From: 'Nostoc azollae' 0708
GTDB lineage: Bacteria > Cyanobacteriota > Cyanobacteriia > Cyanobacteriales > Nostocaceae
Assembly (NCBI RefSeq): GCF_000196515.1
Contig: NC_014248.1
Span: 1,225,501 to 1,289,500 of the forward strand
Length of the DNA stretch: 64,000 bases
Reading direction: 5' to 3'
The notes under the pieces: model-generated
What the model was told of the DNA's origin: nothing
What the model saw: the letters and a program-made list of their open reading frames with translations, nothing else
The model's database searches: none
Translations under genes and position numbers: made by a program
Shown here: piece after piece, positions 1 to 64,000 of the stretch
Numbering within the stretch: the first letter of the stretch is position 1
How the letters are laid out: each line of letters opens with the position of its first letter

Positions 1-143
1 CTCTCCAATCCTCTATATGCTACAGTTTGGAGCAAAAACTACTAAGCTGGTAAGATAGCACGTTCAAACTTTACCGGACATCCTGGAGCGCGATACAACT
101 AATTCCGACTTTCTCACTGACTAACTTACGTTGTAACTACATT

Positions 144-1601
144 ATGTTTGATGCACTATCTGATCGTTTAGAATCTGCCTGGAAAAAACTGCGCGGACAA
201 GATAAAATCTCTCAATCCAACATTCAAGATGCTTTGCGCGAGGTGCGTCGCGCCTTGTTAGAAGCAGATGTTAACCTCCAAGTAGTCAAAGATTTTATTT
301 CTGAAGTCGAAACCAAAGCTCAGGGAGCCGAGGTAATCACTGGCGTGCGCCCTGATCAACAGTTTATCAAAATTGTTTACGATGAACTTGTGCAGGTGAT
401 GGGGGAAGAAAATATTCCCCTAGCAGAAGTTGAGGGTAAAACTACCATCGTGTTAATGGCAGGTTTACAGGGTACTGGTAAAACCACTGCTACTGCCAAA
501 TTAGCCTTACACTTACGGAAATTAAATCGTAGTTGCTTGTTAGTCGCCACAGACGTATATCGTCCCGCAGCTATTGAGCAGCTTTTGACACTGGGTAAGC
601 AAATTGACGTACCTGTGTTTGAATTAGGCAGCGATGCTGATCCCGTAGAAATTGCCCGTCAAGGTGTGGAACACGCTAGAGCAGAAGGCATTAATACAGT
701 TATTGTTGATACAGCTGGACGCTTACAAATTGACCAGGATATGATGGCGGAATTATCCCGCATTAAGTCAACTATAGAACCTGACGAAACTTTGCTAGTA
801 GTGGACTCAATGACGGGTCAAGAAGCCGCAAATCTGACTCGTACGTTTCACGACCAAATAGGTATTACTGGGGCAATTCTCACTAAGTTAGACGGGGATA
901 GCCGGGGTGGTGCGGCCCTGTCAGTAAGACAAATTTCTGGTGCGCCGATTAAGTTTGTTGGTGTGGGTGAAAAAGTCGAGGCGCTACAACCGTTTTATCC
1001 TGAACGGATGGCTTCGCGGATTTTGGGGATGGGTGACGTTCTCACCTTAGTAGAGAAAGCCCAAGAAGAAATTGACTTGGCAGATGCCGAGCAAATGCAG
1101 GAGAAAATCCTGTCAGCGAAGTTTGACTTTACAGACTTTCTCAAACAGTTACGCCTCATGAAAAATATGGGGTCTTTGGGTGGAATCATGAAGTTGATTC
1201 CGGGTATGGGCAAGCTTTCAGATGACCAGTTGAAGCAGGGGGAAACCCAGCTAAAACGCTGTGAAGCCATGATTAATTCCATGACCAAGCAAGAACGCCG
1301 CAACCCGGATTTATTGGCGAGTTCTCCCAGTCGGCGGCGACGCATTGCTTCTGGTGCTGGCTATAGAGAGTCAGATGTCAGCAAGTTAGTGGGAGATTTC
1401 CAAAAAATGCGCTCGCTCATGCAACAAATGGGTCAAGGTAAATTCCCCGGTATGCCAGGAATGTTTGGTGGAGGCGTTATGGGCAACCCCCTAGTGGCAG
1501 GAAATCGACCTGCACCCGGTTGGCGTGGTTATCCCGGTGGCGTACCACCAACCAAAAAGAAAAAGAAAGAGAAAAAGAAAAAGGGCTTTGGCACTCTTTA
1601 A
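144..1601 (+). CDS. ffh: Signal recognition particle GTPase Ffh (SRP54)
   Basis: Ffh binds the SRP RNA and the signal sequences of nascent membrane proteins and delivers ribosomes to FtsY at the membrane. The 485-residue length fits the family. Residues 1-90 form the helical N domain. The G domain follows, with P-loop GLQGTGKTT at about 107-115, DTAGRLQ near 195 and TKLDGD near 247. The methionine-rich M domain fills the C-terminal third (GSLGGIMKLIPGMGKL, then many Met residues) and the protein ends in a lysine-rich tail (KKKKKEKKKK). It lies upstream of rpsP and khpA, an order common in bacteria. The start ATG gives the usual N terminus MFDALSDRLE. Confidence 0.97.
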   Translation: MFDALSDRLESAWKKLRGQDKISQSNIQDALREVRRALLEADVNLQVVKDFISEVETKAQGAEVITGVRPDQQFIKIVYDELVQVMGEENIPLAEVEGKTTIVLMAGLQGTGKTTATAKLALHLRKLNRSCLLVATDVYRPAAIEQLLTLGKQIDVPVFELGSDADPVEIARQGVEHARAEGINTVIVDTAGRLQIDQDMMAELSRIKSTIEPDETLLVVDSMTGQEAANLTRTFHDQIGITGAILTKLDGDSRGGAALSVRQISGAPIKFVGVGEKVEALQPFYPERMASRILGMGDVLTLVEKAQEEIDLADAEQMQEKILSAKFDFTDFLKQLRLMKNMGSLGGIMKLIPGMGKLSDDQLKQGETQLKRCEAMINSMTKQERRNPDLLASSPSRRRRIASGAGYRESDVSKLVGDFQKMRSLMQQMGQGKFPGMPGMFGGGVMGNPLVAGNRPAPGWRGYPGGVPPTKKKKKEKKKKGFGTL

Positions 1602-1846
1602 AAACAGGGAATAGGGAACAGGTGACAGCGCGGAGATAAGGAAGGGACTGCAATTCTCTTTCTTCTCCCTTTCTTGCCTTCTACCTGTCACCTGTTTCCT
1701 GCCACCTTTCCCCAATAATGCCTAGCAAGTGCTAAAATTGTCATTTTAGTATTGGAAGTTTTGAACAGAGGCCGTTTAGCCTAGTCACTTCTTCATGACA
1801 ACAGTCACAAAATCACAACTTACAAACAGGACAACGAGTTCTCAAC

Positions 1847-2107
1847 ATGATCAAACTGCGCTTAAAGCGATTTGGTAAAAAGCGGGAGGCAAGTTACCGC
1901 ATTATTGCTATTAACGACCTGTCTCGCCGTGATGGTCGTCCCCTAGAAGAACTAGGATTTTATAACCCCAGAACTGATGAAGTCCGATTGGATGTTCCCG
2001 GTATAGTTAAGCGACTACAACAAGGCGCTCAACCTACGGATACAGTTCGTCGCATTCTAGTAAAAGCTAACGTTTTTGAACAAGTCAGTGCAACAGCCGC
2101 ATCGTAA
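1847..2107 (+). CDS. rpsP: 30S ribosomal protein S16
   Basis: Small-subunit ribosomal protein of the 30S assembly pathway. The 86 residues start [19 protein letters not shown], the hallmark S16 N terminus, and contain the conserved [12 protein letters not shown] segment. The 245-bp gap after ffh suggests its own promoter. It sits 7 bases upstream of the KH-domain gene, so the two are probably co-transcribed. Confidence 0.97.
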
Positions 2108-2114
2108 TCTGCAG

Positions 2115-2501
2115 ATGAAATCATCAACAGCCAGTCCTAACTATATTGGGCTGGTAAAATTTCTTGTGCAGCCGTTTTTAGAATCTCCAGAGTCTTTAAG
2201 GGTCGATTGTGAAATGTCTCACATCCTCAAACGGGCTTGGATTCGCATTGCTTTTGACCCGGCAGACAAAGGAAAAGTTTTTGGTCGGGGGGGGCGCAAT
2301 ATTCAGGCGATTCGCACAGTGGTTGCAGCAGCAGCAGAATTGGCTGGGCAGTCAGTATACCTGGAGATCTACGGCAGCAGTTCCCAAAGTCGGGATGGTA
2401 TGTCTTTCGATGAAGAACAGGAAGAAAGAATACCCCCACCAAGATCAAGAGAAAGAACTGGAAATATCCCCAGACCTGTTGCGAAACCCCGTTTCCAGTA
2501 G
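2115..2501 (+). CDS. khpA: KH-domain RNA-binding protein (KhpA/YlqC family)
   Basis: Single KH-domain RNA-binding protein of the KhpA family, linked in other bacteria to RNA binding and cell-size control. The core KH segment is visible: IRIAFDPADKGKVFGRGGRN with a G-x-G-G-R loop (here GRGGRN), then IQAIRTVVAAAAELAG. A C-terminal charged tail (DEEQEERIPPPRSRERTG) has no recognisable fold. I chose the ATG at 2115 because the next upstream in-frame ATG (2076) would overlap rpsP, while 2115 lies just after the rpsP stop and gives a 128-residue protein of family size. The order rpsP-khpA is widely conserved. Confidence 0.88.
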   Translation: MKSSTASPNYIGLVKFLVQPFLESPESLRVDCEMSHILKRAWIRIAFDPADKGKVFGRGGRNIQAIRTVVAAAAELAGQSVYLEIYGSSSQSRDGMSFDEEQEERIPPPRSRERTGNIPRPVAKPRFQ

Positions 2502-2893
2502 GTCTAAACTGGTAAATTTAAACGGACTTACCCAGTAATCCGTTCTGGAAAAAAATGGAGACAGGTGGCAACAAGATTGTCAAATCTTTTCGGCATCTCT
2601 CGTTAGTCTGACGGAGTTACCAATAAAGTATAGACATCTGTTGCCAGCCTATTCTCAGAATTAATTAAAATTTAGATTTTAGATTTTAGATTAGCAAAGA
2701 CTGATTTAGACAGCGTTTGTGCTTATTATTGGGTTGAAGGATTTTGGGATGGCTGAATTTTTCATCATATTCCAGGTTAGAATATTGTGAATTCTTATAA
2801 AGATTAAAAAAATTCAAAAAATTATTTAGCCCAATTTTTTGGGAAAATATCATCTTCGTCAAGAATTGCTCCTGAACTTATAACTAAAAAACT
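2502..2893. other. Intergenic region, AT-rich, no gene seen
   Basis: No open frame with recognisable similarity was found on either strand. Around 2668-2692 there is a short tandem of a TTTTAGA-type heptamer, which also appears near 27905-27960, 44820 and 59485. The promoter of phoH should lie in the last 150 bases, but I could not fix its -10 element. Confidence 0.5.
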
Positions 2894-3847
2894 ATGGCAG
2901 GTGCTTTAACAATTCAGCTGCCTAATATTCCCAGTGTGATTGCTCTAGGGGGATATGGGGAAGCAAATCTCAAATTTCTATCTCAACAAACAGGAGCCAG
3001 CTTAGTTTTACGTGGACAGGAACTCCTAATTGCTGGTACAGAGAAGCAGGTTGATCTGGCAGCGCGATTAGTGCAATCTCTAGAAAACCTGTGGAGTAAA
3101 GGCAATAATATATCAACTGCGGATATTTTAACAGCCCGTCAAGCCATAGAGACCGATCGTCAAGGAGAATTCCAAGACCTACACCGAGACATCCTCGCCA
3201 AAAGTCGTCGTAATCAAGAAATCCGCGCTAAAACCTTTCGTCAAAGACAATATATTGAAGCCATTCGCAAACGCGACCTCACCTTTGGTATCGGTCCTGC
3301 TGGAACCGGTAAAACCTATCTTGCTGTCGTCGTTGCTGTCCAAGAACTTCTATCTCATCAATTTGAACGATTAATCTTAACCCGTCCTGCGGTAGAAGCA
3401 GGAGAAAAATTGGGATTTTTGCCAGGAGACCTACAACAAAAAGTTAATCCCTATCTTCGTCCCCTTTATGATGCCATCAATGAATTCATCGACCCTGAAA
3501 AAGTCCCCAATTTAATGGAACGTGGAGTAATTGAAGTTGCACCACTCGCTTATATGCGTGGCCGCACATTAGATAATGCCTTTGTAATTGTTGATGAAGC
3601 CCAAAATACCACACCAGCACAGATGAAAATGGTTTTAACCCGTCTGGGTTTTGGTTCACGAATGGTAATTACAGGTGACATCACACAAACAGATTTACCA
3701 CTTCATCAACAATCAGGATTAATAGTAGCTTTACAAATTTTGAAGCACGTAGAAGACATTGCTTTTTGTGAATTTACCCAAAAAGATGTAGTTCGTCATC
3801 CTTTAGTACAGAGTATTGTCGCCGCTTACGAAGATCACGAAAGATAG
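2894..3847 (+). CDS. PhoH-like ATPase
   Basis: PhoH-family P-loop ATPase, presumed RNA-related because of an N-terminal KH-like region (residues 1-65) in this subfamily. The Walker A motif GPAGTGKT lies at about 134-141, Walker B is FVIVDEAQN near 230, and the sensor-like segment VITGDITQTDLP follows. The 317-residue length is normal. Placement after ffh, rpsP and khpA makes a group of RNA-handling genes. Its exact substrate in cyanobacteria is not known. Confidence 0.9.
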   Translation: MAGALTIQLPNIPSVIALGGYGEANLKFLSQQTGASLVLRGQELLIAGTEKQVDLAARLVQSLENLWSKGNNISTADILTARQAIETDRQGEFQDLHRDILAKSRRNQEIRAKTFRQRQYIEAIRKRDLTFGIGPAGTGKTYLAVVVAVQELLSHQFERLILTRPAVEAGEKLGFLPGDLQQKVNPYLRPLYDAINEFIDPEKVPNLMERGVIEVAPLAYMRGRTLDNAFVIVDEAQNTTPAQMKMVLTRLGFGSRMVITGDITQTDLPLHQQSGLIVALQILKHVEDIAFCEFTQKDVVRHPLVQSIVAAYEDHER

Positions 3848-3883
3848 TCAATTAGTCATTAGTAAAAAACTAAGTTATGAGTC

Positions 3884-4061
3884 AATACTACTCAGTTAAA
3901 ATGCTCAAACCTTGGAGATCCCTCTTAATCCACGCCACTTGCTTGATGCCGGGAGACCCGTCCACCGCGGTGGCTACCTTTGAAAAGGGGGAAATAAAGC
4001 CATTCTTAGCCTCCCTTTTTAAGGGGGGTTGGGGAGATCAAAAGTTAACCAAGCAGTATTG
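3884..4061. repeat. MITE-like insert A (178 bp) with 17-bp inverted ends and 10-bp target duplication
   Basis: The left end CAATACTACTCAGTTAA (3884-3900) and the inverted right end TTAACCAAGCAGTATTG (4045-4061) match at 13 of 17 positions. Immediately outside, the 10-mer AGTTATGAGT occurs at both 3874-3883 and 4062-4071 with no mismatch, as expected for a target-site duplication. The interior has the G-rich/C-rich palindromic stretch TTTTTAAGGGGGGTTGGGGA, common in cyanobacterial intergenic DNA, and no transposase. A 10-bp duplication is in the range made by IS4-type transposases (family knowledge); the parent element is not identified. The 61-codon frame starting at 3877 is only the left duplication's ATG reading into the insert. 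Confidence 0.85.
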
Positions 4062-4065
4062 AGTT

Positions 4066-4473
4066 ATGAGTACAACATTGAGAGAATTTTTGGAAGCTTG
4101 TGAAAATTTAGGAACTTTACGTTTAATTGTCACTAGCAGCGCCGCAGTTTTAGAAGCACGTGGGAAAATAGAAAAGCTATTTTACGCAGAACTACTCAAA
4201 GGCAAATATGCCAATATGCATACCGAAGGATTTGAATTCCATTTGAATATGGACAAAATTACTCAAGTGAAATTTGAAACAGGTGAGGCAAAAAGAGGTA
4301 ATTTTACAACCTATACAATCCGATTTTTAGATGATCAACAAGAACCTGCTTTAAGCATATTTTTACAATGGGGTAAACCCGGAGAATATGAACCAGGGCA
4401 AGTAGAAGGATGGCAAAACTTACGGGAAAAATATGGTGAAATTTGGCAACCTTTACCAATTGAAACTTTGTAA
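4066..4473 (+). CDS. Haem-utilisation (HutX/ChuX)-like protein
   Basis: A 135-residue protein resembling the HutX/ChuX branch of the HemS-like fold, whose members carry or store haem in the cytosol. The matching features are a segment FEFHLNMDKITQVKFETGE, the strand TTYTIRFLDDQQEPALSIFL, and a terminal W-x-x-L-R-x-K-Y-G. The similarity is from memory of the fold, not a search, so the family is tentative. The start ATG lies inside the right copy of the 10-bp target duplication of the adjacent insert, so the insert now occupies the position of the native ribosome-binding site and promoter. The 3' part is intact. Expression may be changed or lost (inference). Confidence 0.55.
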   Translation: MSTTLREFLEACENLGTLRLIVTSSAAVLEARGKIEKLFYAELLKGKYANMHTEGFEFHLNMDKITQVKFETGEAKRGNFTTYTIRFLDDQQEPALSIFLQWGKPGEYEPGQVEGWQNLREKYGEIWQPLPIETL

Positions 4474-4840
4474 CTTTCCCAATCAAAAATCCTCGAATTA
4501 TCCAATATTTCGGGGATAATAATTTATCCTTTGTCTTGTTTGCTTTTTTGGTGAAAACACTGTTAATCTCCTGCTTAATACTTTCACTCCTCTTAGGAAA
4601 TGGATAAGTATACGTAGGTGAATTAGCAGAACGATAATGTTACTCAATTAAGTTAAAAATTCGTTGAACTCCTTGTGTAATCAGAAGATGAATCCCTTGG
4701 AAGCATACGCCAGTTTCTGCCTCTTTCAGAGGAGCTTCCCTAACAAGTCGGGAAACCCGCCCAACGAACGCACTGGTTCTGAAGTATCCAACGCAAAGTA
4801 GGGGATTCTGTTGGTATAGTAACGAAGCTCCATTTGATGC
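4474..4840. other. Intergenic region with a dispersed hairpin-like repeat
   Basis: No gene is recognisable. Near 4715-4780 lies the sequence GGAGCTTCCCTAACAAGTCG followed by GGAAACCCGCCCAACG, which resembles a repeat I have seen scattered between genes in Nostocales. The 3' portion runs into the eroded transposase at 4841. Confidence 0.35.
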
Positions 4841-5324
4841 TTTAATGCTAGTTCACTTTCGAGAAAGAATAGATATAAAATTAGTCAACAAATTGAATCA
4901 AGAAGTTGTTAAATAGTGGTTAGAAATAAAAGACAGAGACAACCGTGCTTGGTGTAAAGAAAGAGGTATTAGAATCAGTGAACTTCCTTTGGTAAGACCA
5001 TCTAAAAATGTTAGTAAATAAAAAAAGAAACAAGCTTTGAAGGATGAGAGAATTCCTAACTATATTGAGGGTAAATTCGGACAAGCTAAACGAAGATTCA
5101 GCCTTGGGAGAGTGATGGCTAAACTTTCTCATACTTCTTTAACTGCAATTGCTATTTCTTTTTTAGTTATGAATCTTTCTACTCTTATCTTACGGCTTTT
5201 TTGTGTCTTTTTATGGCAATTTTTCAAAACCACATCTTTTTTCACTTCTTTTATTAATGAAAATTATGTTTTGGATAATCCCCAGCCCACAAAAACTTAT
5301 CTTTTCCCCTATCTGACTATTTAG
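4841..5324 (+). pseudogene. C-terminal remnant of an IS5-type transposase
   Basis: Translation of the plus strand gives DNRAWCKERGIRIS (about 4940-4980), then LPLVRPSKNVSK, an in-frame TAA, then KKKQALKDERIPNYIEGKFG and AKRRFSLGRVMAKL. This is the C-terminal third of a common cyanobacterial IS5-type DDE transposase, with the conserved EGKFGQAKRRF segment holding the final acidic residue. Another stop (TAG) occurs near 4917. The N-terminal two thirds and both element ends are missing, so it is dead. It abuts an oppositely oriented transposase fragment at 5325. Confidence 0.8.
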
Positions 5325-5440
5325 TCAATTCTTCTCTTGGCTTTTCATGACTTTTTCAGCAAACCGTAATTGTCTTTTACCTAGATTATAAAGCAAAAGA
5401 CATAATGCCATTAACATCAGTATTGTCTCTATTTAAGCGA
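5325..5440 (-). pseudogene. C-terminal fragment of an IS1634-type transposase
   Basis: On the minus strand the reading IETILMLMALCLLLYNLGKR followed by QLRFAEKVMKSQEKN and a stop resembles the extreme C terminus of IS1634-family transposases (pattern LMVMGLCLLVYxLGQRxLR). An in-frame TAA lies just upstream and no other part of the gene is present here. The only other IS1634-like material in the window, at 51378-52531, lacks exactly this end; whether they derive from one copy cannot be told from sequence reading. Confidence 0.6.
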
Positions 5441-5609
5441 TTCTTGGTACTCATTACACCTGTATCTGTACTACAGAATGAAGTGCAGAATGTGGGTTAA
5501 ATATTCAATTCAGCAAGAGTAAGCTGTCACGCATCTAGTTTTTTAACCCAAAGTCCCCTTTCAGCTGCTAATCTGTATCACCCTCAGTCCTACTACAATT
5601 AGAATTGTT

Positions 5610-7475
5610 GTGATGTTTTCTTTGTTAGCTAAAGTGTCAGAATCCCTACCTTTGCAAGATCGCTACCTCGCCTTAATTGATGAAATTGTCGAAACCACTC
5701 TCAAGGGTAAGATTAGCTCTGTAGAGCAGGTATACCAAATGTTACTCAAAGGTATCGCTTCCGGTACAGGGGAAATATTTGAATTAGCTTTGAGTGATCG
5801 CTTGACAACCCTGCAAACTCAAGTAGATAGTGAAAAAGACGAACTAAAAAAGTCAAAAGGCACACGCAGCTTAAGAGCAATTAGAACCATAGAATCTCAA
5901 TGGCAACGCTGGCAAGAACAAAACAAAGCCACAGAAGTCATAGCTTTAGTAGTTCGAGAAATTACCATTGCCAGCAATGAACAGCGTTTAGCTGTATTTT
6001 TGCGCTTCCTTGACCCCAATCAAAAATATCCGTTAAATTTATCCCAATTACAGCAATTAGGCAAATCCTTACAACAATTTGGTGCAGCTATTTCTGATTT
6101 AATGGCAATCTCTACAGGTATAATTCGTGGTGTAGCAGCTTGGCAACGCATCCAAGAAAACCTCCTCAGTTCGATGTATGAAGAAAAAAATTCTCTAGGA
6201 TTTGGTGGTGTACCTGGTGAAAGAGATCCTTGGGCAAGTTGGGCAAAATTAGTTAAAAGCGAAATACCACAAACATTTTTCCGCACCTTAGCATTAGAAC
6301 AATCTGCAATTGAATTTACCCAAAAACAACAAAACATTACCCTCAGTGATTGGGTAGAATTAGCAATAGTTTTACAATTCTTACAACGTGGTTTAGTTAC
6401 CTGGTTTGATCAACAAGCTTATGATATTCAAGCAGGCCCAAAATTATCAATTTCCACATTCTTGACCTTTGCAGTTATTTGGAGTCAATTAGCATCCGGT
6501 TTTCAAACTCAAGCAATAGCATACAGCAATGGAGCTTCTCTAATTATGCTCCAGATTTTACGAACCTTTGCCCAACGTCCTTATTTTCCACTCTATGGTG
6601 GGATTTTCGCTTCTTTTTCTGGTAGTTCTTTGTGTGATGCCCTCGATTATTTAGATGAACCTCTGCGTTCTGTGGAAGGAACACAAGAGAAAGCGCGAAT
6701 TTTAACATTATTAGGTTATTCTCAACGAGCTTTAGGCCGATATCCACGCTCAATAAGTTTCCATCAGCAAGCGTTGGAAATAGCCAGAAGTGCTAAAGAC
6801 AGCGTTTGTGAAATTGCTAATCTTAACCACCTCAGTCGTACCTACGTCCAAGAAAAAAATTATCCCGAAGCCATAAATTACAGTCAAAGAGCATTAATAT
6901 TAAGTAGACAAGCAGGTGACAAAACCGGAGAAACTAACGCGCTGGTAAATTTGGGTTACAGCGAAGTTATGCAAGCACAACAATTAGAAAACATTGGACC
7001 TGAAGTTTATGAATCAGCAATTAATTATTTAGAACAAGGTTTCAAGTTAGCCGAAAAATTAGGTGATTTGCAAACTCAGTCCTTATGTTTTAGCAGCTTA
7101 GGAATTGCCTATTTAGTCACCGCACAACACGAAAACGCCATTAAATATTTAGAAATTGGTTTCAAAACCTCCCAAATTTCCGGTGACTTATATCTTCAAG
7201 GACAAAATTTATCCTATTTAGCAGAAGCTTATTATCAGCTGCAAAATTACGAAAAAGCTATTTATACGGGTGGTCTGGGAATGTCTCTACTAGAACAAAT
7301 TTCTTCCCAAGAATGGAGACAAACCGCTGGTTTATTGACCATAATCAAAGGACAACTCGGTACAGATAAATTCCAAGTCTTGCTTCAACACAATCGTCCT
7401 AAAATCATCTCCGTTATCGGTGTAGACGGTTATGATTATATTCCTCAATTATTGAACACATATCAGAATCATTAG
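5610..7475 (+). CDS. Tetratricopeptide-repeat protein of unknown function
   Basis: A 621-residue protein. The N-terminal 350 residues are mainly helical and match no family I know. From about residue 365 on there are TPR units: ARILTLLGYSQRALGRYPRS, then CEIANLNHLSRTYVQEKNYPEAINYSQRAL, ETNALVNLGYSEVMQA, TQSLCFSSLGIAYLVTAQHE and QNLSYLAEAYYQLQNYEKAI, spaced about 40 residues apart. Such arrays bind other proteins. No signal peptide or membrane segment is obvious. Flanked by transposase remnants on both sides but itself uninterrupted. The start MMFSLLAKVSES follows a 285-bp gap. Confidence 0.75.
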   Translation: MMFSLLAKVSESLPLQDRYLALIDEIVETTLKGKISSVEQVYQMLLKGIASGTGEIFELALSDRLTTLQTQVDSEKDELKKSKGTRSLRAIRTIESQWQRWQEQNKATEVIALVVREITIASNEQRLAVFLRFLDPNQKYPLNLSQLQQLGKSLQQFGAAISDLMAISTGIIRGVAAWQRIQENLLSSMYEEKNSLGFGGVPGERDPWASWAKLVKSEIPQTFFRTLALEQSAIEFTQKQQNITLSDWVELAIVLQFLQRGLVTWFDQQAYDIQAGPKLSISTFLTFAVIWSQLASGFQTQAIAYSNGASLIMLQILRTFAQRPYFPLYGGIFASFSGSSLCDALDYLDEPLRSVEGTQEKARILTLLGYSQRALGRYPRSISFHQQALEIARSAKDSVCEIANLNHLSRTYVQEKNYPEAINYSQRALILSRQAGDKTGETNALVNLGYSEVMQAQQLENIGPEVYESAINYLEQGFKLAEKLGDLQTQSLCFSSLGIAYLVTAQHENAIKYLEIGFKTSQISGDLYLQGQNLSYLAEAYYQLQNYEKAIYTGGLGMSLLEQISSQEWRQTAGLLTIIKGQLGTDKFQVLLQHNRPKIISVIGVDGYDYIPQLLNTYQNH

Positions 7476-7567
7476 TGACAAATGAAGGAAAAAAGGAAAT
7501 TGTCAAGGATGGTATTTGGATAGGTTAAAAACCGTGATCAACTCAGTGTAGACAAGTAATTGAGCGA

Positions 7568-8290
7568 TTGAAACAAGCCATGACAGGCAGCCAAAAAACC
7601 AATCGAGACCACGGCAAAAGGAAACAGAGACCAATGGTGGAAGATGAAGTAATAGCCCAGCAATTGGAAATATTACTGACACCAGCCATTACAAATCAAG
7701 AAAATTACTACCGAAAACTAGGACTCAGACAACGGATACTGAATTTACCGTTGATCATGGCTGCGGTGTTGACCTTACTGTAGTGAGATATAGCAGGAGT
7801 CAGAGAAGTGACAAGCAATGTTAGCCAGAGATGGTTTTCTGTGGTGTAATCCCACAAAACTTAGTCAAGGCAAAGTTAAGATGCTTTTAATACGGTCAAA
7901 AGACTCTTGGGTTTAAGTTATTTATGAACAGGTTCAATCAATGGAATTAAATTGCAAATTTGGGCAACGTGGTTATTTTATGGTGTTTTAGTAGATTTAG
8001 GTGATACCGTAGCAGATCAACTTTCTCTGCCTTTTGATGAGATTTCATTAGAAATGATTTATCTTGGTCTTGATCATTCTACTATGGCTCATCAAAAAGG
8101 TAAGGCAACAGATCCTGTTAAATATTTTACTGACCCTCAAAATCGAGATTTAGGTATTATCAAACAGAAGCCAAAACCAAATTTTAAGTCAATTGTCGCT
8201 CCTTTTCCTGATCTTCAAAGTGGGACTGACCAGTTTTTTCCCATATTTATGCAAAAGCCTCTTGACACAAGACTTTCAGGCTTAACTTGT
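7568..8290 (+). pseudogene. Eroded IS4-type transposase
   Basis: The frame from 7568 reads MKQAMTGSQKTNRDHGKRKQ, VEDEVIAQQLEILLTPAITN and LNLPLIMAAVLTLL, then breaks; shifted frames continue with DIAGVREVT and RDGFLWCNPTK-like text. From 7952 another frame reads QIWATWLFYGVLVDLGDTVA, FDEISLEMIYLGLDHSTMA and YFTDPQNRDLGIIKQK. These are successive pieces of one cyanobacterial IS4-family transposase with a large internal deletion and several frameshifts. No terminal inverted repeat could be assigned. Confidence 0.8.
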
Positions 8291-8528
8291 CACAAATGTA
8301 TCAGAATTCGTAGTTCAGGAGTGAGAAGGATAAGAAAGTAATTCCCAATGCCCCAAAATAATTAAGCAAGGGCGTTGACTTCAACCCCAAAACGTGATCG
8401 AAATTAAGTTGATCAGGAAGAACTATCTAGAAAAATCCACTTTAAACAGCGCGTTATCCAAAACCCTTGTCAAGACTTTCAGAAACCGCCTCTACATTCT
8501 TGTCACCAGATGTCTAATGTTGGTGAAC

Positions 8529-8568
8529 ATCACCAATCACCAATCACCAATCACCAATCACCAATCAC
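8529..8568. repeat. Heptamer tandem repeat (ATCACCA)n at the sucD stop
   Basis: About five copies of a seven-base unit (ATCACCA) run up to the end of the sucD-like gene. The TGA stop of that gene (minus strand) is formed by the first unit. The same heptamer in the opposite orientation occurs at 29108-29162. Such arrays correspond to the short tandemly repeated repetitive sequences described in heterocystous cyanobacteria. Confidence 0.85.
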
Positions 8569-9452
8569 GTATTCCCCATTACCTTCTTCAAAAATTCGGG
8601 AATCTGTGCAGGATATTCAGCCACAGGAACTTGTGCTGCTTGGAAAGCCGCTAATTTATTTTGTGTAGTGCCAAAATTGGGATCACGTCTGACAACAGTT
8701 GCTATATTTCCTGTCTGATGCCAATATTTACTTTGTGGTGCGTGTCTACCTGCAATATAAGCAATAACAGGCTTATCAATAGCTTCAGCTATGTATCGTG
8801 CAGCAGCTTCTTCACTCCCTCCTCCTGGTTGACCGACTAAAACGATCGCATCGGTAGTTTCATCTTCATCTAGAATTTGCAACCATTGCAGGAACGATGA
8901 ACCGACAATAGCATCACTACCAATACTCACACTAATTGATTGACCCAAACCAGCTTGGGTTAATTCCCAAGCCACTTCATAAGTTAGAGTGCTGCTACGG
9001 CTAACAATTCCCACTGAACCAGGTGTATAAAATTCACTCGGTTGAGTCCCTAAGAGGATTTTACCAGGAACAATAATTCCCGGACTATTCGGCCCTACCA
9101 CCAATATTTCACGAGTCTCAGTTTTGCGGAGTAATGTCACCATATGCAACGGTGGCACACCAGGAGAAATAATAATTATCTGTCTAATATTAGATGCACT
9201 CGCTTCCAATGCCGCATCTAAAACTTGATAAGGGTGGACACAAATAATTGTCGTATCAATTGCCCCCAATTTTGATATTGCTTCCTCTACTAAATCAAAC
9301 ACTGGCAGATCATACTTCATCTGTCCACCACATCCAGGCTGAACACCAGCTATCAAATTAGTGCCATAAGCTTTCATTTGAGCAATATGAGTTGCTGATA
9401 TAAATTCACTAAAGCCTTGTATTAAAATTCTGCTGTCTGCTCTTAAGTTCAT
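8565..9452 (-). CDS. sucD: Succinyl-CoA synthetase alpha-subunit-like protein (divergent active site)
   Basis: The 295 residues follow SucD end to end: CoA-binding Rossmann domain (RILIQGFSEF, KAYGTNLIAGVQPGCGG), GPNSPGIIVPG, and the ligase domain with SRSSTLTYE. In E. coli the nucleotide reaction uses a phospho-His in the motif GHAGAI and a Glu in GEIGG. Here the corresponding segments read W-H-Q-T-G-N-I (His-245, Gln-246) and G-Q-P-G-G (Gln-208), so the His is displaced by one residue in an ungapped alignment and the Glu is replaced. The gene is downstream of the sucC-like gene, 86 bp apart, likely one operon. It may be a specialised or inactive acyl-CoA ligase rather than the TCA-cycle enzyme. 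Confidence 0.8.
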   Translation of the reverse strand: MNLRADSRILIQGFSEFISATHIAQMKAYGTNLIAGVQPGCGGQMKYDLPVFDLVEEAISKLGAIDTTIICVHPYQVLDAALEASASNIRQIIIISPGVPPLHMVTLLRKTETREILVVGPNSPGIIVPGKILLGTQPSEFYTPGSVGIVSRSSTLTYEVAWELTQAGLGQSISVSIGSDAIVGSSFLQWLQILDEDETTDAIVLVGQPGGGSEEAAARYIAEAIDKPVIAYIAGRHAPQSKYWHQTGNIATVVRRDPNFGTTQNKLAAFQAAQVPVAEYPAQIPEFLKKVMGNT

Positions 9453-9538
9453 AAAATTTAGTCATTAGTTATTAATCGTAGATCATTGGTCATTAGTTAT
9501 TAGTCACTCAACTGATAACTGTTAACTGTTAATGGATA

Positions 9539-10762
9539 CTACTTTTTGTACGCAGGTAGTTTAGCTAAACGGACTGCTTGTGCCACAGCTTCATTTAAAT
9601 TTTCTACTATTATCAGCGTGTCACTTTCAGGGTTGAGTGCAGTTAAATGTTTCTTGGTATCCTGAAAATCAGTACCAGCAAGACGGAAAACCATCCTGGG
9701 TAAATGTCTGGACTTATTTTTACTAGTAGTTGATAAAGGAGATTTCAGTTCTTGCGGGTCCACTTGTATAAAGTTAGCAACAACCTTTGGCATTTGGGAG
9801 AGATCAGGAATAGTCCCCAGAAAATTAATCAGAATCACTTGAATACTTTTGTCGCTGGCTAAATTTCTCAGACTTGTGGCCAAGCGATCGCAAAAAGTAT
9901 TTGGTGTAGTATCAGTTAAAAAAGAATGCCGTAAATTGAAAGACAGACCAGGTTTACCACCCGCATTAAAAACTGCATCCAAGGTAGTCAACAATGAACC
10001 AGTCCCATTGGCTAAAATACCGATTTTCCCATAAACTCCTAACCCATTGCCATCACCCAAAATATTGTTAGTCCTGCTTATTTTATTTCTATTTGCTATT
10101 TTGGCTGCCATTTGGGCGATTTCTGGATGACGGTTAATTGCCCTGGGGTTGACTCTAATTTTACCATTGAGAGCCATCACTTGTCCCGCAGCACTGACCG
10201 CTAGAGGATTTATCTCAACTAAATCCAGGTCTTTCTGCACAAATAACTGATACATTTTTTCTACAATGTCGCTGACTGACTGCATCAGCGCACCCTGCAA
10301 CCCCATTTTCAATCCCAACCGTCTGGCATAAAATGGCGAAAATTCCTGTTCTACAACCACATATTGCATTTTCTCCCCTGGAGATTCCCAATCAATATCT
10401 GATTCTTTGCAACCCAAAAGTACCGGACGACACAGGGCTGTATCTAAAACAACAGCCAAATAAAACTCATCCTTGGCATCATACTTAGATTCTGCCAGCA
10501 AAACCTCTGGCAATTCCCCCCAAATCGGCAAATTGAAGATATTCTGAGCCGCTGCGATCGCATCAATCGTGGTTTCCACAATCCTGACTCCACCAGCTTT
10601 AGCTCTTTCATCTGCGTGTACTTGCGATTTTAGTACAATCGGATAACGAATTTTTAAGCGTTTCAAATCTGTAGGATGGTCAATTCTTTGGGATGGTAAT
10701 ACGGGAATGCCCATCTTGCCAAACCATTCTTTAACTTGGTACTCCAATAAATCCATTGACAC
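9539..10762 (-). CDS. sucC: Succinyl-CoA synthetase beta-subunit-like protein (ATP-grasp, divergent)
   Basis: A 407-residue ATP-grasp subunit. The N-terminal part is normal for SucC (MDLLEYQVKEWFGKMGIPVL, VLKSQVHADERAKAGGVRIV) and the magnesium-binding segment VEINPLAV near 205 is kept. The C-terminal half departs from the family: where SucC has a glycine-rich LDVGGGA-type loop this protein has FNLRHSF, and the usual NIFGGI reads NFLGTI. These loops contact the phosphohistidine and CoA in known structures. A basic insert (STTSKNKSRHLPR) is also present. Forms an operon with the alpha subunit. The start ATG encodes MSMDLLEYQ; the second Met is also possible. Confidence 0.8.
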   Translation of the reverse strand: MSMDLLEYQVKEWFGKMGIPVLPSQRIDHPTDLKRLKIRYPIVLKSQVHADERAKAGGVRIVETTIDAIAAAQNIFNLPIWGELPEVLLAESKYDAKDEFYLAVVLDTALCRPVLLGCKESDIDWESPGEKMQYVVVEQEFSPFYARRLGLKMGLQGALMQSVSDIVEKMYQLFVQKDLDLVEINPLAVSAAGQVMALNGKIRVNPRAINRHPEIAQMAAKIANRNKISRTNNILGDGNGLGVYGKIGILANGTGSLLTTLDAVFNAGGKPGLSFNLRHSFLTDTTPNTFCDRLATSLRNLASDKSIQVILINFLGTIPDLSQMPKVVANFIQVDPQELKSPLSTTSKNKSRHLPRMVFRLAGTDFQDTKKHLTALNPESDTLIIVENLNEAVAQAVRLAKLPAYKK

Positions 10763-11178
10763 ACACCTTGTATTAATAATTCCAAAGCAGCTTTTTAGTT
10801 TTATCTGATCGTTTGTACAGCACTTAGATTACATAATTACGCTTTGCTTGGCTAGAAAATTTATTTAACACGAATTAATTTTATCGAATTCGTCAAGCGT
10901 AGCAAGTTCGTTTCCAGAACTCCACCCGCTGTAATTTGGTTAATCACACCTAAACCACCCACCCTCTCGACCAACTTGCCAGTCTCTAATAATTACTGGG
11001 CTATCCTTGTATATTTTTCCTTAAATAATTTATACTCCCATTTGGATTGTCTAATTTATCATCTAGCAGTATAAAGAAGTAGAACCCTCAACTATCACTA
11101 GTTTGTTACTATCTGGTAACAGATATAACTTAGTGCAAAAAAGTTCTTCTGTTTGATGTAAAACTGGGGTCAAGAAAA
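10763..11178. other. Intergenic region upstream of sucC-like and membrane-protein genes
   Basis: Divergent region between the sucC-like gene (minus) and the 636-codon gene (plus). No recognisable gene or clear operator was found. It must hold two promoters. The repeat described at 11179 follows directly. Confidence 0.4.
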
Positions 11179-11269
11179 TACAGCAGGAGTCACGAGTCAC
11201 CAGTAAAACTCTCTTGCTGTCTAGGTTTCAATTTAGATTCTGTACATCATTCATCTGCAATCTGCTGTA
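11179..11269. repeat. Short dispersed repeat C, copy 1 (about 91 bp)
   Basis: Begins TACAGCAGGAGTCACGAGTC and ends CATCTGCAATCTGCTGTA, so the termini are imperfect inverted repeats (TACAGCAG / CTGCTGTA). The interior AACTCTCTTGCTGTCTAGGT TTCAATTTAGATTCTGTAC recurs at 24746-24835 (inverted) and 53215-53312 (same orientation). No coding capacity. It has the form of a very small MITE; the mobilising transposase is unknown. Confidence 0.8.
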
Positions 11270-11365
11270 TGTATCTATATGTATGTAACAAACATAAATA
11301 CTTTATTCCACATGGTCAAAGAGCATAAAAACTATAAAACTATATAGAACATTAGCAGTAAGACC

Positions 11366-13276
11366 ATGATTAAAGTCACATTGAAAAAAGAAGATATGCA
11401 GCTTATAGCCAGTATTTTAGAAGAACAACTACAGATGGAACTTCCACCTGACAAAGTTTTTCAGGTTCGATGTGCCATCCAAAATGACGAACTGATGGTT
11501 TTAATTCAACACCCTGTAAATGTATCTCTTGAGACGCAAAAAATATTTGCGGTACTTGAGGAAACACTCCAGTCGCAATCTCAATATCATGAGCAAAGGG
11601 TGAAATTTTACGTGAGAGTTTCTGGAGAAAAAGTACCTTACACTAAGAATTCCATAATTGTTAAGCCTAAAAAGATACAAGAGGATTCAAGAATTATCGG
11701 AGAAGAAGCCAGCACAGGCTCAGATTACAGTACAGCAAATCACCAATTGATTTTTCCTCCACTCAATATTCTCAACCCTCCCTCTCCATCTCCTACCACA
11801 GAAGACAATATCTCGGATAATCCATTTAACTTACTAGTAGACGACCATATGTCGGATAATCCATTTAACTTACTAGTAGATGACAATATCTCAGATAGTT
11901 CATATAGCTCAGATACTTTATTCGGCTCAGATCATTCATTGCTTGAGGAGAGTAAGGATAGCCCAGGAGAAGCAGAAAAGTTTGACCCCTTCGGAGATGG
12001 AAAAAATTTATCGAAAACCAAACACCTATCTGTTTCATCCTTACCCATCCTCTTAGGTGGGGTATTGGGAGTGGCAGTTATTTTTGGTGGTGGTAATTTT
12101 TTTCTGATTCGTGCTTGTGTGATTGGTGAGTGTAAAGAATTACAAATAGCCCAGCAATTCAAAAGCAATACCCAAGAATTGATCCGTCAGGCTAAGTCTC
12201 AAAAAGAACTAGTAGCAGTACAACAACAAATAGATACAGTTATTTCTGATCTCAAAGTAATTCCTCAATGGTCGCCTCGTTATCAATCAGCCCAGGAAAT
12301 CAATTTAAGTTTTTCTGACCAATCAGCAAAAATTACCCAGGTACTAAAAGCTTTAGAGTCTGCAAATATAGCAGAGAAAAAAACCAAAACCCCTCCAACT
12401 AGCCTGGAAGAGCTACGTGCTAGACAAAGTTTATGGCGACAAGCAATCATACCACTAGAGTCTATTAAACCTGGTAACGAACTATATGGACTAGTGCGGG
12501 GAAATTTGTCCAAGTATCAAAGCAATTTACAGACTCTCAATCAGCAATTGCTCAGTGAAGAATCATGGCTGAAAAAACTCACCACAGCCAAAACTGTAGC
12601 TGAATCAGCCCTCAAGCGTGAAGCTAATGCTAAATCGGATAATGACTGGCAAAGGGTACAGTTTGCTTGGCAAGAAGTTGTTAATGATTTGAAAAGTATT
12701 CCCTCAAACAGCACAACACACCAGGAAGCAAAAAACCTTTTAACGGATTATCAGCCTAAACTTAGGTTAGCACGCAACCGCGCTAAGAAACAAGCTGCTG
12801 CGGCTCTCAACTTCAAACAAGCCGTCAACATGGCTAATCAAGCTAAAGTTTATGAAACACAAAATAAATGGCAGGCAGCAATAGCATCTTGGGAGCAAGC
12901 TGTACAGATAGCTAAACAGGTTTCTCAAGATAGTTCTTTCTACAGTCAAGCACAATCCCTCATTCAACCCTATTCCACTGCTCAAGCACAGGCAAAAGAA
13001 AAACAACAACTCGATGGTAATTTGGCACAAACTCGCGCTGATTTGGGAAAAACCTGTGTTAATAAGATGCGGTTTTGCATTTTTAACATCGAAACTAGGG
13101 GTATTGTTGTCCGTTTAACCCCAGAGTATGACCAAGCATTACAAAGTAACCCTGGTGTCCAAAGTCATTTACAAGCCTTGCAAGAGGCTTTAGGAGTCAT
13201 CAGTGAAAATTCTAACCTACCCGTATTTCTCTATAATTCCCAAGGACAGGAAAGGTATATGAAGATGCCGCAATAG
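11366..13276 (+). CDS. Hypothetical single-pass membrane protein with helical C-terminal domain
   Basis: 636 residues, not recognised. Residues 1-105 look folded (MIKVTLKKEDMQLIASILEE). Residues 110-215 are a Ser/Asp/Pro-rich linker holding a 13-residue tandem duplication (two copies of SDNPFNLLVDD). One strong membrane segment follows (ILLGGVLGVAVIFGGGNFFL, about 227-246), then a long Gln/Ala-rich helical region to about residue 560 with repeated WQ.A...W..A units that suggest coiled coils or TPR-like helices. A short C-terminal domain has two cysteines (GKTCVNKMRFCIFN). The topology suggests a cytoplasmic N terminus and a periplasmic C-terminal domain (inference). Isolated gene between repeat C and aroE. 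Confidence 0.65.
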   Translation: MIKVTLKKEDMQLIASILEEQLQMELPPDKVFQVRCAIQNDELMVLIQHPVNVSLETQKIFAVLEETLQSQSQYHEQRVKFYVRVSGEKVPYTKNSIIVKPKKIQEDSRIIGEEASTGSDYSTANHQLIFPPLNILNPPSPSPTTEDNISDNPFNLLVDDHMSDNPFNLLVDDNISDSSYSSDTLFGSDHSLLEESKDSPGEAEKFDPFGDGKNLSKTKHLSVSSLPILLGGVLGVAVIFGGGNFFLIRACVIGECKELQIAQQFKSNTQELIRQAKSQKELVAVQQQIDTVISDLKVIPQWSPRYQSAQEINLSFSDQSAKITQVLKALESANIAEKKTKTPPTSLEELRARQSLWRQAIIPLESIKPGNELYGLVRGNLSKYQSNLQTLNQQLLSEESWLKKLTTAKTVAESALKREANAKSDNDWQRVQFAWQEVVNDLKSIPSNSTTHQEAKNLLTDYQPKLRLARNRAKKQAAAALNFKQAVNMANQAKVYETQNKWQAAIASWEQAVQIAKQVSQDSSFYSQAQSLIQPYSTAQAQAKEKQQLDGNLAQTRADLGKTCVNKMRFCIFNIETRGIVVRLTPEYDQALQSNPGVQSHLQALQEALGVISENSNLPVFLYNSQGQERYMKMPQ

Positions 13277-13376
13277 GGTGATGGGGGTGTTGGGGGTGTT
13301 GGGGGAGTATAAATATACCTTCTATCACCTATCATCTTCTGCCTACAATCGTTATATAAAACCTACTCAAAATTAC

Positions 13377-14273
13377 TCATGATCCCAGGTGATTTTGCAG
13401 TGTTTGACGCATTTCGGCTACAGGGACTGTTTCCTGTTGCAACCAAATTTTTAATGCTGCTGCACCTTGTTGAACTAGCATTTCTAAACCATCTATAGCG
13501 ATCGCACCTTGTGTTTCTGCTAATTTTAGAAATTTCGTGGGTTTGGGGATGTAGATTAAATCATAAGCAATAGCACCTGAAGGTAAATTTGCCATATCTT
13601 CAGCACTCAAAGGAGATTCATCTACCTGGGGATACATCCCTATCGGAGTTGTATTTACTAGCAAATTAGCTAGGGGAATTAGCTTTGGTAATTCTTCCCA
13701 GGCATGGACTTGAAATTTATCCACATAAGGTGAATATTGCCAACTGTGGCGAAATTCCTTCAATTTATACATATTTCTGCCCACAAGGTGAATTTCTGCC
13801 AACCCTAGCTGCACACAACCAGCCACAATTGCCCTAGCTGCACCACCATTGCCTAAAATGACTGCCCTCTTGTGACTCCAATCTTGCTGATATGTGGTTT
13901 GCAAAGGGGCTATAAATCCTTCTACATCTGTGTTTGTCCCTACCCATTTGTTACCTTGATGAGTAACAGTGTTGACTGCGCCAATAGCTTGAGCAATAGG
14001 GGAAATTTCTGTTAATATAGGTATTATAGCCTGTTTATGGGGAATTGTCACACTGAGACCCACAACCCCAATAGCCGCAAAACCTGCGATCGCAATTTCT
14101 AGATTTTCCGGTGCAATAGGAAAAGGTAAATAAACATAATCTAACCCCAATTTAGTCAGTGCAGCATTGTGCATCACTGGTGAAAGAGAATGTTCTACAG
14201 GATGTCCAATAACTCCCAAAAGTTTAGTTTTCCCAGTTATCTGCTGGCAATAATTATTATCTTGGTTATTCAT
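13377..14273 (-). CDS. aroE: Shikimate dehydrogenase
   Basis: NADPH-dependent reduction of 3-dehydroshikimate to shikimate, step four of chorismate synthesis. The 298-residue protein has the substrate-binding motif GHPVEHSLSPVMHN near 22-35, the catalytic lysine in SVTIPHKQA, NTDVEGF near 116, the nucleotide-binding glycine loop LGNGGAARA near 141, and the final NTTPIGMYP and QGAAALKIW motifs. All key motifs are intact. The 5' end overlaps by 8 bases an oppositely named but same-strand transposase fragment, so the original promoter has probably been replaced by element DNA. Confidence 0.96.
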   Translation of the reverse strand: MNNQDNNYCQQITGKTKLLGVIGHPVEHSLSPVMHNAALTKLGLDYVYLPFPIAPENLEIAIAGFAAIGVVGLSVTIPHKQAIIPILTEISPIAQAIGAVNTVTHQGNKWVGTNTDVEGFIAPLQTTYQQDWSHKRAVILGNGGAARAIVAGCVQLGLAEIHLVGRNMYKLKEFRHSWQYSPYVDKFQVHAWEELPKLIPLANLLVNTTPIGMYPQVDESPLSAEDMANLPSGAIAYDLIYIPKPTKFLKLAETQGAIAIDGLEMLVQQGAAALKIWLQQETVPVAEMRQTLQNHLGS

Positions 14274-14490
14274 CGAGTACTATCATCCCCCACAGTATGA
14301 AGGTTTGAAAGAATCTCATCACTGTCCGATAACTACCACCTATGCCTGCCCAACGAGAGATTCCCAACATTGTGACTCTGCCACTCATCACTAACATGGC
14401 CATGACGAAGGAGCTCAATTGCCGCATCGTCGTCACTTTTATTTCTGGTAGCAGGCTTTGCAAGAGTGTTAGGATATCGAACATAGGCAA
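14266..14490 (-). pseudogene. N-terminal fragment of an IS4/IS701-type transposase
   Basis: Reads MPMFDILTLLQSLLPEIKVT, then RVTMLGISRWAGIGGSYRTV MRFFQT on the minus strand, the typical first 60-70 residues of a cyanobacterial DDE transposase. It ends after ILWGMIVLDE, out of family register, and runs into the aroE start. Only about a fifth of the gene is left, so it is inactive. The insertion directly upstream of aroE could supply or remove its promoter. Confidence 0.75.
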
Positions 14491-14701
14491 TGTAGAAGAT
14501 TTTGAGTTGTTGTTTTGGAAGACTATTCTACTACATCAGCCCTCTTTTCATACTCTTTTTTTGGCTAAGGTTATTGAACTGCTATGAGAATTACGCCAAA
14601 CCACAGACTTGTCCCTTTGTCGATTGCTCTCATCACCAATACCTTAGTTGAATAAACTACTTAAAGTTCAAGTTCCCCCAAACGTATGATTAATAACGTA
14701 C

Positions 14702-15013
14702 TTAAGTTTTATTAACAACCGCACAAGTCAATGATGGTTGTACCTGAGAAGGAGATTTATCTGCAATTAATTCAATTTTGCGTTGAGAGTTACCCTGCCA
14801 AGAAGTAGCTTGGACAGTTACCTACGGTAATGTAGGTACTTGGGCCTTTACTGATTGTGTGTGATGGAATGCAGAGATATCAAAAGTATCAGGCCAAGGG
14901 TGATCTCTCCTAATAGAGAGGGCTGAAAATTTACAAAGGATTCGGTGTCTGGCTTTCCACAGTGTTAAGATCAGGAAAGAGCGAAGGAAAGAATCAGGGT
15001 TGGGAATAGTCAA
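14702..15013 (-). pseudogene. Decayed C-terminal tail, perhaps of a cyanobacterial filamentous-haemagglutinin-type protein
   Basis: The minus strand reads on through one in-frame TAG: HHTQSVKAQVPTLP, stop, VTVQATSWQGNSQRKIELIA, then DKSPSQVQPSLTCAVVNKT and a stop. The pattern of a short Gly/Trp motif, a K-I-E-L-I-A-D strand and a terminal Cys resembles the ends of large secreted haemagglutinin-like proteins in this group, but that is a weak recollection. No start or upstream domain is present. It lies among transposase fragments. Confidence 0.3.
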
Positions 15014-15198
15014 TGATAGGGACTATCCATGAAGATGTTGATGACAAATTCATAACTGACCTCATATCCATAACATTTATGAAATTGGCAAAACTCATGA
15101 ACCGATTCCTAATGTGACTAAACCACAAATAGTAATAATTACTTGTGAGTAAATTCAGGAATTCAGGGGAAATCTTTGTTGAGGTACCCGGAATATTT

Positions 15199-15650
15199 TT
15201 ACAAGTCTAATGACCTGTTCAACAAGAATACCCTTGGTAGAAAACTCTTTGTTTCCTGCCTTTTGTTCTGAGTCGCCATGGCATAATCACTATCATATTT
15301 TTCTAGCTGTTCAAGGAGACTAGCAGGGAAAACATTTCGTAATATCTCTAGCCAGTAATGAAATGTGTCCTTTGCTTCCGTTTTGGATATACCGAAATGC
15401 AAACCTAAAACCTCAAATGTTGGCATTGTCCTCCAATAGAACAAGCATAGACATACCTGTTCTTTTATCTCTAGTTTCCCTTTCCCCCCTCCTCCTTTCT
15501 GATTTATACCTATGTTTTTACTTTCTATGTCACCTTGAAGTTTTTTATGCTGTATTTCACCTTAGGCTAACAAGTCTTGAAACTGATGGTTAGTTATTCC
15601 CAGTATTTGTTTTCTACGATGTGGATATTCTTGAATATAGTTAATTTAGT
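15199..15650 (-). pseudogene. N-terminal fragment of a DDE_Tnp_4-type (IS5-like) transposase
   Basis: Reading from about 15650 on the minus strand: QEYPHRRKQILGITNHQFQD LLA, an in-frame TAA, GEIQHKKLQGDIESKN, then KLEIKEQVCLCLFYWR, MPTFEVLGLHFGISKTEAKD TFHYWLEILRNVFPASLLEQ. This is the helix-turn-helix N-terminal part of a common cyanobacterial transposase. It breaks off after KYDSDYAMATQ, before the catalytic DDE core. Dead fragment inside the 14.3-18.9 kb graveyard. Confidence 0.8.
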
Positions 15651-15698
15651 GGATTTTTCCTTTTCCTACACCCTCAACATTCCCTTCTACCATTTTTT

Positions 15699-16085
15699 TC
15701 ACACCAAGCTAATTTTCCTGACAGGTCTAATAATAAAATCTGGTGTGAGTGGGGGAAATTTTTCCTGTTCTTCTTCAGTTAATGCTTCCCAGTGTTCTAA
15801 TTTTATCCAAGGAACATCAGGTGACAGTTTTGCACCATTGGGAAGTCGGAATATGGTTGAGGAACTAAATACTATTCCTAATTGGGTTTGGTGATTCCAA
15901 AGACCTACTTTAAAATTTAAATTAGCTTCTCTACGGTCACTTTCTCCTCCTGAACCTGGGAGAATTATCAGTTGTCCTGTTGCGGTGAGTTCTAGGTTTA
16001 AATCATCCACCATACAGAGTTGGTAAAATTGCTCCTCTGTAAGGTGAATAATTGGCGCTAAGTTGAGTATATTCGTACTAATAAT
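15699..16085 (-). pseudogene. Truncated Uma2-family (DUF820) nuclease-like gene
   Basis: Reads NLAPIIHLTEEQFYQLC, LNLELTATGQLIILPGSGGE, IFRLPNGAKLSPDVPWIKLE and EKFPPLTPDFIIRP, the N-terminal two thirds of a Uma2 protein (PD-(D/E)XK-like fold). The family's catalytic stretch following PDFVIE is replaced by VRKISLV and a stop, so the C-terminal part and active-site residues are gone. No ATG exists in the conserved N-terminal position; the first ATG is internal at 16013. Confidence 0.8.
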
Positions 16086-16118
16086 ATGTTCAAAAAAATA
16101 ATTTGAATTTGGGAAAGA

Positions 16119-16155
16119 GTTTCAATCCCTATTAGGGATTAAGTGAAATTGCAAT
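16119..16155. CRISPR. Solitary CRISPR-type repeat (37 bp), no array
   Basis: The 37-mer starts GTTTCAATCCCTATTAGGGA and ends TTAAGTGAAATTGCAAT. It contains the short palindrome AATCCCTATTAGGGATT and the GTTTCAATCCCT start seen in repeats of many heterocystous cyanobacteria. Only one unit exists: no second copy within several kilobases, so no spacer is defined. No cas gene occurs in the window. It is best read as the last unit of a lost array or a transposed repeat. Confidence 0.55.
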
Positions 16156-16390
16156 AGCGGCGTGCTGAAAGCCTATCTGTATTTGGTTTTCAAGGTTCAG
16201 TTGCCTGGATGGTCTACTCTTACTCCATTTCAGAAATCTTGTCAATGGATAAAATGGCTAAAAACCTAACTGTGTAAGGTACGCGGGTGTCTAAAGAACA
16301 AAAAGACTGACAAGTCTTGTGCAGAATGAATTTCAGGTATTTCTTCGGTAATAGCTTTTTTAACACCCACCCACCCACGCAATCTTTGTT

Positions 16391-16636
16391 TTTAGTCAAG
16401 GTAATCGGGGTGCAATTGAACCAACATCACCTGGAAAAACTCGGATTACAATTCGCCTAGATGATGAAATACTGGCATGGTTTCGTCAACAAGTACAAGT
16501 ACATCAAGCAGGTGTGGGAAATTACCAAACCCTAATTAATGATGCCTTGCTTGAGTATATTCAAAAACGCCGTGAACCCTTATAAGCAACACTACGGCGG
16601 GTATTGCGAGAGGAATTAGAAAGAATGGATAAATGA
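16391..16636 (+). pseudogene. Broken BrnA-like (DUF4415) antitoxin
   Basis: The frame reads FSQGNRGAIEPTSPGKTRIT IRLDDEILAWFRQQV, NYQTLINDALLEYIQKRREP L, then TAA, then ATLRRVLREELERMDK and TGA. This is the ribbon-helix-helix antitoxin family that pairs with BrnT toxins. The stop falls inside the conserved REPLExTLRRV segment, and there is no in-frame ATG upstream (a TAA lies at 16361). No BrnT gene is visible upstream. In this state it could make only an unstarted partial protein. Confidence 0.75.
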
Positions 16637-16968
16637 AAGAGCTCCCACAGCTTGTTGAAGTGGAAGGGTTAGTATAACTCAATATATTAGAATAACACCA
16701 TAGGTCTATTAACTTGAAATTCAAGGTTGCCCCTATGCCTTACCCTAAAATAAGTTGTGAAGAAATTACCAAACGTGGTAAAGAACTCTACGAAAATAAA
16801 ATCCGTCTTTTAGTAGAGAAAACAGAGAACATTGGCAAAATTATTTAAATTAATGTAGACACAGGTGAATATGAAATTGCTAATGATTTAATAATCACAA
16901 CTCGTAAAATTACAAACTAAACAGGCTAATCTACCAATTTGGTCAGGAAGAATCGGGTTTGAGCAACT

Positions 16969-18811
16969 AACCCGGATTTGTCACAAGAAGATAAAAAAAA
17001 GGGGTCAAAGACTGCGGAAATGTATATATAGCAGGCATTTTAGCAGTTGGAAACCATGACCCTATCTTCAACAGATTGTATACCAAAACAGTTGAAATTT
17101 GAGCAACAAAAATGGCTGCCAGTCATAGTCAATTTCCAGGGTGGACAAGTAAGAGCAGATGCAGGATTCAGCTTAATTGCTGAAATAGACAGAAAATTGC
17201 AAATCACATCACAGTTTGCACAATGTTTCCAAGATTAGCGAAAGCCAAATCGGATTGACCATTCAATAGAGAGCTTAATTAAACAAAGAATATACGGGCT
17301 GGTCATGGGGTATGAAGACTTGAATGACCACGAATAATTACGTCATGACCAGATGTTTGCTATAGCTTTAGGAAAAAGCATTGGAGTAGAGAATGAACCT
17401 GCAAAATTGGCAGGAAAGAGTACATTAAATCCCCTGGAACATTGTCCTGAAGATGTGGAACAAGGAGCAGAAAGCGGGTACCATGAAATCTGGCATTCTC
17501 CATCAGAAATTGAAAGCTTACTTGTCAAAATATTTCTAGAATCTTACGCCAAAGAACCAAGATAAATTGTTTTGGATTTAGATGTAACTGATGACTTAGT
17601 ACACGGCTATCAGGAGCAAGTTTTCTTCAATACTTATAATGGGGGATAATGCTATGCTCCACTTTATGTTTTCTGTGGAAAACATCTATTAGCAGCCAAA
17701 CTTCACCCTTCAAACGTAGACCCAGCATTTGGGACATTATCAGAACTACAAGGAGTGATTAAATAAATAGGTCAACAATGGAAGAATGTTGAGATTTTAG
17801 TAGGTGGATATAGTGCTTATTCTAGAGACGATATCATCACATGGTGTGAATCCCAAATGGGTGTGGATGATGTTTTTGGATTGGCGCAAAATAGTCGTTT
17901 AATTGGGATGACTAGAAAGACTCAAAGTAGAGCATCCCTTGAGTTTGAGGAAAAACTATCAACAGTAGTTTCATTCTTAGAAACTATGTTTAAACCAGAT
18001 GAAGAACTTACAGAATTTGCTTGTGACTTGATTAATAACTCAATTTGCTATAAATCGTTAGACTATAAAGCTCGTGAATCTTGGAGCCGTAGTCGTCGTG
18101 TTGTTTTTAAAGTTGAATATGGAGTAAAAGGGACTAATGTTCGTTTTGTTGTAACTTCACTTTCTACTAAGAAAGTACCTCCTAGTCAACTATATAGACA
18201 AAAATATTGTCAGCGAGGGGAGATGGAAAATCGTTTTAAAGAACAACAATTAGAACTTTTTAGTGATAGAACAAGCAACCATACATTTACGGTAAATCAA
18301 TTAGGTTTATGGTTCTCTTCTATAGCTTAGGTTTTGCTCAATGCCTTGGGTCAAAAATGTTTAGCTAAAACCGAATTACAAAATGCTAATGTTGGGACTA
18401 TTCGTACCAAATTATTGCAGTTAGGAGCTTTAATTACTGTAAGTACACGTCCCATTTTAATTGCGATTACTAGTTCTTGCCCATACAGACATATCTTTGC
18501 TACTGCTCATAAACGCTTAATAATGCTGACTAATACTGCTTAATTTGAAGTTAAATTGCCTTTTACTTATTTCTAATTAATCATACTTCACCCTTGGGTT
18601 GATTCAAGTCTTGTTTTGTCATGCTTAATTTTATGAACAGAGCATTTTGATTTTACTACCAATAAAAAGATAGTGACTTTTTTAGCTTTATAAATGCGAT
18701 TTTATATTTAATTTATCTCTGCGATTCAGTTTTGATTGATGATGTATGAAAATTTAGTCTCACATCAGGTCATGTAAATTTATTTTTTACTGCTTGTGAG
18801 AAATCCGGGTT
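16969..18811 (+). mobile_element. IS1380-family element, copy A (1843 bp)
   Basis: The left end AACCCGGATTTGTCACAAG and the right end CTTGTGAGAAATCCGGGTT are 19-bp inverted repeats with one mismatch. The same ends bound copy B at 48617-50459, which has exactly the same length and the opposite orientation. The interior encodes one IS1380 transposase with several stops. No clear target duplication flanks it, though the split host gene is collinear across it. Copy A has more lesions than copy B. Confidence 0.9.
17047..18543 (+). pseudogene. IS1380 transposase, copy A (multiple stops)
   Basis: Consecutive blocks in one frame: LKFEQQKWLPVIVNFQGG, VMGYEDLNDHE, MFAIALGKSIGVENEPAKLA GKSTLNPLEHC, IVLDLDVTDD, CYAPLYVFCGKHLLAAKL, QNSRLIGMTRKTQ, QLGLWFSSIA and LNALGQKCLAKTELQNANVG. 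Three stops (TAG after CFQD, TAA after LNDHE, TAG after SSIA) are shared with copy B. Copy A has three more: KEPR-stop, NGG-stop and IK-stop. The DDE core is therefore split and the copy is inactive. Confidence 0.9.
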
Positions 18812-19042
18812 AATCCTGTTGGTGGTACATTGATCAGGACAATATAGTGATATATGGTACCGTTGTTGGGCTGCAAGCTCGAATAAATCTAATTCTTCAT
18901 TTACCAAGCAGTCTAAGGGGGATAGATTGGAATGCTCCCTTTTGCTGCTCGAGGCAGAGCCTCACAACACGCATTCTCAACGGGAGACTAGGAAAAAGAT
19001 AAATTACCCCTCTTCGCTTGCGGTAGGGGGCTAGGGGTGGGG

Positions 19043-20752
19043 TTAATAATAACTCCCGGATTTGCGATGATGTACCGCTGTCACACCATCTTGGTTTAAC
19101 ACTTTCCCATCATTAACAGTGGCATAAACCAACCAATGATCACCGACTTCCATACGACTTTGGACAGAACACTCCAGGTAAGATAAAGCACCAGAAAGAA
19201 TTACACCACCATTACTTGCTTCTTCCATCGCTAAACCGGCAAATCTATCTTGTCCAGGGGTGTAGACCTTCATGAACTGTTTGCGTATTTCACGTCCCTC
19301 TGTCAAGATATTGACAACAAATTCATTACCAGTGTGGGTCATGTTTTCCATCGCCCTGTCCTTAGCTACGGCAATGGTTAAACCAGGAGGACTAAAGCTG
19401 GCTTGTGCCACCCAAGATGCTAACATTCCTGTTTTCACTTCCCCTTGAGTAGCGGTAACAACACACAAAGAACCAACAATGCGACCAACTGCTTGTTCAA
19501 CATTAGTTGCAGGTTGTCTAGCGACAACTGCTTTTTTCGCAGCACGTTTGAGTGCTTGGGCGAAATCTGTTCCTGCTTCTTCACAGGTTTGTAAGGTGAC
19601 TTCGTTGGGTTTGAACTTGACGCGAATGGTGTCAAAACCAAATCTGTAACCTGCATCTTTGAGTTTGCTTTCGATGAAATCAACTGCTTCCCCACTCCAA
19701 CCAAAAGAACCGAAAACTCCAGCGAGTTTGTTGTTAGTAGCGGTGGAGAGAACTATTCCTAAAGCTGTTTGTACTGGTGTGGGTGCGTGGCCGCCTAAAG
19801 TGGGAGAACCGATGACAAAACCTGCTGATTTTTCAACTGCGGTTTTGATTTCTTCGGGGTCAGCAAATTCGCAGTTAATTGACTCGACGCTAACTCCTGC
19901 TTTGGTTATACCACGTGCAATCGCTTGAGCCAATGTTGCTGTATTCCCATAGGCAGAAGCATAAATCAAAGTTACGGTCATGTCAGCATTAGTTTGTTGT
20001 TGAATCCATTCCCGATAAGAATGGGTAAGTTCAATTAAACCATAACGAACTAATGAACCGTGACCAGTGGCGTACAATCTGACTGGTAAATCTGATAATT
20101 TATCCAAGGCTGTTTCTACTTGTCTGGCGTGGGGAGCCATGAGGCAATCGAAATAATAACGCCTATCTTCGTTAAAAATTTCCCAACCTTCATCAAATAC
20201 TTGATCACCACAAGTATGCGCCCCAAATAACTTATCAGAAAATAGTATTTCTGTTTGGGGATCGTAGGTGCAAAGTTCATCAGCATAGCGGGGATTAGGT
20301 GTAGGAATAAATTGCAGATGATGTCCTTTACCTAGATCTAAAGTTTCCTCACCCCGCATTACCAAAATTGGTAAATCTTGATTTTCTAACGCTGCTTTTA
20401 AATTTATCGCTCCTGGATTTGAACAAACAAAGGTAATTTGTGGGGAAATTTCTAGTAAAGTTCTTAATGTTGCAGCCCGGTTAGGATTAACGTGACCAAG
20501 AATTACATAATCAACAGTTTCGACATCAATTCTTTGTTGTAAAGCTGCTAAATAAATTTCTGTAAAAGTCTCTCCTGGTGGGTCAATTAAGGCGATTTTA
20601 TCACCTTGAATTAAAAAGGAATTAGCGGTTGTACCTTTAGCCAAGGCGTATTCTATTTCAAATCTTAGCCTTGTCCAACTGCGGGCTCGCAATATTGTTG
20701 TATCTGTCCCAATCGGCAAAATTTGAATATCACGAGGTTTGGTTTCTAACAT
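19043..20752 (-). CDS. flv1: Flavodiiron protein, Flv1-type (degenerate metal ligands)
   Basis: Flavodiiron proteins in cyanobacteria reduce O2 to water with electrons from photosystem I, Flv1 and Flv3 acting together. The 569 residues show the lactamase-like domain (1-255), flavodoxin-like domain (about 258-400, LIYASAYGNTATLAQAI) and the C-terminal flavin reductase domain (about 425-569). The canonical H-x-E-x-D-H iron ligands are replaced by H87-V-N89-P-N91-R92, and the later His is Arg in TPNPRYAD. This ligand loss defines the Flv1/Flv2 class. Encoded 243 bp downstream of flv3. Adjacent flv3-flv1 resembles the heterocyst-specific pair of Anabaena (all0178-all0177), so Flv1B is likely (inference). 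Confidence 0.9.
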   Translation of the reverse strand: MLETKPRDIQILPIGTDTTILRARSWTRLRFEIEYALAKGTTANSFLIQGDKIALIDPPGETFTEIYLAALQQRIDVETVDYVILGHVNPNRAATLRTLLEISPQITFVCSNPGAINLKAALENQDLPILVMRGEETLDLGKGHHLQFIPTPNPRYADELCTYDPQTEILFSDKLFGAHTCGDQVFDEGWEIFNEDRRYYFDCLMAPHARQVETALDKLSDLPVRLYATGHGSLVRYGLIELTHSYREWIQQQTNADMTVTLIYASAYGNTATLAQAIARGITKAGVSVESINCEFADPEEIKTAVEKSAGFVIGSPTLGGHAPTPVQTALGIVLSTATNNKLAGVFGSFGWSGEAVDFIESKLKDAGYRFGFDTIRVKFKPNEVTLQTCEEAGTDFAQALKRAAKKAVVARQPATNVEQAVGRIVGSLCVVTATQGEVKTGMLASWVAQASFSPPGLTIAVAKDRAMENMTHTGNEFVVNILTEGREIRKQFMKVYTPGQDRFAGLAMEEASNGGVILSGALSYLECSVQSRMEVGDHWLVYATVNDGKVLNQDGVTAVHHRKSGSYY

Positions 20753-20913
20753 GGTTTTATTTCCTTTCTTGAAATAATTCGTTCTATTTGTGCTGAAATT
20801 CAGTTGTTAAGGTTGTTTATCTAGGCTTAAAGTCTAAGGTAGATGGGACGAGAGAGGGAAGATATAGCGCAATTGAAAATCAGAAAGATCTTAAAGATGT
20901 TATTTTTTCGCAA

Positions 20914-20930
20914 GGTGGGCATTACCCACC
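20914..20930. repeat. Palindromic intergenic repeat GGTGGGCATTACCCACC
   Basis: A 17-bp palindrome between flv3 and flv1. Near-identical copies occur at 48277-48293 and 59601-59617. These sit only between genes. In an flv3-flv1 transcript it could form a hairpin, but with no T-run it is not a factor-independent terminator. Confidence 0.7.
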
Positions 20931-20995
20931 CTACAGGCGACAAATAATAAATCAATTCAAAATTCTAGAATTGTTTATTTTGAATTTTGAGTTGT

Positions 20996-22744
20996 TTAAT
21001 AGTGGTTTCCGACTTTCCGGTGGTGAACTGCTGTTAGTGAATCTGGTTTTGATATTCTTCCAGCGTAAACGGTGCTGTATACTGCCCAGTGGTCGCCACA
21101 ATCCATGCGGCTAATCACTTCGCATTCCATGTAGGCCAGCGCATCTGTCAAAATAGGTGCACCATTTTCCGCTGGTTGGTTTCTTACTCCTTCAAAACGA
21201 TCTGCACCGGGAGGGAACCGTTTTAAGAAGTGTTTCATCAAGGGTTGATAATTTCCTTCTTCCAGTACATTGAGGACAAAGCGATCGCCTACTTGCATTA
21301 GTGATTCAATCGCCCGGTCTTTAGCTACCGCTATGGAAAATCCTAAAGGTTTGAAACTGGCTTGACTCACCCAAGAAGCTAACATGGCACTGGATACATC
21401 CCCTTTTTTAGCAGTGATGATATATAAACCGCCGCTAATTCTCCCTAGTGCTTTGTCTAAGTCAGCACCAAGAGATTTCATTGCCTTGATGCTTTTATCT
21501 CTAGTCACCCATTGACCTAAATCCGTTCCCGCTTCTTCACATTTTTTGTAAATGTTGTCTGTCGGTGTTTCCCGAATTTCAATTACACGAAAAGCTACAT
21601 TCAAACCCGCAGCCCGGAATTGATTTAATAGTGGATAAGTTGGTTCATCATTTCCACCACCGGTTTCAAAAATACCAATGGCTTGTTTTTCCTTCGCGGA
21701 ACCTAAAACTGTACTCAGTGCAGCTTGAATAGTGGCACTAGCAGAAGTAGGAGGCATTCCCACAACTAGCCCAGCACAGCGTCCTACAAGCTCCCGCAAC
21801 TCTTGCAAATCCACTGCTCCACCCAAATCGACCATTTCCACAGCTACGCCTGTTTTAACGATGCCGTTGGTGATTGATTGCGCCAAGCGATCGCTATACC
21901 CATACTCAGAAACATAAAATATCCCAACCGCCGTTTCTGCCTTAGTTTGTCCTTGACTCCAATTCCGGTAACGTCCAATTAATTCTTCAACGTTATGGTA
22001 AAGTAGTGGACCATGACCTGTAGCGACCATTTTGATTGCTTTTAATTCTCCCATCCGCTTTAGGGCAGATAAAACAGAACGGGCATTTGGACCCATTAAG
22101 CAGTCGTAGTAATATTGAAAATCTTTTTCAATTGCTGCTAAGTCATCATCAAAGGTACTATTGGAGCAATAGTGCAACCCAAAAGCATCGCAAGTGAAGA
22201 GAGTTTCGGTTTTGTGGTCAAAGCTGAAAATGGTGTCAGGCCAGTGTAAATTAGGCGCGCTCACGAATTCAAATTGGTGCCCATTACCTAAATCCAAGCG
22301 CTCGCCATTTTTGACAATCCGCCGTTTAAAAGGCCAATGTACCAAATCTTCCAAAAACTGAATTGCTACCTTAGAGCCAACTACAGTAATATTAGGAGCC
22401 ATAGATAGCAAATCTTTCACCAAGCCGCTGTGGTCTGGTTCTGTATGGCTGATAATTAAATAATTTATCTCTTCAGGATTGATTAAAGCTGTCAGTGTAT
22501 CAAAATATAGCTGACGGAATTTCTCGTGAGACGTATCAACTAAGGCAGTTTGCTCACCACCGATGAGAAATGAGTTATAAGTTGTACCATTTTGCAAACC
22601 AAACTCAATATCAAAGCGATCACGATCCCAGTCCAAAGACCGAATCGCTGTTGTATTTTCAGCAATCTCTACAGTCTGTATGGTGAGACGTTTTTCCGGG
22701 GCTGGGTTTCCCTGTTTTTCAAATTTATCGGTGAGCAATACCAT
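20996..22744 (-). CDS. flv3: Flavodiiron protein, Flv3-type (canonical metal ligands)
   Basis: Partner of Flv1 in NAD(P)H- or ferredoxin-driven O2 photoreduction. 582 residues with the same three domains: lactamase-like, flavodoxin-like (FYVSEYGYSDRLAQSI) and flavin reductase (SAMLASWVSQASFKPLGFSI). The iron ligands H100-T-E102-P-D104-H105 are intact, with LHWPDT and ATGHGPL supplying later ligands. It precedes flv1 on the same strand, probably as one operon. A short stretch upstream (22745-22855) is shared with the divergent coaX gene and must contain the promoter. Confidence 0.92.
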   Translation of the reverse strand: MVLLTDKFEKQGNPAPEKRLTIQTVEIAENTTAIRSLDWDRDRFDIEFGLQNGTTYNSFLIGGEQTALVDTSHEKFRQLYFDTLTALINPEEINYLIISHTEPDHSGLVKDLLSMAPNITVVGSKVAIQFLEDLVHWPFKRRIVKNGERLDLGNGHQFEFVSAPNLHWPDTIFSFDHKTETLFTCDAFGLHYCSNSTFDDDLAAIEKDFQYYYDCLMGPNARSVLSALKRMGELKAIKMVATGHGPLLYHNVEELIGRYRNWSQGQTKAETAVGIFYVSEYGYSDRLAQSITNGIVKTGVAVEMVDLGGAVDLQELRELVGRCAGLVVGMPPTSASATIQAALSTVLGSAKEKQAIGIFETGGGNDEPTYPLLNQFRAAGLNVAFRVIEIRETPTDNIYKKCEEAGTDLGQWVTRDKSIKAMKSLGADLDKALGRISGGLYIITAKKGDVSSAMLASWVSQASFKPLGFSIAVAKDRAIESLMQVGDRFVLNVLEEGNYQPLMKHFLKRFPPGADRFEGVRNQPAENGAPILTDALAYMECEVISRMDCGDHWAVYSTVYAGRISKPDSLTAVHHRKVGNHY

Positions 22745-22855
22745 AACTCCCCTCCTTGAGAAAATTGAGTATTTATTCCTCTTCCTTTATTATGACACGG
22801 GTTGAATATTACTTTTTCTTGAAAAACCTATAGCTGACTTAAGAAAATTAAAAGT

Positions 22856-23668
22856 GTGAAACAGAATACCCACCAACAAACCACAGAAAATCTTTGGCTA
22901 GGATTAATGATTGGTAATTCCCGCTTACATTGGGCGTTATTTGTTGATAATACCCTCAACTCAACTTGGGACACAGAACATTTATCAACATCTGATATAC
23001 AACAGTTAGCTAAAACAAATACTCTACCTGTCTCACCATCTTCTACTCGTCCTATTTTCCTCTCTTCGAACCTCCCCATCACTCTCGTTTTAGCTTCCGT
23101 AGTTCCCACTCAAACAAAACTTTGGCAAACTTACCCAAATGTGCGCTTAATTACCTTAAACCACATCCCCATCAAGGGTATGTATCCCACACTAGGAATT
23201 GACCGCGCCCTCGCTTTATATGGTGCAGGACAAACTTATGGATTTCCCGTATTAGTAATTGATGTTGGTACAGCACTAACTTTTACAGGTGTTGATCATC
23301 AGCAGCGTTTAATAGGTGGTGCAATTTTACCAGGACTAAGTTTACAGTTTAACAGTTTGGGTCGAAATACAGGACAATTACCATTATTAAACACACGTTC
23401 AATTACTTCTTTACCACCACGTTTTGCCATGAATACAAAAGAAGCAATTAAAAGTGGAGTAATTTACACATTATTAGCAGGAACTAAAGATTTTATTGGG
23501 TCTTGGTTATCTTTATTTCCAGATAGTAAGATAGCAATTACTGGGGGAGATTGTAATTTATTAAGAGGCTATTTACAAAACTATGATCCAGAAATAGCTA
23601 CGAAATTAATTGCCGAAAGGAATTTAATTTTCTTGGGAATGGGAAAGATCTTATTTGGCAATGGTTAA
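22856..23668 (+). CDS. coaX: Type III pantothenate kinase
   Basis: Catalyses the ATP-dependent phosphorylation of pantothenate, first step of coenzyme A synthesis. The acetate-kinase-fold motifs are visible: N-terminal [13 protein letters not shown] (phosphate loop), [26 protein letters not shown] and the glycine-rich [13 protein letters not shown], then [14 protein letters not shown]. The 270-residue length is normal. The frame opens at a GTG (22856) that gives [20 protein letters not shown]; an internal start nearer MIGNS cannot be excluded. Confidence 0.9.
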
Positions 23669-23958
23669 TAAAAATATCAATTTTTAACGTCAATCAACAT
23701 AAAAAATTAAAGATGGTAGAGAATAGAGACAGGAGTTTGCACTTCAGAAATGATGCCAAAAACATTAATGATTGATGTTCTTATGCAGCAGTCAGAGGCT
23801 CTTTTCGTAGAGGAACTACTGCAAGTTAGGGCGAAAGTTGATGCTTTGATTCAGGTTAAATCCTATCCTGTAGCCAAGATATGGAATACTAGAAGCCATT
23901 CATTAGAATGGCTAGAAAGATAGGGTCTCATGTTAGACGCATTAGAATCATGGACTAG

Positions 23959-24156
23959 CAAAGAATTCCAATCTCAAAATTCTATAAAAATCTAGCCAAA
24001 TCTTTTGAATTAGAAACCTATATAGAGCATACAGATGATCCTTTAGAAAAAGTTATAGAACTGGTAGATGAATGGATGGCTGATGAATCAGATTATGATC
24101 AAGGAACTTATCCTCAAATCGAAGCAGCTTTAAACAAAAATTGGTTATCAATATAG
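23959..24156 (+). pseudogene. Putative small antitoxin-like gene, start lost
   Basis: The frame just upstream of the PIN gene reads LAKSFELETYIEHTDDPLEK VIELVDEWMADESDYDQGTY PQIEAALNKNWLSI and stops 4 bases before the PIN ATG. Its acidic composition and position fit an antitoxin of a PIN toxin, but I do not know the family. The frame has no ATG: a TAG is at 23956, and the sequence in between reads QRIPISKFYKN. Preceding short frames (23749, 23931) are open but unrecognised. Probably decayed by a frameshift upstream. Confidence 0.45.
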
Positions 24157-24160
24157 ATAG

Positions 24161-24598
24161 ATGAGTAGAGTTATATTGTTAGATACTCATCTACTGAGTA
24201 AAATAACCCATCCAAACATAGATCCAAAAGTACAGCAGTAGTTGAAATCTTTACAAGAGAGTAAAACTGCAATACGTATACCAGAAATAGCTGACTACGA
24301 GCTTCGGCGTGAACTAATCAGAGAAGGAAAGAACAAGAGTTTAGAACGTCTCGACACATTCAGCCAAATTTGTCTTATTCCCATAACTAGTAAAACAATG
24401 CGAAAAGCAGCAGAGTTATGGGCATGGGTACGAAATCAGGGAAAGCCTACAGCAAGTAATGATAGTTTAGATGGTGATGTTATTCTTGCACCTCAGCTAA
24501 TTCTTCAATTAAATTGTTTTGATGAAGTCATAGTTGTAAAAACAAATTTAAAACACATATGTCGGTTTGCAAACGAAGGAATATTTGTCGCTGATTGA
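24161..24598 (+). pseudogene. PIN-domain (VapC-like) toxin with in-frame TAG
   Basis: Starts MSRVILLDTHLLSKITHPNI DPKVQQ, has TAG at 24239-24241 where relatives keep a Trp codon (QW.KSL), then continues LKSLQESKTAIRIPEIADYE LRRELIREG, RKAAELWAWVRNQGKPTASN, DSLDGDVILAPQLI and VIVVKTNLKHICRFA to a normal stop. The PIN acidic residues are visible: D8 in LLDT, E in PEIADYE, D in SLDGD. The usual LLDTGPL reads LLDTHLL. One nucleotide change (TGG to TAG) would explain the break. An internal ATG is not in the ORF; a GTG or TTG restart would lack the first catalytic Asp. Confidence 0.75.
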
Positions 24599-24745
24599 CA
24601 GGAAAGTTTAGAGAGTGTTGTTTAATTTTCATTGCTAATGGTCTGAATTATGATTTCCAGGATTTAAGAATTTCCAAAATTAAGATAAACATTTTATCAT
24701 AAATTACCAATTACCTGCTGAAACTGCATAACTAGCAACTTGGTT

Positions 24746-24835
24746 TACAGCAGATAGCAGATTAATGAGGTACAGAATCTAAATAGAACCTAGACAGCAA
24801 GAGAGTTTTAATCCTGAGTGCTGACTCCTGCTGTA
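24746..24835. repeat. Short dispersed repeat C, copy 2 (inverted)
   Basis: Reverse orientation relative to 11179-11269. It begins TACAGCAGATAGCAGATTAA and ends GTGCTGACTCCTGCTGTA. It ends directly at the stop codon of the NUDIX gene (24836), so it is positioned exactly at that gene's 3' end. Confidence 0.75.
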
Positions 24836-25396
24836 TCATGCCAAAGTGGTTAAACCATGCAAATAGTCTTGCAACTGTCGAGCATGGTCATGAGACATTT
24901 TTGGTTGAGGTAAAGAACTAGGAGTAAAAGCCTTAATTTCTATCACTTCTAAATTATCTTTAACCTTCATTTCTCCTTGTACTTCAGCCTCAACAACAAC
25001 ACAAATTGAATGGACTCTCGGATCACGATCTGGTGAAGAATAAACTCCCACCAAACGCCGAATTTTTAACACATCGAGTCCGGTTTCTTCCATCAACTCT
25101 CGACGCACTGCATGAGGAATATCTTCTCCCCAGTCAACCATACCACCAGGCAAAGACCAGCAACCATCATCTTTCCGACGAATTAACACAATTCGACCAT
25201 CAGGTAAAATTGGAATCACACTAGTACCAGTAATGGGATGGCGAAAGATAATACCCAAAACCGTTTGTCCAAAGTGCCATAAACTGCGTGTGGACTGAAT
25301 CACTGCCGTTAAAAAATTAATAGTATTCAATCTGCAAATTTTTTGGTGTCGTTGGTAACTTCCCACCACTGAATATAAACTCAATGAGTAAAACAT
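24836..25396 (-). CDS. NUDIX hydrolase
   Basis: Hydrolyses a nucleoside diphosphate linked to another moiety; the substrate is not predictable. The Nudix box GGMVDWGEDIPHAVRRELME ETG matches G-x5-E-x7-REUXEEXGU. An N-terminal extension of about 55 residues precedes the domain (FYSLSLYSVVGSYQRHQK). It is unrelated at the N terminus to the second NUDIX gene in the window (44849). Its stop codon abuts repeat C. Confidence 0.85.
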   Translation of the reverse strand: MFYSLSLYSVVGSYQRHQKICRLNTINFLTAVIQSTRSLWHFGQTVLGIIFRHPITGTSVIPILPDGRIVLIRRKDDGCWSLPGGMVDWGEDIPHAVRRELMEETGLDVLKIRRLVGVYSSPDRDPRVHSICVVVEAEVQGEMKVKDNLEVIEIKAFTPSSLPQPKMSHDHARQLQDYLHGLTTLA

Positions 25397-26105
25397 AAAT
25401 TGAGTCTTGTTGGATATAGATATGGTGGGATTAGAGCTTTTATTTTAGCCAAGATACGTATAATACATCAATTATACTATTTAACTATAAATCATTAACC
25501 AGTAAAAATTGATTAGACGTATATTCAGGAATCAAAAACGATCTATAAATCCATATTCCTGGTTTATGTTTTCCTTCCCACTTGGGATAAAATTGATAAC
25601 TCATACTTTTTAAGTATCTCCCGATTTTCAACACTATGTGCCTGATTCACAGCAATAATCAATACTAGGGTTGTTAACTACATTCCGGTTGAATTGCTAA
25701 AAAGCGTAGTGTTTAAGTTTCCAAGTTTTTGACTTTTACATGAGTGCTGTCCTGATATCCCCAAGTTTTAGAAGGATTCCGGGATATGGTTGTGAAATAA
25801 TGATTTACGGTAGCTATAAACATAAATAAATGCCAATATAGCTTGACAGAAACTATGTGAGTACGCTAAGATGGTTTGCTGTTTAAAGTGTTAATGTTTA
25901 CTGCACTAGGCGAAAAGTAATCCCGACAGCTTTATACTTTAGGGATTGGGTTTTTTAGTTAGCCCCATCGGTTATACCCGATTAACTTAAGGCATAAGAT
26001 AAATGAATATCTATGCTTTTTGGGACTATTTTAATGAAATCGGTAGCTTATATTACCGACCAATGCCTAGATGTAGGTTTTTTGTTGTTTATTCATGAGG
26101 TGAAT
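25397..26105. other. Long intergenic region with two hairpins before a small basic-protein gene
   Basis: No gene is seen. Between about 25918 and 25985 two inverted repeats occur in series: AATCCC ... GGGATT (arms near 25919 and 25945) and ATCGG ... CCGAT (near 25967-25983). Closer to the small gene, CGGTAGC TTATATT ACCG occurs around 26041. The spacing could represent a structured 5' leader, but I do not recognise any known riboswitch. Confidence 0.3.
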
Positions 26106-26279
26106 ATGGCCAAGCGCCGCAACCCGAAAAAAGAAAAGGCGCTACGGAACCAGGCTTATGCCAGAAAGTTTCGTAAACGGACTACGACAGGAAGAATGCA
26201 AAGAAGGTTCCAACAAAGACCACCGAAGAGTGAAGAAGATGAAGGAACAGGAGCAGCAGCAATGGACGCTGCTGAATAA
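26106..26279 (+). CDS. Small very basic cyanobacterial protein of unknown function
   Basis: 57 residues beginning MAKRRNPKKEKALRNQAYAR KFRKRTTTG, then an acidic tail PPKSEEDEGTGAAAMDAAE. I picked the ATG at 26106 because the basic core starts there; the longer frame from 26013 adds an unrelated hydrophobic stretch. The form is that of an RNA- or ribosome-associated small protein conserved in cyanobacteria (recollection). A possible structured leader precedes it. Confidence 0.6.
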   Translation: MAKRRNPKKEKALRNQAYARKFRKRTTTGRMQRRFQQRPPKSEEDEGTGAAAMDAAE

Positions 26280-26485
26280 TTTGACTGTTTAAATATTTAC
26301 TCTTATATAGCAGTGAGCAGTCAGCATTCAGCTTTTGATAAACCTTATATAATCAAGAGTTGGGAATTTGAGCTTGCCCTAATTACCCTGACAACTGCTA
26401 TATTAATTTTGTATATTTGGGCGTACATCTATTTAGTATTTGTACGCCTTTATTTATTTTTGAGTCAGGAGTAAAAAACTACTCA

Positions 26486-27874
26486 TCATTCAGCACTGAT
26501 TTGAGTACGGGCTGCAAGAAGAGCTTGGCGAACTTGTGCAAAACCAGTACCACCGTAACTGTTGCGGGCTGCAACTACTTGATAGGGGGATATGGCTTCA
26601 TAAATATCGGCTGCAAATGCTGGGTGTATTTGTTGCCATTCTTCTAGGGTTAAGTCTTTGAGTAGTTTACCTGCGCCTATGCTCGTTTTTACTACCTTAC
26701 CTACAAGGTTGTAAGCTTCGCGGAATGGTACTCCCCGTGCGGCTAGATAGTCTGCGACATCAGTAGCGTTAGAAAAGTCTTCTGTAACTGCTTGTGCTAA
26801 TCGCTCGGGACTAAATTCTAAACCTTCTCTCAACAAAATGGTTATGGCTTCTAGACAGGCTTTGATGGTATTCACACTGTCAAATATGCCTTCTTTGTCT
26901 TCTTGCAGGTCTTTGTTATATGCCAGGGGTAGTCCCTTAATGATGACTAACATCGCCTGAAGATGACCAAAGACACGCCCGGTTTTGCCTCGTACTAGTT
27001 CTGGCACGTCGGGATTTTTCTTTTGGGGCATGATGCTGGAACCTGTGGCACAGCTATCTTTGAGGGTGACAAAGCGAAATTCTTCTGATGACCAGAGAAT
27101 GACTTCTTCTGAAAGACGGCTGAGGTGAACCATGATAATACTGGCTGCACACAGAAATTCTATGGCAAAGTCGCGATCGCTCACCCCATCCAAGCTGTTA
27201 GCATAAATTTGATCAAAATGCAATAATTTGGCGGTGTAATGTCGGTCAATGGGAAAAGTTGTTCCCGCTAAAGCACCACAACCCAAGGGTGAAATATTCA
27301 CTCGTTGATAAACATCTCCTAAGCGTTCCAGGTCTCGTTGTGCCATCTGAAAGTATGCCAGGAGGTGGTGCGCTAAACTGACGGGTTGGGCGCGTTGGAG
27401 GTGAGTATAACCAGGAATCAGGGTTTCAATATTTTTTTCAGCTATGTCGAGTAAGACGGCTTGAAATTCCCGTAAATGCTGGCGGATTTGTTGGATTTGG
27501 TCACGGAGGTAGAGTCTAGTATCAGTGCCTACTTGGTCATTACGAGAACGGGCGGTATGTAGCTTTTTACCGACATCACCAGCAATTTCTGTAAGTCGCT
27601 TTTCAACAGCAAAATGCACATCTTCTGCATCAATACCAGGCTGAAATTTGCCCTGTCGGTATTCTTGCCGAATTTTATCTAAACCTGTAACTAATTGCTT
27701 TGCTTCTTCTGGGGAAATAATCCCTGTATGAGCCAACATTTGAGCATGAGCTTGAGAACCAGTAATATCATACTCTATGAGTTCAATGTCAAAGCTTATA
27801 CTAGCATTAAAACGTGCAATCGCTGGATGTAGTGTAGATTCAAACCGCTGGCTCCAAGTTTGTTTTTCGGTCAT
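26486..27874 (-). CDS. argH: Argininosuccinate lyase
   Basis: Cleaves argininosuccinate to arginine and fumarate, the last step of arginine synthesis. 462 residues; the fumarase/aspartase-superfamily signature [12 protein letters not shown] is present near residue 283-294, with [15 protein letters not shown] near 108 and [13 protein letters not shown] near 160 contributing the catalytic residues. Arginine is a substrate for cyanophycin synthetase encoded at 34.4 kb, though the genes are not linked in one operon. Confidence 0.97.
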
Positions 27875-27965
27875 AAATTAGAAAGAAGAGGAAATAAAAA
27901 ATTGCGATTTTAGATTTTGAATTAATATAAATCCAAAATCTAAAATCTAAAATCTAAAAATCTAT

Positions 27966-28244
27966 TTAACCGTAACTGCTTAAACCCTTAAGAAGATAGC
28001 CGATAATCATACCAATAAACGTCGCCCAAATTTGGCCACTTTTGACAAAATTATTCCAACTACGTTGCATCTGACCTAAAATATCCGGATCTTTAATATC
28101 CCTGTAATCACCAACTAGGAAAAAATGGGTATGATCACTAATGGGGAAACTGAGATGGAAGTGCAGGTTGCCCAAGAGGGAAAATACTGTATCGTTCAAA
28201 TGTTCCATAACTTTATGACCAAAGAATTGATAAACTATTCCCAA
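27966..28244 (-). CDS. Conserved small membrane-anchored protein of unknown function
   Basis: 92 residues; unrecognised. The middle part HLNDTVFSLLGNLHFHLSFP is polar-hydrophobic, and a single C-terminal membrane segment (IWATFIGMIIGYLLKGL) ends the protein. An internal Met (residue 13) gives an 80-residue alternative. Lies between argH and larB, all on the minus strand. Confidence 0.5.
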   Translation of the reverse strand: MGIVYQFFGHKVMEHLNDTVFSLLGNLHFHLSFPISDHTHFFLVGDYRDIKDPDILGQMQRSWNNFVKSGQIWATFIGMIIGYLLKGLSSYG

Positions 28245-28310
28245 AAATGGTAGTAACTCATCTCATATCAAATAACCGCAATTATACACAGCATTTATTT
28301 TATTTTCTGA

Positions 28311-29189
28311 CTAACTTTGAGATGCCAAGCGTAATTTATCGGAAGTTCGCAAAATTTGTCCTGCTAAAATTGCTGCACCAAAACCATTATCTATATTAAC
28401 CACACCCACTCCGGCTGCACAAGAGTTAAGCATTGTCAATAAAGGAGCTAAACCAGAAAAACTTGCACCATAGCCGATGCTAGTAGGAACAGCAATGACG
28501 GGACAATCTACTAAACCTGCTACCACACTAGGTAAAGCCCCTTCCATACCTGCAACAACAATTAACACAGATGAGGACTCTAGTAAGTGACGGTTACTAA
28601 GTAAACGGTGAATTCCAGCTACACCCACATCCAAAAGACGGTGGACATGGAAACCAGAAAGTTCTGCTGTGACTGCGGCTTCTTCCGCTACAGGTAAATC
28701 AGCCGTTCCCGCAGAGAGAATACCGATTTGTCCAGGGAATTTGATTTCAATTTCCGAGGGTGCAATGGCACAAATTCGTGCAAATTCGTAGTATCGCAGA
28801 CCTCTAACTTTTTTTTGCAGTTCAGTGTAAACCGACTGCTCAATACGTGTAGCTATAACTACATGGTTCTGCTGACGCATCACGGACATAATCTGCACAA
28901 TTTGATCAATAGTTTTACCTTGTCCCCAAATGACTTCTGGAAAACCGGTTCTTAATTGACGGTGGTTATCTATTTTGGCAAACTCACCTACAGATTCATA
29001 AGATAAGTCTTTGAGTGAGTCGAATGCTATATCTGGGGTAATTTTACCATCAGCAACCGCTTCCAGGAGCGATCGCAAAGCTTCAGGTTGAGTCACAGCA
29101 ATTGTGGTAATTGGTAATTGGTGATTGGTGATTGGTGATTGGTGATTGGTGATTGGTGATTGATAAATTTTTAATCTGTCACCTGTCAC
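28311..29189 (-). CDS. larB: LarB-like nickel-pincer cofactor biosynthesis carboxylase
   Basis: LarB carboxylates nicotinic acid adenine dinucleotide and hydrolyses its phosphoanhydride in the synthesis of the nickel-pincer nucleotide of lactate racemase. The N-terminal part (LRSLLEAVADGKITPDIAFD) and the PurE-like domain (GIHRLLSNRHLLESSSVLIV VAGMEGALPSVVAGLVDCPV IAVPTSIGYG) are intact. The first 30 residues come from a heptamer repeat array, so the true start is uncertain: the conserved region begins near TTIAVTQPEAL, and GTG for the Val in AVTQ is possible. A LarC or LarE gene was not seen in the window. Confidence 0.85.
   Translation of the reverse strand: MTGDRLKIYQSPITNHQSPITNHQLPITTIAVTQPEALRSLLEAVADGKITPDIAFDSLKDLSYESVGEFAKIDNHRQLRTGFPEVIWGQGKTIDQIVQIMSVMRQQNHVVIATRIEQSVYTELQKKVRGLRYYEFARICAIAPSEIEIKFPGQIGILSAGTADLPVAEEAAVTAELSGFHVHRLLDVGVAGIHRLLSNRHLLESSSVLIVVAGMEGALPSVVAGLVDCPVIAVPTSIGYGASFSGLAPLLTMLNSCAAGVGVVNIDNGFGAAILAGQILRTSDKLRLASQS
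29108..29162. repeat. Heptamer tandem repeat (GATTGGT)n inside the apparent larB N terminus
   Basis: About seven units of GATTGGT read as (SPITNHQ)n on the minus strand in the apparent larB start. It is the same unit as at 8529-8568. The repetition makes the upstream initiation codon of larB ambiguous and may represent expansion into the gene 5' end. Confidence 0.85.
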
Positions 29190-29211
29190 CTGTCACCTGT
29201 CACCTGTCACC
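29176..29211. repeat. Heptamer tandem repeat (TGTCACC)n between larB and the ABC lipoprotein gene
   Basis: Five head-to-tail units of TGTCACC end at the stop of the substrate-binding protein gene. A different heptamer from the GATTGGT array 14 bp away, so two unrelated arrays lie side by side. Confidence 0.8.
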
Positions 29212-30995
29212 TATTTTGTAATTTTAATTTCATGAATGTTCCAAAATGGACCACCCAAAGCAGAAAATCTAATTCCCTGAAAACGGTTTCGGATTGCGTA
29301 AAGAGAATAGGGATTTACTAAGTAAATAAATGGTAAATTCTCCTGTGTTAATCGTTGAACTTCTGCATAAATTTCTGTCACCTTTGCTTCATCAAGTTCC
29401 TGTGCGCCTTGAATATAAAATTCATGAATCTTCGCTTCCCATGGTGAAACTTTCCACCCTTCTATTGGTTTTTGTCCTGGTTGGGGTTTTTGATTAAACA
29501 TATGTAATCCACCTTCAGTAGACCATACATTGGCCCCATCATTTGGTTCTAATCCACCAGTCAAACCGAGTAAAGAAGCTTCCCAATCTAAAGTATTAGA
29601 TAGCTTATCTATAAAAGTATTCCATGCTAAAGGAGTAAAATCAACTTGGATACCAACTTTACTCAAATCCTGTTTAATTTGTGAACCCATTGCTTCACGA
29701 ATCTTGTTACCAGCATTGGTAAGTAAAGCAAACCTAACATGGTTTCCTTGAGCATCTTCTAGCTGATTTTGAGCATTGTATTTAAACCCAGATCTGAGTA
29801 ATAATTCCTTAGATTTTTCGGGATTATAGTTATAAACTTTTAGTCCTGCTTCTGGAGAAAGGTAATAGGGACTCTGCACAGAAATGGGTGAATTTTGCGG
29901 TTTACCCAAACCACGAAATGTATTATTAATCATGGTTCGTCTATCAATTGCATAAGCTACAGCTTGGCGAAAATCTACATTATTAAACCAACGTGATTTA
30001 ATTGGGTCTATGAGTAATTTACCGTTTCTTTTTCCTTGATTCAAATTAAAAAGCACAAAACTTGTACTTGTAGAAGGTCCTCCATTATAAATTTGGAAAT
30101 CACCTTGTTTTTCTTGTACCTTTAATAAAGAAAAATAGTCTGGTGCTACCCCCACAGCATCTAAACCACTAGAACGAAATTGTAATAAAGAAGTATCCGT
30201 TGATTCGACAATTTGCCAAACAATACGTTCAATATAAGGTTGGAGTTTACCTTGAGCATCTTTACGCCAATAATAGGGATTACGCCGGAGAATTACCCGC
30301 TGACTAGTATCGTAACGTTCCAGCTTGAAGGGACCATTAACAATTATTTGTTCAGGTGGAGTATCAATACCCCATGTTGTCAGAAATTTAGGTTTTCCGT
30401 CTTGGTCTTTAGTTTGTAAAGATTCTCGTAAGGCATGAGCAGGTAAAATAGGTACACCAGAGTTTTGTAAAAAAGGTCTAAAAGGTTCTGGTATGCTAAA
30501 TTCTACCCGTCTTTTATCAATTTTTTTAATACTGGGAAATTTGCCATCCTTCCCAATTCTCAAAATATCTCTAACGTCTGTTGGTATGGCTTCATTCAGA
30601 TAAATATCATTATAAGTAAATACAACATCATCAGATGTGAGTGGTTGTCCATCAGACCATTTTAAATTATTGCGCAGAGTGAAAGTAATCTTTAATTTAT
30701 CCTCAGAAATTTCCCATGATTCTGCTAAATTTGGTTCAAGTTTACCAGTGATAGGATTTTGGTTAAGCAATCCTTCATAAGTATATCCAAAAATATTATT
30801 TGCATCAGAATTAAGAGCATAGTTAAAGGTTTTCGGATCGCTGAGAATACTGGTTACTAATTGTGGTACTTGTGCGGCGCTAGTTTTTAGTTTAGTTGGA
30901 TTACAAGCAGTAATTGTCAGGGCTGTAAACGAAAGGAGGCTGATAAGCAAGAAAAAGCGTTTTGTGTAACTGAGTATTTTTTCAGTAAATGTCAT
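29211..30995 (-). CDS. ABC transporter substrate-binding lipoprotein, peptide/nickel (SBP_bac_5) family
   Basis: Periplasmic solute-binding protein for oligopeptides or related ligands. 594 residues. The N terminus has a lipoprotein signal peptide (FFLLISLLSFTALTITACNP, cleavage before Cys at about 31). Family-5 patterns follow: LTSDDVVFTYNDI, YGYWR-like YYWRKDAQGKL, DFRQAVAYAIDRRTMINNTF and LWST-like NVWSTEGG. No permease or ATPase gene is adjacent, so its partner complex is encoded elsewhere or shared. Confidence 0.88.
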   Translation of the reverse strand: MTFTEKILSYTKRFFLLISLLSFTALTITACNPTKLKTSAAQVPQLVTSILSDPKTFNYALNSDANNIFGYTYEGLLNQNPITGKLEPNLAESWEISEDKLKITFTLRNNLKWSDGQPLTSDDVVFTYNDIYLNEAIPTDVRDILRIGKDGKFPSIKKIDKRRVEFSIPEPFRPFLQNSGVPILPAHALRESLQTKDQDGKPKFLTTWGIDTPPEQIIVNGPFKLERYDTSQRVILRRNPYYWRKDAQGKLQPYIERIVWQIVESTDTSLLQFRSSGLDAVGVAPDYFSLLKVQEKQGDFQIYNGGPSTSTSFVLFNLNQGKRNGKLLIDPIKSRWFNNVDFRQAVAYAIDRRTMINNTFRGLGKPQNSPISVQSPYYLSPEAGLKVYNYNPEKSKELLLRSGFKYNAQNQLEDAQGNHVRFALLTNAGNKIREAMGSQIKQDLSKVGIQVDFTPLAWNTFIDKLSNTLDWEASLLGLTGGLEPNDGANVWSTEGGLHMFNQKPQPGQKPIEGWKVSPWEAKIHEFYIQGAQELDEAKVTEIYAEVQRLTQENLPFIYLVNPYSLYAIRNRFQGIRFSALGGPFWNIHEIKITK

Positions 30996-31432
30996 AATTT
31001 CACTAATATAAATATTATTTAGGTTAATGAAGGAGAATTACACCAGCCAATAAATTGCTGTCATAGGTGCTGATAGTCTTAGCATTTTCTAACTCTAATG
31101 CTCTATTTTGTGTTATGCCATCTTTAGATTTAAAACTAGTGATATTGTCTAATTCAGCCAGCATTGCAAAACTAACTTTTGTAGAGTTGTGTCAATATAA
31201 CTGTGTTAATTTCGATAAATTAGTTTTTTTCCGCTCTGTATTTTTCTCTTTTTATATCAACCAATAGTTCTATTTGCTGATATTTATCTAATACGACAAT
31301 ATCTGGATCAGAGAGAGGCAATAATCTTTCTATTGTTGGCGGTGAATTAAATTCATTATTGCAAATACTGGAGATTAGCCTGATAAGTAATTCCTCCAGT
31401 TTATCTAAACTAAATATATAGCAATCCTCCTA
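30996..31432. other. Intergenic region with a degraded frame of unknown origin
   Basis: On the minus strand just after ispF a frame without ATG reads LDKLEELLIRLISSICNNEF and LLPLSDPDIVVLDKYQQIEL LVDIKREKYRAEKN before a stop near 31225. It may be a remnant of a small gene, but I cannot assign a family. The rest of the stretch holds only low-complexity AT-rich DNA. Confidence 0.3.
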
Positions 31433-31921
31433 TTAATCACTTGCTACTAACAAAACTACAGCATACGCACAAATCCCTTCTTCTCTACCAGTTGATCCTA
31501 ATTTTTCATTAGTAGTAGCTTTCACACTAACTTGATTTGGTTCTAGTTCTAAAACGGCTACTAATTTATCCCGCATTTTGGCAATATGTGGTTTTAGTTT
31601 CGGACGTTCAGCCACAACTACAGAATCAATATTTCCTATTTTCCAACCTTGGTCACGAATTAACTGATGTACTTGTTTTAATAATACAAGACTATCAGCC
31701 CCAGCCCATTGGGGATCGCTAGGCGGGAAATAATGACCTATATCTCCTAAAGATAATGCTCCCAGCATCGCGTCCATGATGGCGTGGGTTAGGACATCAG
31801 CATCACTATGTCCTAATAACCCCAGTTCATGAGGAATGTGAATACCGCCTAAAATCAAATTCCGATCGCTCACCAATCTGTGAATATCGTAGCCGTTACC
31901 GATTCTGATGTTCATAGTCAT
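31433..31921 (-). CDS. ispF: 2-C-methyl-D-erythritol 2,4-cyclodiphosphate synthase
   Basis: Fifth step of the MEP isoprenoid pathway, feeding carotenoid and chlorophyll phytol synthesis. 162 residues with the metal-binding [26 protein letters not shown], and the C-terminal [20 protein letters not shown]. All expected residues (D-x-H, His of GHSDAD) are present. It is followed in the same direction after trmD and is about 87 bp downstream of it. Confidence 0.96.
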
Positions 31922-31960
31922 TAGTCATTAGTCATTGGTCATTGGTCATTGGTCATTGGT
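31915..31960. repeat. Heptamer tandem repeat (TCATTGG)n at the ispF start
   Basis: About six units (TCATTAG, later TCATTGG) run into the ispF start codon. This is a third short-repeat array in the window that touches a gene boundary. Confidence 0.8.
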
Positions 31961-32007
31961 AAGACGTGGAACATTAATTTCCCCAATTTACTGTTAACTG
32001 TTAACTG

Positions 32008-32718
32008 TTAACTGTCACCTGTACCCTGTTCTCTCTCTTCTTGCCATTTTTGCAGTAAATCCGGACGGCGCAAAGCTGTGCGCTCAAGTTGTTGGTGGAA
32101 ACGCCATTTAGCAATTTCCGCATGGTTTCCACTCAATAACACATCTGGTACTTTCCACCCCCGAAAATTGGCTGGACGAGTGTACTGAGGAAAATCCAAT
32201 AATCCCTCTTCAAAACTTTCTGCTTTTAGAGATTCCTCCTTACCTACCGTCCCTGGTAGTAAACGTACTACTCCATTCAGCAAAGCCATAGCCGGAATTT
32301 CCCCACCAGTTAAAATAAAATCACCCAAAGATACCTCACGAGTGACCAAGTTCAGCACTCTATCATCTACCCCTTCATAGTGACCACAAATCACCACCAA
32401 TTGGTCGTAATTCGTGGACAAATCGCGCAACAGGGGTTGATTGATGGTTTTACCTTGGGGACTCATTAAAATCACATCTCGCCGGGCTAGGGATGGTAGC
32501 GACTCCACAGCAGCAAAAATAGGTTCAGGCTTCATTAGCATCCCCACACCTCCACCGTAAGGTTCATCATCGACCTTACGATGTTTATCAGTGGTAAAGT
32601 CCCTGGGGTTAACCAAATGTACCTGAGCAATCTGTCTGGCTAGAGCTTTACTTAACAGCCCAGAACTGAGAACCGAGCTAAAACAGTCAGGAAAAAGCGT
32701 AACTATATCAAAACGCAC
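32008..32718 (-). CDS. trmD: tRNA (guanine-N1)-methyltransferase
   Basis: Methylates G37 of tRNAs to prevent frameshifting. 236 residues of the SPOUT fold; the trefoil-knot and substrate motifs KHRKVDDEPYGGGVGMLMKP, VICGHYEGVDDRV and SLGDFILTGGE are intact. It is not linked here to rpsP and rimM as in many bacteria, although rpsP is 30 kb away. Confidence 0.96.
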   Translation of the reverse strand: MRFDIVTLFPDCFSSVLSSGLLSKALARQIAQVHLVNPRDFTTDKHRKVDDEPYGGGVGMLMKPEPIFAAVESLPSLARRDVILMSPQGKTINQPLLRDLSTNYDQLVVICGHYEGVDDRVLNLVTREVSLGDFILTGGEIPAMALLNGVVRLLPGTVGKEESLKAESFEEGLLDFPQYTRPANFRGWKVPDVLLSGNHAEIAKWRFHQQLERTALRRPDLLQKWQEEREQGTGDS

Positions 32719-33361
32719 AGTAATTCGTATTCAATGACACTAATCTAAGATTGGAACATTTAACGTAAATTTCTGGTTAACGTCAGTTACCAAAGAAGCT
32801 AAGAGGGAAAAGGCAGAAGAGTGTGAACTTTTAATTTTTAATAGTTTCTCCCCTTAAACCCTACACCTTAAACCCTACACCCTCTTCTTGATCTTGATCA
32901 ACAGTATCTAAAATTACTAAAACTCTTGGGTTTTTGGTGCGTTCAAAAATTTTTCTAATTTTTGTAATTACTTAATTTATGTTTAAATATTGTCACAACT
33001 AAATTTAAATTAATAATCCAACCCAAGTTAACAACTTCCAGGAGGCATCGTGTGGGTTAACGAAAAAATTGGGATGGCTTGTGCTGAGCCAATCTCCAAA
33101 AAGTGTCCTCTCAAAAAAGCAAAGGGCGAAAATCAACAGGCTATTAAACCTTGTTAAATTTACCTGAAGTTGTTGACAGGAGCTAATAACCTGTTGAATG
33201 CAACCCCTAAATTTGTACGCCAGGCTCTGGCGGAATTTACGCCCGTGGACAAGAAACCCTCTCCGTGGTTCTGGTGGAAGCGGGAAATAAACAGCAATGT
33301 ATGGCTTGCGCCACGCTGCGCTATCAGCATTGTATAAGTTTTATGGAGCAGCAGAAACACA
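32719..33361. other. Intergenic region upstream of cphB, probable promoter region
   Basis: 643 bp with no recognisable gene on either strand. It includes the T-rich stretch around 32935-32990, the partially palindromic GTTAACAACTTCCAGGAGGC at about 33019, and a later AT-poor part. It must hold the cphBA promoter. I could not identify a clear NtcA-type site (GTA-N8-TAC) by eye. Confidence 0.35.
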
Positions 33362-34225
33362 ATGCAGCAATTAAAAGCTAAATCGCTGGAAATGAGGACA
33401 CCCCAAGCAACCAAAACCGCCGTTCTAGTTATCGGAGGCGCAGAAGACAAAGTTCACGGACGCGAAATCCTGCGGACTTTTGTTGCTCGTGCTGGTGCTA
33501 GTAAGGCGTATATTACAATTATTCCATCCGCCTCCCGCGAACCGGCTATCATCGGTGGTCGGTATATTCGCATTTTTGAAGAAATGGGTGCTGAAAAAGT
33601 TGAGATTTTAGACATTCGCGAACGTGAACAATGCGACAGTTCTCAAATTAAAGCATCTCTAGAAGCTTGTACTGGGGTCTTTTTAACAGGAGGAGACCAA
33701 TTACGTCTGTGTGGAGTTCTGTCTGATACAGCTGCAATGGATATTATCCGGCAGCGGGTAAGAGCAGGACAACTAACCTTAGCAGGAACCAGTGCAGGCG
33801 CTGCGGTAATGGGACATCATATGATTGCAGGTGGTGGAAGTGGTGAAACACCGAATCGTTCCCTAGTCGATATGGCAACGGGCTTAGGATTTATTCCTGA
33901 AGTCATAGTGGATCAACATTTCCATAACCGGAATCGCATGGGGAGACTTGTAAGTGCGATCGCAGCACATCCTGACCGTCTAGGCATTGGCATTGATGAA
34001 GACACTTGTGCTGTGTTTGAACGCGATGGTTGGTTACAAGTTATGGGTAAAGGCAGTGTTACCATTGTTGACCCCACAGAACTTACCCATACGAACGAAC
34101 CCCTTGTTAGTGCTAATGAACCATTAACAGTGCATAATTTACGCCTACATATCCTCAGTTACGGAGATCGTTTCCATCTTTACCAACGTACTGTTTTACC
34201 TGCTGTGCATCGGATCTCCAGCTGA
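33362..34225 (+). CDS. cphB: Cyanophycinase
   Basis: Serine exopeptidase (family S51) that degrades cyanophycin to beta-aspartyl-arginine dipeptides. 287 residues. The nucleophile is in GTSAGAAVMG; GGDQLRLCG and VDQHFHNRNRMGRL also match. The first residues (MQQLKAKSLEMRTPQ) may be over-extended; an ATG 10 codons later starts MRTPQATKTAVLVIGGAED. It precedes cphA by about 170 bp with no terminator between, consistent with a cphB-cphA transcript. Confidence 0.95.
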   Translation: MQQLKAKSLEMRTPQATKTAVLVIGGAEDKVHGREILRTFVARAGASKAYITIIPSASREPAIIGGRYIRIFEEMGAEKVEILDIREREQCDSSQIKASLEACTGVFLTGGDQLRLCGVLSDTAAMDIIRQRVRAGQLTLAGTSAGAAVMGHHMIAGGGSGETPNRSLVDMATGLGFIPEVIVDQHFHNRNRMGRLVSAIAAHPDRLGIGIDEDTCAVFERDGWLQVMGKGSVTIVDPTELTHTNEPLVSANEPLTVHNLRLHILSYGDRFHLYQRTVLPAVHRISS

Positions 34226-34397
34226 CGGGATACAGTATCTGAGGTTACACTGATTTGACCGCACTTGATTTCTTACTGCCCAAAATATTGGACTAAATAC
34301 TATCTGAAAAGAAAAAACTGTTCATGACAAACAGTTTAGCGGTCAATTCCAGTAAGAAACTAGAATTTTGGTTCCGAATCTCCATCTACCTATTCCC

Positions 34398-37100
34398 ATG
34401 AGAATCCTCAAGATCCAGACCTTACGCGGCCCAAACTATTGGAGCATTCGACGCCATAAGCTGATCGTCATGCGCCTTGATCTAGAAAACCTTGTGGAAA
34501 CGCCCTCAAATGAAATCGCTGGCTTTTATGAAGGATTAGTTGAGGCGCTGCCAAGTCTGGAGGGTCATTATTGCTCTCCTGGCTGTCGTGGTGGTTTTTT
34601 GATGCGGGTACGAGAAGGCACTATGATGGGCCATATCGTAGAACACGTGGCCTTAGAACTCCAGGAATTAGCTGGAATGCACGTAGGTTTTGGCCGCACC
34701 CGTGAGACTGCCACACCTGGAGTTTACCAGGTAGTGATTGAGTACATAAATGAGGAAGCGGGACGTTATGCAGGACGTGCAGCAGTACGACTATGTCAGA
34801 GTATTGTTGATCGGGGCCGTTATCCCAAGGCAGAACTAGAGCAAGATATCCAAGACCTGAAAGACTTTAGCCGTGAAGCTTCCTTGGGTCCTTCTACAGA
34901 AGCGATCATCAAAGAAGCAGAAAAAAGAGGTATTCCCTGGATGCCTCTAGCCGCACGCTTTCTGATTCAGCTAGGCTACGGGGTCAACCAGAAGCGAATG
35001 CAGGCGACCATGACCGATAACACAGGTATTCTCGGCGTAGAATTAGCTTGTGACAAAGAAGCGACAAAACGCATTCTCGCTGCTAACGGTGTGCCAGTAC
35101 CCAGAGGCACGGTGATTAACTTCTTGGATGACTTAGAAGAATCCATTGAGTATGTTGGTGGTTATCCTATAGTCATCAAGCCCTTAGATGGTAATCATGG
35201 CCGTGGTATCACCATTGATATCAGAAGTTGGGATGAAGCTGAGGCAGCCTATGAAGCAGCCAGACAAGTTTCTCGTTCTATTATTGTGGAACGATATTAT
35301 GTCGGGCGCGACCATCGGGTATTAGTTGTAGATGGTAAAGTTGTCGCCGTAGCGGAACGAGTACCAGCCCACGTGATTGGTAATGGCAGATCCTCCATTG
35401 CTGAACTGATTACGGAAACCAACCAAGACCCAAATCGCGGAGAAGGACACGATAACGTCCTCACCAAAATTGAACTAGACCGTACTAGCTATCAGCTATT
35501 AGAACGGCAAGGCTATACCCTCAATAGCGTACCTCCCAAGGGAACTATTTGTTATTTACGGGCAACAGCCAATTTAAGTACGGGTGGTAGTGCTGTAGAC
35601 CGCACCGACGAAATTCACCCAGAAAATGTTTGGTTAGCACAACGGGTAGTGAGAATTATCGGCTTGGATATTGCCGGCTTGGATATTGTCACCACAGATA
35701 TTAGCCGTCCTCTCAGAGATGTGGATGGTGTCATTGTGGAAGTGAATGCCGCCCCTGGTTTTAGGATGCACGTCGCCCCCAGTCAGGGCATCCCCCGCAA
35801 CGTTGCTGGTGCAGTGATGGATATGCTGTTTCCCAACGAAAAACCCAGCCGGATTCCCATTCTCACCGTTACAGGTACCAATGGCAAAACTACTACGACT
35901 CGTCTGTTAGCACATATTTATAGGCAAACAAAGAAGGTTGTAGGTTATACCACTACAGATGGAACATACATCGGTGATTACTTGGTAGAAGCTGGAGACA
36001 ACACAGGTCCCCAAAGTGCCCATGTAATCCTGCAAGACCCAACTGTAGAAGTAGCGGTATTAGAATCGGCTCGTGGCGGTATTCTCCGTTCTGGCTTAGG
36101 TTTTGAATCTGCCAATGTGGGTGTGGTGTTAAATGTTGCCGCAGATCATTTAGGCATCGGCGATATTGATACCATTGAACAATTAGCTAATCTGAAAAGT
36201 GTAGTCGCAGAAGCTGTATTCCCTGATGGCTATGCCGTTCTTAATGCCGATGATCACCGCGTTGCGGCGATGTCAGAAAAGACAAAAGCGAATATTGCCT
36301 ACTTCACTATGAACCCAGATTCGGATTTAGTGCGAAAGCATATCCAAAAGGGAGGAGTGGCAGCAGTGTATGAAAATGGCTATCTGTCAATTGTCAAAGG
36401 TGATTGGACACACCGCATAGAAAGAGCAGAAAATATACCCTTAACGATGGGTGGAAAAGCGCCATTTATGATTGCTAATGCTTTAGCAGCAAGTTTAGCA
36501 GCTTTTGTGCAGAACGTGACTATTGAACAGATTCGCCCTGGTTTAAGGACTTTCCGCGCTTCAGTTAGTCAAACGCCAGGACGAATGAATTTATTTAATT
36601 TGGGTAAATACCATGCTTTGGTAGACTATGCCCATAATCCTGCTAGTTATGAAGCTTTGGGTTCTTTTGTCCGCAACTGGACAACTGGACAACGCATTGG
36701 TGTAATTGGTGGTCCTGGAGATCGCCGTGACGAAGATTTTGTTACTCTGGGTAAATTATCAGCAGATATCTTTGACTACATCCTTGTCAAGGAAGATGAC
36801 GACACCAGAGGAAGATTGCGCGGTTCTGCTTCAGATTTGATTATTCAAGGCATTACCCAAGTTAAGCCTAATTCCCGCTTTGAGTCAATTCTGGATGAAA
36901 CCCAAGCCATTAACAAAGCCTTAGATATGGCTCCCGATGGTAGTCTGGTGGTAATTTTACCAGAAAGCGTTAACAGGGCTATTAAGTTAATTAAGGTGCG
37001 GGGTGTTCAGGAAGAAATACAGCCACAAAACTCGACTACTACTATCAATGATTCACAAAATGGGGTAGCACCTTCTTCCGTGGTTAATACCCTACTCTAA
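34398..37100 (+). CDS. cphA: Cyanophycin synthetase
   Basis: Builds multi-L-arginyl-poly-L-aspartate, the nitrogen and carbon store of cyanobacteria. The 900 residues from ATG 34398 (MRILKIQTLRGPNYWSIRRH) match the usual length; an earlier ATG at 34368 would add MVPNLHLPIP, which relatives lack. The ATP-grasp domain (about 215-470; RVLVVDGKVVAVAERVPAHV, VIVEVNAAPGFRMH) adds aspartate, and the Mur-ligase-like domain from about 490 (VTGTNGKTTTTRLL) adds arginine. A terminator follows within 5 bp of the stop. Confidence 0.97.
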   Translation: MRILKIQTLRGPNYWSIRRHKLIVMRLDLENLVETPSNEIAGFYEGLVEALPSLEGHYCSPGCRGGFLMRVREGTMMGHIVEHVALELQELAGMHVGFGRTRETATPGVYQVVIEYINEEAGRYAGRAAVRLCQSIVDRGRYPKAELEQDIQDLKDFSREASLGPSTEAIIKEAEKRGIPWMPLAARFLIQLGYGVNQKRMQATMTDNTGILGVELACDKEATKRILAANGVPVPRGTVINFLDDLEESIEYVGGYPIVIKPLDGNHGRGITIDIRSWDEAEAAYEAARQVSRSIIVERYYVGRDHRVLVVDGKVVAVAERVPAHVIGNGRSSIAELITETNQDPNRGEGHDNVLTKIELDRTSYQLLERQGYTLNSVPPKGTICYLRATANLSTGGSAVDRTDEIHPENVWLAQRVVRIIGLDIAGLDIVTTDISRPLRDVDGVIVEVNAAPGFRMHVAPSQGIPRNVAGAVMDMLFPNEKPSRIPILTVTGTNGKTTTTRLLAHIYRQTKKVVGYTTTDGTYIGDYLVEAGDNTGPQSAHVILQDPTVEVAVLESARGGILRSGLGFESANVGVVLNVAADHLGIGDIDTIEQLANLKSVVAEAVFPDGYAVLNADDHRVAAMSEKTKANIAYFTMNPDSDLVRKHIQKGGVAAVYENGYLSIVKGDWTHRIERAENIPLTMGGKAPFMIANALAASLAAFVQNVTIEQIRPGLRTFRASVSQTPGRMNLFNLGKYHALVDYAHNPASYEALGSFVRNWTTGQRIGVIGGPGDRRDEDFVTLGKLSADIFDYILVKEDDDTRGRLRGSASDLIIQGITQVKPNSRFESILDETQAINKALDMAPDGSLVVILPESVNRAIKLIKVRGVQEEIQPQNSTTTINDSQNGVAPSSVVNTLL

Positions 37101-37103
37101 TTT

Positions 37104-37147
37104 CAAGTAGAGACGGTTTGATTCGCGTCTCTACTTGTGTTTTTTAT
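37104..37147 (+). terminator. Factor-independent terminator after cphA
   Basis: Perfect 12-bp stem CAAGTAGAGACG / CGTCTCTACTTG with a 10-base loop, followed by TGTTTTTTATTT. The stem core AGAGACG/CGTCTCT resembles a palindromic repeat also found at 53315-53340, so the terminator may derive from a repeat. Confidence 0.85.
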
Positions 37148-37208
37148 TTGTGTTCTAAGTTCGTTGGTTCGTCGGAATTTTTCGTTATTTAAGAAGATTA
37201 TTTGTAAG

Positions 37209-37323
37209 TATTCAGGAGTCACTGAGTCAGGAGTCAGGAGTGAAATTCTCTTGTTGTATGGCAGTGAAATTCTCTTGTTGTATGGCTCCTCCCGTCAATT
37301 TTAGACATCATTCAAGTGCATAC
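37209..37323. repeat. Short dispersed repeat C, degenerate copy with internal duplication
   Basis: Contains TCAGGAGTCACTGAGTCAGG AGT and two tandem copies of a GTGAAATTCTCTTGTTGTATGGC unit, followed by ATTTTAGACATCATTCAAGT. Compared with repeat C at 11179 the order of elements is the same, but the sequence has diverged and the inner block is doubled. Confidence 0.45.
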
Positions 37324-37540
37324 CGCTATAATTTGTGCCACTCAAACTCTAGAAGGTACTCAGGCGTGGGATACTCTTATGTCTCTTGTTGCTACTACTC
37401 GTAAGTTAGGTATCAGCTTTTTTGAGTATGTCCGTGACAGCATTTCTTACACTAGAAAAATCCCAACTTTAGCGACTATTCTTCGTGAGCAGTCTTCTCT
37501 TAATTCCTTTGGTTGTTCATCGATGCCCCAATAACTCCTT
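37316..37540 (+). pseudogene. C-terminal transposase fragment (IS66-like)
   Basis: Reads HTAIICATQTLEGTQAWDTL MSLVATTRKLGISFFEYVRD and IPTLATILREQSSLNSFGC. This resembles the C-terminal end of a transposase group whose DDE domain ends in a hydrophobic helix (SLVATTRKLGISFFEYV). No further frame upstream is recognisable, so it is a short remnant; the family assignment is tentative. Confidence 0.45.
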
Positions 37541-37559
37541 CCCCGAAATATTGAGGAGA

Positions 37560-38552
37560 TACAAATTAGTATTTGTTTGTGTTTGTAGATGGGGTTTATA
37601 TAAAGCTGTCATTGCTTCATTAGCAGAACGTAAACGATTTCCTAAACTGGTTTTGATCATTAAGTTTAAGCAGTTAGTAAAATTGGAACTCAAATTAGCG
37701 ACTTATTCAAATTGAATCCGAAAATCCTTTTCCGGTAAATCTGCGGGATGAGAATCGTTAACTAAATAAATTAATGTTGCCCCTAAACTATAAAGATCAG
37801 AAGTAGGAACAGTTCTTCCTCTAAATTGTTCCTGTGGCATATAACCATAAGTCCCTACATAGTTGTTGTTTCTGTGTCTTCTGTGGCTAAAACTGTTTGC
37901 ATTGAGCCAAAACCCACTAAATAAACTTGACCCACACTGTTACCAGATAGCTCTCCCAACAAAATATTGCTAGGCGTGATATCACGGTGGATCACCTGTG
38001 GGTTTAACTCATGTAGATAAATGAGAATATATAGAACTGCTTTGGCTATATTATTAACTTCCACTTCTGTAAAAGTGCTGCCAGTTTGTAAGTATTGCTC
38101 TAGAGTTCGGGCTGGGATATAAGTTTGGATGAGGGTAAATCCTTTATAAGTTGGTGAATTTACTTCAAAATAGTAGACCTACTGCAAAATTGTTTCTGTG
38201 GTATGATAGAGAGTTTTAGATTCTATGTATTTTTGGTGTTCTTTGGGCTTCCTAATTCAAACATAACCGTGTAACTCTAAATTTTGGCTAGAACAAAGAT
38301 AACCCCCTTTTATAACATAAAATTAATTCTGCAAGAGGTCTAGTCTAAATAGCGAGGTATACAAGGATGGCATAAAGATTTTAAGGTTTGGGCTTCTCGC
38401 TCAAATAATTTGACATCATCCCATTCAAACTCACTACTCAATGGCAGTAACTTGACAATTACCAAGTCATAAGTTAATAAATCACGCGCTAATAGAATTC
38501 GTTTTCCTGACTTTTTGGCCAACTGCTGTTGAACTTCGTAGCGATTTGCCAA
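37560..38552 (-). pseudogene. Decayed Ser/Thr protein kinase interrupted by MITE B
   Basis: On the minus strand, N lobe: NRYEVQQQLAKKSGKRILLA RDLLTYDLVIVKLLPLSSEF, LKSLCHPCIPRYLD. After the insert it resumes YFEVNSPTYKGFTLIQTYIP, catalytic loop HRDITPSNILL, VYLVGFGSMQT, then a frameshift, GTYGYMPQEQFRGRTVPTSD LYSLGATLIYL and a stop at IQFE-stop-VANLSSNF. The magnesium-binding DFG reads GFG, and HRDxKPxN has Thr for Lys. Four independent lesions show it has been inactive for some time. It is a cyanobacterial kinase of the HstK/pknB-like group. Confidence 0.85.
38175..38340. repeat. MITE-like repeat B, copy 1 (about 165 bp), inside the kinase gene
   Basis: Starts AGACCTACTGCAAAATTG and ends AATTCTGCAAGAGGTC, imperfect inverted ends. 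TAGT lies on both sides (38171-38174 and 38341-38344), a likely 4-bp target duplication. Removing the insert restores YLDYFEVN, the expected kinase sequence. Interior has TATGATAGAGAGTTTTAGAT and CATAACCGTGTAACTC, shared with copies at 47133 and 56298. No coding capacity. Confidence 0.85.
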
Positions 38553-38658
38553 TACTTACCCATTCATTATGATTACTTGTAAAAAGAATTTAAAAGGTTC
38601 TCTCAAGTTATGACAGACATTAAGTATTTAGAAGGTAGGAGACAGAAGAAAAACAAAT

Positions 38659-38723
38659 ACTCTCCCTCATCTCCCTCATCTCCCTCATCTCCCTCATCTC
38701 CCTCATCTCCCTCATCTCCCCAG
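38659..38723. repeat. Nonamer tandem repeat (TCTCCCTCA)n before cbiT
   Basis: About six or seven units of TCTCCCTCA. In frame with cbiT it would encode (SPS)n, which made a longer reading frame from 38610. CbiT proper begins after it, so it is treated as 5' untranslated DNA, with translation of the repeat possible but unlikely. Confidence 0.8.
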
Positions 38724-38732
38724 TATAGTCTT

Positions 38733-39335
38733 ATGCCTTCCCAACTTTGGCCTTACATTACCCCTGGTATTCCCGATGAATTATTTGAAAATTTACCAGG
38801 TATTCCCCTGAGTCAGCGAGAATTGAGGTTATTGTTAATTTCGCAACTGCGACTACAACCAAATTCAGTATTATGGGATATTGGTGCAGGGACAGGTACA
38901 ATTCCTGTTGAGGTGGGGTTGCTGTGTCCACAGGGACGGGTAATTGCTGTAGAAAGAGATGAAGAAGTGGCTAACCTAATTAAACGCAACTGCGATCGGT
39001 TTGAGTTAAAAAATGTGGAAGTTATTGAAGGTAGCGCCCCAGAGTGTTTAGAAAAAATTAAACTAGCTCCACAGCGCGTCTGTATTGAAGGAGGAAAAGC
39101 TATACAGGCAATTTTGCAAGCAGTATGGCGTTATTTACCACCATCCGGGCGAGTGGTCGCTACAGCTGCTAATCTAGAGAGTCTGTATGCTATTTCCCAA
39201 AGCTTTTCTCAGTTAAGAGCTATAAATATCGAAGTTGTCCAGTCTGCTGTTAACCGCTTAGAGACAAGAGGCTTTTCACAAACCTTTGTTGCGGCTGATC
39301 CCATTTTCATTCTCAGTGGTGAGAAATTAGACTAA
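38733..39335 (+). CDS. cbiT: Precorrin-6Y/8w decarboxylating methyltransferase subunit CbiT
   Basis: CbiT methylates C15 and decarboxylates the ring-C acetate side chain in cobalamin synthesis. About 200 residues, start MPSQLWPYITPGIPDELFEN. SAM-binding motif I is WDIGAGTGTIPVEVGL, with VIAVERDEEVANLIKRNCDR next. Standing alone, without the CbiE domain fused as in CobL; the CbiE gene is not in the window. The start ATG at 38733 was chosen over 38610 because upstream residues are only a repeat-encoded SPS tract. Confidence 0.88.
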   Translation: MPSQLWPYITPGIPDELFENLPGIPLSQRELRLLLISQLRLQPNSVLWDIGAGTGTIPVEVGLLCPQGRVIAVERDEEVANLIKRNCDRFELKNVEVIEGSAPECLEKIKLAPQRVCIEGGKAIQAILQAVWRYLPPSGRVVATAANLESLYAISQSFSQLRAINIEVVQSAVNRLETRGFSQTFVAADPIFILSGEKLD

Positions 39336-39475
39336 ATCTGTTCTGTATTCGGTTTTGGATTCAATCCAAAATCCCTTCGGATGATTCCTCCGGCACGCCT
39401 AAAGGCGAACGGCAGTCCCCTATGGACGGAAACCGCCAAGACAGGGGCTGCCTCACTAAAATCCAAAATACTATT

Positions 39476-40348
39476 ATGCCTTGGTCTCGAATTATTAGTG
39501 GAGTTATTGCGATCGCCCTTGCTTTGTCTTCAACCCTATTAGGGGGCTGGTACTTTACCATAGCAATTGCGATCATTGTCTTTTTAGGTCAACAGGAATA
39601 TTTTAATTTGGTGCGAGCTAGAGGCATAGCTCCTGCTGCCAAAACTACTATGTTTGTGAGTCAAGCTCTATTAGTAATTTGCACTCTTGATAGTAGTTTA
39701 GCGGATGCTATTATGCCTCTAGCTGGTACGCTTATTTGTTTCTACCTGCTATTTCAACCCCAATTTGCCACCATTGCTGATATTTCCGCTTCCATTATGG
39801 GGTTATTTTATGTCGGTTATTTGCCTAGTTATTGGGTTAGATTGCGAAATCTTGACAGCGTAGCCATCAGTAATATCCCTTTAGGTAGTTACTGGCCTAA
39901 CAACTGGAACGACATTTTAACACAGGGTAATTTAGCTAACTTATCACAAGGTTTAACATACACAATTTTAACTTTTTTATGTATTTGGGCTGCTGATATT
40001 GGTGCTTACATTATTGGTAAGTTCTTTGGTAAAACTCGTTTGTCAGATATCAGCCCGAAAAAAACTGTAGAAGGTGCTGTGTTTGGGATCACAGCCAGCG
40101 TTATAGTAGCTTTAGCAGGGGCTTATTTTCTGGATTTGCCCAATTATTTAATCACCGGTTTAGCCTTGGGTTTGTTGATTGGTATTGCTAGTCTATTAGG
40201 TGACTTGACTGAATCTATGTTGAAGCGAGATGCAGGTGTGAAAGATTCAGGACAATTGATACCAGGTCATGGTGGTATATTAGACCGGACTGATAGTTAT
40301 ATTTTTACAGCCCCTTTAGTTTACTATTTCGTAACGCTCCTGGTATAG
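39476..40348 (+). CDS. cdsA: Phosphatidate cytidylyltransferase
   Basis: Makes CDP-diacylglycerol from phosphatidate and CTP, the precursor of phosphatidylglycerol. 290 residues, many hydrophobic helices (for example IISGVIAIALALSSTLLGGW and LTYTILTFLCIWAADIGAYI). The C-terminal signature SLLGDLTESMLKRDAGVKDS GQLIPGHGGILDRTDS is intact. The start at 39476 (MPWSRIISG) removes an upstream non-family stretch from 39422. Confidence 0.93.
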   Translation: MPWSRIISGVIAIALALSSTLLGGWYFTIAIAIIVFLGQQEYFNLVRARGIAPAAKTTMFVSQALLVICTLDSSLADAIMPLAGTLICFYLLFQPQFATIADISASIMGLFYVGYLPSYWVRLRNLDSVAISNIPLGSYWPNNWNDILTQGNLANLSQGLTYTILTFLCIWAADIGAYIIGKFFGKTRLSDISPKKTVEGAVFGITASVIVALAGAYFLDLPNYLITGLALGLLIGIASLLGDLTESMLKRDAGVKDSGQLIPGHGGILDRTDSYIFTAPLVYYFVTLLV

Positions 40349-40414
40349 CAGATGAGAGTAAAAAGTTAACAGTAAGGAGACTGATGTCTGACAATTTATA
40401 ACTAATCAGTGAAT

Positions 40415-41128
40415 TTAGGGATTGACATTAATTCGTCCACGGCATACTAATTGTTTAGATTTCAAAGTTATTTCGTGGAGTTCAACATCTGATCCCAGGT
40501 CTAAATTATATCCAGCAGCATTTTCTAAAACTACTTCTTGGTCGTGTTTTATTTGAATCTGAGATAGTTGTAATTCCTGCCCATTGAGTAGTTCTAACCC
40601 CACTGCAAGCTCAAGCAATTTAGGTTGATTTTGGGGTGATAAAGCCCCACATATTATCAAGCGCTCATTGTCAAGTGTAATTTCCTGCCAAGAAATAGGC
40701 TTGGATTTTTCCCATGCTTCTGGTAATAGTTTTAGCAGTACATCATTTAAGGCAGTTGATAATAATTCGGATGTAAGGGAGTCATTGAGATGCTGTTCTT
40801 CCACTATCAGTTCAGCCACCACTGGCACAATTTCTGATAGTCGTAGGGATTGACCCTTAATTATACCTCCAATGTTTATCTGTATATTTTCTGCCAGCAT
40901 TTGAATGCGTGTCACATGAACACCCTGATAAACTGCATTAGTAGCGAAAATAGACACAGAGGGAATACAGCCAGAAAGGAGTTGGCGATCGCTTGCGCTA
41001 ATCTCTACCTCAATCTTAGATACTTGAGTTAGTTGTGTTCTTAGCCAAAACTTGATGGCTGTGGTGAGAGCCTGAGTAATAAATCGTATTTTCTTACCAT
41101 TCGTTACTGGGGAAATTTTAGGGGTCAT
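40415..41128 (-). CDS. DUF2993 (LmeA-like) protein
   Basis: 237 residues of the DUF2993 family, periplasmic or lipid-associated beta-rich proteins; some relatives bind phospholipid. Features: TQLTQVSKIEVEISASDRQL LSG near 35-55, VTRIQMLAENIQINIGG and ELQLSQIQIKHDQEVVLENA. No signal peptide is obvious. Convergent with cdsA and divergent from the pseudouridine synthase gene. Confidence 0.75.
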   Translation of the reverse strand: MTPKISPVTNGKKIRFITQALTTAIKFWLRTQLTQVSKIEVEISASDRQLLSGCIPSVSIFATNAVYQGVHVTRIQMLAENIQINIGGIIKGQSLRLSEIVPVVAELIVEEQHLNDSLTSELLSTALNDVLLKLLPEAWEKSKPISWQEITLDNERLIICGALSPQNQPKLLELAVGLELLNGQELQLSQIQIKHDQEVVLENAAGYNLDLGSDVELHEITLKSKQLVCRGRINVNP

Positions 41129-41311
41129 TTCACAACTTGATTTGATATATTTGCTGAAAAATTCGGTAATCTTAACCTGTTCTTAAATATAAAACTTATG
41201 ATTATTAACTACAAAATGGGAAGATGATATTTTAGATATTCAATTTAAAAACAGCTAACAGCACATAGATTGACAACTGATAACTGCAATAAACTAAGAA
41301 TCAATTTTTAC

Positions 41312-42076
41312 ATGGAGGCACGGATACAGAAAATAATTTCTCAATGGGGTATTGCCTCACGTCGTGAAGCTGAAGAGATGATTAAGCGCTCGCGAGTGAA
41401 GATAAATGGGATTTTGGCACATTTAGGTCAAAAAGTCGATCCCCAAATAGACACAATTTCTATTGATGGTCAACCTATCTCTCAAAGCCAGCATCCGTCT
41501 TTAATTTATTTGTTACTAAATAAACCACCCGGAGTTGTTTCGACCTGTGACGATCCCCAAGGCAGACCTACGGTTCTAGATTTATTACCACAAAAATTGC
41601 GACATGGTTTAGGTATTCACCCAGTTGGACGCTTGGATGCAGACTCTACAGGGGCATTAATATTAACAAATGATGGGGACTTGACATTTTCGCTAACTCA
41701 TCCTAGTCATAATATTGCTAAGACATATCATATTGTCGTTAAAGGACATCCCCCAGAAGTAGTTCTAGGGAGGTGGCGTGAAGGTGTATTTCTGGAAGGA
41801 AGAAAAACACGACCAGCTAAAGTGCAATTAATTGAATCTTTGGCTCACCAAAGCAAATTAGAAATTATTTTGCAAGAGGGAAGAAATCGCCAGATTCGTC
41901 GTGTCGCTGAACAGTTAGGATATCCAGTTATCCAACTGCATCGCACAGCCATAGGTTCAATTCAATTACAAACCCCAAAAGCTCGATTTCTCCTCTGGGG
42001 TGACTATCGTCATATTACCCCAGAGGAGATAATTGTTTTAAAAAAGCAGATAAAGCGGATACCTATTAACGATTAA
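41312..42076 (+). CDS. rRNA pseudouridine synthase, RsuA/RluB family
   Basis: Isomerises uridine in rRNA. 254 residues from ATG 41312 (MEARIQKIISQWGIASRREA EEMI), an S4 RNA-binding domain at the N terminus, then the catalytic HPVGRLDADSTGALILTNDG D with its catalytic Asp, and EGRNRQIRRVAEQLG. The longer frame from 41270 adds 14 residues not seen in the family. It is not resolved whether it acts on 16S (RsuA) or 23S (RluB) rRNA. Confidence 0.9.
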   Translation: MEARIQKIISQWGIASRREAEEMIKRSRVKINGILAHLGQKVDPQIDTISIDGQPISQSQHPSLIYLLLNKPPGVVSTCDDPQGRPTVLDLLPQKLRHGLGIHPVGRLDADSTGALILTNDGDLTFSLTHPSHNIAKTYHIVVKGHPPEVVLGRWREGVFLEGRKTRPAKVQLIESLAHQSKLEIILQEGRNRQIRRVAEQLGYPVIQLHRTAIGSIQLQTPKARFLLWGDYRHITPEEIIVLKKQIKRIPIND

Positions 42077-42103
42077 GCTGAGTTACGGAGTGTAATCGAA
42101 ATC

Positions 42104-42907
42104 ATGAAATGGCTAAAAAGGAAAGATGAAAAGCTGAATAAATCATCTATAGAGGAGGAACAGGCGGAAACATTAACACAACTGGGTAATGAATTGAGGA
42201 TTCTGCGTGAAAAACAGAGTTTATCCTTAGATGAAATTGTCGGATTAACTAGAATACCTCGCCGACTGCTGCACGCAATTGAAGTGGGTGATTTAAACGA
42301 CTTACCAGAACCAATTTATATTCAGGGTTTAATCAGGCAGTTTGCTGATACGCTGGGACTAAAGGGAGCGGAATTTGCCAGTAATTTTCCCGTTGGTTCT
42401 CAACCTGTGAGTTTACAAAACAGATGGAAACCTAAACCTATTACTGAATTACGTCCTGTGCATCTGTACTTGCTTTACGTTTTTGTAATTATCTGCTCTG
42501 TCAAAGGATTATCTCAGTTATTGAATCAGGCCGCTTTAGAAGCAAATAATGGACAAAATCTACAGCAGGTGCAAAAGAATTCTGATCTAACAACAGATCA
42601 ACTCCAAGCCAAGAATATGGAGGAAATTCAAATTGGTAGTAGCACTCCAGAAGTTCAAGCAGTAGAGATTGGTGTAACGTTGAAGTCATCATCCTGGATT
42701 CGTGTTGTTGCTGATGGTAAAACCGAATTTGAGGGGGTTCTTCCAAAAGGAACTCATCGCAGTTGGAAAGCTACTGAAGAACTGACCGTGAAAACAGATA
42801 ATGCCGGTGGTGTGTTAATGAGTGTTAATCAACAACAACCAAAACAAATGGGACAAGCAGGCAAGGCGGAAGAAATCAGGATTGCAGCCGCTAAAATTAG
42901 GTCGTGA
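42104..42907 (+). CDS. RodZ-like helix-turn-helix membrane protein (DUF4115)
   Basis: 267 residues. Cytoplasmic HTH_25-type domain (LGNELRILREKQSLSLDEIV, RIPRRLLHAIEVGDLNDLPE, about 28-75), a membrane segment (VHLYLLYVFVIICSVKGL, about 112-130), then a C-terminal DUF4115 domain (GVTLKSSSWIRVVADGKTEF EGVLPKGTHRSW). RodZ-type proteins support rod-shape or cytoskeletal MreB attachment; in cyanobacteria the role is not settled. It follows the pseudouridine synthase by 27 bp and is probably co-transcribed. Confidence 0.8.
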   Translation: MKWLKRKDEKLNKSSIEEEQAETLTQLGNELRILREKQSLSLDEIVGLTRIPRRLLHAIEVGDLNDLPEPIYIQGLIRQFADTLGLKGAEFASNFPVGSQPVSLQNRWKPKPITELRPVHLYLLYVFVIICSVKGLSQLLNQAALEANNGQNLQQVQKNSDLTTDQLQAKNMEEIQIGSSTPEVQAVEIGVTLKSSSWIRVVADGKTEFEGVLPKGTHRSWKATEELTVKTDNAGGVLMSVNQQQPKQMGQAGKAEEIRIAAAKIRS

Positions 42908-43138
42908 AAGGTTTTGATTTAGTAGGGATTAGGCTAACTAAATAGAGAATTTATCACTCTTGATGCAACAGGACACAGAAGATTACTGTCAAATTATACT
43001 GTCACTAATTACACAGCACTAAAAATAGTTGTGTTACAGTTGGACCCCAACATAAGTTCAGCTAATCCCTACATAAGCATTGAGTTTGGAGTAATGAAAG
43101 GCGAGTCTTATGTGTGCTAAGCGCTTATGATTTGGTGA

Positions 43139-44647
43139 TCATGAATTTCTGGGAGCGCGTCCATAAAGTTTGGTAATAATCCTTAAGCGATCACTCAACT
43201 CTTGAGTCAAACAACCAGATTGATAGCGCCAGTCCCAATTGCCCTCAGCCTTACCGGGATAGTTCATTCTTGCTTCGGTTCCCAATCCTAAAACGTCTTG
43301 CAAAGGAATAATCGCTTGATTGGCGATGGAACTTAAAGCTAATCTGATTAAATCCCAGCTTATCCCATCAGGACTTATAGATCCCAAATACAACAACAAA
43401 TTTTGCTTTTCGTAATCATTCGTAGTATTAAACCAACCTAAAGTCGTGTCATTATCATGAGTGCCAGTATAAACTACAGCGTTATGTGGGTAATTAAAAG
43501 GTAAAAATGGATTACCGGGATCAGAACCAAAAGCAAAATGTAATACCTTCATACCAGGAAACTCAAATTGATCTCGCAGTCCTTCGACCTCTTTTGTAAT
43601 AATTCCCAAATCTTCAGCCAAAATGGGTAACTTACCCAACTTTTGTTTAATCACCTCAAACAGGGCTACTCCTGGAGCTTCAATCCATTCACCATTAATA
43701 GCAGTTTCTTCACCTTGGGGTACAGCCCAATAAGTGTCAAATCCTCGGAAGTGGTCAATCCGAATTATATCTACATAATCTAGCATGGACTCAAAACGTT
43801 GCACCCACCATTTAAAATCTTGTTTTTGCAACTCTTCCCAGTTGTAGACTGGATTGCCCCACAGTTGACCAGTGGCACTAAAATAATCTGGTGGTACACC
43901 TGCCATTAAAGCCGCTGTACCTGTTTCTTGATCTAAAGCAAAATTATCGGGATTAGCCCACACATCAGCACTATCATGAGCTACATAAATAGGGATATCA
44001 CCAATAATATCTATACCGTTTTGATTGGCATAACTCTTCAATTCTGACCACTGACGGAAAAATTCATATTCGACAAACTTGTAATAAAATATTTCCTGTG
44101 CTAAATCTTGTTCTATCTGGGCTAACGCTACGGCTTCTCTTTGTGCCAGTTCTGATTCCCAAGTATGCCAACTTGCTCCATTTTGGGCATCTTTAATCGC
44201 CATAAATAAAGCATAATTATTGAGCCAATAGCCTTTAGTGTTACAAAAATGGTGAAATGCTTTTCTTTGGACATCAGTGGCGTGAGTTTTAAAATTATTG
44301 CTGGCTTTTTTGAGTAGATTTACTTTAATAGGTATGACTTGCTCAAAGTCTGCTTTATCGGCCGGAAATTCTGGTAAATTAGCAAAGTCTTGTGAAACCA
44401 ACAAACCTTCATCTACCAGCTTTTCAGGACTAATTAAAAAGAAATTTCCTGCCATTGCTGAATAGCACATATAAGGAGAATTACCATAACCAGTTGGACC
44501 TAGAGGTAAAACTTGCCAATATTGCTGGTAACTATTTTTGAGAAAATCAATAAAATCATAAGCTTCTAAACCCAAATCACCAATCCCAAAACGACTGGGA
44601 AAAGAACTGGGATGTAACAAAATACCGCTTGATCTAGGAAAAGGCAT
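43139..44647 (-). CDS. malQ: 4-alpha-glucanotransferase (amylomaltase)
   Basis: Transfers alpha-1,4-glucan segments in glycogen and maltodextrin turnover (GH77). 502 residues: RSSGILLHPSSFPSRFGIGD LG, GDIPIYVAHDSADVWANPDN F, IIRIDHFRGFDTYW with the nucleophile Asp, LPILAEDLG (acid/base Glu) and YTGTHDNDTTLGW. Complete and normal. Ends close to a spacer without a clear terminator. Confidence 0.96.
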   Translation of the reverse strand: MPFPRSSGILLHPSSFPSRFGIGDLGLEAYDFIDFLKNSYQQYWQVLPLGPTGYGNSPYMCYSAMAGNFFLISPEKLVDEGLLVSQDFANLPEFPADKADFEQVIPIKVNLLKKASNNFKTHATDVQRKAFHHFCNTKGYWLNNYALFMAIKDAQNGASWHTWESELAQREAVALAQIEQDLAQEIFYYKFVEYEFFRQWSELKSYANQNGIDIIGDIPIYVAHDSADVWANPDNFALDQETGTAALMAGVPPDYFSATGQLWGNPVYNWEELQKQDFKWWVQRFESMLDYVDIIRIDHFRGFDTYWAVPQGEETAINGEWIEAPGVALFEVIKQKLGKLPILAEDLGIITKEVEGLRDQFEFPGMKVLHFAFGSDPGNPFLPFNYPHNAVVYTGTHDNDTTLGWFNTTNDYEKQNLLLYLGSISPDGISWDLIRLALSSIANQAIIPLQDVLGLGTEARMNYPGKAEGNWDWRYQSGCLTQELSDRLRIITKLYGRAPRNS

Positions 44648-44848
44648 AATTAACCTGAAATATAAAAGGAAGTGATCGCCTATAAGAGATGCATCGAATT
44701 TATCATGGCATAGTTAGGTTTGACCGTTGTTCTTCATAAAGATATAGGAATGATGGTAAACAAATGAGAAGATTAATCAAGATAATTAAGAATCATTGAA
44801 ACTTTTCGATACATAACTCAAAATCCAAAATCCGAAATCTAAAATTGT

Positions 44849-45280
44849 ATGACTTACAGAAATCCTGCGCCTACAGTCGATATTATTATCGAATTAATTG
44901 ATAGACCCCATCGCCCGATTATATTGATTGAGCGACATAATGAACCTTTTGGATGGGCTATTCCTGGTGGTTTTATAGATTATGGTGAACCAGTAGAGGT
45001 GGCAGCAAGAAGGGAAGCTGAGGAAGAAATTGGTTTACAAATAGAGTTAATTGAACAGTTTTTGGTTTATTCTGCTCCCAGTCGTGATCCTCGTCAACAT
45101 ACGATTAGCCTTGTATTTTTAGCGATAGCAACGGGCGAGCCTGTAGCGGGTGATGATGCTAAGGCTGTGGGAATTTTTGAGCCTTGGAGTGTTCCCAGTA
45201 ATTTATGTTTCGACCATGATCGGATTTTGCGGGATTATTGGCGGTATAGGAATGATGGGATACGTCCCAGGTTAGGGTAG
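44849..45280 (+). CDS. NUDIX hydrolase
   Basis: 143 residues, single Nudix domain. The Nudix box reads GGFIDYGEPVEVAARREAEE EIGL. Similar in size to ADP-ribose- or 8-oxo-dGTP-type hydrolases, but the substrate cannot be predicted. Independent of the 24836 gene, with a shorter N terminus. Confidence 0.88.
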   Translation: MTYRNPAPTVDIIIELIDRPHRPIILIERHNEPFGWAIPGGFIDYGEPVEVAARREAEEEIGLQIELIEQFLVYSAPSRDPRQHTISLVFLAIATGEPVAGDDAKAVGIFEPWSVPSNLCFDHDRILRDYWRYRNDGIRPRLG

Positions 45281-45320
45281 AGGATTTTGGATTTTGGATT
45301 GTTCTTAGTTAAAATTCAAA

Positions 45321-45777
45321 TTAGATACATTCATCAAAATTCTTTAATTCTGCTGATAATTCTTTACTGTCTTTCCAGAGGTTAATCTTGCCATAAGAAT
45401 AGATTTTGGCGATAAATGGAGCAGGATCTTGGCGAACAAATTCTTGCATTGGAACTATTGCTCTCAGAAAGATTGCGGCCATATCTTTTCCTGGTAGCCT
45501 TTATGAGGCCAACACAAACATTTTTATTTGAGCGCATGCTACGGCAATTCTTTCTAATTGATTTTTGCTTATTTTGTCATCTTTAGTCAGCACAATCCAG
45601 CCTTTTCCACCTACTTGTGGTAGCCAGTCTACATTCAAAGCTCGTTTGTCAAAATGGTTATCGTGAATTTCTACACTAATTCCTGCTGCGCGTAGTATGT
45701 CTGGAATAGATTTTTCACCTAAGCATCTATCTATAGTATCTATCTATGAAAAAGGTAATCGATTGAGGTTGGATCAT
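45321..45777 (-). pseudogene. Broken VapC45-like PIN toxin
   Basis: Begins at ATG 45777 (MIQPQSITFFIDR), overlapping the antitoxin stop as ATGA. A 13-bp near-duplication (ATAGATAGATACT next to ATAGATAGATGCT) shifts the frame after FIDR. In the shifted frame the text is IDRCLGEKSIPDILRAAGIS VEIHDNHFDKRALNVDWLPQ, TKDDKISKNQLERIAVACAQ IKMFVLAS, then TAA, then MAAIFLRAIVPMQEFVRQDP and NLWKDSKELSAEL. The PIN-like residues (D of FIDRCLGE, D in VDWLP, TKDDK) are still present. Two lesions make it non-functional. Confidence 0.8.
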
Positions 45778-46475
45778 GCAGTAGGAAGGTATTCACAACG
45801 GATAGCTTCTTCAATTATTGAGTGATCACATTCGTAATCATCAGCTAGATCATCAATTGAATCACCTCTATGATGGCGTTCAGCCAAAACACTTATAGCG
45901 ATTCTTGTATCAGCAATTACAAGGTGACCAAACGCAATGCGGGGATCAATAACAAAAATACGAGGATTATCTCCTTCGTGAGAGCGAGTGAAAGGATAAA
46001 GTTTAATTGCTAAGCCAGTAGGATCTGGTTCAATTCTTTCAAGATGAGTATTTAAAGCATCTTTTAAATCTGTTTGCCCAGGTTTAGAAGCATTAATCAA
46101 AAAACCGTATTTTTCTATAAATAAATCAACGCCATCAGTTCGGAATTCTTCACGTGCTAAGGGGTGTGGTACCTGAAACTGCTCATAAATGTAGTCAAGA
46201 GCTTTTCTGACTTTATCTAGTTGAATTTTATGGTCTTTACGAATTGCTCTTACAACATGAATTTCCACTAAATTAGTAAATGAAAGCAGTGTTGGTTTTA
46301 ATTCTCGAGTGAGAATAAGTGGTTTAAAAAAATTAACCCCGTTTGCAGTAGGATAATTTCTACCTTTTACCCAAGAGTTAATTGTTTCTGATGGAATACG
46401 GAGATATTTAGGAGCATCTTTAATAGTGTAAGCAGGAATATCTCTCGGATCAGTTTTTCCATAAAATTCTATCAT
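45774..46475 (-). CDS. VapB45-like antitoxin (HTH plus DUF433)
   Basis: 233 residues. N terminus YGKTDPRDIPAYTIKDAPKY LRIPSETINSWVKG is a helix-turn-helix; the C terminus FVIDPRIAFGHLVIADTRIA ISVLAERHHRGDSIDDLADD is DUF433. This architecture matches the antitoxin of the mycobacterial VapBC45 pair. Uninterrupted, unlike the toxin. The toxin ATG overlaps its TGA, so the pair was one operon. The protein may persist as a DNA-binding relic. Confidence 0.75.
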   Translation of the reverse strand: MIEFYGKTDPRDIPAYTIKDAPKYLRIPSETINSWVKGRNYPTANGVNFFKPLILTRELKPTLLSFTNLVEIHVVRAIRKDHKIQLDKVRKALDYIYEQFQVPHPLAREEFRTDGVDLFIEKYGFLINASKPGQTDLKDALNTHLERIEPDPTGLAIKLYPFTRSHEGDNPRIFVIDPRIAFGHLVIADTRIAISVLAERHHRGDSIDDLADDYECDHSIIEEAIRCEYLPTA

Positions 46476-46633
46476 TTTATGTACCTGTCAGAGATGTTCA
46501 TTTTTAATGAATGACTATATGGAGTTTAATAGCTAGTTTATTCATAGCATCTTCACATAATTTTGCTATGAGTTTTGTAATTTAGCATTAAGCATAGCTT
46601 TATACTGAGCCAACTGTATTTAATGATGCTATT

Positions 46634-47620
46634 ATAAATGCTGAAACACTGCTGGAAAAATATGTTGGAGGGCAAAGAAAGTTTCATTCTGTAAATTCGG
46701 GAGGAGTATACCTTAAAAGTTTAGACCTAAAAGAGATAGACCTATATCATTCAAATTTGAATGAAGCAGGTTTAAGTGAGGCCATCCTAATTGGAGCGAA
46801 ACTTAATAGTGTTGTCTTTACTAGACCCTGTCTAAAAAATGCAGATTTGCAATTAGCAGATTTGGAATTAATAGAAGGTTCTTCAATAAATCTAAGCTGG
46901 GCAGACCTTAACTTGGCTTGGTTGATTGGAGCAAGCTTGAATAATGCCAATTTGAGCAATGCCAGTATATATCAGGCAAATTGGGAGAGAATCAACCTCA
47001 ACAGTGCAAATCTAACTGGGGTAAACTTAGCAGAAACAGACTTGACTCAGGCAAGTCTCAATCGTGCATCACTTCAAAATGCCAATCTCCAAAAATCTCA
47101 ATTTCGAGGTGCCAATCTAGAAAAATGTCATCGACCTATTGCAAAATTGTTTATGTGGTATGATAGAGAGTTTTAGACTTTATGTATTTTTGGTGTTCTT
47201 TGGGCTGGCTAATTCAAACATAACCCTGTAACTCTAACTTTTGGCTAAAACAAACACAAACACCCATTATAACATAATAATCAATTCTGCAGGAGGTTTA
47301 ATCTATCAGGTGGAAATTTAGCTGAAGCGGATTTGGTTGCTGTCTTCCTGGGACCAGTCAACCTCAGAAACGCCAGTTTACAAGGTGCAAATTTAGAAAG
47401 AGCTTGTCTAGAAAATACAAACCTGATGAATGCAAACTTTGACGGTGCAAATCTGAAAAGGGCAAATTTAACCAGCGCAAATATATATGGTGCAACCTTT
47501 AAAAATGCCGACCTCACAGGTGCGATAATCCCAAATGGAGATGTTTATACAACAGATGTTGATTTAGACTTCAGTAAACCAGATGTACCCTTACCAAAAG
47601 AGCCAAAAGAGATTAATATT
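46634..47620 (+). pseudogene. Pentapeptide-repeat protein gene, start lost and split by MITE B
   Basis: Reading INAETLLEKYVGGQRKFHSV NSGGVYLKSLDLKEI from 46634, where relatives begin MNAxxLLxxY: the ATG has become ATA. A(N/D)LXX repeats follow: LSEAILIGAKLNSVVFT, NANLSNASIYQAN, TQASLNRASLQNANLQKSQF RGANLEKCH. At 47133 MITE B interrupts, and after it LSGGNLAEADLVAVFLGPVN LRNAS, DGANLKRANLTSANIYGATF KNADLTGAIIPNGD. Excising the insert restores frame (KCHLSGGN). The 3' frame runs without a stop into ridA. Confidence 0.75.
47133..47300. repeat. MITE-like repeat B, copy 2, inside the pentapeptide-repeat gene
   Basis: Starts GACCTATTGCAAAATTG and ends AATTCTGCAGGAGGTTTA. ATC stands on both sides (47130-47132 and 47301-47303), and removing the insert brings the reading frame back together. 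It shares its interior with copies at 38175 and 56298, including TGGTATGATAGAGAGTTTTA and AATTCAAACATAACCCTGTA. Confidence 0.85.
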
Positions 47621-48016
47621 ATGACCCGTCAAGTTATCCGTACTGATAATGCACCTGCACCAGTTGGACCCTATAATCAAGCTATTCTCGCTTCTGGAAA
47701 AATGCTGTTTGTAGCTGGACAAATAGCCATTGATCCGCGATTAGGTGATGTTGTTTATACCGATGATATCACCAAGCAAACAGAACAGGTGATGAGAAAT
47801 ATTGAAGCTATCCTGACAGAAGCCGACGCAACTTTTGATAATGTAGTTAAAACTGGTGTATTTTTAGCTGATATGAATGATTTTGCCGCTGTAAATGCGA
47901 TTTATGCAAAATATTTTCCAGAAGATACAGCCCCTGCGCGTGCTTGTGTAGAGGTATCACGTTTACCCAAAAATGTGTTGGTAGAGATTGAGTGTATTGC
48001 TGTTATTGGTGGTTAA
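47621..48016 (+). CDS. ridA: RidA/YjgF-family 2-iminobutanoate deaminase
   Basis: Hydrolyses reactive enamine/imine intermediates released by PLP enzymes. 131 residues: MTRQVIRTDNAPAPVGPYNQ AILASGKMLFVAGQIAIDP, and the C-terminal signature PARACVEVSRLPKNVLVEIE CIAV with the catalytic Arg. The start at 47621 matches the family, but no stop separates it from the upstream pentapeptide frame, so a fused product of 227 or more residues is possible. A weak AAAAGAG sequence precedes the ATG. Confidence 0.88.
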   Translation: MTRQVIRTDNAPAPVGPYNQAILASGKMLFVAGQIAIDPRLGDVVYTDDITKQTEQVMRNIEAILTEADATFDNVVKTGVFLADMNDFAAVNAIYAKYFPEDTAPARACVEVSRLPKNVLVEIECIAVIGG

Positions 48017-48276
48017 TGAAGTGGGCGTTAAAAATTAATTGTCGTTATGACAAGGCAAGAGGTGAACCAGGGCAGTGTTGGGGAGCTACTGCGGTGGAAG
48101 GGTTTCCCGGCATAAAACACGTGGTGTGGTTTCGCCCATGTAGGCGCTTTGCCTTCCCCCAGGGTGCGACTGGAGAACCCGAAGGTCAATAGGCACTTAT
48201 GCAATAGGGAAGAGGTTTTCAGGCTAATTTACATTTCTTGACATACTTCTTTTCACGTTGTTCTACTTAATCATAA

Positions 48277-48293
48277 GGTGGGCGATGCCCACC
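48277..48293. repeat. Palindromic intergenic repeat GGTGGGCGATGCCCACC
   Basis: Second copy of the palindrome at 20914 and 59601, here just beyond the stop of the truncated Uma2 gene. Confidence 0.7.
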
Positions 48294-48299
48294 CAAGTC

Positions 48300-48616
48300 T
48301 TAGTTTTCCGGTTCGATACCTGCTGCACGAAGTTGTGCTGCTAGTCTTTCAGCACGTTGTTTTTCTTGTTCTACTAACTCTGAACTCCACAACAACAAAT
48401 TTCCTTGTTCATCGAACCATCTCAACCATTTACCAATCAAGTTTTCCCTTGTTCCTTCCCATACACTAAGGTAAAGGTTCATTTCCTCTATCCAGTAAAC
48501 TTGGTTCTGATTGGGTGTTTGTATTTTGTATTTTTCGCTGCTGTTATCTAAGCGATAAACTTCTAATTCACCGCTTTGGAATATCTCGAAATGTCCCTTG
48601 CCATAATCCCAAACTT
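48300..48616 (-). pseudogene. C-terminal fragment of a Uma2-family gene, cut by IS1380 copy B
   Basis: Minus-strand reading VWDYGKGHFEIFQSGELEVY RLDNSS, then NQVYWIEEMNLYLSVWEGTR ENLIGKWLRWFDEQGNLLLW SSELVEQEKQRAERLAAQLR AAGIEPEN ends normally. Upstream of VWDYGKG the IS1380 right end begins. The 5' half is not found on the other side of the IS, so it has been deleted. A different Uma2 subtype from the one at 15699. Confidence 0.8.
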
Positions 48617-50459
48617 AACCTGGATTTCTCACAAGCAGTAAAAAATAAATTTACATGACCTGATGTGAGACTAAATTTTGATACATCATCAATCAAAACT
48701 GAATCGCAGAGATAAATTAAATATAAAATCGCATTTATAAAGCTAAAAAAGTCACTATCTTTTTATTGGTAGTAAGAGCAAAATGCTCTGGTCATAAAAT
48801 TAAGCATGACAAAACAAGACTTGAATCAACCCAAGGGTGAAGTATGATTAATTAGAAATAAGTAAAAGGCAATTTAACTTCAAATTAAGCAGTATTAGTC
48901 AGCATTATTAAGCGTTTATGAGCAGTAGCAAAGATATGTCTGTATGGGCAAGAACTAGTAATCGCAATTAAAATGGGACGTGTACTTACAGTAATTAAAG
49001 CTCCTAACTGCAATAATTTGGTACGAATAGTCCCAACATTAGCATTTTGTAATTCGGTTTTAGCTAAACATTTTTGACCCAAGGCATTGAGCAAAACCTA
49101 AGCTATAGAAGAGAACCATAAACCTAATTGATTTACCGTAAATGTATGGTTGCTTGTTCTATCACTAAAAAGTTCTAATTGTTGTTCTTTAAAACGATTT
49201 TCCATCTCCCCTCGCTGACAATATTTTTGTCTATATAGTTGACTAGGAGGTACTTTCTTAGTAGAAAGTGAAGTTACAACAAAACGAACATTAGTCCCTT
49301 TTACTCCATATTCAACTTTAAAAACAACACGACGACTACGGCTCCAAGATTCACGAGCTTTATAGTCTAAAGATTTATAGCAAATTGAGTTATTAATCAA
49401 GTCACCAGCAAATTCTGCAAGTTCTTCATCTGGTTTAAACATAGTTTCTAAGAATGAAACTACTGTTGATAGTTTTTCCTCAAACTCAAGGGATGCTCTA
49501 CTTTGAGTCTTTCTAGTCATCCCAATTAAACGACTATTTTGCGCCGATCCAAAAACATAATCCACACCCATGTGGGATTCACACCATGTGATGATATCGT
49601 CTCTAGAATAAACACTATCTCCACCTACTAAAATCTCAACATTCTTCCATTGTTGACCTATTTGTTTAATCACTCTTTGTACTTCTGATAATGCCCCAAA
49701 TGCTGGGTCTACGTTTGAAGGGCGAAGTTTGGCTGCTAATAGATGTTTTCCACAGAAAACATAAAGTGGAGCATAGCAGTATCCCCCATCATAAGTATTC
49801 AAGAAAACTTGCTCCTGATAGCTGTGGACTAAGTCATCAGTTACATCTAAATCCAAAACAATTTCTCTTGGTTCTTTGGCGTAAGATTCTAGAAATATTT
49901 TGACAAGTAAGCTTTCAATTTCTGATGGAGAATGCCAGATTTCATGGTACCCGCTTTCTGCTCCTTGTTCCACATCTTCAGGACAATGTTCCAGGGGATT
50001 TAAGGTACTCTTTCCTGCCAATTTTGCAGGTTCATTCTCTACTCCAATGCTTTTTCCTAAAGCTATAGCAAACATCTGGTCATGACGTAATTATTCGTGG
50101 TCGTTCAAGTCTTCATACCCCATGACCAGCCCGTATATTCTTTGTTTAATTAAGCTCTCTATTGAATGGTCAATCCGATTTGGCTTTCGCTAATCTTGGA
50201 AACATTGTGCAAACTGTGATGTGATTTGCAATTTTCTGTCTATTTCAGCAATTAAGCTGAATCCTGCATCTGCTCTTACTTGTCCACCCTGGAAATTGAC
50301 TATGACTGGCAGCCATTTTTGTTGCTCAAATTTCAACTGTTTTGGTATACAATCTCTTGAAGATGGGGTCATGGTTTCCAACTGCTAAAATGCCTGCTAT
50401 ATATACATTTCCGCAGTCTTTGACCCCTTTTTTTTATCTTCTTGTGACAAATCCGGGTT
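48617..50459 (-). mobile_element. IS1380-family element, copy B (1843 bp)
   Basis: Ends match copy A: left AACCTGGATTTCTCACAAG, right CTTGTGACAAATCCGGGTT. Length 1843 bp, identical to copy A, and inverted with respect to it. By eye the two copies differ only at scattered positions. No target duplication seen. It cuts the Uma2 gene on the left and meets an IS5 element within about 10 bp on the right. Confidence 0.9.
48885..50381 (-). pseudogene. IS1380 transposase, copy B (three in-frame stops)
   Basis: The minus strand carries the longest uninterrupted part, 325 codons (49098-50075): MFAIALGKSIGVENEPAKLA, REIVLDLDVTDDLVHSYQEQ, GYCYAPLYVFCGKHLLAAKL RPSNVDPAFGALSEVQRVIK Q, DYVFGSAQNSRLIGMTR. 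The DDE core is intact inside this block. Stops after CFQD (TAG), LNDHE (TAA) and SSIA (TAG) are the same as in copy A, and the remaining 69 codons (48885-49094, LNALGQKCLAKTELQN) lie beyond. So full-length protein cannot be made without readthrough. Confidence 0.9.
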
Positions 50460-50467
50460 AAACCTAA

Positions 50468-51377
50468 GAGGCTATTGATAAAGTAAATGTAAAGGGGAGT
50501 AGACAAGGAATGTTGGAAGGATAGGATACATAAAATGTAGTGTATTTACATAGCTACTGATGGAACGAAAGTCTTACCCCACAGACTTAACTGATATGGA
50601 GTGGGAAATCCTGGCCCCATTGATTCCACTAGCCCAAGAAGGAGGGCATCCACCCACAACAGATATAGGTGAAATATGTAATGCCATCTATTATCATTTG
50701 AAAACTGGATGTCAATGGAATATGCTTCCAGGTGACTTCCCGCCAAGGTCAACAGTATATAGCTATTACAGGAAATGGCAGGGCCAGGGGGTTTGGGAAA
50801 AATTCAACCATACATTGGGTGGTCAAGTTCGCTCGAAATTAGGTAAATCAATACAACCTACCGTGCTTGCCGTAGACAGTCAGTCGGTCAAGACTGACCA
50901 AAAAAAGGGGATGTGTATGGTTTTGACGGATGTAAAAACGTAAAAGGAAGAAAGGGGCATACTTTAGTTGATAGCCTGGGACTTGTGTTGAAAGTTGTTG
51001 TTAGTGAGGCGAATGCCCCAGAACGAATACTTACTGCCTATGCACTAATGGAACTGCTAGAGGAACCCACAGAATTATTAGAAATAGTCCAAGTTTTATG
51101 GGTTGATTCCGGTTATGACGGTGATAAATTTGCACTTGCAGTTTGGTTCATGATTCAAGCTCATGTTGAAGTCATAGGACCTACTGAGCAAGAATTTAAA
51201 GTTTTACCACAACCCTGGGTAGTAGAAAGAACATTTGGGTGGTTTAACCAATATCATCGTCTAAGCAAGGATTATGAGCGTTTAACACAAATGAGGTAAG
51301 GGGCTATATATGCTCTTATGAATAGAATTATGCTACTTCCTCTTGTCTCCTAAACATTTACTTTATAAATCATCTGT
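50468..51377 (+). mobile_element. IS5-family element (IS427-type, about 0.9 kb)
   Basis: Imperfect inverted ends: left ATTGATAAAGTAAATGT (50474-50490) and right ACATTTACTTTATAAAT (51354-51370), 16 of 17 matching, with further similarity on both sides. They bracket a transposase in two overlapping frames. It has inserted into or beside an IS1634-type gene, which ends abruptly at the right end. Confidence 0.75.
50560..51299 (+). CDS. IS5/IS427-type transposase made by -1 frameshift (C terminus short)
   Basis: First frame: MERKSYPTDLTDMEWEILAP LIPLAQEGGHPPTTDIGEIC NAIYY (50560-50943); second frame, from about 50905: DVYGFDGCKNVKGRKGHTLV DSLG, VDSGYDGDKFALAV, VERTFGWFNQYHRLSKDYER LTQMR (to 51299). 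The join lies at AAAAAAAGGGG (about 50900), a slippery run where a -1 shift yields DVYGFDG. IS427-group elements use this mode. The catalytic DDE residues are in VDSQS, VDSGY and VERTFGWF. The end lacks about 20 residues (TAA after TQMR, followed by IYALMNRIMLL), so activity is uncertain. Confidence 0.75.
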
Positions 51378-52531
51378 GAACTATATTTTTTCTTAGATTT
51401 GATTTGAGTAACTTTACTCTGGTTAATTTGGTGATATTTGAATTGTTTGAATAGTTTAGATAACCCCTTGATAGCATCAGCTTCACAAGCGAATTTTTCT
51501 GGTGATAACTTTTTGAAATCTTGCACAGCTTTTGATTGTGCCTTGGTAATTTTTTGTGAGAGCTTACCCAGCTCTAATTCTCTTCTTTCTTGACTTTGCA
51601 CTACTAACCATCTTTGTTCTATTCCTGGATAATTTACTGTTTTTGAAGCTAGTTTATATCCGGGTAAGTTACTATCAATAAATTCTGGTTCTGGTAATGT
51701 TGATATTAATGATTGTGCTGATTTTACGCTTAATAGCACTGGACATAACCAGCTTAAATCTGACATTATTTTTAGATTTGATTCTGTATATAAGGCCCAG
51801 TCTGCTACTATGAGACTATTAACTTTTAGTTAACTTTCAATCGTTCTTGGTACTCTACTGCTATTTTAGCAAAGCATGATGAATCTGCTTGGTTTCCCGA
51901 TGCTAGTTTTAAAAATATATATTGGTATGTCTCCATCTCATGAAGATATCATTTCTATGATGAACTGTTTTAACTCCGGTCTATGGTCACCAGAATAACC
52001 GTAGGTAATGGTTATTTCTTTTGGTGATTTTACTGCTAATTCTTCTAGTTCTTGATTATTTCCTACTTTTTGACTCTCGAATATTACTTCTGGTAAGCTG
52101 GTATGATATTGCCCATGTATGTACATTTATGATGAGTCTAGATGCCCTGCTCATAGGGATACTCCAAGTGTTTGGGCTGCTTTTAAGGCGACAATAAAAA
52201 ATATTCTATCCAATCCTTTTATAAATAGTTTATCCATGACTCTCCCCAGTTTATCATCCTTGAGATATTCTGGTGTTACTCCTGCTCCTATTAGATACTC
52301 ACAGGGGATTGTTTCAAAATCTTGGAGAAACATATATAAGGGTTTTTATACAAATCCTAACCCGTTGATTATCATGGCTTTTACTACATGACGCGGACTT
52401 AGTTTCTCTCCAATTTCAAGGATTATTTCTACTACTCCTATGGCGTCTATTATTCCTGCTACTATGCCTAAATGGTCTAGGTTTTGAATTTCCATTTTTT
52501 GAAGCTTTGATTTCACAACAGAATTATCCAC
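51378..52531 (-). pseudogene. IS1634-type transposase, decayed and 3'-truncated
   Basis: Successive minus-strand frames: MEIQNLDHLGIVAGIIDAIG VVEIILEIG, VKAMIINGLGFV (DUF4277), then DFETIPCEYLIGAGVTPEYL KDDKLGRVMDKLF, GQYHTSLPEVIFESQKVGNN, KEITITYGYSGDHRPELKQF, and PGIEQRWLVVQSQERRELEL. At least three frameshifts or stops separate them. The sequence ends at KKYSSQ where the IS5 right end begins, so the C-terminal third is missing here. Confidence 0.8.
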
Positions 52532-52920
52532 AACTCCTGTTGTGATTAAATCATTTCTTCTTCTGTTCTAATTTAATTTTTAAATCATTAAATTTTCTTT
52601 TCTTTTATCTTCTTTACAAAACTTTATTCTCTCACTCTATTACCATTTTAATCATACTATTCTCATTAAGCCTTTTCTCCCTTGCAGGGGTTTTAGTTCT
52701 GTTGTACTACTATCAGTGACAGTTAGGGTACGGAAGGTGGGATTTAAGTATCCTCAAGAAATAACCAAAATGCCAGAGAATCGGATTAATACCTGATAAG
52801 AGTCGGGCGTTTGTCAGTAAGGCGTTGGAGGTGGCGACATAAAACCCGGATTTTTTACCGAGGTCGTTTGATATTGAAGAAATATGTCGGAATGTGGGTT
52901 TGAGGCTTTGTATCCGATTT
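52532..52920. other. Intergenic region, no gene seen
   Basis: AT-rich flank of the IS1634 remnant. No recognisable frame; the 52532-52680 part is strongly T/C-skewed. Confidence 0.4.
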
Positions 52921-53180
52921 TGCTCTTGCTAACGCAGTTACAAGAAGCGATTTCCCAGTCTACTGAGTTAAGTGGAGAAGATAAAGCTAAAGCTTTAGAA
53001 CAATTGTAAACTGTGGCAGCAGCAGCGACAAGTCCTCAAGAAGCAACCCACAAAAAGACTGCCAAAAATCCTATTTCAATGTTGAAAAGTTTATTTACAA
53101 GTTTACCAACTGTGGCTCAATTAGTGGAAGACCCGAATAAATTATTACCTCTGATTAGTAAATTACTTGGTTTAGGATAA
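52921..53180 (+). pseudogene. C-terminal remnant of a cyanobacterial repeat-rich protein
   Basis: Reads LLLTQLQEAISQSTELSGED KAKALEQL, TAA, TVAAAATSPQEATHKKTAKN PISMLKSLFTSLPTVAQLVE DPNKLLPLISKLLGLG and a stop. This resembles the common C-terminal tail (xILTLLxQLQEAIxxS) found after pentapeptide or coiled-coil domains in cyanobacteria. One in-frame stop, no start, no upstream domain. Confidence 0.55.
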
Positions 53181-53214
53181 TTTATGTTCAAAGAGCTATC
53201 AGCATTATTCCTAA

Positions 53215-53312
53215 TACAGCAGGAGTCAGGAGTCAGGAGTCAGGAGTAAAACTCTCTTGCTCTCTAGGTTTCAATTTAGATTCTGTACCTCATTGATCTG
53301 CTATCTTCTGTA
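53215..53312. repeat. Short dispersed repeat C, copy 3
   Basis: Begins TACAGCAGGAGTCAGGAGTC AGGAGTCAGGAGT with extra heptamer-like units, then AAACTCTCTTGCTCTCTAGG TTTCAATTTAGATTCTGTAC, and ends ATCTGCTATCTTCTGTA. Same orientation as copy 1 at 11179. It lies between the graveyard and htpG. Confidence 0.8.
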
Positions 53313-53314
53313 AA

Positions 53315-53340
53315 TAGAGACGCTGTAAGCAACGTCTCTA
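53315..53340. repeat. Palindromic hairpin TAGAGACG/CGTCTCTA downstream of htpG
   Basis: Stem TAGAGACG / CGTCTCTA around a 10-base loop, followed on the plus strand by an A-run. Transcribed from htpG (minus strand) the U-run would come before the stem, not after, so it does not look like an intrinsic htpG terminator. It shares the AGAGACG core with the cphA terminator at 37104. Confidence 0.6.
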
Positions 53341-53384
53341 AAAAAAATGTGGGATAGTCCCTATCTATATTTAATTGTTCTTTT

Positions 53385-55343
53385 CTACTTACTCGCTTGT
53401 TCTGTTAGCTTCGTCAACACATCATTAGAACGTTCCACAAAGGATTTCATACCTTCAGCATCAAAGCCTTTTTGGGACATTAATGCTAAATCATAAACGT
53501 GCTGACAAATCATTTTCACTAACTGTTCTGTGGGTGATTCTCCATCACTTTGAATGATGATACTACCTTGATTGATATTAGCGAGGTTTTGAATCAAGGG
53601 ATGTGCGGTATTTACTAACAAAATATGATCTTCAGGAAAATCGGCGTTTTGCTGTTGCATCATGGCGTTCATTTCCCTTAGACGACGGAGAATTTCTGGT
53701 AACAATACCATTGCTGGTGGTGTTCCTTGAGGGTCATCTGATTTTAAGGCTTCCGTGCGGATGTTAACTTTGGGTCTGTTGAGTGATTTCTCAAATAGTT
53801 CTTTGATAATTTCACTTTTGGTTTTGTTGGTGGTGGGGTCAACAATTTCGCCGGATTTATCATCCAATAAGGTATTATCAAGGTCAGAATCTACCCGTGT
53901 AAATTTAACATCCTGATATTCTCTTTCTAGGAAGTTAATAAAGTGGGTGTCGATGAAGGAGTCCATAAATAGGACTTCTAAACCTTGGTTTTTGTGCAGT
54001 TCAATATATGTGGATTGACTGGCTTCATCGGTGCTGTAAAAAACGCGGTTTTCGTGGCGTTCTTTGTTGCGTTCTAGATATTCTTTGATGGTGGTGTAAG
54101 GTGTGCTGCTGGTGTTAGATGGGGTGACATCTTGCCAGAGATCACCTTCTGATGATTGGACTTCAACTGCGGGTGTTGTTTCTATTTTAGCAGTGCTGCG
54201 GAAGATGAGGATGTCTTCGACTTGTTTTTTAAATTTATCGTCGTTGAGAACGCCAAATTTAACGAATGTTCCTAAGTCTTTCCAAGCACTGATGTATTGT
54301 TCGCGGTCGTCGCGGTATAATTCTTTGAGGCGATCACCTACTTTCTTTGCTATGTAGTCACCAATACGTTTAACAGTGCGATCCCCCTGTAAAGCACTGC
54401 GAGAAACGTTCAATGGAATATCCGTACTATCAATCACACCCCGCATGGGCATTAAAAATTGGGGGATAATTTCTTCACAGTTATCGCTAACAAAAACCTG
54501 ATTGCAGAATAACTTAATTTGTCCTTTAGTCACATCCACATCAGGCCGCATCTTGGGAAAATACATAATCCCGTTAATAATAAACGGATAATCTGTATTC
54601 AGATGCACCCATAACAAAGGTTCTTCTTGAAAAGGATATAGATAGCGGTAAAATTCTAAATAATCTTCTTTGGTTAAATTGCTAGGAGATTCCCTCCAAG
54701 GTGCTTTTTCTTGGTTCAATACTTGCCCATCTAATTTGATGGGTACGGGCATAAAATCACAGTAAGTTTTCACTAGAGTTCTAATTCTCGCAGCTTCTAA
54801 ATATTCTTCCTCATCTGGCATTAAAGTGAGGGTAATAGTAGTACCGCGAGTAGTGCGAGAAGACTCATCTAAGGTAAACTCTGGTGAACCATCACAAGTC
54901 CAGTGAACTGCTTGAGAACCTTCTTGATAGGAAAGAGTATCAATGTCTACTTTTTTCGCCACCATGAAGGAGGAGTAGAAACCTAAACCAAAGTGTCCGA
55001 TTATTGGTTGATCTGCTTTCCCTTCATATTTGTGAATAAATTCTTCTGCACTTGAGAAAGCGACTTGGTTAATATATTTTTTGACTTCCTCTGCTGTCAT
55101 CCCAATCCCATTATCGGAGATGGAGAGGGTCTTTTTATCTTGATCAATGCCAATTGTAATTTCTGGTTCACCCGTGTCTCCATTATACTCACCAGCGCGG
55201 GACACCATTTTTAGCTTTTGGATGGCATCTACAGCGTTGGATACCAGTTCCCGCAAGAAAATTTGGTGATCTGAATAGAGAGACTTTTTGATAATTGGGA
55301 AAATATTATCAGTATGTATACTGATAGTGCCTTGTTCTAGCAT
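53385..55343 (-). CDS. htpG: Hsp90 chaperone HtpG
   Basis: ATP-dependent homodimeric chaperone, important in cyanobacterial heat and light stress. 652 residues. GHKL ATPase domain: YSDHQIFLRELVSNAVDAI, LSISDNGIGMTAEEVKKYI, HFGLGFYSSFMVAKKV, and TRGTTITL. Middle domain with FNVSRSALQ-like IPLNVSRSALQGD; C-terminal dimerisation domain present. Length slightly above the bacterial norm, with an extra charged segment near 395-440. Confidence 0.96.
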   Translation of the reverse strand: MLEQGTISIHTDNIFPIIKKSLYSDHQIFLRELVSNAVDAIQKLKMVSRAGEYNGDTGEPEITIGIDQDKKTLSISDNGIGMTAEEVKKYINQVAFSSAEEFIHKYEGKADQPIIGHFGLGFYSSFMVAKKVDIDTLSYQEGSQAVHWTCDGSPEFTLDESSRTTRGTTITLTLMPDEEEYLEAARIRTLVKTYCDFMPVPIKLDGQVLNQEKAPWRESPSNLTKEDYLEFYRYLYPFQEEPLLWVHLNTDYPFIINGIMYFPKMRPDVDVTKGQIKLFCNQVFVSDNCEEIIPQFLMPMRGVIDSTDIPLNVSRSALQGDRTVKRIGDYIAKKVGDRLKELYRDDREQYISAWKDLGTFVKFGVLNDDKFKKQVEDILIFRSTAKIETTPAVEVQSSEGDLWQDVTPSNTSSTPYTTIKEYLERNKERHENRVFYSTDEASQSTYIELHKNQGLEVLFMDSFIDTHFINFLEREYQDVKFTRVDSDLDNTLLDDKSGEIVDPTTNKTKSEIIKELFEKSLNRPKVNIRTEALKSDDPQGTPPAMVLLPEILRRLREMNAMMQQQNADFPEDHILLVNTAHPLIQNLANINQGSIIIQSDGESPTEQLVKMICQHVYDLALMSQKGFDAEGMKSFVERSNDVLTKLTEQASK

Positions 55344-55959
55344 AGTTATCCGTCTGTTTTACTTGCAGAGATAATTCTGAGAATCAATTTTCGTCGATAT
55401 ATGTCTTTTTGGAGGTAAGGAATTCCTCTTATTTATGATTCGGATTACACTACCATAAGGGGGGATTGGAGACTGGGGGAATATTAAGTTAACAGGTGTA
55501 GATTGTAGGTGGTGAAAGCTGATGGGACAATTAACGATTGGTAAAGAGATTGGTATTTCACAAGCTGGTACAGGCAATACCCAGACAAAAACATTCAGTA
55601 ATTTCTGATAACGCCTATATTTATTGCTCCATAAAGATTCCAGCGTGTATTAGTACATCTGCACACTTCAAACTTAAGTTTGAAGTGTGCTAATCTGCCT
55701 CCAAAATTTATGGTGGACTTATCAATTATTCATTTGAGCATTCTTTTAGTGGTGGAAAGTTTTCACTATACATACAATATGTCGCTTTTATTGATATCTC
55801 GGAAAATAACTCTACTTGGGTTTGAAATCTCTATTACCCTATGTGGGTATTGCTGCTGCCAATCAACTAATAAACATTGAAGATATTGGTTTATCAGTCT
55901 TGAGGAGTTTTATTTTGTTACCTGTAATTTCATAACTTGCATAGGACTACAAATCTTCT
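55344..55959. other. Intergenic region, no confident gene
   Basis: No recognisable gene. A short plus-strand frame at about 55521 (MGQLTIGKEIGISQAG) is open for 28 codons without family resemblance. The 55676-55880 stretch has only spurious frames. Near 55655-55690 TTCAAACTTAAGTTTGAAGT is a palindrome. Confidence 0.35.
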
Positions 55960-56130
55960 GTCATCTTAAATAAATTAGCAAAACTATACCAATCGCGAGG
56001 ATATTACAGCGAAGCATAACCCCACTATGCAAAAGCATTACAAATCTGTGAAAAAGTCCTGGGAGCAGGAGATCCAACTACAATGACTATTCGTACAAGT
56101 TATGCTCAATGTCTTCGCGGTGGAAAGTAA
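55960..56130 (+). pseudogene. C-terminal remnant of a kinesin-light-chain-like TPR protein
   Basis: Reads LAKLYQSRGYYSEA, TAA, PHYAKALQICEKVLGAGDPT TMTIRTSYAQCLRGGK and stop. It matches the TPR_10/12 unit (YxEAEPLYxKALxIxEKVLG AxHP) common in cyanobacterial TPR proteins. The in-frame TAA occupies the Glu position of SEAEP. Nothing upstream extends it. Confidence 0.65.
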
Positions 56131-56297
56131 TTGAACTCTCATATAGCAAGTTAATTAGGGCTTGCTGAAAAAGTCTTTTCGTTGGAGCTAGGAGTCAGGA
56201 CTGAGTTTCAAAACTCACATCTTCATACACATCCGCTATGGGACAATGAAAATCTACTCTTACTAAATGTACATTTACCCCTTTTCTATAACTATTA

Positions 56298-56462
56298 GAC
56301 GTCTTGCAGAATTAATTTTATGTTATAATGAGGGGTAGTCTTTGTTTTAGCCAAAAGTTATAGTTACAGGGTTATGTTTGAATTAGCCAGCCCAAAGAAC
56401 ACCGAAAATACATAAAATCTAAAACTCTATATCATACCACATAAACAATTTTGCAATAGGTA
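56298..56462. repeat. MITE-like repeat B, copy 3 (inverted), intergenic
   Basis: The reverse complement of the copies at 38175 and 47133. Ends GACGTCTTGCAGAATTAATT (left) and CAATTTTGCAATAGGT (right). The interior contains GTTATGTTTGAATTAGCCAG, matching AATTCAAACATAACC. It lies near decayed DNA and does not interrupt a recognisable gene. Confidence 0.8.
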
Positions 56463-56786
56463 TAATATTATATATCCATTGTTTCAATATGCGCTTTTGT
56501 GTCAGCAATATAAGTCTGAGATCCTTTACCGCGCAGATAATTTCTCAGCATTGAAGCAATTTGAGAGTAATAACTACATGAGTATTACTCGCACCAGCGA
56601 TTGCGTAAACTTATCCGTCTCTGTATTCATGTTTTATTGGGCTGGTTTCTTCTAATTGAAGATATTCTTCAGGGTAAATATAGTTATAATTGGGGTTTGC
56701 AATCATAAAAAATATCCTCCGTAAATATATTACTCAAACACAGGCGACCAAATTGCAGAAATTGTAACTTCTATCTAAGTAGAAAC
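56463..56786. other. Intergenic region upstream of nothing annotated, 3' of clpB
   Basis: 324 bp between MITE B and the clpB stop. No gene or intrinsic terminator is visible. AT-rich. Confidence 0.4.
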
Positions 56787-59471
56787 TTACACTTCAGAAG
56801 ATGCCTCTAACAACTTCACACTGTTGACTGTTGCTAAGGTTTTAACAGGTGATTTTTTGCTAAAAGTTAACCCATGTTCACCTTTATCAATGATAATTGT
56901 GTCGCCAGAAATAAAGGTATTTTCTAATAACTTAGTAGCGAGGGGGTTTTCGACTTCGCGCTGAATTGACCTTTTTAGCGGACGTGCGCCATAAACTGGA
57001 TCATATCCAGCTTCAACAAGGTGGTCACAGGCTGCTTGTGATATTTCAAAGGAGATTTTTTGTTCTTTGAGGAGATTTTCGACCCGTTTGAGTTGTAGAC
57101 GGATGATGTGCCGCATTTCTGAACGGCTGAGGGTGTGAAAAAGTATGAGATCATCCACACGGTTGAGAAATTCCGGGCGGAAGTATGATTGCAAACCTTC
57201 CATAACTCGTTTCCGCATTATATGATACTTACTATCATCACCAGAAACGTCCAAAATATCCTCACTGCCGATGTTGCTAGTCATTACTATAACAGTATTT
57301 CGGAAATCTACTCCTCGTCCTTGAGAGTCAGTAATACTACCATTATCTAAGACCTGCAAAAGAATATTAAACACATCTGGATGGGCTTTTTCTACTTCAT
57401 CCAGCAACACCACAGAATAAGGATGACGACGGATAGCTTCCGAAAGTTGACCACCTTCTTCATAACCGATGTATCCGGGAGGCGCACCCACTAAACGAGA
57501 AACCGAGTGTTTTTCCATGTACTCGGACATATCCAACCGCAGCAAAGCGTCATCAGAATCAAAGAGAAATTGAGCTAAAGCGCGGGCGAGTTCAGTTTTA
57601 CCAACACCAGTTGGTCCCATGAACAAAAACGAACCAATGGGGCGAGAGGGATCTTTCATTCCTGCACGAGCGCGACGAATAGCCGCAGAGACAGCGGAAA
57701 CCCCTTCTTCTTGTCCGATTACTCTCTCGTGCAAATAACTTTCTAATTTCAGTAATTTTTGCCGTTCCGATTCCAAAAGCCGATTTACAGGAATTCCTGT
57801 CCATTTGGCGACTATTTCAGCAATATCAGCTTCTGTGACTTGTTCACGCAGTAGTGTAGAACCTTGGCTTTGAATTTCTAGGAGTTTCACTTCCTTAATT
57901 TCCCGTTCTCTCTGCACTCCTTCCAATTTGCCATATTTCAATTGAGCAGCTTTGTTTAAATCATAATCCCTTTCTGCTTGCTCAATTTGCACCCGCAGCG
58001 TATCTTCTTCTTTCTTTAAAGTGCTAATAGCTTCTAATAATTGCTTTTCCCTTTGCCATTGTTCATTAAACATTTGCTGTTTAAGCGTTAAAGCAGTAAT
58101 TTCTTGCTCAATTCGGTCTAAACGCTCCCTAGTTTGGGCAATACCATTGTCTTCTCCTGCTAAGGATAGTTTTTCCATTTCTAGCTGCATCAAGCGTCTA
58201 TCAATAGTTTCTAACTCCGCAGGTTTGGAGGTAATTTCCATTTTTAACTTAGCTGCGGCTTCGTCTACTAAGTCAATGGCTTTATCTGGTAAAAAGCGAT
58301 CTGCAATATAACGCGCTGATAAAGTTGCAGCGGCTACCAAAGCAGAATCGGCGATTTTGACATTATGATGCACTTCATAACGTTCTTTTAAACCCCGTAA
58401 AATAGAAATGGTGTTTTCTACTGTCGGTTGATCTACATATACCTGTTGAAACCGACGTTCTAAAGCTGCATCTTTTTCAATGTATTTGCGATATTCATCT
58501 AAGGTAGTCGCACCAATACAACGCAACTCACCCCGTGCCAGCATGGGTTTAAGCAGGCTTCCTGCATCCATTGAACCTTGTTGGTTGGAACCTGCACCGA
58601 TAACAGTATGCAGTTCGTCAATAAATAAAACTACTTGCCCATTTGACTCCGTAACTTCCCTGAGTACAGTTTTCAAACGGTCTTCAAAATCACCACGATA
58701 TTTTGCCCCAGCGATTAAACTCCCGATGTCTAAAGAAATCAATTGGCGATTTTTCAAAGATTCAGGAACGTCACCATTAAGCATTCGTTGGGCTAATGCT
58801 TCTGCGATCGCAGTCTTACCAACTCCAGGTTCACCAATCAAAACAGGGTTATTTTTGCTACGACGAGATAATACTTGAATCACGCGGCGAATTTCATCAT
58901 CGCGGCCAATCACAGGATCTAATTTTCCCGCTTTTGCCTGTTCAGTCAAATCTCTTCCAAATCTTTTTAAAGCTTCATAAGGTGCATCCGCAGATTCTGC
59001 TTCTCCCACCTTTTGACTAACCTTATGGGTAACACGAACAGCTTTGACCGCAGTTTCTAACTTAGCAATATCTACATTTAAGCCTTTAAATATCCTTCTA
59101 CCAATGCGTTCATCTTCAGCAAAAGCAAGGAGTATATGTCCCTCCGCAATCTCTTCATTTCTCATTCTCGCTCGAATTTCTTCAGCACGATCCAATAGCA
59201 AATCTAAATTGCGGCCTAAATAAAGCTGATCACTTTTACCAACTTTTGGCTGACGTTGGGTATAACTTTCTAACTGCTGTTTTAAGCGTATTAAATCAAT
59301 GCCTGAGCGAGTAATAATACCTGTGGCTAAACTGGTGGATTCTTCTAAAAGCGCAATAATTAAATGTTCAACTTCTAATTGCTGTTGTTGATAAGCACGG
59401 ACTATATCCTGGGATTTTGTAATTGCTTCCCAGGCTGTATCAGTAAATTTATTAGGATCTGTAGGCTGCAT
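56787..59471 (-). CDS. clpB: ATP-dependent disaggregase ClpB
   Basis: Hsp104/ClpB rescues aggregated proteins together with DnaK. 894 residues: N-terminal Clp repeats ([20 protein letters not shown]), AAA-1 with [19 protein letters not shown] and [12 protein letters not shown], a long coiled-coil M domain (about 400-530, [20 protein letters not shown]), AAA-2 with [34 protein letters not shown] and the arginine finger in [10 protein letters not shown]. The coiled coil separates ClpB from ClpC. Which of the two ClpB paralogues of Nostocales this is (ClpB1 or ClpB2) cannot be told by eye. Confidence 0.95.
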
Positions 59472-59600
59472 TTCGTAGGAGTTTAGATTTTAGATTTTAG
59501 GTTATAAATTGGGGATTGAGAAAGAATGACACCCATTTTGCTGGTAATTTGGCAGTTGAGCAATATCCACCAAAGCCAGTAACTCTCATAATAATGTCTT

Positions 59601-59617
59601 GGTGGGCAATGCCCACC
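59601..59617. repeat. Palindromic intergenic repeat GGTGGGCAATGCCCACC
   Basis: Perfect 17-bp palindrome except for the central base, third copy of the element at 20914 and 48277. Confidence 0.7.
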
Positions 59618-59648
59618 CTACTCCAAGATAAAATATTTGAGAGGAGAA

Positions 59649-60083
59649 TTACTGACTGGCCAGTTGTAGTGACGATTTCTCCTGAGATGTTGTACTGTGA
59701 ATAGCCAATTGAATCAATTCAACTTTATAGCCATCGGGATCTTCGACAAAAGCAATTTCCGTAGAACCATGTTTCATTAGACCCGGCTCTCGTACTACTT
59801 TACCTCCACGATTTTTAATCTCCTCACAAGTTCTATAAATATCGTTTACTCCTAGCGCAATATGACCATAAGCATTGCCCAAATCATACTTTTCTACGCC
59901 CCAGTTATAAGTTAGTTCTAGCACCGTATGTTCGCTTTCTTCTCCATAACCAACAAAAGCGAGGGTAAATTCTCCACCTGGGTAATCTTTACGGCGGAGT
60001 AATTTCATTCCCAGGATTTCACAGTAAAATTTCAAAGACTCTTCCAGATTGCCTACCCGTAGCATCGTGTGTAGTAATCGCAT
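59649..60083 (-). CDS. gloA: Lactoylglutathione lyase (glyoxalase I)
   Basis: Converts the methylglyoxal-glutathione hemithioacetal to S-lactoylglutathione. 144 residues in a VOC fold: [80 protein letters not shown]. Metal ligands His-5, Glu-56, His-74 (in GHIAL) and Glu-122 (in YKVELI) are all in place. Complete. Confidence 0.95.
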
Positions 60084-60139
60084 ATTGACCCTTTATATAG
60101 TTCTTATATTTTATAGCTGATCATCACTTGGTAAGCTTA

Positions 60140-60160
60140 CCTCGACCTAAAGGTACGAGG
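60140..60160. other. Hairpin near the end of the TnpB remnant
   Basis: CCTCGACC / GGTACGAGG, with an imperfect stem, 3' of the tnpB fragment on its coding strand. IS200/IS605-type elements carry a hairpin at this end, and in TnpB systems the guide RNA derives from it. Only the hairpin position supports it. Confidence 0.4.
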
Positions 60161-60179
60161 CTTTAGACACAGATTTGAA

Positions 60180-60377
60180 TCACCAGGAAGAGAGGCAATT
60201 CTCTAATTGACAACTCATCCCCGGACTTTTAGGAAGACTTACAGACTTGCCCAAAGCAGCAATATTCATAGCCGCGTTGATATAAGCATCATGTTCAGAA
60301 CCACAATGCCCACACTTAAAAACTTTCTCATTGCGATAGGATTTACCCTCAGATAAATTTGATACGATATGCACCAT
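60180..60377 (-). pseudogene. C-terminal zinc-finger remnant of TnpB (IS200/IS605 family)
   Basis: 65 residues: FKCGHCGSEHDAYINAAMNI AALGKS. The second half of the TnpB four-Cys zinc ribbon (CGHCG) and the DxxAAxNI that follow it match the RuvC-III end. The guide RNA-bound nuclease core upstream is absent. A vestige of an IS605-type element. Confidence 0.7.
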
Positions 60378-60446
60378 CCACGTGGGAAAAAATTTGATAA
60401 ACTAGGGTTCTATATAATTTGCTCTCAGTCTAATTAAGAATAGACT

Positions 60447-61211
60447 ATGTATAAATCGCCCCAAGAGTTTTCAGTGTTGGGCTTACCAGTTCATCTGATG
60501 ACAAACTATCCAAACTGGTTGCTAGAATGCCTACAACAAGGTAGAGGAACACATGTAGTAACGCTCAATGCAGAAATGACCATGCAAGCCGAGCGAAATC
60601 GATCTCTAGCTGAAGTTATTCAAAATGCTGATCTAGTAATTCCAGATGGAGCAGGAGTTGTGCTTTATTTGCACTATCTATTCAGGCAAGAAGTAAAACG
60701 TTGTCCAGGAATTGAATTAGCAGAAAAACTTTTACAAGAACTTGGTGAGCTGAAAACAGCAACGAACATATTTTTCTATGGAGGAGTATCAGGAGTTGCG
60801 GCAACAGCAGCAGAGTTTTGGCAGCAACAAATACCTAATTTAGGTATAGCAGGTACTCACTCCGGCTATCACTCTCCTGAAGAAGAAGAAATATTACAAC
60901 AAACTCTAGCTCAATTGCAGCCACAAGTTATTTTTGTTGGTTTAGGAGTACCACGTCAAGAGTTATGGATTGCCAAAAACCGTCATTTGTGTGACCAAGC
61001 AATTTGGATAGGGGTAGGTGGTAGTTTTGATATTTGGGCTGGTGTAAAAACTCGCGCTCCCCGTTGGTTAGCAAATAATAATTTAGAATGGCTGTATCGT
61101 TTGTATCAAGAACCTTGGCGCTGGCGAAGAATGTTAGCTTTGCCTCAGTTTGCACTAAAAGCCTTTGTTTACCGTTTTTCTGGAAGAGATATCAACAGTG
61201 CTGAGTGCTGA
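60447..61211 (+). CDS. WecG/TagA/CpsF-family glycosyltransferase
   Basis: Transfers a sugar (in characterised members N-acetylmannosamine or similar) to lipid-linked acceptors of surface polysaccharide. 254 residues: VVTLNAEMTMQAERNRSLAE VIQNADLVIPDGAGVVL, RCPGIELAEKLLQEL, FFYGGVSG, VIFVGLGVPRQELWIAKNRH and ARWLGVGGSFDIWAG-like IGVGGSFDIWAGVKTRAPRW. The fold (GT26) is intact. It precedes ftsE but is 149 bp away, so co-transcription is uncertain. Confidence 0.92.
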   Translation: MYKSPQEFSVLGLPVHLMTNYPNWLLECLQQGRGTHVVTLNAEMTMQAERNRSLAEVIQNADLVIPDGAGVVLYLHYLFRQEVKRCPGIELAEKLLQELGELKTATNIFFYGGVSGVAATAAEFWQQQIPNLGIAGTHSGYHSPEEEEILQQTLAQLQPQVIFVGLGVPRQELWIAKNRHLCDQAIWIGVGGSFDIWAGVKTRAPRWLANNNLEWLYRLYQEPWRWRRMLALPQFALKAFVYRFSGRDINSAEC

Positions 61212-61360
61212 TCAGAGGCAGTAGCCAGTAGCCAGTAGGCGGAAGTCCTTTAATTTTGTTGGCGCAGTCTGCTGGAAGCACTATTTTGATTTTTTTCACC
61301 TAGCGTCTCCGAAGGAGATATTTTGAATTTTTTGCTTGTGGGTGTCAGGAAATTTGAGCG

Positions 61361-62107
61361 ATGCCAATATTAACAACTCCAGAAAAAACAGATACGTCTG
61401 TTAAGAGAGAAGATACTGTTAGTCAACAGCAGGATAGTCAGACTGGGACAATGGTGGAATTAAGCTCTGTGTCCAAGACTTATACAAACGGCTATAATGC
61501 ACTGCTAGATGTAAGTATTGATATCAAAAAGGGAGAATTTTTGTTTATTACAGGCCCTAGTGGTTCTGGTAAATCGACTTTCTTAAAGTTGCTTTATGGT
61601 GAGGAATCACCAACTCAAGGAGAGGTAATTGTTGATGGTGTAAATGTAGCAAATCTGAAGGGCGATCACTTATCATTTTTGCGTCGTCGGATAGGTATTG
61701 TCTTTCAAGACTATAAATTAATTGCGCAACGAACTGTAGCCGAAAATATAACTTTTGTATTGCACGCTCAAGGCTATACTCGTAAAGAAATTCAACGCCG
61801 TTTAGAACCGACTTTAAAATTAGTGGGTTTATCATCTAAAGCTGATCGTTTTCCTGATCAACTTTCTGGGGGAGAACAGCAGCGGGTGAGTATTGCACGA
61901 GCAATTATTGCTACTCCTCCACTGCTGTTAGCAGATGAACCAACAGGAAACCTAGATCCTGATAATTCCTGGCAAGTAATAGAGATTCTTGAGAAGTTAA
62001 ATACCTTTGGGGCAACTGTAATTGTTACTACTCATGATGAACAGTTAGTAAGGTGGTGTAATCATCCGGTTGTGCAGGTTAAAAATGGGCGATTGTATAG
62101 GAAGTAG
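61361..62107 (+). CDS. ftsE: Cell-division ATP-binding protein FtsE
   Basis: ATPase of the FtsEX complex which transmits divisome signals to peptidoglycan hydrolases. 248 residues: Walker [20 protein letters not shown] loop VFQDYKL, signature [15 protein letters not shown], Walker [15 protein letters not shown]-loop TTHDEQ. The N terminus is longer than in E. coli by about 30 residues ([20 protein letters not shown]), as in other cyanobacteria I know of. FtsX is not present within the window. Confidence 0.93.
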
Positions 62108-62253
62108 GGGTTGACGTAAGTGGTAATCTAATTTCAATACGGATCAGGTAAGGAAAATTATTTAGGCAGGCAGGGGGAGAGAAGAAAAAGGCTAATCTGA
62201 ACCGTATTGCCCCACACCCCAGCCAGCCCTTTCCTGAATTTTGAATTCTTTCT

Positions 62254-63987
62254 TCAATATTTCCTTTCTTTTGGTTCAAACATATTAATCACCACTGGCA
62301 TATATTGAATATCAATTCCCGTAGGTGAATAATAAGCCATTGTATGTTTTAATAACTTACCATCATCCCGTTGCTGAAAATCTTCGCGAAAATGGGCGCC
62401 GCGACTTTCTTGACGATTTAAAGCTGATGCTAAAATTGTCTGTCCTACTACCATTGAACTTTGCAGTTCTAAAGCTTCTACTAATTCCGTATTCCAACAA
62501 CTGCCTTTATCATCTAAATAAATCTGTGGATATTGTTGTTGTAATTCTGCTAATTTCTGCAAACCTTCACGCATTAATTCTTCTGTTCTGAATACTCCAC
62601 AATATTGCGTCATTGTGTCTTGAAATTCTTGGCGAATTTGATTAATTCGATATTTTCCAGGCTGTTGTAGTAAACTTTGAATTTGTTGTTTTCCTTCTGT
62701 AGTATAACGTTGCTCATCTACAGATGGTAATTTGCGATTATGCACATATCTAGCTATACTTGCCCCAGTTCGCTTACCATAAACTACACATTCCAGCAGT
62801 GAGTTACTACCAAGACGATTTGCACCATGAACAGAAACACAAGAGGTTTCTCCAGCCGCGAAAAAGCCATCTACTAAATTATCTGCACTGCTGCGGACTT
62901 GTCCATCGGTGTTAACTGGTATGCCACCCATGCAATAATGAATGGTGGGGCGTACTGGCATGGGCTGAGTGACAGCATCAACACCAACTAAGCGGTGTGC
63001 TTCTTCCCAGCAGAAGGGAACGCGACTCATAATTTTTTCTTTACCCAGATGACGCAAATCTAAGTAAACAAATTGACCACCTGCACTACCGTCAGGATTG
63101 ATACCTCGTCCAGCGCGGATTTCATAGGCGATCGCTCTTGAGGTAATATCACGTGGAGCCAATTCCATCCGACTAGGAGCATAATTAGCCATAAAGCGAG
63201 CGCCTTCAGCATTAATTAAATATGCCCCTTCCCCCCGCACAGCCTCAGAAATCAGCACTCCTACAGGATATAAACCAGTGGGGTGAAACTGCACAAACTC
63301 CATATCTTCTAAAGGCAAACCTGCGATCGCTGTCATCGCCAAACCATCACCAGTGGAAGCATAATCATTAGAAGTAGTGTTATAAACGCGACCATATCCT
63401 CCCGTTGCAAACATCACCGCCTTCGCCCGCACCACCTCAACTTTTCCATCCACGAGGTGAAACATCACCAAACCCTTAGCCTGACCATCCTCTAGAATCA
63501 GGCGCATCACATACCATTCTTCATAAATTTGCACACCATAACGCCGCAGATTATTCACCAACTCGTGCAGAATTGCATGACCAGTTTTATCAGCCGCATA
63601 ACAGGTGCGGTTGTGGGAATGTCCACCAAAAGCCCTTTGGGCAATCCTACCATCAGGTAGACGAGAGAACAAAACCCCTAGATGTTCTAAATCAATTACT
63701 ACATCTGGCGCTTCTTGAGTAAGAATAGCTACAGCGTCCTGGTCTGCCAAATAATCAGAACCCTTAACAGTATCAAAAGCGTGTGCTTCCCAACTATCTT
63801 CTGGGGCAACATTTTTCAATGATGCAGCCATACCACCTTGGGCTGCTACTGAATGAGAACGAATAGGATGAGTTTTGGCAACTACCGCCACATTTAAACT
63901 AGGGTTAGTCCGAGAAATTTCTACCCCAGCCCTACATCCCGCCAAGCCGCCGCCAACAATAATTACATCATATTCTAACATCATCAA
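62254..63987 (-). CDS. sdhA: Succinate dehydrogenase flavoprotein subunit
   Basis: Oxidises succinate to fumarate with covalent FAD in the thylakoid or plasma membrane. 577 residues: FAD-binding VIIVGGGLAGCRAGVEISR, covalent FAD attachment region RSHSVAAQGGMAASL (the His of HSVAAQGG), RRFGGHSH-like QRAFGGHSHNRTCYAADKTG H with substrate His, and RPTIHYCMGGIPVN, AGETSCVSVHGANRLGSNSL with the catalytic Arg. Complete. The SdhB and membrane-anchor genes are not in the window. Either Met-1 or Met-3 could start it. Confidence 0.95.
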   Translation of the reverse strand: MMMLEYDVIIVGGGLAGCRAGVEISRTNPSLNVAVVAKTHPIRSHSVAAQGGMAASLKNVAPEDSWEAHAFDTVKGSDYLADQDAVAILTQEAPDVVIDLEHLGVLFSRLPDGRIAQRAFGGHSHNRTCYAADKTGHAILHELVNNLRRYGVQIYEEWYVMRLILEDGQAKGLVMFHLVDGKVEVVRAKAVMFATGGYGRVYNTTSNDYASTGDGLAMTAIAGLPLEDMEFVQFHPTGLYPVGVLISEAVRGEGAYLINAEGARFMANYAPSRMELAPRDITSRAIAYEIRAGRGINPDGSAGGQFVYLDLRHLGKEKIMSRVPFCWEEAHRLVGVDAVTQPMPVRPTIHYCMGGIPVNTDGQVRSSADNLVDGFFAAGETSCVSVHGANRLGSNSLLECVVYGKRTGASIARYVHNRKLPSVDEQRYTTEGKQQIQSLLQQPGKYRINQIRQEFQDTMTQYCGVFRTEELMREGLQKLAELQQQYPQIYLDDKGSCWNTELVEALELQSSMVVGQTILASALNRQESRGAHFREDFQQRDDGKLLKHTMAYYSPTGIDIQYMPVVINMFEPKERKY

Positions 63988-64000
63988 CCCCCAATTGCAA

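Follow-up and report, generated by a model that had tools for sequence, protein, structure and literature searches.

An IS4-family MITE at the start codon of a ChuX/HutX-type gene of 'Nostoc azollae' 0708, and a core that recurs in several MITE types

We analyzed a 64,000-nucleotide stretch of the genome of 'Nostoc azollae' 0708 (contig NC_014248.1, positions 1,225,501 to 1,289,500), in the following referred to as the window. A phoH-like gene and a gene encoding a ChuX/HutX-type haem-utilisation-like protein follow each other on its forward strand (Table 1), and in the majority of 80 named relatives phoH likewise precedes the haem-type gene. The spacer between the two genes measures 218 bp in the window versus commonly 35–160 bp in relatives. 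The protein encoded at 4066–4473 reached 38.9 bits against PF06228 (cut-off 25) and stayed below the cut-off of the HutX equivalog TIGR04108 (26.2 vs. 110); these profile matches place it no more narrowly than among the PF06228 ChuX/HutX-domain proteins. The ATG at 4066 is supported as the true start by an N-terminus that is conserved in dozens of relatives. Just 3' of the gene, at 5037–5321, lies a partial DDE transposase (PF13586, E 1.5e-14) that belongs to a decayed insertion sequence.

Table 1. Coordinates of genes, repeats, and inserted features in and around the phoH-gene spacer (positions in the window).
Feature	Position	Strand	Remarks
phoH-like gene	2894..3847	+	upstream neighbour on same strand; PF02562 E 8.8e-98
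Left target-site duplication AGTTATGAGT	3873..3882	+	includes duplicated ATG at 3877
61-codon upstream ORF through insert	3877..4062	+	starts at duplicated ATG; stop 3 bases before the gene's ATG
MITE A, 179 bp, ends of IS4-family type	3883..4061	+	inverted ends and 10-bp duplication
Left terminal inverted repeat CAATACTACTCAGTTAA	3883..3899	+	
123-bp core cassette	3917..4039	+	GATC on both sides; also in MITEs with other ends
Small dispersed repeat inside core	3931..3975	+	boundaries +/- ~4 bases
Decayed intrastrand-triplex motif	4010..4038	+	8-triplet stem, 2 mismatches; unbroken in the cores of most relatives
Right terminal inverted repeat CAATACTGCTTGGTTAA	4045..4061	-	
Right target-site duplication AGTTATGAGT	4062..4071	+	includes the gene's ATG
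ChuX/HutX-type haem-utilisation-like gene, 135 aa	4066..4473	+	PF06228 E 9.8e-10; purifying selection, as indicated by substitution counts

The spacer contains a perfect 10-bp direct repeat, AGTTATGAGT, which is absent elsewhere in the 64 kb. With a chance expectation of 0.08 for the whole window, it is unlikely to be a random repeat, a possibility that the first-pass annotation of this DNA had considered. That annotation had recognised a perfect 10-bp duplication around an insert with 17-bp inverted ends, which was borne out, and had placed the right copy correctly at 4062–4071; its left copy (3874–3883) was one base off and really lies at 3873–3882, and the insert length of 178 bp is corrected to 179 bp (3883–4061). 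The inverted ends, CAATACTACTCAGTTAA and CAATACTGCTTGGTTAA, are identical at 14 of 17 positions and directly abut the duplication, into which they reach to form 23-nt arms with 78% complementarity. Two further details were confirmed: the gene's ATG lies within the right duplication (AGTT-ATG-AGT), and the left duplication retains a second ATG, at 3877. The proposal of a MITE that inserted at the start codon of the ChuX/HutX-type gene and generated a true target duplication is supported. An Rfam search of 3700–4300 gave sub-threshold chance matches only. Targeting of start codons by the element was also considered and rejected: the other 10-bp duplications of this type (GGAGACTAGC, GGTCTGGTTT, GAACAACTGG, CCTACCGTCG, CCTTATAATT, CCAGTAGTCT, and others) have no common motif by eye, so the landing of MITE A on an ATG looks like an accident of insertion.

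In relatives, the phoH-gene spacer is found without the MITE A insert. In a Nostoc genome (L027), TCATTAGTAAAAAACTAAG, which stands before the left duplication in the window, runs directly into AAAGGATAATAATTTATGAGTACTACTTTG, and Anabaena lutea (L195) reads AAAAAAAACTAGCTTATGAGTACTACTTTGAGAGAATTT at the insert-free site. Both have the TTATGAGT region in single copy, the state predicted by the first pass for an empty site. The first pass had further held that the native ribosome-binding site was moved about 190 bp away. The leader is indeed displaced, by 189 bp; the displacement of a ribosome-binding site was not supported. A Shine-Dalgarno-like AAAGGA precedes the ATG in Nostoc L027 (AAAGGATAATAATTT-ATG), and no Shine-Dalgarno motif is visible in the leaders of the nearest relatives (A. 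lutea L195, A. catenula L183, and Sphaerospermopsis L127) or in the reconstructed empty site of the window. Removal of the ribosome-binding site by the insertion is therefore unsupported for this lineage.

MITE A has no transposase gene, its length of 179 bp is below ~500 bp, and its sole ORF lacks a family match. A search of its own genome with the end sequence (within two mismatches) revealed 59 sites, compared to 12 for a reversed control pattern. Several of these sites pair up as full-size IS copies with CAATACTGCTCGGTTAAGG ends, 2175–2203 bp in length and with broken transposases. Perfect 10-bp duplications flank three copies of 2175 bp each (L081, GGAGACTAGC; L083, GGTCTGGTTT; L084, GAACAACTGG) and one copy of 2203 bp (L082, CCCCCTGAAG), and a 2190-bp copy (L085) has a 9/10 duplication. 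Their transposase matches PF13006 and, below threshold, PF01609. No complete transposase frame was found among the IS copies read in this genome, and for that reason the element may no longer be mobile there. L081, L083, and L084 are near-identical, have different perfect duplications, and are all broken alike in the transposase frame, which would mean that either programmed frameshifting joins the frame or transposition in trans multiplied a defective copy.

An intact, multi-copy IS of 2194 bp was identified in a relative (G018). It has CAATACTGCTCGGTTAAGGG ends on both sides, identical over 17 bp, 10-bp duplications in the copies L242, L247, and L248, and a 468-aa open frame in eleven copies among those listed. 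Its transposase is an NF033592 IS4 family transposase (167.6 bits, cut-off 115). Y-R-E-K residues can be read in YHQRWEAENTLDELK. Related ISs of ~1.5 kb in G006 and G012 have CAATACGGTTC(G/A)GTTAAG ends and 10-bp duplications, and this end variant is also that of three sister MITEs in other genomes: L091 (G021, 179 bp, CCTACCGTCG), L099 (G139, 179 bp, CCTTATAATT), and L100 (G095, 180 bp, 9/10 duplication). The MITE end CAATACT(A/G)CT(C/T)(A/G)GTTAA matches CAATACTGCTCGGTTAA of the IS copies from the own genome and from G018, and the target duplication is 10 bp long in MITE A, the sister MITEs, and the IS copies alike. Because its ends and 10-bp duplications match those of full-size IS4 copies, MITE A is, as far as sequence can tell, a non-autonomous member of the IS4 family whose partner IS has been identified. 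It has the same or near-same ends and duplications as IS4-family ISs (NF033592/PF13006 plus PF01609), and differs from them in its small size and the lack of a transposase. By sequence searches, on which the copy census rests, MITE A has one complete copy in its own genome; full-length relatives (75–76%) occur in G021 and G095, and partial copies in G021. Searches found no further element with this interior in the own genome, and an active donor is thus not visible.

The first-pass annotation had taken the perfect duplication as a mark of a recent event. The single congener compared, an uncultured Trichormus MAG (G001, L126), shares this insert, its site, and its perfect duplication; the two copies are 92% identical, with differences at 14 of 179 positions. 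Since insert, site, and duplication agree, the insertion is, by this comparison, older than the split between the window's species and its sister species, and the perfect duplication is no sign of strain-level recency. A very recent, strain-specific insertion would fit the intact 10-bp repeat; given a congener copy at 92% identity, and barring recombination between both species, we regard it as hardly credible, and the claim of recency is unsupported. Regarding the genes, phoH differs from its G001 counterpart at 21 of 951 sites, and the haem-type gene at 16 of 405 (8 synonymous and 8 non-synonymous; dN/dS ~0.24). Under neutrality, ~12.8 of these 16 changes would be expected to be non-synonymous, and the binomial probability of 8 or fewer is ~0.007. 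This deficit argues that the gene was not released from selection. The right AGTTATGAGT copy is half coding and constrained.

It had also been suggested that the insert supplies a new promoter or leader. Retention of the insert in two species and the displacement of the native leader would agree with an insertion that was kept because it changed expression of the gene. However, a consensus scan found no promoter inside the insert (cyanobacterial promoters can depart from the consensus), no sigma-70-like promoter in the region rose above chance, and the insert has diverged faster from the congener than the 25-bp remnant of the native leader, in which 1 of 25 positions differs, and bears no sign of conservation. 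We consider this scenario unlikely, and a new promoter is unsupported. A terminator scan revealed no terminator-like site inside the insert. A still less probable reading is that the 61-codon upstream ORF is translationally coupled to the haem-type gene. Its frame is open in the window, with a stop (4060–4062) that arises from TATTGAG at the junction of element and duplication; in the congener, it comprises only 54 codons and ends in a TAA seven codons earlier, and coupling is thus not conserved. As it lacks conservation in the congener, the upstream ORF is probably incidental. The RNA fold of the inserted element was predicted at −67.1 kcal/mol, compared to a mean of −53.4 for 200 shuffles (z −2.95). 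All three start-codon bases are paired in the predicted fold with the insert; as two of them are mostly paired in its absence as well, the predicted translational effect is weak evidence. It is plausible that the hairpin would lower or modulate translation of the gene as well as read-through out of phoH.

With a probability of about 0.92, we favor the reading that MITE A is IS4-derived and was inserted in trans across the start codon before the species split, with the start and the constraint on the gene kept and the leader changed. An IS4 transposase acting in trans would have recognised the CAATACT...GTTAA ends of MITE A; after a 10-base staggered cut, the element would have been inserted across the start codon beside phoH, and repair would have left AGTTATGAGT on both sides. 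The insertion predates the separation of the window's species from its sister species. Because the right duplication carries AGTT-ATG-AGT, start codon and reading frame were preserved, and purifying selection on the gene continued. The leader alone is different: a short spacer became one of 218 bp, ending in the strong hairpin of the element.

The interior of MITE A is itself composite. Three elements of 134–138 bp (L109, L222, and L230) have the arms and the core of MITE A without a stretch of ~45 bp (CACGCCACTTGCTT...GTGGCT), and this stretch occurs alone at more than 10 further places in the own genome (81–89% identity), within a longer repeat. As the stretch is missing from similar elements and repeated alone elsewhere, MITE A appears nested and, on this comparison, is made of three layers, i.e., a small dispersed repeat in a GATC-bounded core in IS4-type arms. 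A ~45-bp repeat inside a mobile element likewise recalls the cyanobacterial small dispersed repeats of Elhai et al. (2008), a likeness drawn from their description as cited in PMC4390886. At several own-genome places (G000:C1 92650–4836454; L002–L014 and L016), the nested repeat is part of a dispersed repeat of ~150 bp or more, ending CTCTTGCC and GGTTCTCCAGTCGCACCCTGG; this longer repeat has many copies in the genome. A resembling sequence (ACAAGTCGGGAAACCCGCCCAACG...GCACTGG) is also found at 4728–4776, upstream of the DDE transposase remnant.

MITEs are usually viewed as internal-deletion derivatives of one IS. In a search of Nostocaceae with MITE A as the query, the best partial matches were in many cases confined to the interior. 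Reading outward from 56 core matches (among them a few loci retrieved twice), we found nearly all inside MITEs, which are of different types. Type A has IS4-like ends and 10-bp duplications. Type B has GAGGATGTTTGAAAAGT ends and 3-bp TNA duplications (TAA, TTA, TCA), type C has GGCTACGGTGTACACA ends and 7-bp duplications (e.g., CCCTCAG in L116 and CCCTTTG in L112), and type D has GGGCGTGTTTTCAAA ends and a TA duplication of ~2 bp (longer in L093). Types A, B, and C occur together in one genome (G213). The sequence common to the types begins and ends at GATC, a tetranucleotide that the own IS copy L084 has at bp 35–38 of both ends. Between types, identity is at least 0.95 at each of the first eight positions inside the GATC border, partly by construction at the border itself, which was placed using GATCCCCC, and lowered further in by cores that are not all in the same orientation. 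Over the 30 positions outside, it averages 0.34 on the left and 0.31 on the right, i.e., near chance. Cores in the same orientation from different types and different genomes have a mean identity of 0.835 (up to 0.95), compared to 0.855 for same-type cores from different genomes. The type A core of L100 is 95% identical to the type C cores of L102 and L105, above many same-type pairs. Convergent hairpins were rejected as the source of the common core, given the high identity inside the GATC borders, the near-chance values outside, and the mean of 0.835 across types. On these alignments, one core is present in at least four unrelated MITE end/duplication types in the same cyanobacterial family. 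Within type C of G102 (7-bp duplications), the core is flipped relative to the arms in L224 and L228 as compared to L232 and L094. In L227, the ends around the core are of a further variant, CAATACTGCGTAGGTT, and the duplication agrees at 9/10 positions (TACTAGGCGG / CACTAGGCGG).

An intrastrand-triplex motif, CCCCCCTT-loop-AAGGGGGG-loop-GGGGGGAT, is carried by 39 of 42 cores. We applied the definition of PMC4666352 (three matching tracts, a stem of 6 or more, at most one mismatch, and loops of 1–6) with an 8-nt stem. None of 840 base-shuffled cores had the motif, in a control that is lenient as simple shuffling breaks runs. MITE A itself falls outside the definition with two mismatches, and the motif has decayed both there and in the congener copy. 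Intrastrand triplex motifs are reported to be abundant in both Anabaena variabilis and Nostoc sp. strain PCC 7120, and have been linked to instability (PMC4666352). Those of the cores are of the same C-G-G class as the G/C-rich motifs described there, with short loops. In contrast to the E. coli motif, which was not associated with mobile elements (PMC4666352), the motif belongs to MITE cores here. We tentatively propose, short of calling it the probable case, that MITEs of unrelated transposases (IS4-type 10-bp, TNA 3-bp, 7-bp, and TA) exchange a GATC-ended core of ~75–125 bp with the triplex motif as a cassette, which would spread through Nostocaceae as one selfish or structural module; this exchange may be driven by breakage at triplex or GATC sites. 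A text search of the literature with the first 14 bases of the core returned only an unrelated paper, and an earlier description may exist, as key SDR and Nezha papers lay outside this search.

Other cyanobacterial MITEs, namely Nezha (likened by description) and those of Anabaena sp. 90 (PMC3542288), are likewise short, non-coding, intergenic elements of Nostocales with a strong hairpin. The MITEs of Anabaena sp. 90 were left without a partner IS ('type II') in PMC3542288, whereas MITE A has an identified one. As read from its sequence, MITE A belongs to the IS4-family MITEs and landed on a start codon; a new promoter is not shown. The insertion illustrates cleanly how a mobile element can replace the leader and spare the gene, with the duplication rebuilding the start codon. 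It is ordinary in itself; the core common to several MITE types matters more and is the more interesting lead. If the exchange of cores is real, MITE families would be modular, and the GATC-bounded, triplex-forming module would be a candidate for the unit that is copied.

Follow-up and report, generated by a model that had tools for sequence, protein, structure and literature searches.

'Nostoc azollae' 0708, the nitrogen-fixing cyanobacterium that lives in Azolla ferns, has a genome with many pseudogenes and many remains of insertion sequences (PMC2900214). The latter were counted at more than 600 places in 2010 and at 970 in 2015, and have been linked to the pseudogenes (PMC2900214, PMC4369082). 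Within the window, the whole stretch of 64,000 nucleotides analysed here, a repeat of about 165 bp had been noticed in three copies and taken for a MITE. The locus raises the question of what kind of element this is, which transposase could have moved it, and what has become of its copies since. All three copies are present, and a boundary rule derived from 77 copies of the family sets their exact limits as follows.

38172..38174, no strand: left AGT target duplication of copy A (from the sequence and the ANT rule)
38175..38341, + strand: MITE copy A, 167 bp, within a Ser/Thr protein-kinase gene of the - strand, in its N-terminal part (from alignment and the boundary rule)
38342..38344, no strand: right AGT target duplication of copy A (from the sequence and the ANT rule)
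47132..47299, + strand: MITE copy B, 168 bp, first base changed from A to C, within a pentapeptide-repeat gene; CAT/AAT duplication with a single diverged base
56297..56463, - strand: MITE copy C, 167 bp, adjoining a degraded Uma2-like gene remnant; duplication ATT/AAT, one base diverged

The three are thus elements of 167-168 bp of the form AGACCTMTTGCARAATT...AATTYTGCAAGAGGTCT, with a mean column identity of 89% when aligned. That three copies in 64 kb imply a large family is borne out by the whole genome (three contigs, 5,486,145 bp in total), where a search gave at least 40 matches of nearly full length, with identities of 89-100%. Occurrences of the end motif number 224, compared with 7 for a reversed-pattern control, and from such end counts, corrected by the rate at which ends are detected in the 77 full copies, the number of full copies is estimated at about 118. 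Their median length is 167 bp, and the consensus carries stop codons in all six frames.

Insertion duplicated 3 bp of target of the form ANT. In 60 of the 77 copies the duplication is exact, the same AAT, ATT, AGT or ACT standing at either end of the element, and the left flank has A at position -3 and T at position -1 in 75/77 copies each. The sequence-only reading had described a 4-bp TAGT on both sides of copy A; this is really AGT together with the terminal T of the element, and a 4-bp duplication can be set aside, as none of the 77 copies has a 4-bp match once the boundaries are fixed. The element is therefore short, bounded by terminal inverted repeats and without a transposase gene, and it is dispersed in many copies with target duplications. 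Together with its ends and its stop codons, these features support the earlier assignment to the MITEs.

The sole genus-mate compared was a sister genome ('uncultured Trichormus', metagenome-assembled, 490 contigs). By both flanks, 44 of the 77 copies could be traced to it, 39 sites being occupied and 5 empty; the second of the flank searches covered 5,693 of 6,800 query bases, and the remaining flanks lie outside this count. At the empty sites the flanks overlap by exactly 3 bp in four cases and by 10 bp in one, the cleanest being L030 (L030/L102) and L132 (L132/L276), both with an overlap of 3 bp. At least two of the five may be paralogous, because their flanks lie in repeats. The three copies in the window lie no more than 18 kb apart, as they might if a non-mobile repeat had merely been duplicated locally. 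That reading is hardly credible, however, given about 118 copies over the chromosome with unrelated flanks and mostly with ANT duplications, empty sites from which precisely the element and one duplication are missing, and neighbouring copies that are not significantly more similar than remote ones. Genome-wide flanks and empty sites already refute it.

Insertion into genes can be followed in the same way, the queries being the two flanking protein pieces joined (for copy B, with first residues slightly different from the window sequence). The kinase region, in which a Pkinase domain was found, is a single open frame, about 460-510 codons long, in more than a dozen relatives, whereas in both 'Nostoc azollae' 0708 and the sister it lies in two pieces that flank copy A. 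The pentapeptide-repeat gene, with its pentapeptide domain, is likewise split at copy B in these two genomes and is a single open frame in relatives. The interruption of both genes, claimed from the window alone, is thus confirmed. Copy C, which had not been counted among the copies inside genes, additionally lies at a degraded gene, although the adjoining Uma2-like remnant scores just under the Pfam cut-off. Since the consensus has stops in all frames, an insertion would inactivate the gene it enters.

Open frames of at least 60 codons reach 30% of the left junctions of the 77 copies, compared with 64% of random points in the window, so that most copies seem to lie between genes or in stretches that had already decayed. 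The same depletion would suit a functional interspersed repeat, such as a regulatory RNA, a terminator or a recombination motif, kept by selection instead of being a dead mobile element. The element is also an end-to-end imperfect palindrome (an inverted repeat; z = -3.7 and -4.8), for which a strong hairpin is predicted if it is transcribed in either direction. Depletion beside open frames is, however, to be expected from selection against gene disruption. No Rfam match was found, copy A showed no site resembling a promoter or terminator, and orthologous copies diverge by 10.5% compared with 6.9% in noncoding flanks, which is the opposite of conservation. A selected function is accordingly judged very improbable.

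No transposase with the right ends had been seen in the window, which is correct as far as the window goes. A full-length IS with related ends was found elsewhere in the chromosome, by looking for the MITE ends at the genome's DDE_Tnp_4 matches, and cleaner relatives were found in other genera. The chromosomal element is a 1,050-bp IS (L043 1387-2436; chromosome about 1342022-1343071) with an intact transposase of 287 aa, which has DDE_Tnp_4 and HTH_Tnp_4 domains and belongs to the IS5 family, scoring 182.1 bits against NF033581 (transpos_IS5_4, NCBIfam), for which the cut-off is 140. It is a single full-length IS5-family element whose transposase is intact, while most others in the genome are broken. 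Its ends, ATATCTCTTGC and AGACCTCTTACAGG, are related to those of the MITE but diverged, and its target duplication, AGT/ATT, has one diverged base. The sister has this IS at the corresponding site, with two stops in its frame. Because its ends have diverged and it is old at its site, it is to be seen as a surviving relative and not as a proven helper.

The full-length relatives are 1,082 bp long in a Nodularia (L202, AAT/AAT) and 1,076 bp long in an Anabaena assembly (L207, ATT/ATT). Their ends are perfect or nearly so and their duplications have the ANT form, while their transposase frames are interrupted. The MITE thus has its ends in common with an autonomous type of element, both in its own genome and elsewhere, and matches the full-length relatives over 43-51 bp on the left and 42-47 bp on the right at 78-90% identity. 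Its middle, roughly positions 52-120, is mostly without a match in any IS found, apart from a weak match of about 30 bp in inverted orientation. A placement of the partner IS in the ISL2 subgroup would rest on the ANT duplication, a feature of ISL2.

Some further repeats and fragments of the window and of the element may be recorded here. A DDE_Tnp_4 fragment at 15116-15274 belongs to a repeat, now degraded and at least 820 bp long, that occurs at several chromosomal sites; such fragments had been considered as a second MITE, and this candidate was dropped once they proved to be part of the longer degraded element. At 50560-51299 an IS-like transposase is spread over two frames of 127 and 128 aa that overlap, a pattern resembling a frameshifted IS remnant. 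Another interspersed repeat family lies at 11184-11269 and 53227-53312 (91% identical, CAGGAGTCA...ATCTGCTGTA), and similar sequence also flanks several MITE copies. Within the MITE itself, positions 126-135 form a C-rich stretch, hypervariable in the two genomes alike, with several frequent bases at a number of columns. Positions 71-78, at the centre of the element (for example window 38245-38252), hold a HIP1-like octamer, which reads GCGATCGC in a Dolichospermum planctonicum copy but takes many forms in 'Nostoc azollae', GCGCTCGC and GGGCTCGC among them, and is among the element's most variable stretches.

Taken as a whole, this is very probably an IS5-related family of non-autonomous MITEs, whose ends an IS5-family transposase, encoded by an IS, would recognise in trans. 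A transposase of the L043 type may have moved the copies, and the MITE may itself derive from an IS of this kind that lost and rearranged internal sequence. The ANT duplication has been reported for bacterial IS5 (PMC4482050), and IS5-family elements (NF033581), together with eukaryotic kin that have ANT duplications (Pangu; PMC4482050), offer the closest comparison: the partner IS has the same kind of transposase, and the MITE has the ANT duplication and shared ends. It differs from these elements in that it codes for nothing and that most of its middle has no IS origin among those found. MITEs have been reviewed (PMC10969869). The related cyanobacterium Anabaena sp. 90 contains 147 complete or partial MITEs of 77-541 bp, 132 of them intergenic and 15 interrupting genes, and no IS with similar inverted repeats was found in its genome (PMC3542288); these are likewise short elements, compared here by description. 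The same applies to Nezha, an active cyanobacterial MITE that is also small and non-autonomous (cited in PMC10969869).

Among the 60 genomes searched, high copy number is confined to 'Nostoc azollae' 0708 and the sister. Dolichospermum genomes contain members of the 167-bp family with at most 3 matches per genome, and one Dolichospermum plasmid carries a single member. On that plasmid (L253 1-2690), and in one further genome (G016, L033), the MITE relative adjoins a large gene that is SDR-domain or polyketide-synthase-like. Since Dolichospermum has few copies and the two Azolla symbionts alone have many, the family probably predates the Azolla lineage and was amplified within it; the expansion would then have taken place in an ancestor of the Azolla symbionts. 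It is now old and largely quiet, as most insertions are common to the sister and near-identical pairs are absent among the sampled copies, which all differ by at least 4.8%. One occupied site, L009, carries the element in inverted orientation in the sister (L009 1501-1670 compared with L114), with flanks that are palindromic there (CACGGCGGTACTA / TAGTACCGCCGTG); recombination or an assembly error is possible.

The occupied sites also allow the later history of the copies to be compared between the two lineages. In 38 same-orientation orthologous pairs, with the derived state polarised by Dolichospermum, five derived alleles were found only or mainly in the 0708 lineage, at 25-55% of shared sites, while the sister keeps the ancestral base. 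Their counts in 0708 and in the sister, respectively, are 19 and 2 for A7, 13 and 1 for A22, 21 and 0 for G72, 10 and 2 for C77, and 13 and 0 for C95. The five co-occur within copies beyond chance, the observed value being reached in none of 5,000 permutations. Although copies L001-L030 had been picked by their similarity to copy A, the other copies give similar allele frequencies, the derived alleles being present in 18-58% of them. Since the sites were already occupied before the split, the derived alleles would have moved between copies, and this points to gene conversion. It is therefore suggested, tentatively and with a likelihood put a little short of even, that short-tract gene conversion overwrites MITE copies in the 0708 lineage, so that a family of 167-bp elements evolves in concert. 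In the sequence of events proposed above, this partial overwriting of copies by one another would be the latest step, and a less certain one than those before it. Long-tract conversion was rejected, because rare shared alleles do not cluster. Among the repair genes reported as pseudogenes in 'Nostoc azollae' 0708 is recD (PMC2900214).

The sister is a metagenome assembly in 490 contigs, and a short-read assembly that collapsed variants of the repeat could by itself leave alleles common in 0708 nearly absent there, without any conversion. This is an unlikely explanation, if a serious one. Positions 7 and 22 are so near the unique flank that reads could take in both, position 74, which lies between 72 and 77, is still variable in the sister, and the private changes per copy (1.5 in the sister and 1.7 in 0708, in the first 21 pairs) are similar. 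Alternatively, the same sites might have mutated independently in the 0708 lineage, as hot sites, following an insertion burst shortly before the two lineages separated. Once the most variable columns are left out, divergence is 7.7% between orthologues, 7.5-8.5% between paralogues and 6.9% in noncoding flanks, values that are about equal and fit neutral drift since a burst close to that separation; the rare shared alleles, moreover, show neither clustering nor tract structure. For this reason excess divergence was discarded as proof of conversion, and the linked derived alleles are the evidence that remains. Independent mutation at hot sites does not readily account for their co-occurrence above chance, for their presence at such frequencies in copies not picked by similarity, or for the inclusion of C-to-G and G-to-C changes that are absent or rare in the sister, and it is considered distinctly improbable. 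Short-tract conversion in the 0708 lineage is accordingly retained as a tentative reading of the allele pattern.

The family itself is of an ordinary kind, but it is new in the published record of this genome. The genome studies collected repeats of more than 600 bp and more than 500 bp, and their main texts make no mention of MITEs (PMC2900214, PMC4369082); a 167-bp family falls below these limits and would for that reason have been missed. Of 41 papers in which part of the MITE ends is printed, the ten whose titles were listed do not concern transposons by title, and a search for concerted evolution of bacterial MITEs gave nothing relevant among the titles listed. Inventories of an eroding symbiont genome have thus passed over a family of about 118 copies, some of them inside genes. 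Most of the traced insertions are older than the separation of the two symbiont lineages, so that the family is of use in dating some of the gene loss. Should the allele pattern prove real, this bacterium would be homogenising very short dispersed repeats, which would bear on recombination in a host-restricted genome.
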